From: Thysanoteuthis rhombus
Lineage: Eukaryota > Mollusca > Cephalopoda > Oegopsida > Thysanoteuthidae
Length of the DNA stretch: 64,000 bases
Direction: 5' to 3'
NCBI GenBank assembly: GCA_963457665.1
Contig: OY735227.1
Span: forward strand, 52,232,844-52,296,843
Each line of letters starts with the position of its first letter. Positions within the stretch are counted from its first letter, which is position 1. Under the pieces are notes generated by a model, which saw only the letters and a program-made list of their open reading frames with translations, was not told the DNA's origin and ran no database searches. A program made the translations under genes and the position numbers. Positions 1 through 64,000 of the stretch are shown in pieces.

Positions 1-234
1 CATTTTTCTGCAATATTTTATCAGTTGAATTCTTTTGAATTTTAAAAAGCATTGTAGTGCCCACCTTCCCAACTAAAAAGATTATTCGTGTACGGAGTTA
101 TCTGCCCTTTGGAAAGGATCTAACCCCTATATCTCTGTAGAAACGGTAAATTCCTTGTTCCCCTTTTTGACGTCACAGAGAACTGCTAATCAGATGGCAG
201 ATTCTTATCTTTACGATATTTAAACTGTGGCGGT

Positions 235-239
<5 letters not shown>
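1..239. other. Unassigned AT-rich DNA
   Basis: No gene, RNA or recognisable repeat is seen on either strand before the (CT)n array. Confidence 0.5.

Positions 240-287
<48 letters not shown>
240..287. repeat. (CT)n microsatellite
   Basis: Uninterrupted CT dinucleotide array of about 24 units. It generates a spurious RERERE open frame on the minus strand. Confidence 0.97.
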
Positions 288-290
<3 letters not shown>

Positions 291-849
291 CCGACGGCCT
301 CGAGGTAAGCTCGTCTCTTCTCTTTTCTCTCTTCAGTTAGGATAGTTAATATAGTTTTTATACACATTTTGTTCTACACACGCATCATCACATATTCATC
401 TCAAGAACACATCCTATCCAAGTTAAGCACTCTAATTGTAGTTTGGTCGGACTTCCTAAGATAACTTCTGAGTTGCTACAACTAGGATGACCATACTGAC
501 GGACATTCTATAGACTCTATCTCACATTTACTTCCTGACATTCCTTTCCCTTCATCCTTCCTATCTTATCCTGGTAGATCCCTCCACATATCCATGTCGA
601 CAGAAACTCCGGTTCTTGTTTATCTTAATTCACTCATGAATTAAATCTAGCACTGTTGTTTACTTCTTTGTTTGTTCTCATTTCTTCGTTTTGTTACGAT
701 TCAACTAACTGTGCACTAACCTTATTTTTGTGCTTAAGCAACGAACACGCTACTTACTAGGATTCATCTCCTTAGATCAATTCTGTTTATTGATATGTTA
801 GGGGGCTAATATATCTAGCAGCCTTAAATCTGGCCCCCTGACACGAAAG

Positions 850-850
<1 letters not shown>
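288..850. other. Unassigned DNA
   Basis: No coding potential or known repeat recognised. Just before the ATT array there is a short inverted match (AGGGGGC near 799 and GCCCCCT near 833), too short to call. Confidence 0.5.
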
Positions 851-903
<53 letters not shown>

Positions 904-946
904 TACTACTACTACTACTACTACTATTAGTGGTAGTAGTAGTGGC
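851..946. repeat. (ATT)n-(ACT)n compound microsatellite
   Basis: (ATT)n at 851-901 passes into (ACT)n at 902-926, followed by a short AGT-rich segment that is the inverse of the ACT block, so the right half can fold on itself. No LINE piece was recognised next to this ATT array, unlike the arrays near 22 kb and 55 kb. Confidence 0.95.
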
Positions 947-1535
947 AGATTATAGCGTATGTAAATGTGTATTTTTTCTGATAACATTATCTTATGCATT
1001 AACTCAAAAGGACTTGCTTCATCATGATTCTGTAGTTACCTCTGTCAATCCTACAAAATGAAAGTAAATCGTTTCTTTCTTGCGGAAGAAATTAGATTTT
1101 TTTATAGTTTCTGTTTATTTGTGAAACAATTGAAATCAACACAATCACCATCCCAGTCCTATGAAAATAATCTCGTGTTTATACGACGTATGGTCACGTA
1201 TAATCACACCCAACTGAGCCAGAGTAGAGGAAAGGTCAGATGGGCCAGTTAGCATGGGCCTACGATTTTGAGGGGGCCTTCCTCCTCTAGAAAGCTTACC
1301 TTCCCCAGAGAAGGCAAAGGGAGACCCTTTGGTAAAAAATGTTGATATCATATCGAGAATTCAAGTGGGTAACCTTTAGCAAAAATATTGGGATGATTTG
1401 TATGGATCTTCGAATCATTCAAAGTTACCATACACGACCTATAACGTTGCCTACAATGTTATTGATTGAAAATCCTACGCTTCTGAATTTGCATTACACA
1501 AACACACACATGAATTGATTCATTGGTGTGCTATG
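947..1535. other. Unassigned DNA
   Basis: Only short, composition-driven open frames; nothing recognised. Confidence 0.5.
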
Positions 1536-2000
1536 TATGTTTCGGAAGTTGTCCCCATCTTCGGTTGCATGTGTTGTGTGCGTATCTTTCAGTGGTTGAA
1601 AGGTTTTCGTTGAAGATAAATTCAACATCGGATGTTTTTGCTTTGGTGGTGAAAATGGGAATCAAGGGGATTTCTTTAGGGTCATCATGATGTGTGGGAC
1701 TTTGTTCTGTCTATGGTGAAGTCTTTGACAAGATATAATAGCAACACCACTAGGTCTTGGATAGGCCATAAGATGCCAGGGTAGTGGTGGTATGAGATTG
1801 TGTAGATAGATTATGATAGTATAGATGTTGAGGCAAGGAACTTCATATGTGGTATCCTTACAGGTCGCAGAAAGTCTGATGGCTATGAATTGTACAAATG
1901 AAATACCGTACAAGGGTTTTTATTGGTGGGGGTCTGTGTGACTTTGTGAAGTGCCGAATATTGGATATTCATGAAGGCAGATAGGGTGCAGATGTGGGGT
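1536..2000 (-). mobile_element. Possible decayed Penelope-like remnant
   Basis: The start has TGTTTCGGAAG followed by CCCCATCTTCGG. This resembles TGTTTCGGGAGG followed by TCCATCTTCAG at 15129-15160, which lies at the 3' side of the Penelope-like fragment there. The T/G-rich stretch that follows is also similar in texture to 15200-15500, including runs such as AGATTGTGTGG/AGATTGTGTAG. No readable protein is left. The call rests on this weak resemblance only. Confidence 0.3.
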
Positions 2001-2179
2001 GGTTATATGTGGGAGGATTATGATGTTAACAATATGTGTGGTTCGAGTTGTTAAGTTTGGTGTTAATCCATTAGGGGAAAGAGTTCAAAATTTGTTGATC
2101 CACATACATTCATGTCTTTGTAGAATTTTTGCTATCTCATTGGGTGTATTTTTTCTATTTTTCAATGAGCGTGAATCTG

Positions 2180-2182
<3 letters not shown>

Positions 2183-2263
<81 letters not shown>
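2183..2263. repeat. (TA)n microsatellite
   Basis: Perfect TA array of about 40 units; both strands give an artefactual YIYIYI frame. Confidence 0.97.
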
Positions 2264-2269
<6 letters not shown>

Positions 2270-5200
2270 GAATTTGATAATTACAAACAAACGTTTTTAA
2301 TATCATTTATATAAGTATCAAGTGCATATGAGTTGAGCAAAAATAAGAACTTTATATAATTTTCATTAGGATCAAGAATATGAAAGTTACAATAACTTTT
2401 GTATAAACGTACACCTTTTCACAACCTTTCAGAAGAATATAGCTCGTAAAATAAGGTCACGCAAAGAGTTTTACAATTTAGAACTAACGGAGATTCTGAG
2501 ATTGATCAGCCATTTTTGTTACGAGCCTCTTCCCCGTTAATATCCTTGAAACGTGTTTACGACATAAAAGGGCATAGAGACACTATATAACCTATTTTAC
2601 TATTCCATCACATACGTACAGCCGTAAAATGTTTTGAAATGTTGTCCTTATCCAGGCTTTAAGTTCATTATTGTGTATGTAATCAATCAATTGCATTGTT
2701 GATAATATATGATATGAATGTTCTTTCATTTGCTCGATTCCGTTCTTTTGTTCTAGACCACTATTGAAAATATGTGTCTTGAATTTCTTTTGTCTGTATT
2801 CTTTAGTAATAATTGATTAAATTTATACTCAAGCAGTACAAACAGAAATACATATATTCAATGCCATTGATGCCCCGAACTACTTAATTTCTACAAAGAT
2901 TTATATATCAAGAATTCATCTTCTATGGCCGAACCAAACTGTAGAGAACAATGCTCAATCAAATATATTAGAGTGACCATCTTATCACTATAGATTCATG
3001 AGAGATTATTACAGATAGATAGATACTGATAGCTGAAACCAGCATGTTCCAAAAGTTATTACGTTTTTTTTTCCATTAAATTTCAGTTTGTTTTTTTTTT
3101 TGTCCATTTCACGTATCCGAAGTAAATTTCATCAATGGTTAAAATTCGCACTTGCATTCTCTTTGGCTTCGATGATTTAGAATTTTGCCTCGTGCCCCTC
3201 TTCTTGTTTATCTTCGATGGTACTTTATTTTATTTTGATATTATGTTTGCTAATGTAGAAGATATGTGCATTTGTCCGGGTCGTCGTTGAGTAGTAATTC
3301 AAATTATTTTGTATAAAGTTGATGATGTAATATGAATGTAGTTTTTAAAGCAGTTTTAATGTTATTCCGTATAGACCGACTTCAGATGAAATTAGCGCTG
3401 ATATTTTTTGGTTGTGGGGTTTGTCGTGAGTGTTAGGTGTCTAGGTTTATCATTGTAACTATTTTTACTGTTGTTTTTGTGTATTTTGTTTGCCTTTCTT
3501 TTGGCATTTACAAATTTACAAACAAAAGAGAGCCTTAAAACTGGATGAAAAGACAAATGCCCTGGTCAAACATAGAAACACACACAACCACAACTTCAAC
3601 TTTCACCAAGCCCATCTCATCAAAATATGCATGAATCCTCGACATGCAGATGCAACCCTTATACCCCAATGCAATATAACCCTAATATCCCAATGCATTA
3701 AAATAACACAAAGGTATAGACCCTTTCAGATCGTAAACTCTGTAAATGCAGAATGACATAGATACCACACATTACAACACTAACATACAAGGAGTTGGCT
3801 AACAACCAAATGTACATTCAAGAAATGGTACAAGCATTTGCATACCACTCCTTCTCCAAAAGTCTTACCCACCATCAATCAAAAAGATTAAATGGAAAAA
3901 CCACACCGTATATGAGATGGACCCTCTTCTACATATGTCAACATCTATCCATTGAATTCCAGACACAAATTCTCCATTCGATAATCTAAAAAAATAACTT
4001 CCCTGAAAATTGACCATTTTAGCCCCGACCCCTTCCCCTGGCTGGACTTCAGTACCATGTGCAATAGAGTCGACCAGGGTGATTTGGATTGTCTGATAAT
4101 GCCTACCTGAAGCAGAGCTGTAAATTATTCTTTTGTGGCCTAATCTTTGTCATTAGACAATTGACGAACTGTCACTTGTATCAGTAGAATGTTTCAGGAA
4201 TCTCAAGGATTATATCTCCCTTCCCGTTTAAAGCTGAATTTAATTCTGCTTGCTACCATTCTATGGTCATTTCCTATATTTAATTTGCTGATAACGGTGA
4301 CTACTTTAACGTTATTAATCTAATCTGCAATAATGAAATTACTTTCGTTTTTCTGTTGTTCCATTTGTGCTTTCCCTGGTCCATATGGGACATTCTCGTT
4401 TTTAGAAAATGTGTTTATCTACTAGTATGTTTCCACTCTCATTTCTCTGTCCTGCTCTGAATTATCCAATGATTTTTCATCTTTTCTTTTCCCTCATTTT
4501 GGCCTAAAAATTTCCAATGAGTAATGTGTAATTTATCTTTTCTTTGCCCGTTATCTTAGTGATGCCATTAAACTCTCCAAGTTTCTGTCAGAACTTTTCG
4601 AAGTCGGTGCAAAAACCTGGATTTTCTTTAGCATGTATCTTTTGCTCAATCTATATAATACAAGCTATTCTGTTTGATACGCACTCAAAACCTATAGTGC
4701 TGCCTGCGATGTTATTATTGATTGAGAGTCCTCCGTAACTGAACTTTACCTTGGCTACACAATAATTAATATCTATAGATATTGAACCTGATATGGACCA
4801 CCTGAAATTTGTGTGTGGTCATAATCTTAACTTATAAGTGGATTATATGGTACCTATCCATAAAAATGCCCCGGCAAAGCTTCAGAGGCAGTGTGCGCCC
4901 GACTTTGGTACGTAATCTATCACCCGAATGTTCCATCCCCGATGTGCACAATTTCTAAAACTCAGTTTTCTCATTTTTACCTCTGCATTTTCCTTAGATC
5001 GCGTCCAACTTTCGTAGACCGAGCTCCCTGTGTCCTTCGCAGCTGGTCCAGAGCAGGGAAAAAATAAAAATTATTTTCGCTTTACCATGATCACACAACA
5101 CGAGTTCCTATTTTAGTTACGACATTTTTCTCCTAAGCTCCAACCGTTCACCGTTCTCGAAGGGGCTCATAATGCATTAGTTAGGGGTTTCTGTGCTTCT

Positions 5201-7505
5201 CTTTGGATAAAATATTGCTCTGTCCTTTCCATCTTTTACACTGAGTAGGTTAAGAGTTGTCGTGCTGGTGGAAAAGGCAGCCTGCAGCCGTGACTGGCAG
5301 GAGAGGGGAAGGAAATGAGTAATCTTAGGATGTCATACTCACCTTTTCCGTGGCAACTGGACAAACTAACCAACTCACGCTCTGTAATCATCAATTAGAT
5401 GCAAGGCCATGTATATGGGGTCACACAATGTTGAATGAACTCACTACATGATGAAATTGGAAGAGCTATTCAAATTCAGGTTTAATTCAATTGTTCTTTG
5501 AGTTCAACTTAGTTAGACACAAGACAACAGTAAGTAAATACCAAGTAATGGTCAGATTCACTGCACGAGCGGATTAATCATTGAGCTACAAAAAAAAAAA
5601 AAAGAGAATAAGGGAAAGAATCCCTGACTCATGTTAGATATGGTGGCGGATTTATGGTCTTGCTGCCTCTGGTAGTGGAGGCCTGGGTCATAATGAAGTA
5701 ATCATAAAATCAAAAGATTACCAAGGGATTTTAGAGCAAAATGTGCAAGCCACTAAGTTCGATTCGAAGATCATCTGTTCTCCAGCACGAAAAAAATAAC
5801 CTCGAAGAAGACATCCAAAACAGATGATAGCAGAAAAGGAAAAGGAAAAGATAAAATGAGCTCACTTTCATTAAAAGTCTTTGGAGAGAGCAGAAATCTG
5901 TTATTGGAGGAAACTATCAAGCAAGCATTCAAGGGGTAGAACAGACTGCATAGGAAGAATGAGACAGACCTCTTGATTGATGCAAGAAGCTCATAAATGG
6001 TAACAAGAAACCTTGCCAAAGCGAGGCTTGTTGCCAAATATTAACGAAAGTGTTTTCCTTACTGCCCAAATCATATTTTTAATTTCTTTTTTTGAATTAC
6101 TTCATATAAGTTGAAAAAAGGAGGTTTTATTTTGTTTTTGCTGTTCTTGTTCAGTTATACTGGAAATCCTATCAAGGATTTGATTGATTATAATTGCAAA
6201 AATATGTCTTGAATGGTTCCTTGCTGAAATCTTGGCGATTGCATCTATTAAGGAATTTTTTCCTCAAATTGACAATCAGTGATTTACTCCAAACACATTT
6301 GGGAATCATTCAAGTTATATGTTAGCGACTATAGTCCATCAAATCCAAAGAGCTTTGGGTTTTTTTTTCCTTTTTTTAAGGGTATGACATTCGTTTTATA
6401 TATGAGCATTATTGCTGAATTATGGTCCCAATTTACTATTCATACAAACGCAGAGAGCAGAAATTTCCTGTTATCAACTCTATGTGCAAATGGTCAGGAC
6501 TCTCTTCAACCATACATAATTTAGCACGCACGATCAAACATATCTATTTACTTAGTATAAAAATACATTAATTACTCGAGTCTTTTTCTTATCTTCATTT
6601 GTCGTGGTTTACCCCCTCCCTCCCTCTGTTTGCCCTTATTATCCATTGTCATTGTCAACTCCAGTTGAAGTGACTTTACACACACTGACATGGTCTAACC
6701 TGCTTCTATCACATGACAAACGTCAGTAGAGAGATGACCTCGTTATCTTTGACGTTATCGTCCTAAACACGTTGAGGAGCCAGTTGCGATGTTAGTTTAA
6801 TACTGGTTTATTTTTGCTATAACAGTTTTGTGAAGAGAGAAAGCGAGAGGGGAAAGAGAGATTGCGTGAGTGTGTCTGATGGAGAGAAAGGAGAGGCATT
6901 GTATGTATAAAGAGGGTTGGGACAGACAGACTGAAACTGATTGTTGTGTACACATAACTTCTCATAGTATGTACATGTATGTATATATGTATGTATAATA
7001 CAAATCTGGAATGCAATATAATAAAATACTATATCCGATGTAAGATGGGTTTATTCCATATTGTGCATAATACATTCATCATTAAACATAAAGTTGATTT
7101 AGAGAAGTGCATAAAATATAATGGCGTAAGGATTCGCTCCACGAACACGTTTCTATTTCTGCCCTGCTTGGGCTTCTTCGGGCGAATGATTCTGTTTATT
7201 TTAGATTCCTATTTATGATTTTTTTCCTTGGGGGGGGGGGGCTATTATTCTAAGTGGTAGGATCTTTCTTTTATTCCACTTATATAGAGTTTTTATACAT
7301 TTTTGTTCAGTGTACGGTCATTGCTTATGTTTTTTACAGCTGAACCAACATAAAACACCAACAAGGCCATTACCTAGTTTAACATCATTAAGAAGAAAAT
7401 ACTCGTGCTTTTGTACATTTCAACATCATGGACCTCTAACCTTCTATATCCAAAGGAATACTTGAGGGTCTATGAAATTAGCAAAAATCCATGTGGATAT
7501 TAACA
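2264..7505. other. Long unassigned stretch
   Basis: No gene or named repeat could be supported. A frame at 3490-3756 (+) contains the phrase HRNTHNHNFNF, which faintly recalls C-terminal tails of GIY-YIG-bearing retroelement proteins, but no second motif supports it. Mononucleotide runs occur at 3064-3073, 3092-3101 and 5588-5602, and a short (TA)n at 7512-7534. Reverse-strand 5530-5590 has a TAGCTCAATGATTA phrase like a tRNA A box, without a convincing B box. Confidence 0.4.
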
Positions 7506-7544
<39 letters not shown>

Positions 7545-7545
7545 A
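7506..7545. repeat. Short (CA)-(TA)-(GA) compound repeat
   Basis: Short CA run, about 12 TA units, then GAGAGAGA. Confidence 0.8.
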
Positions 7546-7899
7546 ATAATTAAACACTGTAGACAGACAGTACCATTCCATTCAAGAACAATGGACTAAA
7601 AAATGATGTTTCTATTGGTTGTCTCGATTCAGCTGAGATGTTGGACCTAATCAGTTTGTATATTTTACATAACCTCACTAACCTAACTAGATTTGAAAAA
7701 ATATATGATTGTACCGGGACGACGTCCTACTGATTGTAGAAAACAGTAATGTGCAAAAATGTGAAAAAATTTAAAATTCTGTAATTACTTACATCAACAC
7801 AAGTTTTCACCAACCAAAAAAAAACCATTGAAAAGATCCCCAAATCAACAAAAACTAAACTAATACATGATTCCTCAAATGAAACATTATTCAACAATG

Positions 7900-8610
7900 T
7901 TAGAAATAGATATACTAAAGCCCTAAAGAACAGCGATTTTACCAAAACTGGCTTTAAATATGACGAAAAAGTTGAATCCAATAGAGTAAAACATAGCAAC
8001 AATAAAGAAAAAAAAATGTAGCAACCCACAGAGTAAAATATTCACCAAGAACAAACTTGAAATCATCCAAGATGATACGGATAATTTTGATAAACTCATA
8101 ACAACACATACCAATGAAGTAATTAGAAATAATACAAACGAAGAGAGCATAAATAAACAAGACTGCGACTGTACAAACAAAAACAGATGCCCCTTGCAAG
8201 ACAAATGTCTCAAATCGAATATCCTATATAAAGCCAAAATATCAACACAAGAGAAACCCTTAGAAGTGAAATATTATATAGGAATATCGAAAACGCCGTT
8301 CAAACTAAGATTAGCCAACTGTATATCATCATTTACAAACGAAAAATATAAAGATAGTACATAACCCTGTCGACATGTTATTGGAGACTGATAACGAACT
8401 CAAACCTACAATAGAAACAGACATACATACGCTAAAATATTGAAACCCAATAATACCTATGCCTAAATGAGAAATTGGAAAACCTCACTTTAGCCAATGA
8501 ACAAAAACAAACAAACAAACAAAAAACAGAATTAAACAGAAACACAGAATAGCTTTGAAATGCCGGCATCGCTCAATACTTCTATTAACAAACATAACTC
8601 AGTAACCAGC
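7900..8610 (+). pseudogene. Penelope-like retroelement, C-terminal GIY-YIG region (decayed)
   Basis: A frame without ATG is open from about 8019 to a stop at 8365. It contains CDCTNKNRCPLQDKC, whose cysteine spacing (C-x-C-x5-C-x5-C) is the zinc-binding linker typical of endonuclease-bearing Penelope-like elements. It then reads KYYIGISKTPFKLRL, a GIY-YIG-type core (YYIG in place of GIY...YIG), followed by SSFTNEKYKDST, another conserved phrase of the family. About 190 bases further on, in another frame, CRHRSILLLTN matches the usual C-terminal CRHRNKFLL segment. Frameshifts and stops separate the parts, and no reverse transcriptase core is readable upstream, although 7923-8010 (NRYTKALKNSDF...) may be the end of it. 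The element would have encoded reverse transcriptase plus nuclease for its own insertion. This copy is dead and 5'-truncated. Confidence 0.72.
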
Positions 8611-9150
8611 ATATAGATATACTAAAAATAACCACCATAGATATCTTATTAACATTGTTACCTAAGAGAACGAACTAATCAACATAATTATCTTAGACAT
8701 GCGGAAACTGACCAAACCCAGTATAATCAAATCAACAACTAAGGTCATATAAAAGGGAACTCTAACGTTGGGAAATAGATTCAAGTGAGAATGACATACT
8801 CTCTGACAAGAAACATACCATAAAACAACTGATAGATCAACTAACAAAAATGTCTATACCATACCCGCCTAATTTATGATTTTTAACTACCGACAATTAA
8901 AGCATTCCTACTAGATAAAACAAAAAACATAACAAGCAGTGACCAACCACTAAATAAGATATATGAAAAATATAAACATATAAATAGAATAAAAGAAAGA
9001 CACTACCACCTAGAAAGATAGCCACTCCACCCACCAAAAATGTCCTAAATAGGAATCTAAGATAAACCGAATCATTTGCCTGCTGAAGCCCAAACAAGGC
9101 AGAAACAAATTTGTTTGTGTACCGAATCTTTACTCAATTATGTATCATTA
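8611..9150. other. A-rich unassigned DNA
   Basis: A-rich on the plus strand, with the same texture as the preceding Penelope-like remnant and possibly its 3' tail; no motif is readable. Confidence 0.4.
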
Positions 9151-9156
9151 TGTATA

Positions 9157-9157
9157 C

Positions 9158-9194
<37 letters not shown>
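9157..9194. repeat. (TA)n-(TG)n compound microsatellite
   Basis: Short TA run followed by about 13 TG units. Confidence 0.93.
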
Positions 9195-9785
9195 ACATTT
9201 TGTAGAGGAAAAAAAACTTGTTCAAATGTAGCAAAGGTTGAATTTACTTGACAATAACATAATTAGGAATGGCAAAAGCCCATTATGAAAGCAATTCTAT
9301 TATTTCTTGTTGAAAGAACCTGGGATTCTGGATGAAAAACCAATGTCAACATCTATACCAAAGCTTCATCTTCATAATTTTCGGCGATGACGAACGGAAT
9401 CAGTTAAATTTGTGGTGATGACGTACAGAATCAGTTTTATTTTTTGTTTTTGTGCCTTTTCCGCACCGAGGACTATCCGCGTAGACTTGCAAGCGAAGGT
9501 CAAAAACAAAAAATTACTTCCGAAAAAATGATTAAAACCTCATTTTATTCATCCAATCTTATTCCCAGCGTCGAAAATCTCGAGGAAACTGTATCAATTA
9601 TTTTCAACAATGGAAAAATCCTTAACCAAAATCGAACTATAACCGAAATACTCAAATGCTGCACAACGGACGGAAAAGGGATTCAGTCCAGCATTTAAAT
9701 TACATTGTAAATCGAACACCCATGTAAAAGCTATCAAAACCCTCTTCTAGAATCAAATAAACCCTTGCGTATTTCTCACATGGAT
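9195..9785. other. Unassigned DNA with an 84-codon open frame
   Basis: An open frame at 9444-9698 (+) is not dominated by a simple repeat, but nothing in it is recognised and it has no visible splice or promoter context. I do not call it a gene. Confidence 0.3.
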
Positions 9786-9789
9786 ATCC

Positions 9790-9900
9790 GTTGATATGTA
9801 AGAATTGTCGATTAGGCTTGATCGGTAAGAGAGCCGCCAGCTGACCATTTTGACGTGATTTCAAATCACAATAGGGAATTGTTAATTTCATACTTTGGTT
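9790..9900 (+). mobile_element. tRNA-like SINE fragment
   Basis: The phrase GGCTTGATCGGTAAGAGAGC fits a tRNA D-arm with A box. About 35 bases on, GTGATTTCAAATCAC fits a decayed T-arm with B box. The same unit recurs at 43120-43215 with matching flanks (ATATGTAAGA before it, AATTTCATA after it), so it is a dispersed SINE family and not a tRNA gene. Both copies carry promoter-box mutations. Confidence 0.6.
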
Positions 9901-10247
9901 TGATTTAACGTGACAGGACAAAGAAACATTGAAAATTTTACTACCCCAAATTAGGTGTTGTTGCTACGGGTTGGGGAGGGGTCAACTCCAGCGTTAAACT
10001 TGCTCTAAAGTTTGACAAAAAATAATAGTATTGTTTGTTTTACCAGAAAATGGGCTTATTCAACAAAAAATACAAGAATTAGTTTCATATATCTATCTAA
10101 CATTTATATATTTACAAGTTTGATTGTAGACTAGGATTTTGTAATACTTTAGTAAACTTTTTGTTTACGAATATGTTTGGATCTAATAAGTGTGAGAAAT
10201 GTCAAAACGTTTTCCGAATTATCTATACTTATTTATCTGTTTATATA
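9901..10247. other. Unassigned DNA
   Basis: No supported feature. Confidence 0.5.
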
Positions 10248-10372
10248 TATCGAGAGAGATAGGGTGGAAGGAGTGCAGTAAAGAGGGAGAGAGGAGGAAA
10301 GAGAAGGAGTAAAGAAAGAGAGAGAGGAGGAGAAGGAGAGAGAGGAGGAGAAGGAGAGAGAGGAGAGAGTAG
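10248..10372. repeat. GA-rich purine tract
   Basis: Imperfect GAGAGGAGGAGAAGGA repeats on the plus strand. The minus-strand leucine/serine open frame over it is an artefact of composition. Confidence 0.9.
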
Positions 10373-14726
<4,354 letters not shown>

Positions 14727-15000
14727 GAAGAGACGAATAGACCGAGAATAAACGAGACGAGTATTTGGTGTGAAAGCGATTATTTGGGCTTTTGCATTAC
14801 CGTTCAGCGGCTGTTTAGCTCAATGGTAAGAGCATAGCTAGGCTGAAGCGGCTAACCTATCGATTCCTGCAGCAGTCCTATTTCTTTGATTGTTTATTCT
14901 ATCTATGCTCTTTAGGGTGAGTGATACATTAACCATGTAATGACGGAAGATAATCTCAAATAAATTGCTATGTGATATAAAGCAATTTATAATTCATTCT
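14727..15000 (+). mobile_element. SINE with internal tRNA-like unit (family S1, copy 1)
   Basis: A tRNA-like segment at 14807-14878 has TAGCTCAATGGTAAGAGC (D-arm, A box; stem GCTC/GAGC) and TATCGATTCC (B-box-like). It is flanked on the left by a conserved block ending GCGATTATTTGGGCTTTTG and on the right by an AT-rich tail with TAATGACGGAAGATAATCTC. The same order, in reverse complement, recurs at 26850-27090. Because conserved sequence extends left of the tRNA-like part, the unit may be dimeric or the tRNA part internal. Confidence 0.65.
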
Positions 15001-15119
15001 GTCGGACCAAATATATCCGTTTCTTTATATATGTATAATATGAACTGCAAAGAGTGAGACAGACTCGGGAGTAAAGTGTATAGAAGTTAGGTTTATTTGT
15101 CTGTAAATGTTTATATTAA

Positions 15120-15157
15120 TGGTCTATACATGTTTCGGGAGGTATTTCCATCTTCAG

Positions 15158-15205
<48 letters not shown>

Positions 15206-15780
15206 ATACTTTTAGAGGTTGTAGGTTTGATGTGGAACCTGAGTCCACCGCCAGGAGCTTTGCTTTGTGAGCAAAAATGGTATCCTAGCTGTTAGGGGTA
15301 TCCTGTTGTATGAGAGAAAGTCCAGCCAGTGATGAAATCTATCATTTACAGCAGCAGTCGGTCTTGGAGAGGACAAAGGTGTCAGGGTAGGAAGGAAGTG
15401 ATGTGATGTTAGATTGTGTGGGTATGTTAGTATGTTAAGGATAGTGTAAAGGGAGGTTTGATGAGGTTGAGGAACTACATAGGTTTACAGAATTTAGTGG
15501 TTCTAGGGATATTGTTGTGTGAAACTTTATCATTTATAATATTGTTGCTGCTAATCATGTCTTTGATTTTTGGGGTCTGCAGTAAGTGATGACATGTGTT
15601 TGTTAATATATCTCTTAGATCTGTTTTAAGAGTCAGGATGTTCCATCTCCTATAGATAATGTGTGCTAAAGGCGGGAGTGTGTTGTTGAAGGTGGTTATA
15701 AGCGGTATGTAGTCAGGTTTATTATTGTTGGAGAGCTGCATTTTCCCTAAAGATTTACTTCCAAAATCGTCCTGCACATT
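15120..15780 (-). pseudogene. Penelope-like/related retroelement fragment
   Basis: The minus-strand frame 15475-15777 (100 codons) reads IPLITTFNNTLPPLAHII, then RRWNIL, then PRTTKF near its end. This follows the pattern 'PLvTTFnP..P.L..i....W.iL' seen after the reverse transcriptase in Penelope-like/Neptune-type ORFs. Downstream on the same strand, HHWLDFLSYNR is readable after stops. At the left edge CATGTTTCGGGAGG with TCCATCTTCAG (15128-15160) resembles the terminal region of such elements. A (TG)n array (15161-15201) interrupts. The family assignment is from remembered pattern only. Confidence 0.42.
15161..15201. repeat. (TG)n microsatellite
   Basis: Perfect TG array of about 20 units. 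Confidence 0.97.
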
Positions 15781-15799
15781 ATATCATGATGATCATGTT

Positions 15800-16215
15800 T
15801 GGGACAGTGATTTCCTAAAGTGAGCGCTGCAGCTACCCAGGGCTCCCAAAGACAACTTGGGATAATCTAAAAATCTGATTAATTCCAGGCAATCGTACTT
15901 CAATGAAAACAAAATTTACCAACATGGAATGAACTGAGGGATATCAGTAAGAAATAAATATCCTCCGCTTGGAGCTAAAGCTCAGCGAATCTTAATTCCA
16001 TGGAACAGGAAATAAGAATGGGATGCTGATTCCAAGACTTCAGAAACTCCTTGGTGAACAACAGGCTCACCTTCCTACTAATTTATATAATTATGAAAAC
16101 GGGATACAAATAACTTCTCTTTGTGAATTCAAATTTCATGATTCATTATTCTTTTTACCTAACTAACCTAACCACATGAATGTAAATGCTATTGCTCAGT
16201 ATTCTCTGATGCGGG
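15800..16215. repeat. Dispersed repeat family R1, copy 1
   Basis: Matches 18345-18685 in the same orientation. Shared blocks include a GTGCGG/GAGCGCTGCAGCT segment, CCAGGGCTCC near its start, TTCAGAAACTCC/TTTAGGAACTTT with GGTTCGATT-like context, CAGGCTCACC, and a right end CTAACCACATGAATGTAAAT followed by CAGTATTCTCTGA. Class unknown; no coding capacity. Confidence 0.6.
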
Positions 16216-16843
16216 TTAAGGAGATTGGTACTAACACCGAAGACTTGTTTACTTTAGTGTTACTTGAATGGTCACAGATTAAAAACATAACATAAACACA
16301 TGATGAACGTTTTTTCGACTACTCATCAACAACTAGCCCAACCCATACTCCTATATATAGAGTTTGATAATTATAAATATAAATGTAGATGTGCATGTGC
16401 ACGCTTGTCTCGTGATATTCATTTACAGTTTGTACTTAAAATAGCCTCTTAATATGTCAACTAGGAGTAGATCTACGTAACTCGTTACGTCACGTTGGTT
16501 AATCACATATATGAGTATTTTGTTTTTTGTAGGCCAGGCGGATCTTTTGAGAGATCACCAAGCAGAATTAGCAACGGTGCAGATTTGTTTCAGGTGGATA
16601 TCAACTTGTCTGGGAGTGACCTTTGCATTATGATCTTAGGCCGATCTTCTGTGGACAAACATTATAATCCTATCAAATCAAAACATGCTTCCTGACGCAT
16701 TCACTCGCGGTAAATGACGATCAGGGACGACTTCCCCGAAAACCTAACCTCGAAAAAGCCATTTCGGAAAAAGCAAACATGTCATCCAATAGAAGGGAAG
16801 CAACTTGGAATTTGATACTGAAACACAATACCGACATATAGTA

Positions 16844-16846
<3 letters not shown>
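16216..16846. other. Unassigned DNA
   Basis: No gene supported. A block at 16575-16660 (GTGGATATCAACTTG ... TATGATCTTAGG) weakly resembles 59708-59770 (GTGGATCTTGACTTG ... TATGATCTCAGG), possibly another old repeat. Confidence 0.4.

Positions 16847-16847
<1 letters not shown>

Positions 16848-16888
<41 letters not shown>
16848..16888. repeat. (TA)n microsatellite
   Basis: Perfect TA array that abuts the 3' end of a minus-strand SINE copy. Confidence 0.96.
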
Positions 16889-16891
<3 letters not shown>

Positions 16892-17103
16892 GTGTCATCC
16901 ACAGACAGCTGTTTCGATGTATTACATCTCTTCAGTGTGGCTATAGACTTTCCATTATCCCATCCAGTACCGCGAGGTAGAATTGAATCCTTCACTTCAG
17001 ACCCATAGGCCGATATCCTACCCCTGGACTACCGAACTGGACAGGCAGTAAGGCTGAATTTAAGCGATGTATTTGAATTACGCAGAAATCTTTCATCCAC
17101 CAG
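16889..17103 (-). mobile_element. tRNA-like SINE (family S2, copy 1)
   Basis: Reverse complement of 26565-26776, with the same boundaries. The tRNA-like part (16963-17041, minus) begins TCCAGTTCGG and ends in its complement TACTGGA, so an acceptor-like stem can form. GTAGTCCAGGGGTAGGATA matches a D-arm of the Glu/Asp type, and GGATTCAATTCT matches a T-loop. The 3' part ends GATGTATTACATCTC... (plus strand reading) next to (TA)n, exactly as the other copy does. Confidence 0.72.
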
Positions 17104-18340
17104 GGTTCTCAATTCCTAAAAAAATAGTTGTGATGTGTCCACTCCAATACAAGCCCTGGAGAGTGATTCCACATTCTATTACCTGAAAGACCTGACAAAG
17201 GCCAGAGGGTACACAACCTAAACGTTATTAACAAGTAAATATGAAGACAAGAAAATCGTCCAACCATATCATACATAGTTATAATCATTATTCCTTCAAT
17301 TTTTCTCTTGGGTGGTTTTATATTCATTTTCAAGAGAATGTAATCCCGTGTGTCTTACACACATTCAAATGTACATAATTGAGTTCTTTCAAGGTTAGTA
17401 ATGAAGGTAATAGTTTGTAGACGTGTAAGGCGTGTAAGGTAGTTATGGGACAGTGGTTTGCCTTTGTATTCACTCATTCTCTCTTTTCTCAGACAACCAT
17501 TGGATTTTCTATTTCAGTTCCTGAGAAAATAAATTGTCACACTTAAGTAATCTTAAAGAACAAATTTTAATTATCTACATCGTATTTTCATAATTCAACA
17601 CAAAGGCTCCCATTTGATTATTTTTAAAAAATACTCATCAATAAATGTTACAATTTTGACACCTGCTTACAAGCCATCTTACGATTTTATAACATAAAAA
17701 CATTACATTACCATACGGACACTATGTCCTTAGGAGAGATAATATTCATAGAAAGGAATTTTCAAAACAAATAGTCCACCAAGAAACACGATGTCAGAAT
17801 TTTAGATTGTAGGAAACAAAATATCACAGCAAAAAAAAAGTCATTATCAAATATTTAAATTGGTTCCTTTCCTGTGGATAGATAAGTTAAAGATATGCCT
17901 TTTTTTCCCATGACATATATTCCCTCCCAAACATTATTGTATATGATGACTTTCCCAGAACTTTTCCCCTATGGCTTTTTGGTCACTGATTTTTATCCCA
18001 AACATGAAAACGCAATTAATATAGCATCTCAATTAGTACAAAGCTGCTACACTTTGATCCAAGGCAGAGGACCGAGGAGTGACACTGCGATACTAGGCAG
18101 TGCGCACAGATGCTCTGATCCTAGACAGGAGTACCAATCCATACGTGAATAAATCTGTCATTTTTGATGGCTAATGACATTAACTATTATTATTTGGCTT
18201 GACTTTTCTTCATAATTTATTCTCATCACAACTTTTTAGGTCAACACTACTTGTTACCGTTAATATAAGCAGCATGAAGTAAAAATAAAGAGTCTTGTGA
18301 CAAGACTTCTCCTCAGTATTCCCAGAGCTTGTTTTCATAG
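17104..18340. other. Unassigned DNA
   Basis: No gene, RNA or named repeat recognised; frames are short. Confidence 0.45.
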
Positions 18341-18344
18341 ACAA

Positions 18345-18685
18345 TAATAATAATCTCCAAAGTGTGCGGTGCAGCTCTCCAGGGCGTCATGGTTAGCTCC
18401 CAGGGGCACTGCAGGTTATCTAAAATATCTTATTATTTTAGGCAGATGCACGGTCATGATGATAGGTAGCTGTCATAAAGAGCAAATGTCTTGCAAAAAT
18501 CAACACGAAAGTTCGATTCCAAAATTTTAGGAACTTTGTTGAATGACAGACTCACCGTCCCACAAGTAGTTATGATTATCAAATGAGGAAACAAATATAC
18601 AATTTTTTATGAATACGTTTTTAACCAACCTAACCACATGGACGTAAATGCGATTGTTCAGTATATTCTGAAGCCAACGACAAAA
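18345..18685. repeat. Dispersed repeat family R1, copy 2
   Basis: Same-orientation partner of 15800-16215. The right end reads CTAACCACATGGACGTAAAT then CAGTATATTCTGA. Class unknown. Confidence 0.6.
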
Positions 18686-21404
18686 CAGAGCGCAAATCTC
18701 TTCTCATATCATATTGTCATCACTCGAAATGTGTGACTAGTATTTCCTTCATTTTACAGTAGCTTTTTATGTTGAATACCGACCATTAAAGTAGTGTGAA
18801 GTAGGAATAAAGAAGTAGCTTCAGATGAAACTCAAACTTGCATCCCATATCCCCGGGTTTATCTTCCGCAGATGGCTAATTTAGCCTTGTAAGCCTCTTG
18901 CGAGACGAAGTATATATCTACGGCCATATTGCCATTTCCTTGCTGGGAAAAATTGGCAACGCCAAAACGACTCCACCTTGAGGAACACGGACGTTCTTTT
19001 AACTATAAGCAAAGCCTAGTAAGCTTAGTAAGAATGGAGTTATTGATACCAAAGAATTAAGTATAGTAGAAAAATATCAAATAAGTTTATTGATGCTAAA
19101 AATTTACAAGTTGGAAACACTAAAACATGGCATGTTTAAAATGAAGACTAACAAGAGTAACATTGAATAGGACACTTGTTCACTCTACATTTAGAAATGT
19201 CAAGATTGTACTCATCGAGAAAACATTCAGGAGAAAATTTATCCTGCGCATCAAATTTTCTTGAGAAGAAACTATTGCGCAGAACTTGTGGAAAATATGG
19301 ATTTACCTTAATTGCAAACCGAATTTCAAGTGGAAATTCCCGATCAGTAGTTTGTCGGAACACTTTCCATGGATATAACAGTAGGAGAGTACCGAACTGG
19401 CACCATTACGGCGCTGAGATAGTGGTGGGAGTGTGGAAAAAAGCTCATCACCCACAAGTCCATGCAATTGTTCTGTATTCTATCGTGTTGGATGCGACTG
19501 ATGAGAGGTCTCAGTCCAGATGTGCGTGTAAGACTCGGTCTGTTTGATCATAAGACCTACAAACCCATTTTGAAATGCATATATTGTACTGCCTGACTTG
19601 GTTGCTTACCTTATTGAAACGGTCAGTAAACTCGTCTGACAAATGTAGTTAGTCCGATAGTCACTGCGTACACAAGGGTTGCCAGCAGCTTCCCCTAAAA
19701 ACAAGATTTCAAATAAAGCCAAATTCTATACAAAGAACTCAATAAGGCAGTTTTAGATTAGATATTTTACCAATTTATCAACAGTTGTAACTTCCGATTT
19801 TATTACTATTTATAGAGAGCTTCATAAATTAAGACGAATTTGTTAAAATTTTGAACTGTTTTGAGTCTTCAGTTTGCTGCACCTTCTTGAATATCTCTTA
19901 TCAATTCCTTTTTTACTCTCATGTTGCAAAAGTACGCTTGTTTAGTGAGAAGCCTATCACTAGTAATTTCTGCTTTTAAGTTGTTAGTGTTCTTTGTTTA
20001 ACTGTTCATTCGAAAAAAAAATTCTCTGTTCACAAGCCGAATAGTTGTCAAGCTAGTCATAAAATCTGATATTGATTGATATTTGTATGTAATTTACTTT
20101 ATACCATTATCCTGGAATGTGTATGTATACAAGAATGTGGTGCGAGTCCTTTGACAAAATCAAAGTTTAATCAATTCACATATGACTAGCAACGTAATAG
20201 CACGACAACCAAGACCACACAACGGCTACTTATTACTTGCTGAGCTACCAAATTTGGCACTATTTTCTTTCAGATGGATTTGAGATAAAAATTTGAGATT
20301 CAAGTAATAAAAAACCTAACGGAAAAAAACTTGTATTTCATTGAATTCTAAAATACCGCCAGCCCCAGTTCCAGAAATACAGCCAGGTATCGAAAAATCT
20401 AAATATTGGTTTTAAAACGTAGCACTGTCAACCTTGGCGCGCACCACTACTGCTTTATTGCAAACTAAACCAAACTTAGAAAAAAACTTATCATCAGAGA
20501 ACTTCGTGGTTAAGATAGTTGCATTTTTCCCATTTGCAACAGTGGTTTGGTAGTGGCCGAACTGAGTCAAAAAGCAAGGATTTCGAGTGCTGATTTTCAA
20601 GGTAAGTGGATCCTCTTTACTTGTAAGACTTACAGCGCCATAATTGTTCCACTTCCTATTTCTCCATTACCTTCACTATTGATCTAGACTTTGAAGCTCA
20701 GTAAATATATTTCTGCCTGTTCATGTCATAATATTATTTACCTTTTCATCACAATTACCTGGCTGGGTGAACTCAGTGACACCACTCAACAGTTGCATAA
20801 CACCTGATATTTCTTTACCTTAGCAGTTGGCTAATTTACTTCCCTGACCAACATCCCACTTCATAAGCAGTCACCATTCTCCTTTCTCTTCCTCCTCCTC
20901 CTCTTTCTTCTCATCCTCCTCCTCCTCCTTCTTCTTCTCATCCTCTTCCTTCTTCTTATTGTTATTATTATTTCCCACACACTATGCATACCGGTTCTTC
21001 AGTTTGTAAAGTGACAAGCCTTCCCCAAAGGCCCCAGTCAGAACACTCTTCTTAAAAATGTGAGCTGTTCCAAGGAAGATAGATTTTTGAAGAACGTGTC
21101 TTGATGTTCAACTGATCGATATAGTGTGATAACTTTTGGTGGGTCGTGCCCAATGCCTCGATTAAAACTGGCACGACTGTTGTTGCTGTGTCTTGCTTTG
21201 ATATCAGTTTATATAAGTCACTAGCTGGGTCTCAACTAGAGACCAATGACTGGCAACCTTGTAATTTTGACTGTCCAAGCCTTTGAACAGGTGGGCAGGG
21301 TTTTTAGATGTACAGACGATATAAAGTGATATATGCCAGGTGAACATTCACACTGACAAAAATTTTTTCTTCAAATTCTTTGATTATAATTTCTGATCAG
21401 TTTG
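18686..21404. other. Long unassigned stretch
   Basis: Overlapping open frames at 19148-19363 (-) and 19176-19547 (+, 123 codons) carry no recognisable motif and are not called. A pyrimidine-rich TCCTCC/TTC tract lies at 20880-20965. Nothing else is supported. Confidence 0.4.
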
Positions 21405-21406
21405 CA

Positions 21407-21492
<86 letters not shown>

Positions 21493-21503
21493 CATTATTA
21501 TTA
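21405..21503. repeat. (ATT)n array, left edge of LINE cluster I
   Basis: About 32 ATT units with one ATC interruption. It directly abuts the 3' end of the RLE LINE copy to its right; the LINE sense strand reads TAA. Confidence 0.97.
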
Positions 21504-22210
21504 GTTGCCTGGTGGTAACCGCTGGAGTTTGAGTGACAGCAAGTCTCCTCAAGTCTCCAGCCCTCCTCTCCTAGTACTCATAGGTCGCAGTAATTCTTCA
21601 ATTTACAGTTTCACACCGGTTGCCCAGTGGTTATCGCTGAAGGCTGAGTGACAATAAGTCTCCTCAGGTCTTCAGCTAACGTCTCCTCTCTCTTTCACCT
21701 ATTATGTCAGGGCTAAAATTCGTTGCAGTACTTATATCTCTAGCACCTTCCTCAGTATCCGTGCAGTTCCCAGTAGTGCTGTGGTCTGTACGGTCTCAAT
21801 CCTTCCCCTAATCCCGATCTCCTCCAGTCTCTCCCTCAGCGTTTTGGGGACAGTTCCTAGTGCGCCCACTATGACCGGTACTACCCTGGTTTTCATGTTC
21901 CACATCTTCCTTAACTCTCTTGCTAGGTCCTGGTATTTTTCCCGTTTTTCACTCTCCTTCTTTTTTACTCTATGGTCTGCAGGTACAGCAACGTCTACTA
22001 TTTGGCAGGCCTTCCTTTTTTTTGTCTACTATTACCAAGTCTGGTCTTCTTGCCTGGATGAGGTGGTCAGTTTGGATGTCAAAGTCCCAGAGTAGTTTGT
22101 GGTTGTCATTCTCCAAAACTGCCTCTGGCTTGTGCTGATACCACTTTTCCACATGGTTGAATCCCATTTGTTTGCTTAGTTCCCAATGTATCATCGTTGC
22201 TACTCAATCG

Positions 22211-22212
<2 letters not shown>
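21504..22212 (-). pseudogene. RLE-type LINE (R4/Dong-like) family L1, 5'-truncated copy A
   Basis: A retrotransposon 3' part read on the minus strand. It runs from IHWELSKQMGFNHVEKWYQH through WDFDIQTDHLIQARRPDLVI, the PD-type core of a restriction-like endonuclease, to the C-terminal TALLGTARIL segment, then an untranslated region with two similar ~115 bp blocks. It is nearly identical to copy D at 53466-54728. A run of 8 T at 22016-22023 against 7 in copy D shifts the frame after IVDKK, so the nuclease is broken. The zinc finger and reverse transcriptase are missing through 5' truncation at the (ATT)n array. Confidence 0.85.
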
Positions 22213-22279
<67 letters not shown>

Positions 22280-22280
22280 C
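22213..22280. repeat. (ATT)n array between LINE copies A and B
   Basis: About 22 perfect ATT units, bounded on the left by the 5' truncation of copy A and on the right by the 3' end of copy B. Confidence 0.97.
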
Positions 22281-23055
22281 TGTTCTTTTCAATGTATTGC
22301 CGAGACATTACCAACAACTAAGGGCAAAAAAAGGTTGAAAAAATATACATTTTTTCTTATGTATGAATCAGTCTTATTCTGTGTGTTGCATTCTTTCGTG
22401 TATTGCTGTTATTGTTTTTTTCATTGCAGTTTACATTAGTATGTAACAGATGATAGTGATCTCCTCGATATACAGGATGTGCCTGCACACTATTCTCTCG
22501 ATTTCGTGAGACAAGGGTCACCACGGATATGGGCGAGATATTTCCAGTGCCTTTCTTGATCATCACAATAACGGGGACAAGTGCCACATCTCTTGTATTC
22601 TGATTTCAAAGTCCTTGTACTTGCCTAGTTTCAAAAGTTCTTTTACTGCTATATTTCGATCAGAAAGGAGCACTCATATCAATTAAAAGGTAAGCTCTTT
22701 TATGGTGGATCATTGATTACTATATTGGGTCTTTTTGCTTTGATGGTCATATCGATGTTTATTACAATGTCCCATAGTATCGTAACACTCTGTCACTGAG
22801 TCAGTGGGACTGGTTGATCTTCTTACCAGTTGTTGTCTGTAGGCACTCGGTAGTTCTTGTAGATTTTCCAATGTTGATATTGGCCCACTCTGTCATGTCT
22901 GGACTTGCATCCTGTAGGAGTTAAAGCAGATCAGCCGGACACAAGGTTGTGCATTGTTTCTACATGCTGGGCACAGTAGTGGCATTTGGGGTAGGCACCA
23001 TTTCCTATGATATTTCCTTAGAAGATCGAGGGTGCAAGCTTTGGTCTTGACTGAC
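22281..23055 (-). pseudogene. RLE-type LINE, second family L2, decayed copy B
   Basis: Minus-strand reading gives a zinc-finger phrase (KCHYCAQHVETMHNLVSG) and SRHDRVGQYQHWKIYKNY. It then gives TILWDIVINIDMTIKAKRP, NIVIND (nuclease core), RNIAVKELLKLGKYKDFEIR and VALVPVIVMIKKGTGN, split by stops and shifts. The order zinc finger, then HDRV..HW, then RPD nuclease, then KYKDLE, then PVIVGA is that of R4-like elements, but the sequence is clearly different from family L1. The 3' untranslated part is 22281-22440. Both ends lie on (ATT)n arrays. Coding capacity is lost. Confidence 0.75.
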
Positions 23056-23091
<36 letters not shown>

Positions 23092-23106
23092 CATTATTAT
23101 TATTAT
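23056..23106. repeat. (ATT)n array between LINE copies B and C
   Basis: About 17 ATT units with one ATC. Confidence 0.96.
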
Positions 23107-23340
23107 CTATATTTTCACACCAGAAGACTGGTGGTTATGGCTGAAGGTTGATAGCAACTCCCCTCAAGTCTCTGACCCTCATCTTAACACTCTAAAAGTC
23201 TGCAGTTTGCAGTTTCACAGTTTTGTTGGTAATCACTTGGGGCTGAATGACAGTAAGTCTCTTCAAATCTCCAGCCCGAGTCTCATCGTCTTCACATATC
23301 ACAGCAGTGCTTTGGTTTGTACGGTCTTGACCTTCCCAAT
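23107..23340 (-). pseudogene. RLE-type LINE family L1, copy C (3' end only)
   Basis: Matches the 3' untranslated region of copies A, D and E (two blocks beginning CACACCAG and TTTCACAG, with AAGTCTCCTCAAGTCTC-like cores). It then jumps, by an internal deletion of roughly 90 bp, to the coding end (GGTTTGTACGGTCTTGACC). It is more diverged than A, D and E. The element ends at unrelated AT-rich DNA on the right. Confidence 0.7.
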
Positions 23341-23745
23341 TTTTATTTACACATTCATAAAATACAACAGCGATAAAAACTTATGGAATTTCTGAAAATT
23401 TTAACCAGACACAAGGACAATCTCTCAAGATTGATGGCCTTTACCTGACCTCTGTATGCTTTTCCAATGGATGGATCCATTTTGCTTGTTCTAGGGTTGG
23501 GTACACAACCAGATTTTCATACTAACACCAAATATTTTTGCAGTGTATCCAGAAGCCCTGCCAAACTAAGCAACGATATAATTTCCTTTTTTTGTGCATT
23601 AGAAATTTCTCCCCTTACTGGTACATCTTCGCATGTATATAGAGTAAATGAACGTTGTTTAATTTGTTGTGTTGTGTTACAAATATATCTAAGAACATAT
23701 TTTTCCTGTTAAGTTATATTTTAAGTCATTTCCTCCCGGATAATA

Positions 23746-23748
<3 letters not shown>
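23341..23748. other. Unassigned DNA
   Basis: No feature supported. GTATCCAGAAGCCCTG at 23545 resembles GTATCCAGTCCTGTC at 36440, and CTTACTGGTACATCTTCGCATGTATA at 23613-23638 resembles 36513-36535, so 23500-23700 and 36400-36600 are probably copies of one old repeat. Confidence 0.45.
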
Positions 23749-23833
<85 letters not shown>

Positions 23834-23848
23834 TTATATATATATATG
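23749..23848. repeat. (TA)n microsatellite
   Basis: TA array of about 45 units with TTTA interruptions at its right end. Confidence 0.97.
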
Positions 23849-24156
23849 ACTCTGTGTGTGTGCATGTGTGTGTCTGTTTGAAATATAGGTAAATTGACAA
23901 TTTATATCCAATAGAACGTGATAATTGCGAAAAACTAACATAATTTTCCTCGGCACCAATATGTTTCAGTGGCGAATAGAGCGACCTCATAACTTGTAAA
24001 TGAATTAAAAAATAAATAAATAGAATCGAGTGGGAATACTTTACTCTTAAAAACTGAGCAAACAACACATTCATAGTAAGACAGGAGTTGGAGAAAGCAT
24101 TTATAGTACTTATTTTTCTCTTCTAACAAAGTTGAGTTCCTACTAAAATGTCTTTA

Positions 24157-24225
<69 letters not shown>

Positions 24226-24291
24226 ATCTACCCCCTCTTTCTCTCTCTTTATCTATATCTATCTATCTATCTATATATATATATATATATG

Positions 24292-24324
<33 letters not shown>

Positions 24325-24326
24325 AC

Positions 24327-24420
<94 letters not shown>
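24157..24420. repeat. Compound (TA)n / (TATC)n / (TACA)n array
   Basis: (TA)n at 24160-24222, a CTCTTTCTC/TATC segment, then interrupted TA with TACATA units to 24419. Confidence 0.96.
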
Positions 24421-24423
<3 letters not shown>

Positions 24424-26065
24424 CTATTCTTGCACAGATACTGTTACCATGTAATTGTCAGTGGTTATTTTTGGAATGGGGAGCAGGTTTTTGGCGAGTT
24501 GGCTTTTAAAAATCCGATACCATATTTTTGTAAGATTGGGGCTTACTCAAGGATGGTTTCTTAGGATTATGGAGATTATGTGTCGTATATTACTCTTTTA
24601 AAATCAAAATGATAATGTGGGGTCAGCTGCTGCATTCACCGATAAATATGATCTGACTTGCAGGTATCTATTATATATATGATATTAAAAGTCTGATCCC
24701 GTTTATCTCTATGTGACCCTTAAGTCGCTAAAATGGTGCATTATTGCAAGAGGATAGGTATCCCATTCTGGGCCTCCTGCTGGAACTTACTGGAAAAATC
24801 TTCCAGTAAGGCGTTTATTTCAGCTTGCATGTACATTTGAGTTTTAGCTGTAAATGATAAACCATATTCGGCAACGCAGCCTTACAGTTTCTGAACTTAA
24901 AGAGTATAATTCCCACATTAGAATAGCTCAATTTCTCGACAGTCTTAATCTGACAAGCCCGTGCTTCTACAAAAATGTGTTTCCCTTGCTACTTCCTTTT
25001 TAGGGCAGTCAGCTGTTCATGTTCTGATTTTAAAAAGCGGAAAGCTGAATATGTTGTTTATTCTAACGACAGAAATAGCAGAATAGGGGTGGTGGGGCGG
25101 TTAGTTATTTCTCCCATTCTCGGTTGGTTATCTCATATTTGACATTAAAAAACACCAAGAGGAATGTTTCCATTTAATTAGGGCTGCTTGGCGTAAGTTG
25201 TTCCTTAACAAAGCAGTGTTTAAAATAAAGTGGCTGTGCTATCAAAGAGCTACAGATTTATATAGAGATCACCCAACTAATACACACACACACATATACT
25301 TATATATGTATATATGTGTGTGTGTGTTTGCTTTTGCTGGCTTTGCGTATCAAGAAATCCTGGTACAGGTCAGTTGGCTTTTAATGAGGCCAAACCGAGA
25401 TTTGTACGTCCTGTTACAGTAGAATGAGATGCATTTGTAATGGAACTAGATCGTAATTTAGGGTTGCCATATATCAACATTAAAAAAACGACAATATAGG
25501 TCTCTGTCTTTCGAAAACGAGGGTGTTTACAGTCACCGTCATAATTGTCAACACACGTGAATAACATAACTACAGAGGCTTGATTAGGATGAATTTTTTT
25601 CTGGAAATACCTTAAAAACGGGAAAGGAGAAACAAATGCTTGGCCGTACAAAAAAATCCACAAGAAAACTTGGTCTGCTTTCAATATTTTTCATGGTTAT
25701 AACTGTAATACGAAAAAATTGGTTGACGAGACTGTAGGATAATAAAAACAGTACAAGGCCTTACACGCTGCTTTCGTTTCCTTTACAAAATTTGTATGTT
25801 TTTTCGAGGAATAAAAAAAACCGCCTGCAGTGGTTGTTTAAAGTGGAGATCATTTCGAGCATACCAAGTCCATTCCTGTGGCTTCTTCAGAAGCCCGGCA
25901 AGCCGAGACAACCAAAGCAACCGTCAAACTGTGAACGCTCTGGGAAAATTATTTAAAATCTGCACCTAGAATAGCGCAATTAGCGAGTTTATCTCGTAAT
26001 ATACTACTCCCCTTGAGCTGTGAATTCAGTCCTCATTGGGTGCCTGACTACTTGTGATAGACGGT
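24421..26065. other. Unassigned DNA
   Basis: No gene supported. A small self-complementary block at 25283-25328 (ACACACACACAT ... ATGTGTGTGTGT) can form a hairpin. Near 26007-26048 the phrase TCAGTCCTCATTGGGTGCC matches the T-arm end of the tRNA-like modules seen at 27337-27572 and 37036-37335. Confidence 0.4.
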
Positions 26066-26067
26066 AG

Positions 26068-26322
26068 CAAAACAGTCATGACATACAAAACGAAAAGTCT
26101 CTTGTTAATGGGGAAGAGAGCGTGTACGTGCACTTTGGCAAACTAGTCTACCACAACTATTACCCGGACATCAGTAACAGTGAAAAATTTGTGACACCTA
26201 TTGTCAGCCTTTTGGGTATTCCGATCGGCTTAAAGGTTAACGTCAAAGAAGTCAATCGACCAAACGAGTTCAAAGAGCAGCTGCGGCAATTTGCGTTCGC
26301 GAAACACCAATGCCCTTAAAAA
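26068..26322 (+). CDS. Unidentified 84-codon open frame (possible exon or element fragment)
   Basis: Open between a stop at 26065 and TAA at 26320-26322, with no ATG-led start. It includes VYVHFGKLVYHNYYPDI, FVTPIVSLLGIPIGLKV and NEFKEQLRQFAFAKHQC. Amino-acid and codon use look protein-like, and local GC is higher than the flanks (for example the stretch ending TTTGCGTTCGCGAAA). I do not recognise the family. It could be the last exon of a gene, whose acceptor might be the AG at 26066-26067, or a piece of a mobile element. The reading is uncertain. Confidence 0.3.
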
Positions 26323-26564
26323 AGCAATAACGAACTTCTGTCTCTGAATATAGATAAATTGCAAGGAAATAAATTTTGGATGTCGAGATAGCACCCAAAC
26401 CCCGTAAAAATCAAACAAACAATGATTGTATCTCCATGAATCATTCGAGAAATGGAAACAAAAGTTGTGACTTGCATTGTGTTACATGAGAGCAACTTGG
26501 CTGATTGCCAAACTTGACAGAGGCCAGTATACATGAATAAACTTAGATATGCAATGCTCTTCCA

Positions 26565-26773
26565 TAGGTGGATGAGGAATTTCTGTGTAAATAGATATAT
26601 CGCTTAAATTCAGCCTCACTGACCGTCCAGTTCCGTAATCCGGAGGTAGGATATCGACCTTCGGATCTGAAGTGAAGGTTTCAATTCTGCCTAGCGGTAC
26701 TGGATGGGATAATGGAAAGTCTATAGCAACACTGAAGAGATGTAATACATCGAAACAGCTGTCCGTGGATGAT

Positions 26774-26776
<3 letters not shown>
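26565..26776 (+). mobile_element. tRNA-like SINE (family S2, copy 2)
   Basis: The tRNA-like part 26626-26704 starts TCCAGTTCCG and ends GGTACTGGA (acceptor-like pairing). GTAATCCGGAGGTAGGATA is the D-arm/A-box region and GGTTTCAATTCTGCC the T-arm/B-box region. It carries conserved flanks shared with 16889-17103 in inverse orientation. The 3' end GTGGATGATACAA runs into (TA)n. Confidence 0.72.

Positions 26777-26843
<67 letters not shown>
26777..26843. repeat. (TA)n microsatellite between two converging SINEs
   Basis: Perfect TA array. The S2 SINE ends on its left (plus strand) and the S1 SINE tail ends on its right (minus strand). Confidence 0.96.
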
Positions 26844-26846
<3 letters not shown>

Positions 26847-27100
26847 ATGAATTGCATTACATTATTTAGAAACTTATTTGAAATGAGCTACCGTCATTTC
26901 CCGGTTGATGGATTACTCACATTGGACAACGTAATAAGAATGAACAATTGAAGAAAACGTAGCGATACTCTAACCATTGAGCTAAACACTTGTCGGTCAT
27001 TCAAAAGCCCAAATAATTGCTTTCAATCCAAATTCTCATCCTGTGTATTCTCGGTGTGCTAGTTTCTTTCAACACGACAGTTATCTATTAAGAAATGGAT
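26844..27100 (-). mobile_element. SINE family S1, copy 2, T-arm deleted
   Basis: Reverse complement of 14727-15000. Minus-strand order is a block ending GCAATTATTTGGGCTTTTG, then TTTAGCTCAATGGTTAGAGT (D-arm/A box), then GGGAAATGACGGTAGCTCATTTC and an AT tail meeting (TA)n. Roughly 50 bases that hold the T-arm/B box in copy 1 are missing here. Confidence 0.65.
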
Positions 27101-27285
27101 ACATGTAATCCGATACGATAATTATATATTGCGTTATATTATATAGAAACTTGAAATGATCTCCCGTCATTACACGCTACCGATGGGGTAGCCGACCCAT
27201 CATTATGTAAAAACTTATTTGAAATGATCCCTGCATCAGCCCCATTTTCTTTAGTTATTTATTCTATGTATATCGTCTTATTTTC
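27101..27285. mobile_element. Mosaic of S1 SINE tail pieces
   Basis: 27112-27180 (minus strand) repeats the S1 tail (TAATGACGGGAGATCATTTC). 27222-27275 (plus strand) matches 14858-14910, the B-box-to-linker part (CCTGCATCAGCCCCATTTTC against CCTGCAGCAGTCCTATTTC). The pieces therefore point in opposite directions. Confidence 0.5.
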
Positions 27286-27336
27286 ATGTTATATTCACTT
27301 CACTTTTTTCATGAATCACTCGTTTCGCAATCAGCG

Positions 27337-27413
27337 TAATAATGGTTAACAATCTAGTGAAACTTACAATTACTACAGTAATGAGTATAATTCTCTCTGG
27401 GTGCTCACTAGTT
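27337..27413 (+). mobile_element. tRNA-like module, left arm of an inverted pair
   Basis: TAATGGTTAACAATCTAGTG ... ACAGTAATGAGTATAATTCT ... GGGTGCTCAC. It corresponds, in inverse orientation, to 27497-27572 and to the modules at 37036-37335. It resembles a tRNA 'GGTTAACAA...AGTTC.A.TCCTCA' layout but is heavily decayed. Confidence 0.5.
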
Positions 27414-27496
27414 TGGCCCAAGTCAAACAAGGCTGAACTTAGTGAAGCAGAATATACTTGATATTTAGTTAGTTTGCTAAACTTGAACATATTAGT

Positions 27497-27572
27497 GGGT
27501 ACCCAATGAGGATAGAACTCATTACTGTATTAATATTCAATATCACAAACTTGTTAACCATTACTACTTTAA
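27497..27572 (-). mobile_element. tRNA-like module, right arm of an inverted pair
   Basis: On the minus strand it reads TAATGGTTAACAAGTTTGTG ... ACAGTAATGAGTTCTATCCT ... GGGTACCCAC, closely matching the left arm about 85 bases away. Confidence 0.5.
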
Positions 27573-28174
27573 TTCTTAAACTGGGGATATCTTGAAATTA
27601 TTAATATCTTCAGCAATCTAACGAATTCCTGAAGATTTTCTCGAAATTTGTACTTTCACAATCTCACCGTAACAATGTTTTTGTTCTCATTAATAAAATA
27701 CCAGTACCTTGCTGATTTTTCAGAGAAGTAAAGGAATGAAAAGAGGAAGTAAAGAACGAAAGAAGGGAGAACAGCTTTCCCTACTTGTCCTCCTCCCACT
27801 CCAACATTACCGTGTAGCTCTGTGCGAGACGAAGCTGAACTTGATGTCTCTCTGCACCGGAAGTCAGGATTGACTATGTCATGCGCAAACCAAAACAAAC
27901 AAACCTACGTCCTCATTGCAAATTTCCTCTTCTGAAAATACTCTGTGAATACTTTTTTTTTTTATGTTCATCTCAAAGTAAATTCCACGAAATCTTCCCA
28001 AGGGTTCCTCATTAATTTTATAATTACATTGTGACGTTATTTATATTTTTGGTGCTGGTGTGGTAATTTCTTCTGAAAATAGAACCCGGAAATGTTTAAG
28101 TCGCTACCACTTTCGATTCCTTGGGCGAATGGACACTCGCTGTCACAGGGGAGGGGGCAAAAGTATACATCCGG

Positions 28175-28175
<1 letters not shown>
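27573..28175. other. Unassigned DNA
   Basis: No feature supported. Confidence 0.45.
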
Positions 28176-28213
<38 letters not shown>

Positions 28214-28241
28214 TGTGTGTGTGTGTGCGTGTGTGTGTGAG
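28176..28241. repeat. (TG)n microsatellite
   Basis: TG array with AG and CG interruptions. Confidence 0.96.
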
Positions 28242-28469
28242 TGGGTACAGAAGAATATATTCAGAGTATATCTCTGTGGTAACCCTGTTATACTATAGGC
28301 ATCTAAATAGTGGAGAAGGTGTTGCACACGCCGTCATTTGCAGTGTACAAGTACAACCGCATGTCAGATGACGCACTTGTCAGCTAATGAAGATGCCTGA
28401 CATGACCTCGAGGTGACATGGAGCGACCACCTGCGAATATTGATACGTTATTTCTTGTACGGGTACATT

Positions 28470-28703
28470 GAGTCTCAGCTACATACGTGACTATCGGGGA
28501 GATGCATTGGTTGTACACCCTTCTTTTTGGGACTAATGGGATTTTCTTGTTCATGCTCAACAGAAGGCTTGTCTTTGGGTGATTTTTCGCTTGATTTCTT
28601 CTTTCAAGGATTTTATAAAGATTCGTTTTCCTAGGTAGATGCAGTGGTCTACTTTTTCCAGCTTTGTGTTTTCGATCTTGATTGTAGAGTGTTCATTTCT
28701 GAT
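28470..28703 (-). pseudogene. RTE-like LINE, inverted internal part
   Basis: Minus-strand reading gives STIKIENTKLEKVDHCIYLG, a typical late reverse-transcriptase phrase, then KRIFIKSLKEEIKRKIT, a shift, and YNQCISPIVTYVAETQ. This equals the frame around 42580-42790 of the long copy. Similarity stops near 28480. It meets, head-to-head, a plus-strand 3' end of the same family at 28710. Confidence 0.72.
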
Positions 28704-28709
28704 ATGTTG

Positions 28710-28866
28710 ACGAGACGAGATGGCGAGACGAACTAAACAAGTTCAGAAAGCATTATCTCCACCTCACCCATGAAAGAGGGTTCTGACGAATCCTAGGAAA
28801 TGTGTATGTCCAAGGACGGACGATGGAAGACTGATGACGATGATAATGATAATGATGAGTCAGGGA
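28710..28866 (+). pseudogene. RTE-like LINE, 3' end with GAT-rich tail
   Basis: Plus-strand GAGATGGCGAGACGAAC... AAGTTCAGAAAGCATT corresponds to the 'RWRDEL.KFRK.W' end seen at 48958-49000. GTCCAAGGACGGACGATGGA and GATGACGATGATAATGAT then form the family's 3' tail. With 28470-28703 it makes one inverted, truncated insertion. Confidence 0.65.
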
Positions 28867-29294
28867 TACATAAGGTACTCCCCCATTAGTTTTCATGGAC
28901 TATAAAGTTTCAACATTCATACCTTTTGCACTTGGTGAGAAGACCTGATCTGCATGTGTATGTTGGTGGGATTCCCCTAGCATTTTTTTTTCAATGAATC
29001 AAATTTATCAATTACATTCTCTTAAAATAATCAATGAACTTTTATCTGTCATGCAATCGATGAAAAAAAAAATTTTCATTTGAAACGTAAAAAAACAATA
29101 TAAAAAATATATACAGAATATTGTCTTCACCTTTGCTGTTTTTAACACAATGTTCCGATTAATATGCTATCTGACTATCCTGTATAGTCAAAAATTCTGA
29201 AGGTAAGTATTCCGTTGTTCCAGGTATGTTTGGACTAATGAATATGGTGAGGATTGTGCAGAAAACTTCGACTCGATCATATAAACAAATATTA
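28867..29294. other. Unassigned DNA
   Basis: No supported feature; the right half may be unreadably decayed LINE sequence upstream of the recognised part. Confidence 0.4.
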
Positions 29295-29700
29295 GGAGCG
29301 CAAATATAAGTACTAGAAGAGGAAGAGTAAAATACTCTAGGATTTTGAGATCCAGACCAACCATGCCATCCGAGCAAGAAGACCTGCATCTGAGAGTCGT
29401 AAGCGTAGAAAAAAAGTATGCTACATAATGGATGTGCCAGCAGACCACAGGAGGAAGACAAAATAAATCGAAAGACGAGAACTCTTTCAGAACTTCGCCC
29501 GGTAGATGAAGAAGCTGTGAAACATAAAAGATCATGGACATGGCTACACAAAGAACACCAGGAGAGAGAAACATAAACCCTCATCGTTAAACACCCAACG
29601 TTAAAGCAAAGATCGACAGAACCCAGAAAAATAGCAAATGCCGCCTCAGTAGAGAAAGGAATGAGACGGTATACCACATATCCAGCTAATGAAGCTAGAC
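29295..29700 (+). pseudogene. RLE-type LINE family L1, permuted copy G
   Basis: Plus-strand reading first gives DFEIQTNHAIRARRP, IMDVPADHRRKTK and ELFQNFAR.MKKL.NIK (the nuclease and its downstream part). Then, joined near 29528, it gives KRSWTWLHKEHQERET and IDRTQKNSKCRLSRERNET, VYHISS (the part that normally lies before the nuclease, including a damaged zinc finger). Compared with copy D the two blocks are in swapped order. Stops and shifts are frequent, so nothing functional is encoded. The minus-strand 182-codon frame over this region is a shadow. Confidence 0.7.
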
Positions 29701-29945
29701 AGAACATGGCATGTGTTAGAAAAGTGTGGGGAAGTTGGGACAGGACAAAGCATAGCGCTGCTGTTATTTATGAGGATGCTGAGAAGGGGTCCAAGACTTA
29801 AGGGGACTTACTTCAACGATGACCACCAGACATCTGACGAGAAAGGGCAAACCACAGCACTGTTGTGGATTGTAGAGATGCTGAGAGGAAGGCTTGATGT
29901 CATCCAGCGATGACCACCAGTCATTTTGTGCGAACGTGCAAACGC

Positions 29946-29946
<1 letters not shown>
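29701..29946 (+). pseudogene. RLE-type LINE C-terminal ends, duplicated
   Basis: Two successive stretches, near 29745-29790 (QSIALLLFMRMLRRG) and 29850-29900 (QTTALLWIVEMLRGRLDVIQ), both resemble the QTTALLGTARILRRVLEI terminus of copy D. Each is followed by a GATGACCACCAG segment (29819 and 29907). This is a local tandem duplication of a LINE 3' end, next to the (TAA)n array. Confidence 0.6.
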
Positions 29947-30007
<61 letters not shown>

Positions 30008-30070
30008 TAATAATAATAATGATGATGATGATGATAATAATAATAATTATGATAATGATAATGATAATGA
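29947..30070. repeat. (TAA)n array with TGA/TGATAA interruptions
   Basis: AATAAT repeats from 29947, degenerating into GATGAT and GATAAT units. Here the plus strand reads TAA, and the LINE pieces on both sides are also plus-sense. Confidence 0.96.
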
Positions 30071-30074
30071 TATT

Positions 30075-30300
30075 TTTAAAACATGAGAGGTTAGAGCCTT
30101 CGGAACGGTCCCCAAAAACCTAGTAAAAAGATTCCAGGAATTTGGAATACGGGGAAAGACCGGAACTATCTAGACGACGACACCACTGAAGTTTGTCAAA
30201 ATACATGTGAAAGTCTTGGAGTATTGAGGAGTCTTGCAGCCACTTGATCTCCTGTGACAACCACTTGCCGCTGCTGGTATGGAATCTCAAATAATAATGA
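30075..30300 (+). pseudogene. RLE-type LINE 3' end, copy H
   Basis: Reads FGTVPKNLVKRFQEFGIRGK, then TTTPLKFVKIHVKVLEY and a short 3' tail ending in AATAATAATGATGA. It corresponds to ALGTVPKTLRERLEEIGIRG through RILRRVLEI of copy D. The element is 5'-truncated at the (TAA)n array. Confidence 0.7.
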
Positions 30301-30599
30301 TGAGAGCAAGAGTAGGTTACTCACTGGATGTTATATTCTCTGTGGCCACTGATATGAGCAAATGGTTTTCCGGGTCACACCAACGGTTTTCCGGTCAGGA
30401 ACTCTTCACTTCTGGTAGCCTTCCTTAGCTGCTGTATGGTATTCCAAATCAGATTCACATGTAATCATCATGTGTTTTCAATGAGAGATTTCCAACATTG
30501 GAACCTGAATTTTCACCAGTTTAGCAGTTCGGTCAACTTGAGTAGACGTGATGCCATTGTCAAAAATTAGTAGAAACAATGCAATCATTCCATCATTTT
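30301..30599. other. Unassigned DNA
   Basis: No feature supported. Confidence 0.45.
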
Positions 30600-31860
30600 C
30601 ACACTGCACAAGTTAAACAGAAGTTATCATGGACTCTGTAGCAAAATCAATCATTAATAGCATTCAGTAATGAGGAATTAATGGTCTTGTATAATTATGA
30701 ATTGATAGTATTGTATAATTAGGAATTGACCAGTTTCACACCCAGATTCAAAATTTACTCTCAATACATACAAATTACCCCTTTGAGGGGTCGTGCTTCA
30801 AACGATTAAAATCACTGATATGGAGAGTCAGAAAAAAGCCACTCGATTCCCTTTTCATTATTGAAACTCATTAGGAGGTGCAACGGGGCTTTAGAAAGTT
30901 ATTCCAGTATTGTATTACTTCGTTGAGAAAATATTCTCTATCAGCTTCAAACTTTCATTTGTACAGTATGTAACCATCAATCGTCATGTGCCTTTTGTTA
31001 GATGAATTACTCTTTTGTCAGCAAAAGCACAAGTATATTTTAACAACGTTCCGGTGAAATTGCCCAAGTGGCGAAATTTACTTATTTTTGTAAAGAAAAG
31101 TTCGATTTCACTTTGATTTCATAAACTTTAGATCGCAAAAAAATAGTTATTTTTGTATAAAGAATAACATATCCTTGTTCTGATTAAATGAACCTTTGAT
31201 CAAATTAAAACTACATATTTATTCACTTTTTGTAAAAAAAATCGAAATTTCGTCAATTAAACAATTTCATCAATTCAGCGTAACACATAAATTAATTGAA
31301 TTCTAATTAATCGAAACTCTGTTTCTTATGATCAGTTTTTGTTACATTAAAAGGAATCAATTTATGACGTGCAGCAAGTAAAACAGTTGATTCCTGATAA
31401 ATAAGATCGTAGTGGTGATCCAATTGATTTATCATTATGAATTCTTCTTTGCCTCACGTGCCCACTGACAGCTGAAATAAAATATTCACCCCTTTACAAT
31501 TAATTTGATCATATGTCATATGAAAATTACTGATATATGAACTTCAGGGCACTCACGAAGATTTTTGTAACTTCTATATTGTGAAAGATTCAATAACAAC
31601 TTTTTTCATAACTCACAAAATTAATGAATTAGAATTTTCATTATGGAATCTATAGTAAAAATAAGAATCAATCGTAGTATTGTGTAATTAGGATTGATAT
31701 TATTGTATAATCAGGAATTAATCATGTAAGCCTTGGCACGACTTATAAACCATTGAACGCTTTTCGGTCGGATTTCCCTTGGATATTCAGATTGCCCCCT
31801 ACGAGGGATGCCCTACGTGTATAATCCCTGATAAAGAAAATAAACTCGTATTAAAGGATT
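30600..31860. repeat. Diverged direct repeat, about 1 kb apart
   Basis: 30640-30800 and 31640-31820 share TATTGTATAATTAGGAATTG-like runs, an ATTCA(A/G)ATT...CCCC segment and an ACGAGGGATG/GAGGGGTCGTG segment. Very AT-rich between them. Class unknown. Confidence 0.45.
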
Positions 31861-31989
31861 TAACTACTTACAATATTCTCAAACGAAATATTTTCACCAA
31901 GATGCGTAGAAAATGAAATATACCAAAGAAACTGTAAAATAAATTTAGTTCTTTTAAAACAATTGGAAGCGTGCAATGATATATTACTT

Positions 31990-32290
31990 CATGAATTAAA
32001 AAAATCTATTCGTAGAATGTTGATTATCAAATGATAATGATTAACAATGCTTCAACAAAGAAACTCAAAAACCATTAAAACAAATGCATGTAATGCATTC
32101 AAAAGCAAAAAAAATTAGATGAAAGAATGAATAGTCAAAAATTAATAATAACTGACACAACTTCGTCTAACAAATCCATACACTTTGATATATAATACTG
32201 CAAGTTTGATAAGGAACACCTGAAATAGATAAAAAAAATATTAGTCAAAATGAATGATAATTGACAATGCTTCATTTAAGAAGTTCTAAA
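31990..32290. repeat. Degenerate ~110 bp tandem repeat, three units
   Basis: Related cores near 32033 (GATAATGATTAACAATGCTT), 32141 (TTAATAATAACTGACACAAC) and 32254 (GATAATTGACAATGCTTC) give a period of about 110 bp. Confidence 0.5.
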
Positions 32291-35200
32291 CCTATCACAT
32301 CTATAATAGCTGTGTAAATGAACAAAACAACATGATGATGCGATAGAAAGCAAAGAATATAGCTATATGGTTTATTTGAACAACACTTACTGATCAGCAT
32401 TTCAAGTTTGATGGGCAGGCCACTGTCATGGTATGATTGACTCAAAATGGAGTTCAGGAGGGAGACCATGCGCATCAACGGATGCTGGGGGTGGAAATGT
32501 GGGATACCTCCCCCCTCCCAACACACACATGCACTCAGGTCTTCTCACAGAGGGCGAGTGGGTTTCAAAGATGGAACATTATGGCAGCCAGGGATCAAGG
32601 GGTCACTACACTATGAACATTGACAACTTAGGACGAGTCGCATCCTAGGTATTCTCTTTTCCCCCTACCTGACAATTTACAGACATACTTTTTGCACCCT
32701 TCCCCCTGTCGGAAAGAAGGGTGATAGACGCCCATGGAGGAACCATTTGTCGAACGAAATGACGATACATAAACAAGAAGTGCTATTAGGAAGTGCTTGA
32801 AGGCGGATGAAAAACTACTTGGAGATATTTGAAAGATGTTGATATCGTGACTAACATTTTGGAAGGACGTCATCAAAGGGAAGGAAAGAAAAACTCCGAG
32901 CTAATTTAGAACAGGGATGATCCCCAGCTGCTTACGACATTTGATCTGTTCATTTTGCCACCAACATAGGTACTGACCAGGCTTGATGTTTTTCAGCGAT
33001 CGCTCAAAAACCGGTGTATCCATTCATCTATTTATCATTTAGTATCTGAATACCAGCCCAATCGACGAGGGAGAATGGGAAATCCAGCTAATTCCTTTTT
33101 GCTTCAAGATTCATGAAACCCTCTAGAAATACTGTGTAAAACCTACCATTTCCTTGAGGTTAAACTCAATTTTCTGAGATAAAAATTGTTTCAACCACTT
33201 GTCGCTCTTTTCCATTACTGAAACACTCAACGCTATAAGATTACTATAAGATTGACTTGGCCTTTTCACGAACAATTTTTGAGTACCTAGTGAGAATATA
33301 ACTAACTACTCACTTGCTGACCATTGAGGTGCTTACGAAATATTGAAATATACAGTTATTCCTTGCCATTTCGGAGTAATTTTATGGGAATATTATGGGA
33401 GTTTTGCAGCATATCGCGAAAACAATGTATACACACAAACACACACACAAACACACACACACATTTTTCAAAAAAACCATCAAATTTGGAAGCACGTAAA
33501 ATTGGAAGAAAAACATTATTGTAGGAGAACTATTTTATGAACGTAGACTTGGAAATTACTCATTCTCTCCTCTATTCAGATTATTTCATACCTCCAAGTA
33601 GAGACCACCTATCCATTAACATCATCAATGACATACGTTCGTACTCATCAAAACACAACAGCAATTTCTTCGCACCAATCCCAAAGCAGTGTCAAAAATT
33701 CTATTTTGCGTAACAGCACGTCATACTTCTTCTTCCACTCCCAAAAGAAGCAGGGAAAATACTCCTCCCACGTTTTGTTAATCTCATCGGGACTGCATTA
33801 TTTGCATCCTGCTTTGGGTTTCTTCCCGTAGACAACCCACACGTTCGGTATTTTTCGGGGAAATCTTTCTGTCTTTCTTTTCCCTTTTTTTTCAAAAATT
33901 GAGGTTCCTGTACTTGGTGTTTTCATTCAGAAGATAAATGACCGGAATGGGGTAGGCTCGTAAATTCTTTGCACAAAAATATGAGCAGTGGCAGTTGCGT
34001 GGTACTTATTTAATCACTCATTCAATCATTCTGAATTTCTTAGGGCTAATCATACTTTAGATTTTAAAAAAAATATGGTAGAACCTTCAAAGATTTTTTT
34101 ATAAACATCTTGATCTTGGTTTAAGACGAGTACATATTTTAGTGCATTATAAATAATGACATTGCAAATAAGGATTAGTACAAGACTTGGTAAGGGTGGG
34201 TAGAGAGGTAAAATAAGTGTAAGAAGATGTTGCGCCAATTTTCCCAGTAGAAAGGGTAGCCTGACAAAAAAATCAGTACTTGAAATTCTGACTTTTGATA
34301 GTAAATGAACTTAATTTAGTATGACACAAGCCCAAATCAGCAGTAGAACTGGGTATGAAGATTATGTGGTGCAAACCTTCCAAGTTAGGCCTAGTGTAAA
34401 AAACATCATTCGAAATCCTTGCTTCATATATTAATAGCAGGGAAAATAGAAGTAGAACGATTGTATTGCGCAAGTGTCCCAAATTGGGGAGGGATTACCT
34501 GCATAAAATCAACATTCGAAATCCTTGTAGTCACCAAAAGTCTTTTCATTCCGTGCCAAACCATTTGTATTACGATATTAACTAAGCTCAGCTTGGTTTG
34601 TCACGTGGTCAAAATTTGGAAAAAAAGTGACGAGAAAATTGTGCAGCTTAAAACTTCCTGTTGGTAAGGCTATCTTGTCTTAAAAATCGACATTCGAAAT
34701 CCTAGTGTTCACCGAACACTGACTTCTTGCATCGATGGGAAATACCAGTGGAAATACTCGGGGTGCAGGCATGGGCGTCTGAAAAGCAGTGTAAGAGAGT
34801 GCATTTACCGCCCCCACCCCAGGAAAACTACTACATCTCATCTAATGTATTTATTTAGAATGATAAGTAGTATAAGTGATCTACTCAAAAAACATCTCCG
34901 AAGAGTGAAAATTTCAGAGTTGAACTTCTGAAATTACTCCTAATTTTGAAACTTTGTTTTTGTATAACGTTTGATTCCTTTGGGTTATTAGGAAAAATCC
35001 AACCCATGGGGAATTTTGACTAAATCACCCTAATATTGACGTAATCGGAAATATAGAGTAAGTCTTCGCCAAATACATTCTTTGTACATCCCCAACTGAA
35101 ATGTATCCTTTTACACTACCCTGGAAAAGTGGCCGTGAATTCAGGGTATGCAAACCGACAAAGGCTGAAGAATGGATCGACCATTAGATTTGCAACATCA

Positions 35201-35345
35201 AAAATCTTAAGATGCGGTTCTATTGATTGAGCAGAATTTAATTGTTGTTTACTTTTTCAAAATCATGATGTAATATCATGAAAGCCAATCTTAAAGTTTC
35301 AGTTGCTCTATTATTACTACGCCTAATAAGCCTAGGTTGATTATC
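32291..35345. other. Unassigned stretch with weak internal repetition
   Basis: No gene supported. The phrase CATTCGAAATCCTTG (or CTAG) recurs near 34408, 34512 and 34690 in similar context. A short (CA)n lies at 33431-33463. Near 33287 a GTACCTAGTGAGAAT phrase matches the tRNA-like modules of 37168. Confidence 0.4.
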
Positions 35346-35399
35346 ACACATACCCACACACACACACGCACACACACACACACACACACACTCATATTC

Positions 35400-35451
<52 letters not shown>

Positions 35452-35482
35452 ACATATATGTATATATATATATATATACATA
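35346..35482. repeat. (CA)n-(TA)n compound microsatellite
   Basis: CA array 35346-35392, then interrupted TA to 35482 with TGTATACATATATG palindromic units. Confidence 0.96.
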
Positions 35483-35639
35483 TATGTACACACACACAAT
35501 ACAAATCAGAAATGCAATATAATACGATGTCTGATGTGATCTATTTCATAAAGTGCACGATACATTCAGTATTAAACATCAAGTTGAGAATAAATATTTT
35601 TTCTTCTTTTCTGCAAAAACTAATCGACTTAATATTCTG

Positions 35640-36310
35640 AATGTAGACAAAGGAGAGGTCAACTTAAAATGTTGGCTATGTGAGGTTGACCTCAGAGGCC
35701 TCCATAGGGCATTTCTTGGTCATTTCTTGCCAATTCTCAGTACTATGGGCCACAGCTTGCACCAAGGCTGCTGAAATTTAGCAAAAGGGTGCATCTTCTC
35801 GCTGTGAAATTTGCAATCTATATGACGTTGACTTCTGAGGCAACAGGTCAATTCTGGTCAATTAAAAACAAAAAAATTTTTGCCGACAATTCAGCACCAA
35901 TGAAACTGAAATCAAAAAGGCATGTCTTTCCATATGCAATGTAAAGTTGACCCCCGAGGTCATTTGAGGGCACCAGAGGTTAATTCTGGTCATTTCTAAC
36001 CAGTTTTTCTTTGTTGTGGGCACCAAAGATGCTGAAAATGAGCATATGGGTATCTTCCCGAATCAATGGTGACAAGTTCCGCAAGCTTGCCCTTAGAGGT
36101 CATTCAAGATCATCAAAGGTCATTTCTGGTTATTTCTATCAAATTTTATAAGCTATAATTTCGCTTCTATGCAACAGAAGTTTGACATAAATGTAATTTT
36201 CTTCTTGGGGGAGGTCATTTTGGACCTTGACCTCGAGAGTCATTCGAGATCACCTCACGTCATTTCTGGTCATTTCTCGACAATTTTCCGAGTTGTTGGC
36301 CATAACTTCG
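35640..36310. repeat. ~140 bp degenerate tandem repeat, five units
   Basis: The TTGACCTC-type core recurs at about 35685, 35825, 35946, 36085 and 36225 (spacings about 140, 121, 139, 140). Units share GGTCATTTCTGGTCATTTCT-like doublets and a GCCA(C/T)A(A/G)CTT..CAC segment. No coding meaning; the units are quite diverged from each other. Confidence 0.7.
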
Positions 36311-36605
36311 CACTTATGAAATATAGACGTTGATTCTTTCACCACCAAAATATTTTATGGACAGTTCTATATTGGTTGTCCTTAGATTGGATCCTCGATC
36401 AACTTTTTCACACTGGGGCCAAATGGGATAAACACTTATGTAGTGTATCCAGTCCTGTCAAACTAAGTGTTAACATCAATTATTCTTTTTCGTGCATCAG
36501 AATATTCCTTCCGTTACAGGTATTTCTTCATGTATACATAGTTTTAAAAAATCTTTCATTTGCTGTGTTTTGTAATTCCTCTGGGCAATGCTGGATATCC
36601 CTGCT
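36311..36605. repeat. Probable old dispersed repeat
   Basis: 36435-36600 resembles 23540-23700 (GTATCCAG, CCTGTCAAACTAAG against GCCAAACTAAG, a TTTTT.GTGCATYAGAA segment, and TGTATA). Class unknown. Confidence 0.5.
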
Positions 36606-36608
36606 AGT

Positions 36609-36610
36609 AC

Positions 36611-36643
<33 letters not shown>

Positions 36644-36645
36644 TG

Positions 36646-36679
<34 letters not shown>

Positions 36680-36712
36680 ATGTGTTTGTTTGTGTGTGTG
36701 TGTGTGTGTGTT
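36609..36712. repeat. (CA)n-(TA)n-(TG)n compound array
   Basis: CA array, short TA block, then TG array. The outer arms are complementary and could fold into a hairpin. Confidence 0.95.
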
Positions 36713-37035
36713 TGTGTATTTTACTTAATCTCACCTTCAGCTTAACTCATGATGAATAAGAAAATATAGAGCAACATAACGTTTTTGATATTTCATAAGT
36801 ACAATGCAATTGCATTGTCAATATTACTTGAATATAGCCGTACATTTTTGCCGATAAGAGTAAACAAGTTAGGGTAATAATGACCTCTGTCGACAAAATA
36901 CGACAATGCAGCGATTATGAAACTAAATATAAAACGTACTTGCAGAACTAAATTATCTCAGAGGCTTTAAAGTAACCATTTTTACTTTTCATTTTTACAA
37001 AGCTCAAATTAGTCTGGCGCTAGGCTAGAAGCGTA
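36713..37035. other. Unassigned DNA
   Basis: No feature supported. Confidence 0.45.
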
Positions 37036-37335
37036 GGTCATTCAGTCAGGAATGAAGTCTCTCCAGTAATAATAGTCAACGGGACTAGCTTGTTAACCAC
37101 TGCTCTTTAGTGTGGCGCCTATATAGGTATTTATGATTCTTAGTCTGGCATAAAGCTCCAAGTTTTAAGCACCTAGTGAGGATAGAATTCCGTCTTTCAA
37201 CAAAGGGTCGCAATATCCTTTTACTAACTACCACTCCGCTGTGGAGCACCTATTTGAAGCGACAGGTGTGGGCCACTGAGTGAGAATCGAAATCGCTACC
37301 AAGGCATTGGTCTGCGAAACTAGTTTTCTGATCAC
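37036..37335 (-). mobile_element. Three tandem tRNA-like modules
   Basis: Modules begin near 37036, 37168 and 37270 (plus-strand coordinates). On the minus strand each has a GTGGTTAACAAGCTAG-like left part, a central anticodon-arm-sized gap, and an ATTCTATCCTCACTAGGTGC-like right part. Homologous single modules are at 27337-27413 and 27497-27572. The D- and T-arm boxes are mutated, so these are SINE remnants and not tRNA genes. Confidence 0.5.
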
Positions 37336-38169
37336 AGGACCAGATTAAGCTAGCATGTGGCCTGTCGCATACGTTACAAAGAGGCCCAAAATATAAAGGT
37401 ATGAACTTACCAATGAATGAAAATTGTAGCAAATAGGAGCAATATTATATTCCCAAATCAGTCAAGTTGTCAGATTTTTGCAGCTTTGCCCGAAGATGTA
37501 ATGTTTGTAATATCTATATTTGAACTAAATTCAGATAAATGAGACTTATCGGGTTTCGGGCCTTGACCCCTTACGGCCTCAAACAGAAGTCAGCCCCTTC
37601 ATATCCAGGCGACTTACCCTCAACATGTGTATCCATTGTCTCCTTTATATCTATTTCTAATCTACATGAAGCCGATTGCACTTTATCGTTAACACAAATC
37701 TAAACATCCTTACAAACCATATATTACATAAGGGAAAAAGGATTGAGCCTAGATTTTCCTCAGGTTAGTCTCCTTTGTGTCAACCCACGTGCAGCAAGAA
37801 TGACTATTGAAAAAAAAACATTATCTTTTTTATTTGCATAGTTAAGTAATTTTCATTTCCATTTGCTTTAGAGTCAGATGATACGACTCATATGTAGAAA
37901 TAAAAGGTGTGTCTAAATTGAAACCAGAATTTGTCATAAGCAAATTAATAGTTCTGCATACAAACTTATGAGACTCCTTCAAAATTGTAGGTACACATTT
38001 TTCAGCGTTTTTATTTTTGTTTTTGTTTTTGGGTTTTTTCTCGGTTCAGGATATCATTTTGAGGAGTATCGTGCAGGTCTCGTGGCTCATTTCCTTCTAT
38101 CTCTTTCATCATCTGATGTCAACAAATTTCTGAGGTGGATTTCAGCTTTCGGATAAAAAAAAGTCGACA
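37336..38169. other. Unassigned DNA
   Basis: No feature supported; open frames are short. Confidence 0.45.
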
Positions 38170-38554
38170 GGGGCCGAAGATTTTGTCCACCTGTCAACTG
38201 ACGTGGCACACTTTTTGCTGCAATACGATTTATCATCGATTTTTTAAAACATCATCTGACACGAATTTTAAGATTTCTATCCCTCTGGAAACTCCACTGG
38301 CATTCAGGGGACGATTTCAACGAATCACAGCACGCACTATTTCAAAGTCATCGCTGTCTTTTGCTGTGAAAGGTCTCCTACAAGTGGCATCGTATTTGTT
38401 GGATGATCTTCCCGATTTGAAACGCTGGTACCACTCTTGGCAATGCATACAGCTCGGAAAATCCCCCAGTGTGCTGTAGGAACATTAGAAATGTCCCCCA
38501 AAAAGTTTTGAAACAGAATTTCATACAAACGCGTTGCTCTTTAAGATGCTTCAT
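38170..38554 (-). pseudogene. Mariner-family transposase, N-terminal part only
   Basis: Minus strand from an ATG at 38554 reads KEQRVCMKFCFK, the usual mariner N-terminus. A frame-shifted middle follows, then CQEWYQRFKSGRSSNKYD, the second helix-turn-helix with its E-W-..-RFK-G signature, and RRPFTAKDSDDFEIVRAVIR. It ends with NRIAAKSVPRQLTGGQ, which corresponds to the usual R-V-A-A-K-F-V-P-R-x-L-T segment. At least two stops and several shifts are present. The DDE/D catalytic half is not recognisable to the left of 38170, so only the DNA-binding portion remains. Terminal inverted repeats were not found. Confidence 0.65.
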
Positions 38555-39419
38555 TTTTTACTTTGGAGACGGGAGCAAGTATAGCGCAAAAACTAACAAA
38601 ATGTAGCTTGATGCAGGTATCTCATACAAAAGCTCAAGGTTACTTATACATATATTCCACTCCCGAGCATTTTAAGCCGTATCAATCGCGCACTTTAAAA
38701 AGCACAGAGACTTTATGGACAAACCTTGTAGTATCACTTCGTTTTCGTTTTGGTATTTGTGCTGAGGCTATGACTTTCGAATACTTTTGTATTCATTCAT
38801 TTACCCCAGTCAACAAAGTTGAAAGGTATATGTATTCGGTCACGTTTGTTCGTATGTTCGTTCATCTGTCCACATGATATCCCAGAAAGAGCTTGATGTA
38901 TTTCTATGAAATTTTGTGGAAGTTTGGTCAATGAAGCGAAAAAGAGATGGTGGGATTTCGGGGCTCATACAAGAATTCTTCCCCTGATTGGGGGATATTT
39001 TTCATTAAAAAAATACATTTTACGTTCGCATGACAGTCCACACAACATCGCAAATAGCTATCAATCAATTCATATGAAGGGTAGACAATAAGCTACAATG
39101 AATTTTGGAGCGGATCCATGCACAATTATCTCCCCTGTGTCATGTGATAGTTTCTATCGAGTGACTGACCAGATCTCTTTGTTTGTTTTTTTTCTTTTTT
39201 TGGTATTCAAAAAAAATCATGAGTGTATGTTTGGAACTATACTGGAAGAATTTTCATCAATTTAGCTTAATTCACCACCACCATTGCTTAATTAAAGAGG
39301 GGAAAAGAAACATATATGGGTGGCTTTCATTCATAATTTTCCTTTGAATGATGTCTGATTTAATTTGGAACAAAAAGAGAAGAAAGCAAAACTCGTACAT
39401 ATAAGTACATATAGAAATC
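38555..39419. other. Unassigned DNA
   Basis: An open frame at 38563-38877 (+, 104 codons) has no motif I recognise and is not called. No other feature. Confidence 0.4.
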
Positions 39420-40170
39420 TGATAATCTGGCAAGAATTTGAACTTTATTTTGAAATCTGGTGACCTCTGGAAAACTTCATACTTAATATCAGAATAAATC
39501 TGGTAACCTCTAGGAGATTTGTGACTTAATTTAGGAATAAATCTAGTAAACTTTAGAAGATTCGAAATTTAATTCTGGAATAAATCTGGTACCATCTGAA
39601 ATATTCTAGACTTGACATCGGACCAAATTTGGTAAGCTCAGGAAGATTCTAGACTTTATTTTTGAATAAATATAGTAACCCTCTGGAATATTTATGATTT
39701 GATTTCGGAAAAAAAAAATCTAGTTACCTCTGGGATACTTATTTTGGATTAAATCTGATGACAACAAGGAGATTTTAGACTTCATTTCGGAATAAATCTG
39801 GTGACAGCTGGGAGATTTAAGACTTTATTTTGTAATGAATCTGGTGACTTCTGAAATATTTTAGATCTAACCTTGGAATAAATCTAGTGGCATTGCGAAG
39901 TTTTAAGCCTTGATCTCAGAATGAATGTTGACCTCTGGAAGAGACTTGATTCTTGAAAAAATCTGCAGACTTCTGCAAGACTTTATTTCGGAATAAATCT
40001 GAGATTTGTAAGATTTCAGACCTTATTTTGAAATATATCTGGTGATAATTTGAAGATTTTGAACCTAATATCGGAATAAATTTGGTTATCACTGTAAGAT
40101 TATAAACTCTATTTCGAAATAAATCTGGCGACCTCTGGAAAATTTTAGACCTTATTCTTATATCATCTAG
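39420..40170. repeat. 43 bp minisatellite
   Basis: A unit of the type AATAAATCTGGTAACCTCTG + ~23 bases ending in TTTAGACTTAATTTCGG recurs. The AAATCT core starts at 39453, 39496, 39539, 39582, 39625 and 39668, an exact 43 bp step. The step then becomes irregular but remains recognisable to about 40160, giving roughly 16-17 units. No open frame is kept. Confidence 0.88.
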
Positions 40171-40507
40171 ACTTAATCTCTAAATTAATTCTATCTGATG
40201 AAAATTCTAGCATTTGTTAGAAAGGGGGTTCCATAAGCTATTTCACTGTAGCAAATCACCAGTTATTCATCTACTTCTGGCCTAACGAAAATAAGTTCAG
40301 TACTTTTACTGACAGAACAATGTTTTGCCTGCTAACCTCGTAAATCATTTGCAATAAGTAAAAACAGACTCTTCCACTCAAAGGCAACTACTTCGCTGAT
40401 GAGAGAATAGCTCCCGCCAGCTATTCTAAACGATTGACTTTTCCACTGAAACAAGTTTTTTTTTTTAGTTCTTTTCAAAAAAAAAAAATCATCTCATAGA
40501 ATTCAAA
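40171..40507. other. Unassigned DNA
   Basis: No feature supported. Confidence 0.45.
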
Positions 40508-40853
40508 TACAGGTAAACCTCACTTTCCTGAAATTTGCTTAATGCCACTTTTTGAGTTTTTGATTTATAAAAAGCGAAAAGCGATGATGGCTTTTGTTTA
40601 GAAGCAATCTATTCCAGAGGTAATGGGCACCCTCACCCTCTCTCCTCTACACCCAAGTCTCTTGTACTTCCCACTACCACGACTTCCGATGACTCAGGCT
40701 GACAGACCATCGTAACCATATGCGGGTCTAGGGACCTTAAAGGAATTTCCTCATATAAATTAATGGTGATTACTACTATAGTTTACTCCATTTGGAGTTG
40801 CGATAGGTTCTTTCTAAGATTGCTCTACTGTTTGATAGCGAAGAAAACCTGTA
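40508..40853. mobile_element. Candidate pogo/Tigger-like MITE (342 bp)
   Basis: The ends CAGGTAAACCTCACTTTC (40510-) and, inverted, CAGGTTTTCTTCGCTATC (ending 40851) match at 12 of 18 positions. Both are flanked by TA, the target duplication expected of Tc1/mariner/pogo elements. The CAGG..(A)CCTC start recalls Tigger/pogo termini. There is no transposase frame inside, so it would be non-autonomous. Confidence 0.45.
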
Positions 40854-41860
40854 TATCCGTGAATTTTTTTCCACGGGGATTGTCGATTAAATAAATAAAT
40901 ACCTTAGGTCATTGAAACGTCTGCACTGCTTATATCTTTCGATTTCGTTTCACCGGATATTTGTACTGGTGGAATGGCTTAAAAAGAAATTGTTTTTCGA
41001 TGAGTTTCAAGTTGATGTGATCCTCCAGGATGTGTTGACACGAGACCACAATGCCTTTGACATTCAAATCGAAGTCAATGACATTATGAAAACCAAAACA
41101 GTCAAAATAAATTTTTATCAGTTTTTGAGTTGGTCCAGTTAGTTTTGTATGTATCACGCGAATAGAAGCGCCAATGGGGCTGAAGAGCTGAAAATTTGAA
41201 TATTTGCTCCTTAGTAAGTCAACAAAAAAATTTCAATTTACATTCCCCTAAATAAGTTTTAGAGGGGGTTCAATTTGCAATGCACGTATATGCTAAATTG
41301 ATCCTTCTATTTATGCCCACTTGTTTTCATTTTGTTTGTTTTTTTTCAAAATTCAAACTTTTTAGTGATCACTCGCCAACAAAATTTGAGCGAAGTAACT
41401 TATTCATTGATCAGCCCTTTTTTCAATTTTTGATTATTACCCCAAACATGGCTGGTTGCCAAAAGACATTGATCACGTGACGATTCCAATTGAGCGATTA
41501 ACCAGGCCTAATTTACGTAAAAGCGAACAAGTGGCGTAAAGCCAGTTTTCTGAAAGCTGGTAAGTCTATATTTGAATTGTTTTGATGATTTATTTATAGT
41601 GAATAAACTAAAAAAAATTACATCTCAGTGGAAGAGTTTGGCATCGAAAATATTTTTTTCATCGAAAATACTCTCAAGGAAGAATGCAAATAACCAGTAT
41701 GCTCGGAGAAAATGGAGACTAAAAACCTTCAATACTCTCCCAAACAAAGGTCACAATGAGCAAGATATACAAGTCAAGTATATCAAGTTATTTTGTGGCA
41801 GGTGAAGCAAAACAACGAATACCTGGACCAGTTTCTTTCACAATCGACCATTCAAAAAAG
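40854..41860. other. Unassigned DNA
   Basis: Frames at 40912-41142 (+), 40930-41157 (-) and 41572-41805 (+) have no motif I recognise. The last lies just upstream of the RTE-like remnant and could be its decayed endonuclease part, but I see no catalytic motif. Confidence 0.4.
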
Positions 41861-41869
41861 CTGGTGAAA

Positions 41870-42945
41870 TCATCACTCGGAAACTTACCCATCTATTCAA
41901 CGTGCCTCAGAGTTATGTCTCAGATGATTGGGATACTGCTATCATGATACTACTAAATAAACCCAAAAGCTCTAAACAACAAAAGATCAATGAGTGTATT
42001 AAACTGCATCTATAAACTTTTTACCCAAGTGACCACCAAGAAAAAAACAAAACGCGAGCTGAAAACCAACCATGGGAATAGGCTGACTTCAACAAAATCA
42101 ATTCGACCACTGACCATTTCCAGTCAGTAAATCAACAGAGAGAGAAAGCAGCAGAATACAAAATACCACATACTTTACCATCTGTTGTTCAAGACGGCCT
42201 TGCACTCAGTGGAAATTATCAGTTATTGTTGCTATTATACAAGACGTAGACACCCGTATATATCAGTCTGGTAACATATCTACCGACACAGCGGTTCATT
42301 TGTCAGTCTTCATAGAGACTCTGGGCTATTTCAGCTCGAAAAATGGGTAAGGCAAGATGAAACCAGCTCACTCAATCTCTTCAGAGCTCATCTTGAGATG
42401 ATCTTCCGGAATTTAGACTGGGCAAATGAAGGAATCAGAATAGACGATGAATACCAGAGTAACCTCAGATGTTAACATCATCCTTTTTGCTTCATGATCT
42501 CCGAATAAGGTAAGACAGACTAGATGAAGAAAGCAAGGGATTCGATTCAATAAAACAAATTTTATGTGTAGCAAGGACACAACGTTCAAAATCGAAAACG
42601 CAGTGCTAAAGAAAACTACATCTACCTAAGGCAATCTCCATGAAATCATCGGAAGAAAAAATCAAGATAAGAATCACTCTAGGTTGGCAAACTTTCGGTA
42701 GAGTAAGCTCGACTTTTCAAAAATCAAAAAATTCCATTAGTTCCAAAAAGAAGCGTCACCAGCCACTGTATCCTCCCAGTAGAGACAAATGGAGCTGGAA
42801 CATGGAACCTAACCAAAAGATTGGCCCTCAAACTGAGAACCACGCAACATGCATGCGAGAGTATCATTCTCAAAATCACATGAAGATGTCACAAAATAGA
42901 ACATTATAACAGAAAATAAACAGTGATCAGATATATCATAGAAAA
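41870..42945 (+). pseudogene. RTE-like LINE, reverse transcriptase region (longest copy)
   Basis: Read through several frameshifts on the plus strand: DDWDTAIMILLNKPKSSKQQ (RT fingers), RAENQPWE.ADFNKINSTTDHFQ and REKAAEYKIP (matching '..EQAGFR.G.STTDHL...EKA.EY.IPL'). Then VSLHRDSGLFQLEKWVRQDE, LNLFRAHLEMIFRNLDWANE, RIDDEYQSNLRC, KIENAVLKK, RITLGWQTFGRVSSTFQKSK and SRDKWSWNMEPNQK follow. The motif order is that of RTE-type LINEs whose C-terminus contains a KWQWAGHVAR phrase. The catalytic YADD-like box is lost. The copy ends near 42945, where SINE-like DNA is inserted, and resumes at 43371. Confidence 0.75.
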
Positions 42946-43370
42946 CATTAGAACATACCTGGCTCCTACTTCTATTCCGGCTGAAGATAATTACTACAAG
43001 TTTTCTATTGTATAGATGATAAACAAAAAAATACGAAAAATATTTTTTTAGAATAAATGAATTCATTTATTTGAATTTAATAAGTATTTGCATATCTATA
43101 AGATACATTTTCGTAGATATGTAAGACTGGTCAATTCGGCTCAATCGGTAAAAGAGCAGGTTATCATTCGCTTGGTCGTGATTTCAAATTACAGAAGTGC
43201 AATGATAATTTCATAAATATATTTATTTATTAGAATGAAATAAATTCTTGTGCATTTAGCTCAATCATGTCAATCAAGCTCACTTGGTAAGAAATATGAC
43301 TACCAATCAGTTGGTCGTTATTTCTTGTAATTCTTGTTATGGTGGAAAAATAGACAACTCCAGGTTTAGA
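42946..43370 (+). mobile_element. Insertion with two tRNA-like SINE units inside the RTE remnant
   Basis: Unit 1 (43120-43215): CGGCTCAATCGGTAAAAGAG with GTGATTTCAAATTACAG, the same family as 9790-9900. Unit 2 (about 43275-43345): AAGCTCACTTGGTAAGAAAT with GTTGGTCGTTATTTCTTG, more decayed. The LINE reading on the left stops at CATAGAAAACATTAG and continues on the right with AAACAAATCTCAAATG. Confidence 0.55.
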
Positions 43371-43640
43371 CTCGAATTAAACAAATCTCAAATGCTAATG
43401 AGCTGGTCATGTTGCAAGAATGTTAGCCAACAGCTGAACATCACGACTCACAAAGTTGAGCCCTGGAGATCATATGCGAAACGGTGTCCAACAAAAAAAA
43501 ATAGTGTGACAAGTTCAGAAAGTATTGACTTTGCAAAGGCCATGATGGCAAATCTTGAGGAATGTCCATGTCCAATGACGGACGCTGAAAGGCTGCTGCT
43601 GATAACTTTGAAGGTAGTGTCACTGATTTATATACCAACT
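43371..43640 (+). pseudogene. RTE-like LINE, 3' end of the interrupted copy
   Basis: GAGCTGGTCATGTTGCAAGA (the 'WAGHVAR' site), then AGATCATATGCGAAACGGTG, AGAAAGTATTGACTTTG, and GAATGTCCATGTCC with CGGACGCTGAAAGGCTGCTG. These are in the same order as 48860-49090 and 62040-62140. The 163-codon frame over 43284-43775 is in a different phase from the ancestral one and starts inside the inserted SINE, so it is not a gene. Confidence 0.7.
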
Positions 43641-45481
43641 GAATTGGAATCACTTACGCTTTCTGACCGAGCAACCTACATAATGATGTTAAGCGGGTAT
43701 GAATTGAGAAAATCGAGGGAGAAAAAGGAGTTTGAAGGAGGAACGGTAGGAGGTAAGAAAGCTGGCAAAAAATGAAAATAAAACCAGTTGAAAGTGAAAT
43801 ATAAATTTATATACGTATAGAGAGAGGGGAAAGGGGTGAGGACGAAAGAATGACACAGAGAGATAGACTTGCTCACTGGATATCTAGGGAAAATGAGCAA
43901 AGGTTTGAGAGGCTGGTAGAAAAACAAGGATCCTCTGGATGGCCGACTGTTTATTCAGTCGCAACAATAAGTTTTGTCAAGACATTTATTTATGGTTAAT
44001 TTAGTTCAGTTCAAACCAATCCTTTATCTAAGACTTGTATATGTGACACGCTTCAAGACTTTGAGAAGCCATCGACCTGACCGAGGGGAAAGTCTGTCAC
44101 GAGCAAGAAATCTTGAGAATCTGTACTTGATGTCAACAATGCTGGTGGCATGTACCGGAAGTCGAAGTGTTCCGAAGATTTAAAAAAAATTCCGTTTACA
44201 CCGCTGCCACTTCCAGTTTCCGTCGCTGTATGCTCACAGGGTTAATTAGAACAGAAATTTTCGAACTAGGGTTCCCGATCCAAGAGAGGTGGCGTAAAGA
44301 TTATTAGGGATCACAAAAATAATTGATTTTTTGTAAAGGAATCTTTGTATAATAAAATATTCTTCAAGTCTCAGGAGAAAATGTACTCCTCCGGACGCTA
44401 GTCGTAAAGTGTCTCGATCTTATGTACTGATTTTTAAAAAATGGATTTCGTTTTCATTACGTTTTAGTACTTCATACTTATAAAGTGAGAATTTTTTCAT
44501 TATGGATACCGTAAAACTGATTATAGGTTATAAACGGGTGCAATTTTTAACTTTTTTTTGTTTTTATCCCTTTCTTTGTTTAGTTAATGTCAGATACATT
44601 TTACTGTAGAAAGGGGGCATCAAATCCTTTAAGCTATTATGGTGGGTCATGGAGCAAAAAGGGTTACAAACCATTGGTTCAGACTAAGCTAGGCTGAGAA
44701 AATGGTAAAGATAATAGCATTCAAGTCGTGAAGCAGTCTTCAGAATCAGAAGGAAAGAAAACACTGTTAATTATTTACCGACCCCACTCGATTAAGTTCC
44801 ATTATGGTGAATGCACAGGCAAGACATTCTTGTAGAAAGGATCAGAAGTTTTTCCCATCAATCTTTTACCGATGCCGTTCACAGAATTAGGTAAACATTT
44901 TGTGGTTTTCCTTTGAAATCGACCAACATTCTCAGCGTCACACCCCATGCACAGAAATATACTCTCCTGCCGAGCTTCCCTCCCAAACCACAACACACAG
45001 CCAGTATCTGCTTAAGAATTCATGTGAGCACACATGCTAGCACTTGGTCCCCACCGGGGACACTTTTTTCCCACGGTCAACACTCCCCTTTTCCTTATGT
45101 TTATTAAGTAAGCCTTTGTATATTAGCATCGATTGATATTTTCACACGTACCTCTTTTATCCTTAAAATACGTTTATATTCGATTTACATATTCGACATC
45201 TCCTTCCGTACATTCTGTCGTCAGATGCACAAGTATCATTGCTACTTATCAATTGGGCACGTTGTACTTAGCAATAGTAGACGTAATAGTTTTAAATTGA
45301 CTGAATTCCAACATGAAGCGCTTTCATTGTTATTCTTAGATGTAGCATTATCTAAGCAATTAGGATAGCTTAAGACTATAACGTATTTGACTACGAGATG
45401 TAAACAAACAAGAAGTCGTGCACTAAAACAGGATAATGAAGAATTAAGCTGTATGACAATCTGAATGACGTCCGTCGATTG
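43641..45481. other. Unassigned DNA
   Basis: No gene or named repeat supported. Confidence 0.45.
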
Positions 45482-45567
45482 GCTTCCGTAGCCTAATTGA
45501 TAAGGCACTGTCCACGTCAAACAGGCAGCTGGGGATACAGGATTTGGGTTGAAATCTTGCCGGAGGC
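45482..45567 (+). pseudogene. tRNA-like sequence (tRNA-Arg-like pseudogene or SINE head)
   Basis: A 7-bp acceptor stem GCTTCCG/CGGAGGC (one G-T pair) encloses a perfect 4-bp D stem GCCT/AGGC within TAGCCTAATTGATAAGGC (A box), and a T-loop-like TTGAAAT (B box GGTTGAAATCT). The overall look is closest to tRNA-Arg. Against function: position 33 is not T, the anticodon stem has a mismatch, the variable region is about 14 bases too long and the T stem is poor. It is therefore a pseudogene or a SINE head. Confidence 0.55.
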
Positions 45568-48500
45568 TACTTCCTTAGATCCAATCCACACTGCCTGCTT
45601 AGATCAATGGTCAAAGAATGGAAGAAAAAAGGTTCAAACTATTCGATGCCAGGTACATTCTTAAACGTTGTAACTCTTTTGCCGGATTATTCTCGTAAAA
45701 AAATAGTAAGTCATCATTGCATATTTAAAACATTTTTATTTTCATGCAAATCAACTAATATGCACGACACCGTATCTAATGACTGTAATATATACCCAAG
45801 CGTACATAAGAGAAAAAAGTATAACAAACCAGTGCTATTGAACCGATTGACGCTGATTTCGATCTTTATTTAGGACGAAAAGAAACCTTAAGATCTGTTT
45901 AAAGGTTCGCAGAGTTGTTTGGGGGTTTTTTTTTTCAATTTATTCACCCGAGTACATTTTTTTAGGTTTTCCCTCTTATTTTGGGGTAGACGTAATGGCT
46001 GAACATCGTATATCGCCTGAAATTTCAAAATAGCCGAATATCTCAAAACACGAAAAGACAAAGTAAGAATTGTGACAAGGTTGAAACTGTGAAGATAATT
46101 GTTAAATCGGCAATTGTTTGGAATAGGAATATTTCAGTATTTTTAAGGGAGATAATCAGGATAGACACTGTAAATATTACAAGGGATATAAACGCCAATA
46201 TTTAATTATTTGATTTCAAATGGAAGAAATTATTGTCTGATTTAATGAATTTTCTTTTTCTCTTTTCTACGCAATTTTATGGTGGCTTGATTTTTCTAAT
46301 TATCACAATAAAATAAACCCCAAACCTGACACCAACACTAACTTCCGACAATAACTTATATCCTTTTCAGTCAAATGTCATGAAATACGGTTTAAAATAT
46401 GCAGTTTTTTCTGCTTTCAATTCATGCTAACTATTTCTCCCTTGGAAAGTATCGTTATATTGTTTTGGTAAACCTATCTCAACAATTACTGTAAAATCAA
46501 TATCACTATACAACTATGGGCGATACTAAAACACAAGAAGAGATACAATACACTAGACAACCCGGAGGGTATTGAGCATCCGATACCCCTCTAGACTTCT
46601 ACAAGAAGATGGTGCAATACTTTTCTCAAGAACGATAAAAAAAATTAAGCCAGATGGGAGTTGTGAGGTCATAAAATGTAAAAAGACGGAAAACATCAGC
46701 AAACAAAGCAATGTTGCGTGACTTGGACAAGACAGCATCAGGATTCACGGGAAAACTACCCTCTTATTCGTTCTCAACCAAGACCTGATCAACTACTTCT
46801 TCAAAAGAACGTTACGAACGTTATGAAATCCATCACAAACGACTGCCAAGCATAGAAGAGACTAGTTAAATAAAGGCTACCGAGGTGGAATGATGGAGTT
46901 GCGACACACCACTACTACTGCAACTACTACCACGCAAAATTTGATCTTATTTATATCATATATCTTTACTTATGTAAGGACTTTGCCTGACCTCATAGTT
47001 TTCTGGTTCAGCATCGTCTGAGCTGGTGCAAAATGCCAGCCCTGCCATTCCATCCATATATGTCATTTCCCATGGAAAATTCAATCTGGAAAGTTTGAGA
47101 ATATTCTAAAACGTTGTGCTATGATTTAGATATGGTCTTCAAAGTTTAATTTTGTTTTAACTGCAAGATAATAGCATAAAGTCACCCGTTAAAAAAAAGA
47201 AAAAAACCTTTCGCACATAGGAGACTCGGACCACTACCCGTCATATAAAAATACTCAAAGGATACAGAAGAGAGTTGGTTTTTTTTCCTGCACATATCAA
47301 GTTTCTGCAAAATCCATTACAACTCCTTGCGGAACCCCGTTTGAAAATGCCCCAGTTATATAGGCCCAAAATATATGCAGAAGGTTCAGTTCCTCGATCA
47401 GAGCAATTTATTCCATTTTCATTTAAAGCTCACGCGTTATTTCATTAGCTAGCAATTCTAATTGTAAACTTGGCATATTATTTTCTTCTAGAGATCATTT
47501 CTTGAAAATATAAAACCTTAAGCAAAATGGTTCAGTCTAGGGTGGTCGGTTATCTCAGGGCTACAAGTCCCTCACACTACCACTCACACTAAAAGACAGA
47601 GAAGGTACTTGCACCCACGCTTTTGTGACACTGCTGCTATTTTTTGAAACACCTGCACGTATGTGTGGGAGACCCCCTGTACTAAACTCGACCTTGAGTC
47701 ATATATCACCTGCGTGGGGACGCAAATAGACCCCCTACATTAAAAAAAATAGAATAACAAGAAACACTTGGCCAATTTAAACTTATTATGGTCAATCTAG
47801 TTTTTAAAATTAATCTTTATTCAAGCTTACGTCAAACAAAATTCTAGCGTCATAAAAGGACCTCCGGTTTGAAATGACGTCAGAAATTATAAAGGTCGAT
47901 TGCGACGGACAGAAAGGATGTGCCAGGTTGTTTATCCGCCTCCACCCAGCGGCAAGTTTGACATGAAGTCGAGTTTAGGGTGGGGTCCCAGTGGTTTGAA
48001 AAATGGCTCCTGTCCCCGAAACTGATGCTGCAGAGACTTCAGAGCAAGCTTAACTTGATCCCAGGATTAGTCCTGAGCAAGCTTGACATGGCTTGTATTC
48101 GCTAACGGAGTCATACCATACCTCAGTTACGAGAAAGGACGCGTCTGTCGTCACGTAGTGTGAAATGCGATACTTGATGAACAAGTTGAAAATTCTGGTG
48201 TTCAGTTACGACTATTTTCTGCTTTGGTGAGACTCGCCTCATCTTTCTTCTATCAACAAACTAAGGCCATTAGCAAATTAAACTATTTTAGATAATGGCT
48301 CTCGTTATTAAACATTGCAACCATCTCCCGATACAATTAATCAAGCACTAGAGTAAGTAAAGAAGACAGACGCCATGTCTCTTTAAGCCAGAACTTTTTA
48401 AACTGTGTTACTGATAATCTCTAGGTGTGTCGCGAAATTAAGTATAATTTTGTATATATTTCAAAGGATACTTTTCCTGAGTCATTTGAACTGCTGGGTT

Positions 48501-48629
48501 GACAAAACATATTTGACTTGGCCAATGAAAAAACTTTTTTTTTAAAAGCGTGTCGCCAACGCAAAAATATTGGGAAGGTTTGCTTTAGCCAATGAAATTT
48601 AAAAGATGTCAAAAGTTTTAGAGCAAGGG
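45568..48629. other. Long unassigned stretch
   Basis: No gene or named repeat supported. GAGCAAGCTT(A/G)AC(A/T)TG occurs twice at 48042 and 48073, a local duplication. Confidence 0.4.
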
Positions 48630-49095
48630 AAAACTCATTGATTTTGATAGAGAAGCAACCAATGCATTCTCCAGATAGTGACCTATGGAGCTGAAATATG
48701 GAGCGTAAACAAAAGATTGACTTTCAAACTATGAACTATGCAATGTGTACATGAGGGAATCATGCTCAGCATCTCATAAAGAGATTAAAAAATAGAGCAG
48801 TACATTTGAGGAAAATATCAGAGATATCATAGAATTCATTAGAAAACACAAATGACAATGGGCTGGTCATGTTGCAGGAATAGATAAACGATGGACGTTG
48901 CGACTCATAACGTGGATCCCAAGAGATCATATGCAAAATAGTGACTGGCAAAATATAAGATGGCGTAACAAACTAGGCAAGGTCAGGAAGTATTGGCTCT
49001 GCGATGCTCATGATAGAGAGGCCTGGGGAATGTCCAACGACGCCCAAAGACTGTTGCTAATGATGATGACCTTGAGAGTTGTTTTCATCACTTGA
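48630..49095 (+). pseudogene. RTE-like LINE, 5'-truncated copy
   Basis: Plus strand reads VTYGAEIWSVNKRLTFKL, MQCVHEGIMLSIS, then KTQMTMGWSC, the shifted 'WQWAGHVAR' site GGGCTGGTCATGTTGCAGGA. It continues through TLRLITWIPRDHMQNSDWQN, IRWRNKLGKVRKYWLCDAHD and REAWGMSNDAQRLLLMMMT to the GATGATGA-type 3' end. This is the best-preserved C-terminal region of the family in the window, but with stops. Confidence 0.75.
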
Positions 49096-49504
49096 GACCG
49101 GTTGGCATATTTCCCCTTAAGCGTGCGCGCACATATTTACCAACCAGAGCTAATAGGGAACTAATGCGCGGAAAGAAGATTAGTAACATAAAATGATGTA
49201 GTAATGAATAATCATATTTATGAATATAAGCAGGGGTGCACCAAATGCTCTTTCTGTCAATTAATTTCTCCAAGGATTGCCAAATTTGTCATTTTCTGGC
49301 TAGGTCAGGCTGATTTTTTTCTAATCTAATTAAAAATATACGATAGCTGATCAAATTTGGTAGGTTTAATAGAAGTAAATGCTCATTTTTTAATAATTAT
49401 TTGTTCTGAGGTCTTGGTATATAGTCATTCTATTTGGTGAATAGGATTTAATTTCATACATGAGGAATATCAACATTAGGTTCGTAAACTCAATAATACT
49501 CAAC
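49096..49504. other. Unassigned DNA
   Basis: No feature supported. Confidence 0.45.
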
Positions 49505-49690
49505 GGCGGTTATAGTTATGGATAGGGTTCGGATTAGGGTTAGGGTTAGGATTTGAGTTATGGTTAGGGCTAGTGGTTGGTTTGGATTAGTATTAGGGTT
49601 AGGATTAGGATTATGGTTAGTGTTACGGTGTGGATTATGGTCAGTGGTGGGGTTAGGGTGAGGATTAGGGTTATGGTTATGGTACGTTAG
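49505..49690 (+). repeat. Degenerate interstitial telomere-like (TTAGGG)n
   Basis: About 30 hexamer-like units on the plus strand. Exact TTAGGG is frequent (for example near 49535-49550), mixed with TTATGG, TTAGGA, TTAGTG and GTGGTT variants. The minus-strand NPNPN open frame is a by-product. Confidence 0.9.
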
Positions 49691-50129
49691 TTTTTTCTCC
49701 ATACTTAATAGAATAATAATTAAATAGAACATACAAATGCAACGAATAACAAGAAATCATGAAACATTCTCTCCTTCTTATTTCAGACACTGTTTCTCAT
49801 AATAAATACGTGCAAATAAAATAGTGGGAAAAAATTTAAAAGTTCCAGGCCGTTGGTGAAATTTGGGCCACAACAGCAGCAGCTATAAATCGGTTATCTC
49901 CCTGCGAAAAATTGGACGGGTATCAGATTTAAAAAGTTTTTCGAGCGATTGAACTCTTTCTTGTCATTTATCTTGTTAACAAGATGTTTTAGCAGATCCA
50001 ATCCACGGCTTTCTACAAAAGTACTATCCGAATGTGATGGTTATGAACAGACAAACAATAAGGAGTTCAATTGTCCCAAAACTGTCTGAATGTTTATGTC
50101 TGTTCTCAAAAAAGGTGTAATGGAGTCAG

Positions 50130-50131
<2 letters not shown>
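49691..50131. other. Unassigned DNA
   Basis: Contains a perfect 16-bp palindrome ATCTTGTTAACAAGAT near 49970; otherwise nothing. Confidence 0.45.

Positions 50132-50175
<44 letters not shown>
50132..50175. repeat. (TA)n microsatellite
   Basis: Perfect TA array of about 21 units. Confidence 0.96.
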
Positions 50176-50176
<1 letters not shown>

Positions 50177-52009
50177 CTAAAATATATAGGATGGATAAGA
50201 TTCAGCTGATTTAGTCATTTTAAAAGATAACTTTAACTATAAATAACAAACTTTACGTAGTAACGCTGATTTCGTCCCTTATTCAACCCTTGCCGGCAAA
50301 CAAGATTTCTGCACGCCAACTTTCAAACTCAATAGGTGCACTTCAGATTATAAGTATAATTTCAATATGATATAATAATAATGAGCTTAATAAGCTATGC
50401 AAATTTGCAATCTGTTTCTTTATCGCTGATGCATCTCATTGATCAATTTACTTTCTCATTATGACACGACAATTACGTCATTGATTACGCCATAGAAACT
50501 TTTATTACTTAAAATGTCTGATCACATATTTATATAATTCAAGTTGAGTTGAAACTTTGGGGAAAAAAATTAGCTTACTTTGATTATCAAAAAAGAAATT
50601 TTAGTTTTAGGCTCCTTCGTGCCGATCCATACAAAAATTAGCCTGTCATTTTGGATGGGTATATTCAAATCTATTATAATTGTTATTAATCAAAATAATA
50701 ATGGTAAGTGTGAGTTGGTGGCTTGATTCATTTATTTCAACATTACATAAAATGATAGTAAGAAATTCTCATTAATGTTTTATTTGATGGAGCAACAAAT
50801 CAAATAAAGTACTGTTCCAAAGTTTAGAATAGAATCTAACCAAAATATCTTACTTCGGAAATATAACCATACTTATAAAAAACACATATTGTATGATCTA
50901 CTGTGAGAGTTAGGTCATAAAATGATTGTCTTGAAACAATTTCAAGTTTACATTTGCGCACGTAATCAGTGCACACGTATTTTGGTCACTGAAAAAAACT
51001 GTGCAGCGCAATATTTTTGCACACACTGACTATTAAGAATAAGAAGCAACATTTTATTACCGGTTGTGTTCAACGTCTCTCGTCAACATTGACTCTCAGG
51101 TAGTTGGGCGATCGAAATTGTTACGTGGGTATTACAAGTACAAATGAAGACTTATAACTGATATTATCAAAACACGACTACAGATGAAACAAAATAAATC
51201 AAAAATGTAATAATACAATACAATGTTTACTAATATAAATATTTTTTTCAGTTTTGATTCAATTCTAATTTTGATTTTTACCGATATAAATTTTGATCTA
51301 TTTTAAGAATAACAAATTGGTTTTTAATGTTATGAGTACCCTCATTAACACAATGTTGGATAGGTGGTCCTGATAGTTTCATATCCCAGATCACTCAATG
51401 TTAAAACGGCGCATAGATAAAAAGAATTGAATATATTCAAAGCAATAACAATATGATTTATGTATTTTCTTGTTTATCTTTCATTATTCTCTTATTTCTT
51501 TTTATTTATGCACCGTTTTTAACATCGAGTGAGCGAGTGTATCAAAACAGACAGAAAAGCATGTGCACAGATATGGGACGTTGATTTACATAATAAACAA
51601 TCAGCTGCTGAAAAGAGACGTTGATTCCGGGGTTCCCGATCGGTTTAGTGTCTAACGGTTCAGAGTCTAACTGGGTTCCGTGGAACCTTTGGGCTCCACA
51701 TCATATATTGTTGGTTGTGCAGCAGATTCTAAGAAATAAAATATTCACAGTTTCGAATGAAATATTATGCGGTATTGATGGAAAAAATCAAAATGCATTC
51801 GTTGTACCAGACCTTAATTGTTGGTTTTCTTTGAAAGAGTCATGCTTAATGTGGAACCAAGACTAACTTCATAAATATAAAAAAACATGGTCATGTATTT
51901 TTTTAAATTACGTATTTTGAAATTATACTCTATCAAGCTTACTAAAACGTATTTAGTTTGTGAATGAAACACGTTTGGTCGTTGACACTGGGACTTTAGT
52001 GCTTTTAGG
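50176..52009. other. AT-rich unassigned DNA
   Basis: No feature supported; the frame 51621-51866 (+) has no motif I recognise. Confidence 0.4.
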
Positions 52010-53130
52010 TGTTGAGCTAAATATTCCCAATTATTCTAAGTCAATTTCAAATATGTATGTTATTGATATTACTCCTGTTATATTTTCAAAAAAGATTTTT
52101 AATACGTTCTTATTTGGAAAATAGTCATCCAAGTTACATGCATGTAGATGAACTTATGCATAAGACATTTTTTTCTAATTTTTGTATGTTTATCTGTGTT
52201 ATGTGTATTTAATTAGTGGTGTAGAGGTTCATATTTATCAATATTTGTGGATTTTTTCTATCTTTTACTATGTTATCACTTTATCCCAAGAGCTAGAACT
52301 ACTTATTTTTTGTGACACATTTAATATCCTAATTCTATTGATCAGTTTATTAGAATAATTCTGGGACTTTCTAATTTTGAACAATCTTTCTAAATTAGAA
52401 CTCACTAATCTTCAACAAAGTATTAGGAGAGTATATTATTGATGGGTTGGGTTAATAATCCTCTACTTTTCAGACTCTTATGTTATTATCATTCATCGGA
52501 GATATAATTTTTGTATTTTTATTAGTACTTTCCATTACTATTCTGTGGTAGTTAATTGACGATAGACTTCTATCTATTCCAAGTAAATTGCAGATATCTA
52601 CCTTATTGATATTACTTGTTACCTTTTTCAATTAATAGTTTTTATGAAATTCTTATTTTGGAAACAGTTTTCAAAACCTAAAACATGCCTAAGGCATGAA
52701 GTTAATCTAAGAATTTTAAAATTATTTTAGTGATTTTTTCAATTTATACCAGTTATGCGTGTTTGATTAGAGGTGTAGAGCTTCATATTTATCAATATTG
52801 ATGGATTTTCTACCTATTTCTTATGGCATGATTTTAGCTCAAGTGCTAGAGCTATTTATTTCTTTATGATAGCATATTAAAGATGGGTTGGCTTAATACC
52901 CCTCTGTGCTTTTCAGATTATTAAGTTGTGATCTAATTTCCCTCCTTTTATGCTCTGAATGTTGGTATAAAATCACATCTACACACAGTATTGGCATTGC
53001 CTTTGTCTAATTTTATTTTTATTTTTTACTATGCATATTAGAGTTAATTGGATTTGTCTTAGTGAGGTACGTTTTTCACTTGCAAAATGATAACCTGGTT
53101 TGTTGGCTTATCTCATTAACTTTCCGATTC
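52010..53130. repeat. Diverged tandem duplication, about 545 bp
   Basis: TTATTGATATTACT at 52060 and 52603, GTAGAG(G/C)TTCATATTTATCA at 52221 and 52774, AGAGCTA-type segments, and GATGGGTTGG(G/C)TTAATA at 52441 and 52882 occur in the same order. Unit 2 lacks about 110 bp between the last two markers. There is a possible partial third unit after 53040. Very AT-rich and non-coding. Confidence 0.6.
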
Positions 53131-53304
53131 TTATAGTTTTTAAATGAGATTTTATCTTTTATACTAGTAGAGAAATATATCTAACTCGATAGCATAGATG
53201 TCATTACTTGACATTTTTTGAGGATTAGTTTATGTTATTAATTTGGAATTCAGTAATTCAACCAGCACATATGGTTTCCAATATAGAGAAAAATAGATTG
53301 GGGG
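53131..53304. other. Unassigned DNA
   Basis: No feature supported. Confidence 0.45.
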
Positions 53305-53327
53305 GGGGGGTAATCATGATGATGATA

Positions 53328-53365
<38 letters not shown>

Positions 53366-53430
53366 CGTCGTCGTTGTCGTTGTCGTCGTCGTCGTCGTCG
53401 TCGTCATCATCATCATCATCATCATTATTA

Positions 53431-53465
<35 letters not shown>
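53305..53465. repeat. Serial trinucleotide array (GAT)n-(CGT)n-(CAT)n-(ATT)n
   Basis: A G10 run, then GAT units (53316-53364), a CGT/TCG block (53365-53405), CAT/ATC units (53405-53425) and ATT units to 53464. Each block differs from the next by one base per unit. It ends at the 3' end of LINE copy D. Confidence 0.95.
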
Positions 53466-53708
53466 TGGAATCTCACACCAGTTGCCTAGTGGTAACCGCT
53501 CGAGTTTGAGTGACAACAAGTCTCCTCAAGTCTCCAGCCCTCCTCTCCTAGTACTCATAGGTCGCAGTAATTCTGCGATTTACAGTTTCACACCGGTTGC
53601 CCAGTGGTTATCGCTGAAGGCTGAGTGACAATAAGTCTCCTCAGGTCTTCAGTTAACGTCTCCTCTCTCTTTCGCATATCATGACAGAGCTACGATTCGT
53701 TGCAGTAC
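53466..53708 (-). other. 3' untranslated region of LINE copy D with internal duplication
   Basis: Two blocks of about 115 bp, beginning TCACACCAGTTGCCTAGTGG (53474) and TCACACCGGTTGCCCAGTGG (53588), both containing AAGTCTCCTCA(A/G)GTC(T)TCAG. The same duplicated layout is present in copies A, C and E, so it belongs to the element. Confidence 0.8.
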
Positions 53709-54725
53709 TTATATCTCTAGAACCCTCCTCAGTATCCGTGCAGTTCCCAGTAGTGCTGTGGTCTGTACGGTCTCTATCCTTCCCCTAATCCCGATCTCCT
53801 CCAGTCTCTCCCTCAGCGTTTTTGGGACAGTTCCTAGTGCGCCCACTATGACCGGTACTACCCTGGTTTTCATGTTCCACATTTTCTTTAACTCCCTTGC
53901 TAAGTCCTGGTATTTTTCCCTTTTTTCACCCTCCTTCTTTTTTACTCTATGGTCTGCAGGCACAGCCACGTCTACTATTTGGTAGGCCTTCCTTTTTTTG
54001 TCTACTATTACTAAGTCCGGTCTTCTTGCCTGGATGAGGTGGTCAGTTTGGATGTCAAAGTCCCAGAGTAGTTTGTGGTTGTCATTCTCCAAAACTGCCT
54101 CTGGCTTGTGCTGATACCACTTTTCCACATGGTTGAATCCCATTTGTTTGCTTAGTTCCCAGTGTATCATCGTTGCTACTCTATCGTGTCTATGCTTATA
54201 CTCCTTCTGGGCGAGTTGACTACATTCACTAGTTATGTGGTTTACTGTCTCATCTCTTTCACCGCACATGCGGCATTTGCTGTTTGTCTGTGTTCTGTCG
54301 ATTTTTGTTTTTATGTAGTTTGTCCTTATGCTTTTGTTTTGGGCTGCCATGATGAGCGATTCTGTTTCTCTCTTAAGGTTCCCCTTTCGTAACCACGTCC
54401 ATGATTTCTCGTCTGCTACATTTTGTATCTGTCTTTTAAACTCGCCGTACAGTTTTTTCCCTTCCCATCTTTCTTTTCTTGTTTGCTGTACTGTTCCATT
54501 ATTTTCTACTTTATTGCTTGTTGCACTATCTCTCGCGCTCTTTATGATTTCTTCACTATTTGTTTGCACATATCTTTCTAGGACTACTTTAGCTCTCTGT
54601 ACACAATCTTCTATGCTGATGAGCCCCCTGCCACCTTCTTTTCTCTTAACGTATAGTCTATCTGTATCATCTCCAGGGTGTAATGCTTTATGCATCGTCA
54701 TAAGTTTCCTTGTTCGCCTATCCAT
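53709..54725 (-). CDS. RLE-type LINE (R4/Dong-like) ORF, C-terminal 338 codons, copy D
   Basis: The best-preserved frame in the window, open from the 5' truncation at 54728 to TAA at 53709. Residues 1-45 are the end of the reverse transcriptase thumb (RLYVKRKEGGRGLISIEDCV). Residues 151-168 form a C-x2-C-x8-H-x4-C zinc finger. Residues 220-260 carry the nuclease core WDFDIQTDHL, ARRPDLVIVD and VDVAVPADHR. KYQDLARELKKMWNMKTRVV and ALGTVPKTLRERLEEIGIRG follow, ending RILRRVLEI. In R4-clade LINEs these parts bind and cut the DNA target for target-primed reverse transcription. A complete element would need the reverse transcriptase in front (about 1,000 residues in all), so this copy is a 5'-truncated insertion and probably inert. 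The absence of stops suggests it is young. The first Met is not a true start. Confidence 0.88.
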   Translation of the reverse strand: MDRRTRKLMTMHKALHPGDDTDRLYVKRKEGGRGLISIEDCVQRAKVVLERYVQTNSEEIIKSARDSATSNKVENNGTVQQTRKERWEGKKLYGEFKRQIQNVADEKSWTWLRKGNLKRETESLIMAAQNKSIRTNYIKTKIDRTQTNSKCRMCGERDETVNHITSECSQLAQKEYKHRHDRVATMIHWELSKQMGFNHVEKWYQHKPEAVLENDNHKLLWDFDIQTDHLIQARRPDLVIVDKKRKAYQIVDVAVPADHRVKKKEGEKREKYQDLARELKKMWNMKTRVVPVIVGALGTVPKTLRERLEEIGIRGRIETVQTTALLGTARILRRVLEI

Positions 54726-54726
54726 T

Positions 54727-54731
54727 GATTA

Positions 54732-54793
<62 letters not shown>
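54727..54793. repeat. (ATT)n array between LINE copies D and E
   Basis: About 21 ATT units, directly abutting the truncation of copy D and the 3' end of copy E. Confidence 0.97.
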
Positions 54794-55384
54794 TGCAATC
54801 TCACACCAGTTGCCTGGTGGTAACCGCTCGAGTTTGAGTGACAGCAAGTCTCCTCAAGTCTCCAGCCCTCCTCTCCTAGTACTCAGAGGTCGCAGCAATA
54901 CTGCAGTTTACAGTTTCACACCGGTTGCCCAGTGGTTATCGCTGAAGGCTGAGTGACAATAAGTCTCCTCAGGTCTTCAGTCAGCATCTCTTCTCTCTTT
55001 CGCCTATCATGTCAGTGCTACAATTTGCGTTTCCGCTTTCATTTCCCTTCCTCTGTTGGGTCACTATTGACAGTTAACGTTGCAGTCCTTGTATTTCTAG
55101 CACTTTCCTCAGTATCCGTGCAGTTCCCAGTAGTGCTGTGGTCAGTACAGTCTCAATCCTCCCCCTAATCCAGATCTCCTCCAGTCTCACCCTCAGTGTT
55201 TTGGGGACAGTTCCTAGTGTGCCCACTATGACCGGTACTACCCTGGCTTTCATGTTCCACATCTTCCTCGATTCTCTTGCTAGGTCCTGGTATTTTTCCC
55301 GTTTTTCACTCTCCTTCCTCTTTACTCTATGGTCTGCAGGTGCAGCCACGTCTACTTTTTGGCAGGTCTTCCTCTTCTTGTCTA
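54794..55384 (-). pseudogene. RLE-type LINE family L1, 5'-truncated copy E
   Basis: The 3' untranslated region (54797-55073) again holds the two related blocks, plus about 70 bp (55012-55080) not present in copy D. The frame 55074-55349 reads VAAPADHRVKRKESEKREKY, QDLARESRKMWNMKARVVPV, IVGTLGTVPK and ARILRKVLEI and stays open. Its stop lies 5 codons further than in copy D because TAA is CAA here. Upstream it begins within IVDKK at the (ATT)n array, so the zinc finger and most of the nuclease are missing. Confidence 0.85.
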
Positions 55385-55385
55385 C

Positions 55386-55441
<56 letters not shown>
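55385..55441. repeat. (ATT)n array between LINE copies E and F
   Basis: About 19 perfect ATT units. Confidence 0.97.
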
Positions 55442-55442
<1 letters not shown>

Positions 55443-56424
55443 TTAGATTGACGTCCTGTAGTATTCATTGCTCATCGAGTTTTTGGTCAGAAACTCAAAA
55501 CTGGCAACGATATTATGACTTGGTGGGTACAGCATTTTTTTAGTAATATATACAAAAGTGGGGTCAAAACAAGACGAAAACAACAGATATTGTTACAGTC
55601 TCAAGTTACCACATTTTTGTGATCTCAATTTCCAAGTCTTTGTACATAGTTTTTCAAACTCTTTAACACATATTTTTCTGTCTGAAGGAATGGTGATATC
55701 TAATAATAAACATCCGTTTTCTTTTCTGTCATTAATGATTATGTCTCGGCGGTTGACTTTGATGGTTCGATCCATGTGTACTAGAAAATCCAATTTTATC
55801 GCCATATTCTATGTTTCAGTTACAGGATCAGGATGGTGTTCATACCAATGTAGTGTATGTGGTGCGCTATAGTGCTTATAGACTATCCAGTAGATGTACT
55901 GAACGATTCTATCATGTCTATCAAGGGTTTTTTTTTCCAAGTGTTCTTCTAACATTGATAGTCCATGTCGCTTGGCTGTTGTTTCTACATTTTGCAACCT
56001 TAGTTGGAGCTTGTGTACGGGTCATGTTTACTTCAACTCGAAATGCGATTCCCTCGCCACAGAATGAAGCGTATGGTTTTCCAACATCCAGCCATTACTT
56101 GCCTTCAGGTAAGCATGTAGACCTATGGTTGTAGTTTTGTACGACAATTTTAACGGGACAATACATCAATCGCTTACTTTTCTTGAGAGCTAGAGTGGAT
56201 TTACGTCTGCTTTTGGGCGGTGCATTCGGTTGTTGGTGAGAAATTTCCTTGTTTTGCGTCCAAATCTGCATGTCACATATGTTCCAGTTAATAATGTAAT
56301 TATTGCACTGTACTATTGGTATTGCCAAGGTATTCATGGCTTGGATGCGGTTCTTAGAGTTGAACTGTTTTAGGGATAGCTTGGACCCTTTTCTAGTACT
56401 CCTCTTTATTCTGTCTTTCATGAA
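55442..56424 (-). pseudogene. RLE-type LINE family L2, decayed copy F
   Basis: Minus strand, from right to left: KDRIKRSTRKGSKLSLKQF, NRIQAMNTLAIPIVQCNNYI and NWNICDMQIWTQNKEI (RT thumb region). Then, after shifts, LDRHDRIVQYIYWIVYKHYS, WYEHHPDPVTET, DRTIKVNRRDIIINDRKENG, LLLDITIPSDRKICVKEFEK and KTWKLRSQKC. This is the IDVSIP-D-R-V..KE-EK type of R4-like element, clearly distinct from family L1 and like copy B. The nuclease has RRDII where RPDI is expected, and the proline change would weaken the core. Several shifts show a dead copy. Both ends lie on ATT-rich arrays. Confidence 0.75.
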
Positions 56425-56472
56425 TTATTATTATTATTACTACCACTATTATTATTATCATCATAATTATTT
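56425..56472. repeat. Imperfect ATT/ACT/ATC array, right edge of LINE cluster II
   Basis: ATT units with ACT, CCACT and ATC interruptions. Confidence 0.85.
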
Positions 56473-56978
56473 TCAAGTTGCACATTATCCGGATTTTTTC
56501 GCATTTTTCAAGTTGAGGCATTTTAAGAGTACCTTGATTCAATACCTTTGTTAGAATTCACCGTTTCAGCTTCTTTGCAAAGGGACATTATGCGGATGAT
56601 GTAAACGGTATGCATGTTGATGTAAATGATATCCTTGAGTTCGAATGAGTACGTTGCTTTCTGATGGTGTTTGTGTATAGTTTACAAAAGATTACAGCCA
56701 AAAAGTGTTTGGATAGAAATGGTTAGAATATCATCCTTTCATTGTATAAACTACAGCCGAGCGACAAGGACTATCGATGTTAAAAGAACACTGGGAACTG
56801 AAACCTCCTCATCGCCATTACCCACATCGCTCCTAAGATGCTGACGTAGATAATACCAAAACCAATCATATACCAACCATGGTAGGCAGGGGTTCAATCC
56901 ACCAAGTCATACCAAAAATTTTAAAAATGGTACTCAATGCCGTCCGGCTAAACACGAGATCCACTTCCCAATAGTGAG
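56473..56978. other. Unassigned DNA left of the 5S-like sequence
   Basis: Nothing firm. GGGGTTCAATCCACC at 56888-56902 has the form of a tRNA T-arm/B box, and could belong to a composite SINE with the 5S-like part that follows. Confidence 0.4.
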
Positions 56979-57096
56979 GTGCTACGACCAAAACACGCTG
57001 GATACTGGATTCTCGTAAGATCACTGAAATTGAGCAATGTCGAGCCAGGTCAGTAGGTAAACAGTTGAGCTTTAGGAATACCAGGTGATGTGAGTA
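56979..57096 (+). rRNA. 5S rRNA-like pseudogene / 5S-derived SINE
   Basis: 118 bases collinear with animal 5S rRNA: GTGCTACGACCAAAACACGC (5S start), TTCTCGTAAGATCACTGAAA, TTGAGCAATGTCGAGCCAGG and TCAGTA, then GGAATACCAGGTGATGTGAG (5S 3' end). Spacing between these blocks agrees with 5S to within a base or two. The box A region (ATTGAGCAATGTCGAG) is recognisable. The intermediate element/box C region (57055-57076) is changed throughout, so transcription by the usual 5S promoter is unlikely. Known 5S-derived repeats exist in several animal groups (SINE3 class), and the GAT-rich segment downstream (57185-57200) could be such an element's tail. Confidence 0.75.
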
Positions 57097-57279
57097 GGAG
57101 AATATTCTAACCATTCCTATTGAAGTTTCCTGTCCGTGTGTACCGAACCCCATCACATCATTGATGAGGCTATAAACAGATAATGATGATACATACATAC
57201 CAAACAATTAATTGGTAAGAAAAACTAAATGGCATATTCAAACAAGGTCATGTAAGAAGAAAGGGTCTAAAAAAGAGGG
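57097..57279. other. Possible tail of the 5S-derived element
   Basis: Sequence up to AATGATGATACATACATAC (57182-57200) may be the body and tail of a SINE headed by the 5S-like part; only one copy is present, so its boundary is unknown. Confidence 0.35.
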
Positions 57280-57490
57280 TAAAATCAGATAATATTAGCA
57301 ACAGCAGCCATTCAACAAATTACTTTTTTGGATCCACGTTGTGAGTTGTGGTGTCCAGCAGACATTCTTGCAGCATGACCAGTCCATTGCCATTTGATTT
57401 TTCCTAATGGGTTCTATGATATCTCTGACTCCTGATTTAACTGTGGATAGGGTTCCAAGAATCGATTGCAGTGTTAGAATGGTAACCATT
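57280..57490 (-). pseudogene. RTE-like LINE, internally deleted 3' copy
   Basis: Minus strand: LQSILGTLSTVKSGVRDIIE, PIRKNQMAMDWSC (shifted 'WQWAGHVAR'), PQLTTWIQK, then directly the 3' end AATGGCTGCTGTTGCTAATA. The RWRDEL..KYW segment found in the 48.9 kb copy is missing. Confidence 0.65.
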
Positions 57491-58453
57491 GGTTCGGTGG
57501 GACGTAGATTCAATCAATCAGTCGTAGGTTGAATCATTCAAAGGATAGAGAATGGTGGGTTCCATCAGGCTATCCCGCCCAAAACACACTCGTGAAAATG
57601 TGCTGCTATGACATGCAACGGAAAACCTTGAGTAATAGGACCAAAGACCAAAGATTAGGGGAAACACTTGATCGATACACTCTGATAGACAACTTGCCCT
57701 CCTACTCATTGACGCGTGGGTTATTCAAATTGCACTCAGTGGAGCATCACTCATAACGACTTTGATACGGTACCCCTTGACAGTAATTCTGAGAATATGA
57801 TGCCATTCAAACTTTCAGCAAGCATCAGACCATGTTACCGATTCCACAGTAGAGATGGGATGAGTCAGCTGATAGAGTTGGGAAGAACATTAAACTACCT
57901 GCCACGGCTACACGCCTATACAGACACTATGTCAACCACTTTGAACAAGAAAAACTGAAAATATTTCATTTCTCCTCCATGTAAGCCTGAACATGTTTCA
58001 TTAATTTGCAAGACTCTGTCAGTGTCTATTCAAAAGGTTAATTTTTGAAAGTGGCAGGATGTTTTGGTGTGAGAAACAGCCTGCCACGTATGTCATGTGA
58101 AATAATCTTCCGTCCGTTCCGTACGAAACTACAACTTGCAAGTATATGGCTTGTGTCTTCAGTTTTGCCAATTTAGATATTTCATATCTAAGTGAGATAT
58201 TTCTAAAGAGTCAAAGTCAAAGGGAGAGATTTCGTTGAACTTGTTTCTGTTTATGCCAGTATACTCTTTGTGGGTTATAGGGCCGTAACAACACCATGTC
58301 TGCGGATTCGGTCCGGCGAAACTTCGCTTAGCTGGGCCAATATCAGTTCTATTGGCTTTACACTCACACTGTACAATGTATAATCAAATTTTCAATACAC
58401 AAAGAAATTAATGCAATCTGTAGTACTACTCTATTTGACGCAACCAAATTACG

Positions 58454-58456
<3 letters not shown>
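57491..58456. other. Unassigned DNA
   Basis: No feature supported. Confidence 0.45.

Positions 58457-58537
<81 letters not shown>
58457..58537. repeat. (TA)n microsatellite
   Basis: Perfect TA array of about 40 units. Confidence 0.97.
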
Positions 58538-58539
<2 letters not shown>

Positions 58540-58721
58540 TACGTTGCTCACAATACACTTGGAGTTAGTGTGAAACTTTCAACAATAATGCAGTTCCCTA
58601 TTCTCTTTTCTATATTGCTGATCCATTCAAGTTGTTATGGGGGTATCGTCCCCACACCATATTGTGTGTCACTCCTTTCTTGGTGACTTGTATGCTACGT
58701 ATTGTATTTGGGCACGGAATA
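58538..58721. other. Unassigned DNA
   Basis: No feature supported. Confidence 0.45.
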
Positions 58722-58817
58722 TCATAGTGGCTCGAAACAGCGACGCCCGTCTTACCACGAGAATTGCTTGAAAGGCGCTTTATCAACAAGATAACTTGGT
58801 TACAACCAACTGAGCTC
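58722..58817 (-). repeat. 96 bp repeat, copy 1 (tRNA-like motifs on minus strand)
   Basis: Identical over 96 bases to 59912-60007, in the same orientation, with unrelated flanks. On the minus strand it starts GAGCTCAGTTGGTTGTAACC, like a tRNA D-arm/A box, and ends GTTTCGAGCCACTATGA, like a T-arm/B box. The arms do not pair well, so a true tRNA is unlikely; a SINE head is possible. Confidence 0.85.
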
Positions 58818-59911
58818 GTTGGGTGAGGAATTTTCGTTTAGCCGCCAGTAACTGGAACTCGTTCCGATCCTATAAGTTCGAGGAAAATATTTTTTGTAAT
58901 TTTACTTCCAGTCATCGAAGAAAAAAGACGGTCGCTATAGGACTAACTAGTCTCACCTTTATAAAACCTGCAACAATTTCATGAAATGTTATACTTACAG
59001 TAATTGCTAAATTTTTTCGGTGTAGATTTAACTCTACTTAAAGTTGAACAATTTTTGAATACTCCTCAGATTGTTACGTCAACCATGATATTGCTGAAGG
59101 CAGCTATGGGCACATGTACAGCCAATTAAAAAAAAAGGCTGTAGACGAAAAACACGTTATGAGACCGTGGATACAACGACAATTATGGAAAATATCTCTC
59201 AAAAGTTCTTTGTGTCGACCGAAAGACAGAGACCCTTTATTTTTCAAATATGGAACGAGTAAGAAGTAATGACACGTTGAATTACGAGCTTAGCCATGGG
59301 TGGATGTGGCTCTGTAACTCACTGTCTGCCGCCCAGGGGCTGGTCAGCCCAAATAGCATTCACTTTTTCTTTGTCATGTCAGTCATAATCCATTCTTCTC
59401 ATTCATCAGAGGCTGCATCGAGAAGATAGTCTTTAATTTCACGTCACACACCAGCGTTATCGTTCTACCTGACGTCTTATTACATTACTAATGATGTACG
59501 GACCGCAGATCCTCTGGTTATTCTTGGGCAATCCTCCATCGAAGAGGTTTACGTTAAACATGTAGACATTCAGATGCTTTTTTATATTAAGTCTAAGGTA
59601 GTTATTTCTTCGGAGAAAGCTTTTAAATTATATAATTGAGTCATCTCGTCGTCGGTTTGGGGGTATTTTGCTTATTCTTGGGGCGAGGAAAGATCAGCAA
59701 GTTATTGAAGGTGGATCTTGACTTGCCAAGGTGTGACCCACGCACTATGATCTCAGGTCCACCCTCTGAGTCATCTACGTGGCTACTGAACCTCTGTAAA
59801 AACATCAGTAAGTCAAACTCACGCGGTCATGGATAAACATGGATATTTTTTTTTTACTGGAACAAGATTTACAGGTTTCTTTTCTTTCTATAACGAGTGT
59901 GAGAAAATGTG
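58818..59911. other. Unassigned DNA between the two 96 bp repeats
   Basis: No gene supported. 59708-59770 weakly resembles 16575-16660. Confidence 0.45.
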
Positions 59912-60007
59912 TCATAGTGGCTCGAAACAGCGACGCCCGTCTTACCACGAGAATTGCTTGAAAGGCGCTTTATCAACAAGATAACTTGGTTACAACCAAC
60001 TGAGCTC
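59912..60007 (-). repeat. 96 bp repeat, copy 2
   Basis: Perfect match to 58722-58817, start to start 1,190 bp. The flanks differ on both sides from the first base on. Confidence 0.85.
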
Positions 60008-61154
60008 TACCTGGACAACCATCCAAATTTATACTGAAAAAAGAAATAAACCACATTTTGTTTGGTGTGTTACAAGTTAATTAGTGAAGTCCCACATCGT
60101 CATTGACGGAAAACGATTCCACTCCAGCACTCGTTGTACCATCTGCCAGTCTCTTTGCCATTAATTTCCTCTTGGATTTCATTTCTTGTCGGCATATTAA
60201 GCCACGTTGGTATATTTGTAAGTCCCAGTCAAGTTTTTTCCGTATTTACCCCACAATGCCCCACACATTATACGTAGTTGATTTAGTGTTCTTGTTTTAG
60301 TCTGACCGATTCAGACTCTATATAACTTATTAGACAGATAATTGATTTTAGCCAATTATTCGTCGACCAATGAAAAAGGCACTATCCTACAAAAACGACC
60401 TGAAAATATAAGGGATGGATTATATTCCTCTGTAATACAATTTTTCTTTTATAAAATTTTTACCCCTTTCTTTTTGAATTATTGCTTTTAGACAAGAAGA
60501 AAATTGTCCTAATCCTAGATAAACGATTTTCAAATCCGATGTATCTTTTCGTTTTCTTGGGGGTTGATTGTGTTTTTGTACGTCCTAGATTAAGTGTTTT
60601 CTAGGTAGTTTGTTGCTGTTGATATCCTTCATTCTATATATCTAGTGTTGTCTTTGTTTGACTGACTTGCGGCTTCTGGAGAACTCAGCAACCTGATAAT
60701 GAGCCATTTATTCATCGTTGTTCTATACTTATTCTACATTTAGTAGCATACAACTTTTATATTCCTTTATACTTACCATACATCAGCAATCAACACAGAT
60801 TTGACAAAATACCACAACACTGGATTGAAAATACATTAAAAAAAAATACAACTGATCACTAATATACAGATTCATTTCAGTATGACACTCAGAAAACTTC
60901 ACTACATTTGAGAATATACCTAGCTATTACTTATCTTTAATATAATACAGTGGAACTTGCGTACATCTATATACATTCACGTACGACATAGGCTCATCTA
61001 AAGGTCAAATTTTTGATATATGATATTCCCCCGCTAACTGAAAGTACAGAATTCCTATAAGAACCCCAAATTACATAAAGCGAAGTAATTATCGATGATT
61101 TAAATGGGAAAATTTTGCTTCTGGTAAATTAGGCTGAATCGAGGTTGAAGTGCA
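60008..61154. other. Unassigned DNA
   Basis: No feature supported. Confidence 0.45.
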
Positions 61155-61285
61155 GGAGAGAGAGAGGGAGAGGGGGAGAAGAAGAAGAAGAAGAAGAAGA
61201 AGAAGAAGAAGAAGAAGAAGAAGAAGAAGAAGGAGGAGGAGGAGGAGGAGGAGGAGGAGGAGGATGAAGAAGAAGAAGAAGATGT
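61155..61285. repeat. Purine tract (GA)n-(GAA)n-(GGA)n-(GAA)n
   Basis: About 130 bases almost free of pyrimidines on the plus strand: GAGAGA, (AGA)n 61180-61230, (GGA)n 61231-61263 and (AGA)n 61266-61281. Open frames of poly-R/L/P are artefacts. Confidence 0.96.
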
Positions 61286-61905
61286 GCACAGCCTCTATAA
61301 TGGATCGCTGTAAAATAAACGCAAAAAGATATTTTCGCTTTTCGCCTTTTCATTACAAAAACAGTTTACCAAACTGATCTGAAATTAAGAAAAAACTAAG
61401 CCAAGAATAATGAAGCTTTATTGGAACTTCTACGATGAGGAATTATCACTATTAAACACTGATTTACTGAGACTAATGTCCCCATCTTAGTTACGTTCCG
61501 TCTGTTGTCCTCCCCCTGGGGGGCTTCTTCAGGCGACTGTCGTAGTTAGTATTTATTTGGGGGTAAATAGTTTTCACGCTAAATTGGGTAGAGTAAATGA
61601 ATTTAGTAACATACCTGTCAGTCTTAAGTTCAATTCCTTGATTGAGAAGTGTAAAAAATGGTCATATACTCTAGTTCAGTGGAAGAGAGAAAGGCAAAAT
61701 GATAACGATGAATTTACTGGAACGAATTAACTGATATGGGATATTCTCCGGCGTGGACAGCAGGACGAGAGCAATATATCCTTTTAGTTTGAATTAAAAG
61801 TTAGGTTTGAAATTCCCAGAAGGTTATTTACTTCGGCAGACGTCTAAAGAAGAACATAGTAGGGGTTACAACATTGTTACTTTATTAAACAGGATGAGGA
61901 CACTA
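61286..61905. other. Unassigned DNA
   Basis: No feature supported. Confidence 0.45.
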
Positions 61906-61909
61906 GTCA

Positions 61910-62150
61910 GAGTGAAGAATCGTACGACGTGCACTAGAAGGAATCATGCTCAACGTCATGTACAGAGATCACAAGACAACTAAGTATATTACAGAAAAAC
62001 AGGATTCAGAGATAACAGAGAACCCATTAAAAACTCAAATGGCAATGGGCTGGTCATGTTGCTAGAATGTCAGACGACCATAGGACGTAACGACTTACAG
62101 CGTTAATCCCCAGAGATCATATGCGAAACTGTGGCCGGTAGAACATTTCT
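61910..62150 (+). pseudogene. RTE-like LINE fragment
   Basis: GAAGGAATCATGCTCAACGT, AGAGATCACAAGACAACTAA, AAACTCAAATGGCAATGGGC and TGGTCATGTTGCTAGAATGT, then AGAGATCATATGCGAAACTG, in the same order as in the 48.6-49.1 kb copy. The fragment ends abruptly near GTGGCCGGTAGA without the family's 3' tail. Confidence 0.68.
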
Positions 62151-62578
62151 TTTTTTAATCAGTGTATCATAAAGATGATAAGACTATCACGAATTCAGCC
62201 AAATTCCTACACACACGTACGATTAACCATATTTTTTTTTCAAGAAGTACTTATGGTAGAATACAGTTCAAAGTTCATTACATGAATTATGTATGGTAGG
62301 TCAGTGGGAATAAATTTCAATCCTGGGAACAATAATGGGTACACGATCCTAGGAGTATGAGGTAAGCCAGCTGGTATATTCATAACAATTTAAATAATTT
62401 CAGTATCAAATGCAAAAAAAGGTTGTGAACTATTCAGCTTGTTTTACGTGCTACCGTTACGCTTTTCTACCTAAAATCAGAAGGTAGCATCTGATGGATC
62501 TCCGGTCTTCTGAGTTAGGAAATATACTTTAACTGGGAAGCATACAGAGGAATATTGAGCGGGAATAAATGGGGAAAA
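62151..62578. other. Unassigned DNA
   Basis: No feature supported. Confidence 0.45.
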
Positions 62579-62642
62579 TCGAGGAATATGAGAAGGGAGA
62601 AAAGTGTCCTCTACACACTTTCTCCCGTCTCATATTCCTCGA
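62579..62642. repeat. Near-perfect inverted repeat (28-29 bp arms, 7-base loop)
   Basis: The left arm 62579-62607 begins TCGAGGAATATGAGA and ends AAAAGTGT. The right arm 62615-62642 is its reverse complement, with one mismatch and one single-base bulge. The loop is CCTCTAC. An RNA from either strand would form a 64-nt hairpin of the size of a miRNA precursor. No transcription evidence is available from sequence. Confidence 0.9.
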
Positions 62643-63799
62643 GAAGTAGGAGGTAAGATAGAGAAAAATGAAAAAAATTGGTAAAAGAAAGAAAATTATT
62701 GTAATGCTGGCACCACGTAATAGAACCAACGAACCGAGAGAAGTAACTTGTCAGTAGGTCTAAGGGGGCTTAACTGATTGTACCTAAAGGATGCAGGCAT
62801 ACAAGGGAGGAACTCGGTTATGCAAATATCATATGCATATAAGGACACCTCGATACGGAGAAACTAAACTCCCATTTCCAGTTCAGTTTCCTGATCATAT
62901 AGCACACTAACTATAGAGGAGTTAGTTATGTGGCATTCAGCGGAAGAAACGCGGAGAGGCCTGGTGCAAAGAAGCCTGTGGTCAGAAGAACTTCGTAGGG
63001 ACTAAGGAAAGGCTGAAAAAGTCGGGGATTGGGGTAAGGGTCTGTGGTGTAAAGAACAGGGAGCACAAACGAGAGAATGCGAGGCTAACATCGGTGACCA
63101 AGTATATGGGAAATAAATGCTCGGAAATAGAGTGGAGCCCAGAAGCCGGAGAAATCTAGCCCACCTCTATCCAATGAAAATGTGTCATAAAAAAGAAACA
63201 GGACTGATAAGTATTTCCACTCTAAATATAGAACTGTCTCTCCCTTTATATCATGTCTGTGCCTCTAGAACACCCTCCCCTCTACTTAAGCGATCTTCAA
63301 TTATATTTCCATCGTTCATTCTTTCTGTTTCAACTACGCCTTTCTTTGCCTCGTATCTAATTTGTTTCTCTCTTTTCTGTCTTTCACCACGAATCAGAAA
63401 TGATATTAACGTACCTAGGTCTCCCTCGCTACATGCTGTCAGCCACGCTCAAAAAGGATCAACGGGGGATCTCAAGATGGCTGCTTGCTGACGTCTGGTT
63501 TGAGCCCTGCGTTGGCAGTTTGTTCATTCGGGACATGCTTCTTATAGTAAATAACTGGAAAAAGGCGTGCAAGGTTGCAACGGCACTGTATTTGTGACCA
63601 TGGTAGTTAGCTGGGGTGATGTTGAGACCCCCTCCCTTGTGTGTAACAATATACATATAGAGGGATGAAGACTAAAGAAAGACAGGATTATCAAGAGACA
63701 ATATGAGCGAACGATTGGCATAAAAATACGAAATATCAAAAATTTTTAAATGAATAAATAATTCAGCTCAGAGGTAGCAGAAGGTTATAGAAAACGAGA
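62643..63799. other. Unassigned DNA
   Basis: No gene supported. The phrase TCTGGTTTGAGCCCTGCG at 63496-63513 looks like a tRNA T-arm/B box, but no A box was found at the right distance. Confidence 0.4.
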
Positions 63800-63829
63800 C
63801 CACAACATAATGATGACTGGGTAATAATG

Positions 63830-64000
63830 TTGGGTATAATTCTCCCCGTTGCACTTTGTATGGTTCTCAGTCTGAGGGTCAATCGTTTGGTTAGGTTCCA
63901 TGTTTCAACTCAATAAGTGATTATCGGGAGGATGCATGGGTTGTAGACCTAATGGGGCCTTCTTATTTATTAAGATGGAGCAGGTTCTACTAAACGCTAG
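63830..64000 (-). pseudogene. RTE-like LINE fragment running off the window
   Basis: Minus strand from the window end: KKAPLGLQPMHPPDNHLLS and, shifted, the family's YNQCI-P-ITYG region, then NMEPNQTIDPQTENHTKC and a decayed following part. It is homologous to 42740-42840 and to minus-strand 28470-28560. Its 5' part lies beyond position 64000. Confidence 0.65.

Follow-up and report, generated by a model that had tools for sequence, protein, structure and literature searches.

A probable queue of 5′-truncated, (TAA)n-targeting LINE copies in the cephalopod Thysanoteuthis rhombus

Introduction

The insertion of LINEs of the Dong/R4 type into TAA repeats has already been published: in most insects, molluscs, and cnidarians, Dong is described as targeting (TAA)n (PMC7998251), the 5′ junction of Bombyx Dong, an element reported to bear an HDV-like ribozyme at its 5′ end, has been studied behind seven sense-strand TAA repeats (PMC3774820), and a Dong element whose ORF is complete has been reported from Octopus bimaculoides (PMC9115989). 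Members of the Dong/R4 clade (e.g., Bombyx Dong and Darwinula Dong) are portrayed as combining a reverse transcriptase (RT), a C-terminal restriction-like endonuclease (RLE), and a (TAA)n target (PMC3774820, PMC7998251), with an N-terminal Myb/SANT-like domain that lacks zinc fingers (PMC7998251). R2 targets 28S rDNA, and its protein is described as reading two 3′-UTR stems and their junction (PMC10499050). MoTeR and FoTeR are RLE elements consistently oriented within a tandem repeat, with truncated FoTeR copies outnumbering full ones (PMC12857005).

The family considered here, labelled L1, was encountered in a 64-kb stretch of DNA (64,000 nt, the window) and, when compared by target and domains, probably joins the known Dong/R4 kind, with which it shares the RT, the C-terminal RLE, and the (TAA)n target. 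It has the RLE and the zinc knuckle in common with R2 and likewise shows a two-hairpin module in its 3′ UTR, but its target is TAA microsatellites; it resembles MoTeR and FoTeR in orientation and truncation, but not in their telomeric target and fungal hosts. What look new are the duplication of the 3′-UTR module, the micro-copies, the 5′ microhomology, and the young copies lying beside older tails. A genome holding thousands of TAA-targeting LINE copies, some with long open frames, makes target choice, orientation, and 5′ truncation measurable at scale.

Layout of the locus

Cluster II, as established by direct reading and TRF, runs on the plus strand as an array, copy D, an array, copy E, an array, copy F, and a degenerate array (Table 1), which bears out the first-pass annotation in that D, E, and F are 5′-truncated LINEs, all on the minus strand, with ATT arrays between them. 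Within the compound microsatellite, ATT units adjoin D (TAA in the LINE sense), and TCA, TCG, and ATG units lie farther away. D and E show an identity of 0.907 (539 aligned bases). As neighbouring copies in a same-facing queue share the array between them, 5′ for one and 3′ for the other, the independent 5′ evidence that cluster II can offer is the 5′ side of F, where the array is short and degenerate. We consider it very probable that the cluster consists of queued, for the most part dead, copies of RLE-type non-LTR retrotransposons which, as Dong/R4-type elements do, target (TAA)n microsatellites.

Table 1. Copies, modules, and arrays in the window (positions are those of the window).
Feature	Positions	Strand	Basis
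Compound microsatellite, 3′ side of D	53316..53466	−	direct reading, TRF
Copy D (L1), 5′-truncated LINE: C-terminal ORF and 3′ UTR	53467..54727	−	
D, open 339-aa frame: CCHC knuckle and restriction-like endonuclease (RHD...RPDLVIVDKK...VDV)	53709..54728	−	
D, two-hairpin 3′-UTR module, proximal copy	53583..53654	−	
D, two-hairpin 3′-UTR module, terminal copy	53468..53539	−	
TAA array (sense), E 3′ end to D 5′ end	54728..54794	−	TRF
Copy E (L1), 5′ truncation inside endonuclease domain	54795..55385	−	
E, 3′-UTR module, proximal	54911..54982	−	
E, 3′-UTR module, terminal	54796..54867	−	
TAA array (sense), F 3′ end to E 5′ end	55386..55441	−	TRF
Copy F (L2 lineage), decayed fragment of endonuclease domain	55442..56425	−	
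TAA array, 5′ side of F, short, degenerate	56424..56470	−	direct reading
Cluster I, copy A (L1)	21503..22215	−	
Cluster I, copy B (L2 lineage)	22280..23054	−	
Cluster I, copy C: 3′ end of an old L1-type copy, with both modules	23107..23340	−	
Fossil copy I (tentative): remnant of C-terminal coding sequence followed by GGAAATAATAATAAC	20973..21219	−	tblastn E 0.015
Copies G1/G2: L1-type, old and rearranged, carrying 3′ modules	29249..29945	+	
Copy H, old L1-type 3′ end	30073..30290	+	

The further claim that cluster II repeats the arrangement of cluster I with the same two families fared less well. The sense order is C-B-A plus the tentative fossil I in one and F-E-D in the other, which does not support a repeated arrangement, and, as regards the families, A, D, and E do all belong to L1, whereas B and F, which gave no BLASTN match to each other and are linked by nhmmer (E 1.1e-18; 42% amino-acid identity over 64 residues), appear from these comparisons to be distant relatives that share an old lineage but do not form a single family. 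That cluster II arose from cluster I by segmental duplication, a reading to which the identity of A and D lends itself (0.958, i.e., 95.8%, over 712 aligned bases), is hardly credible and was rejected: the homology stops at the arrays, the units are ordered differently, and shared unique flanks of the two clusters were sought and not found. Moreover, the 5′ ends of A and D differ and the 3′ end of A is shorter, wanting the last 15-18 nt, which marks A, as far as the sequence goes, as an insertion separate from D.

Coding capacity

The protein of D has R2 as its best PDB relative (phmmer E 9.2e-4), the C-x2-C-x8-H-x4-C knuckle aligning to that of R2 at the same spacing; a scripted CCHC pattern with x7 spacing had no match in D, and the zf-RVT match lies under Pfam's cutoff. 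D also carries the R-P-D...D endonuclease motif, its RHD and R-x-D matching the REL motif given in PMC12857005, and such a C-terminal pairing of a CCHC knuckle with a PD-(D/E)xK-like endonuclease is that of RLE-bearing non-LTR retrotransposons. The window copies are truncated behind the RT domain, and the RT itself was found in sister copies with long open frames, namely L042 (1236 aa, RVT_1 at E 6.5e-28, best PDB match R2 at E 5.7e-24) and L010 (RVT_1 at E 3.5e-28). Pfam returned no Myb match in these long sister frames at E 1, the published Dong hit having required profile comparison; Rfam returned no HDV-like ribozyme at E 1 in seven loci whose 5′ ends may not be the true ones, CrcZ alone being hit there, far under its gathering score and probably through simple repeats. 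The dN/dS values of 0.09 for D-A (158 codons) and 0.23 for D-E (100 codons) are low, and are read from these codon alignments as purifying selection. Ten other window ORFs gave no Pfam match at E 0.01, an AlphaFold model of D made without an alignment was unusable (mean pLDDT 36), and no related loci were confirmed in viral_contigs and genome_contigs.

TAA at the junctions

Each of the eight 3′ ends in the window (A, B, C, D, E, F, G2, H) is followed by TAA on the sense strand, and six of the eight 5′ ends (A, B, D, E, F, H) are adjoined by it, C and G1 having no TAA on the 5′ side. TAA arrays of at least four perfect units make up 518 of the 64,000 window bases (0.8%), and the binomial probability of six out of eight 5′ ends lying within 5 bp of such an array is 2.5e-11, with the ends treated as independent. 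The flanks are TAA arrays and not the 28S rDNA site of R2; Rfam gave no match at gathering score across the window, rRNA included, and none at E 1 in 53404-56472.

The first-pass annotation also held that the LINE sense strand reads TAA in all clusters, and at 29.3-30.3 kb on the other strand, equal numbers of TAA and ATT copies being what would contradict this. For the L1 family, the rule was confirmed in the 2.73-Gb source genome by means of a 15-base 3′-end word, whose 7755 forward-strand sites are followed by AATAATAAT (TAA) in 6178 cases and by ATTATTATT (ATT) in 12, with neither array coming next, under these strict patterns, in about 1565. In these genome-wide counts the lock holds for L1, which has (TAA)n as its target with TAA on the sense strand just as Dong/R4 elements do; for the L2 lineage it was seen only in window copies B and F.

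Much the same picture emerges from 40 young copies (ranks 2-41 among 119 places scored from 72104 candidates), in 39 of which a TAA run begins no more than 21 nt from the 3′ end. At the 5′ end, such a run lies within 16 nt in 32 (at least 9 nt long in 30), and TAA is absent from the 5′ junction in the other eight. TTA (ATT) was found at neither junction in any of the 40, TTA runs occurring on the 3′ side only at least 50 nt out, behind TAA (L021, L037); a single copy (L029) has CAT/CAG repeats on its 3′ side. Microhomology at the 5′ junction averaged 1.43 nt over the 28 of 35 junctions that were usable, against a null of 0.86, a value as high being reached in 98 of 20000 resamples.

The Drosophila I factor has an APE-type endonuclease and is not known to target TAA. 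Its 3′ TAA repeats (PMC3747384) are a likeness to L1, and an L1 element that similarly carried its own (TAA)n tail, without any target preference, would be locked in orientation trivially; TAA does stand 3′ of nearly every copy, and the perfect 3′ arrays of the young copies vary in length (0 to 141 bp, median 27). We nevertheless reject this reading as very improbable, since TAA-free 5′ junctions of the I factor type are not what is seen (TAA at 32/40 young 5′ ends, scarce as such arrays are in the window), since all five neighbouring pairs counted (A-B, B-C, D-E, E-F, G2-H, leaving out the fused G1-G2 and the tentative I) are separated by TAA-type repeats only, and since D encodes an R2-like endonuclease.

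Serial insertion

Neighbours facing the same way accompany 27 of the 40 young copies, and none of the 71 neighbouring 3′ modules at these 27 loci is reversed. Among 100 listed places (C1, first 20.8 Mb), adjacent 3′-end words no more than 5 kb apart lie on the same strand in 20 out of 20 pairs, where 2.4 close pairs were expected, and pairs farther apart do so in 41 out of 79. At all 17 loci measured, the upstream neighbour is more diverged (70.5-97.1% identity) than the young copy (96.1-100%), a comparison that is rough, the neighbours' identities covering 63 to 1900 columns and those of the young copies 230, and biased, the young copies having been chosen as best hits; with that bias in mind, it supports the serial insertion proposed initially. 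An old-to-young age gradient along the queue fits cluster II; in cluster I it fails once fossil I, which lies 3′ of A, is included, and it was therefore dropped as evidence.

Head-to-tail strings could also come from one event, with the RT passing from a first RNA template to the 3′ end of a second, and such template jumping by R2 is described in vitro at low levels (PMC10499050). Three loci (L020, L021, L031) that join one 3′ end to the interior of the next copy nearly without TAA look like its products, and three upstream neighbours (L038, L041, L046) are as much as 95.7-97.1% identical to the young reference. Yet 14 of the 17 measured upstream neighbours fall below 95%, seven of them below 84%, next to young copies of 96-100%, while E differs from D by 9% and F, itself decayed, belongs to another lineage, so that template jumping seems an unlikely source of these strings, even if it may also proceed between RNAs of different subfamilies.

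Serial insertion, then, would have the endonuclease of the element nick one strand of a TAA array, the nick priming reverse transcription of an element RNA whose 3′ end would be recognised beside UAA repeats. Strand-specific nicking and priming would account for the single orientation observed together with the junctions, frequent early stops of synthesis would leave 5′-truncated copies, and the cDNA end would be rejoined to the array with the mild preference for TAA-like microhomology that the statistics indicate. As the TAA left on the 3′ side after each insertion would stay a target, later copies could stack head to tail, and the same-facing neighbours of different ages are suggestive of repeated rounds.

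The 3′-UTR module and micro-copies

The L1 3′ UTR contains a two-hairpin module, duplicated in tandem and showing covariation. In an unfitted alignment of eight rows, 92.3% of the cells are paired, as against 29-37% when slid, and the covariation score was reached in two of 500 shuffles, the pairs with double changes not being above the shuffles (112/500). In a model-fitted alignment of 95 distinct rows, the corresponding figures are 91.3% and 33-44%, with 126 cells showing double changes against 11-30 when slid, the count of pairs with double changes (13 vs. 7-14) not being distinctive. Model R1 recovered three held-out plus-strand units (E 5.7e-5 to 4.1e-4), and its window matches lie inside LINE copies in 11 out of 11 cases, with none elsewhere at E 1. 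The duplicated module is likely the structure that the RT would recognise and bind, which makes it a concrete candidate RNA signal for an element besides R2. It is not mentioned in the Dong literature consulted, and a search of titles and the beginnings of abstracts yielded neither a duplicated 3′-UTR module nor head-to-tail queues in such elements, absence being unproven by a search of that kind. The antisense of the module looks A-box-like, and a tRNA scan prompted by this likeness found none.

Rather more speculatively, the family might farm its own target, each insertion laying down or renewing the 3′ TAA tract favoured by the next copy, so that much of the genome's TAA microsatellites would be LINE-made, and L1 RNA, with its two tandem recognition modules, would yield micro-copies of about 20-60 nt whenever synthesis aborted at the terminal hairpin; if the tails are indeed targets, part of the microsatellite load in such genomes would be explained. 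This tentative suggestion is made because seven of the eight window TAA arrays of at least 30 bp adjoin LINE copies, because of the same-facing neighbours of 27 of the 40 young copies, and because micro-copies of that size stand behind TAA in 119 rows (some places being counted twice) and behind ATT in 0.

Copies within the Window and Their Kinship

Direct reading of the window, together with repeat finding, confirmed what the first-pass annotation had stated for cluster II, namely that its copies share one orientation and have ATT arrays at both sides: three minus-strand LINE copies (D, E and F) are enclosed by such arrays. Copy D retains an open frame of 339 aa, which begins downstream of the reverse transcriptase and encompasses both a CCHC knuckle and an endonuclease resembling that of R2; the truncation point of copy E falls within the endonuclease, and copy F is a decayed, old relative. 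The same kind of LINE makes up cluster I (copies A, B, C and the tentative fossil copy I) as well as the plus-strand group (G1/G2, H). A, D and E constitute one family (L1; pairwise identity of 0.91-0.96), while the relatives C, G and H have diverged further. B and F represent a second lineage (L2), related at an nhmmer E of 1.1e-18 and an amino-acid identity of 42% across 64 residues, although BLASTN gives no match between the two; in the genome, where 40 of 1064 candidates were scored, the 39 other places that match F best show 77-83% identity over ~300-350 bases.

LINE copies and other repeats of the window
Position	Strand	Feature	Remark
851-926		52-bp ATT array, then TAC array	sole TAA-type array of at least 30 bp without a detected LINE copy adjoining
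29.2-30.3 kb	+	G1/G2, H
29249-29700	+	G1, G2 pieces	misordered relative to D: endonuclease part precedes upstream part
39415-40159		several blocks of divergent 43-bp tandem repeats
42760-42953, 43383-43568, 48656-49036, 57327-57438, 61929-62146, 63827-63936	both	mutually similar stretches	~80-220 bp, SINE-like size
49515-49683		~28 degenerate copies of telomere-like hexamer GTTAGG
53404-56472	-	cluster II with its ATT arrays
53467-54727	-	copy D
54795-55385	-	copy E
54794-55092	-	part of E	~52 bases directly past ORF end, absent from A and D
55442-56425	-	copy F
56741-56820	+	80-bp L2-lineage piece, inverted	~0.3 kb upstream of F 5' end; nhmmer E 2e-8; no TAA flank
58722-58817, 59912-60007		96-bp direct repeat	100% identity, 1.2 kb apart

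The order of the G1 and G2 pieces makes them either an old rearranged copy or two fused copies, and the inverted L2 piece is possibly the remnant of an inversion.

TAA Target Rule

The further claim that the LINE sense strand reads TAA held in the window, where TAA was found at the 3' end of 8/8 copies and at the 5' end of 6/8, and it was next put to the test across the genome from which the window comes (2.73 Gb, 514 contigs). Of the 72104 candidates of a protein search there, 119 were scored (118 besides D), and the 40 next-best places after D were taken together with flanking sequence, 4.8 kb on the upstream side of the match and 0.8 kb on the downstream side. In 39 of these 40 young copies (L0xx), a TAA run begins no more than 21 nt from the 3' end, CAT/CAG repeats standing in its place in L029; 32 have a TAA run at most 16 nt away from the 5' junction (30 with a run of at least 9 nt), and TTA was found within that distance of the 5' junction in none of the 40. 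Three of the eight copies devoid of 5' TAA (L014, L027, L047) extend upstream into mutually shared sequence absent from the reference, four (L020, L021, L025, L031) are close to the 3' part of another copy or joined to it, and one (L030) has an AAG run. Perfect TAA runs of 141 bp and 206 bp were seen at the 3' side of L035 and the 5' side of L042, respectively.

A 15-base word from the L1 3' end, counted in the genome irrespective of any protein selection, occurs 7755 times in forward and 7975 times in reverse orientation. The genome-wide sense-strand test that the first-pass annotation had proposed has a clear outcome for the L1 family, as 6178 of the forward matches of this word have AATAATAAT 1-6 nt behind them and 12 have ATTATTATT (the reverse counts, 11267 and 11, were not used because they include some places twice), and the rule is real.

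Targeting of (TAA)n is a published habit of Dong/R4-type LINEs (PMC7998251; PMC3774820), with which the L1 family shares its target rule; formal clade membership would depend on an RT tree. What is added here to the known habit is the scale, the duplicated 3' module, the micro-copies and the queuing of young copies beside older ones.

The 3'-UTR Module

The L1 3' UTR carries two tandem units, proximal and terminal (spaced by 115 nt in copies D and E), each consisting of a long hairpin and a short one, the loop of the latter being GCAA in A, D and E. In a MAFFT alignment of eight units, 92.3% of cells pair vs. 29-37% when the structure is slid, four pairs have both sides changed, and the covariation score was equalled by 2/500 shuffles; neither the count of doubly changed pairs (112/500 shuffles) nor the number of pair types (497/500) was unusual in this alignment. 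Folding of eight sequences gave z of -2.8 to -4.8 for five A/D/E units, and two C units and the H unit were not stable alone (-0.2 to -1.3). In the window, the module model picked up all three plus-strand units that had been held out and, beyond the units used for building it, matched nothing else; L2 copies B and F gave no match. Among 95 distinct rows fitted to this model, 13 pairs and 126 cells are doubly changed, which no shuffle equalled (slid structures gave 7-14 pairs and 11-30 cells), and much of this double change separates proximal from terminal units, so that few events are counted often. By analogy with the R2 protein, which reads two stems and a junction (PMC10499050), the two-hairpin module is likely a recognition signal.

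5' Ends and Micro-Copies

Leaving out L010, L042, L014, L027 and L047 gave a 5'-junction set of 35 copies, 28 of which had usable junctions. Mean microhomology was 1.43 nt vs. 0.86 nt at random positions and phases (98/20000 resamples were as high) and reached at least 3 nt at 9/28 junctions vs. 6.7% expected; exact truncation sites 3375, 2773 and 3104 of the reference were each found at two loci. The 40 loci also hold seven micro-copies, comprising only about the last 20-60 nt, between TAA arrays, and, because 4/7 begin inside the terminal hairpin, either in its loop or in its 3' arm, these few cases suggest that synthesis stops there. Terminal motifs in the same loci are 64 in sense and 0 in antisense. 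Genome-wide, the micro-copy form starting in the terminal-hairpin loop was found behind AATAATAAT in 119 rows, some places being counted twice, and behind ATTATTATT in 0.

Same-Facing Queues

A search of the 40 loci with R1, the model of the two-hairpin module, returned 151 matches at E 0.01 under default filters. Of the 150 that were aligned, 71 were tallied as lying beyond their anchor copies (27/40 loci), and none of these 71 is on the opposite strand; one, in L023, probably belongs to the anchor as its terminal unit, because the tally assigned the anchor a single unit. Of the adjacent pairs among the 100 listed matches of the 3'-end word, which cover the first 20.8 Mb of C1, 20 are less than 5 kb apart vs. 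2.4 expected if uniform, and all 20 are on the same strand, as are 41/79 of the farther pairs.

An upstream neighbour at most 150 nt away was measurable by BLAST at 17 loci, and its identity to the reference (70.5-97.1%, below 84% in seven) was lower than that of the young copy in 17/17, a comparison that does not prove direction because the anchors were picked for high score. In most of these 17 cases, the age gaps speak against strings laid down in a single event.
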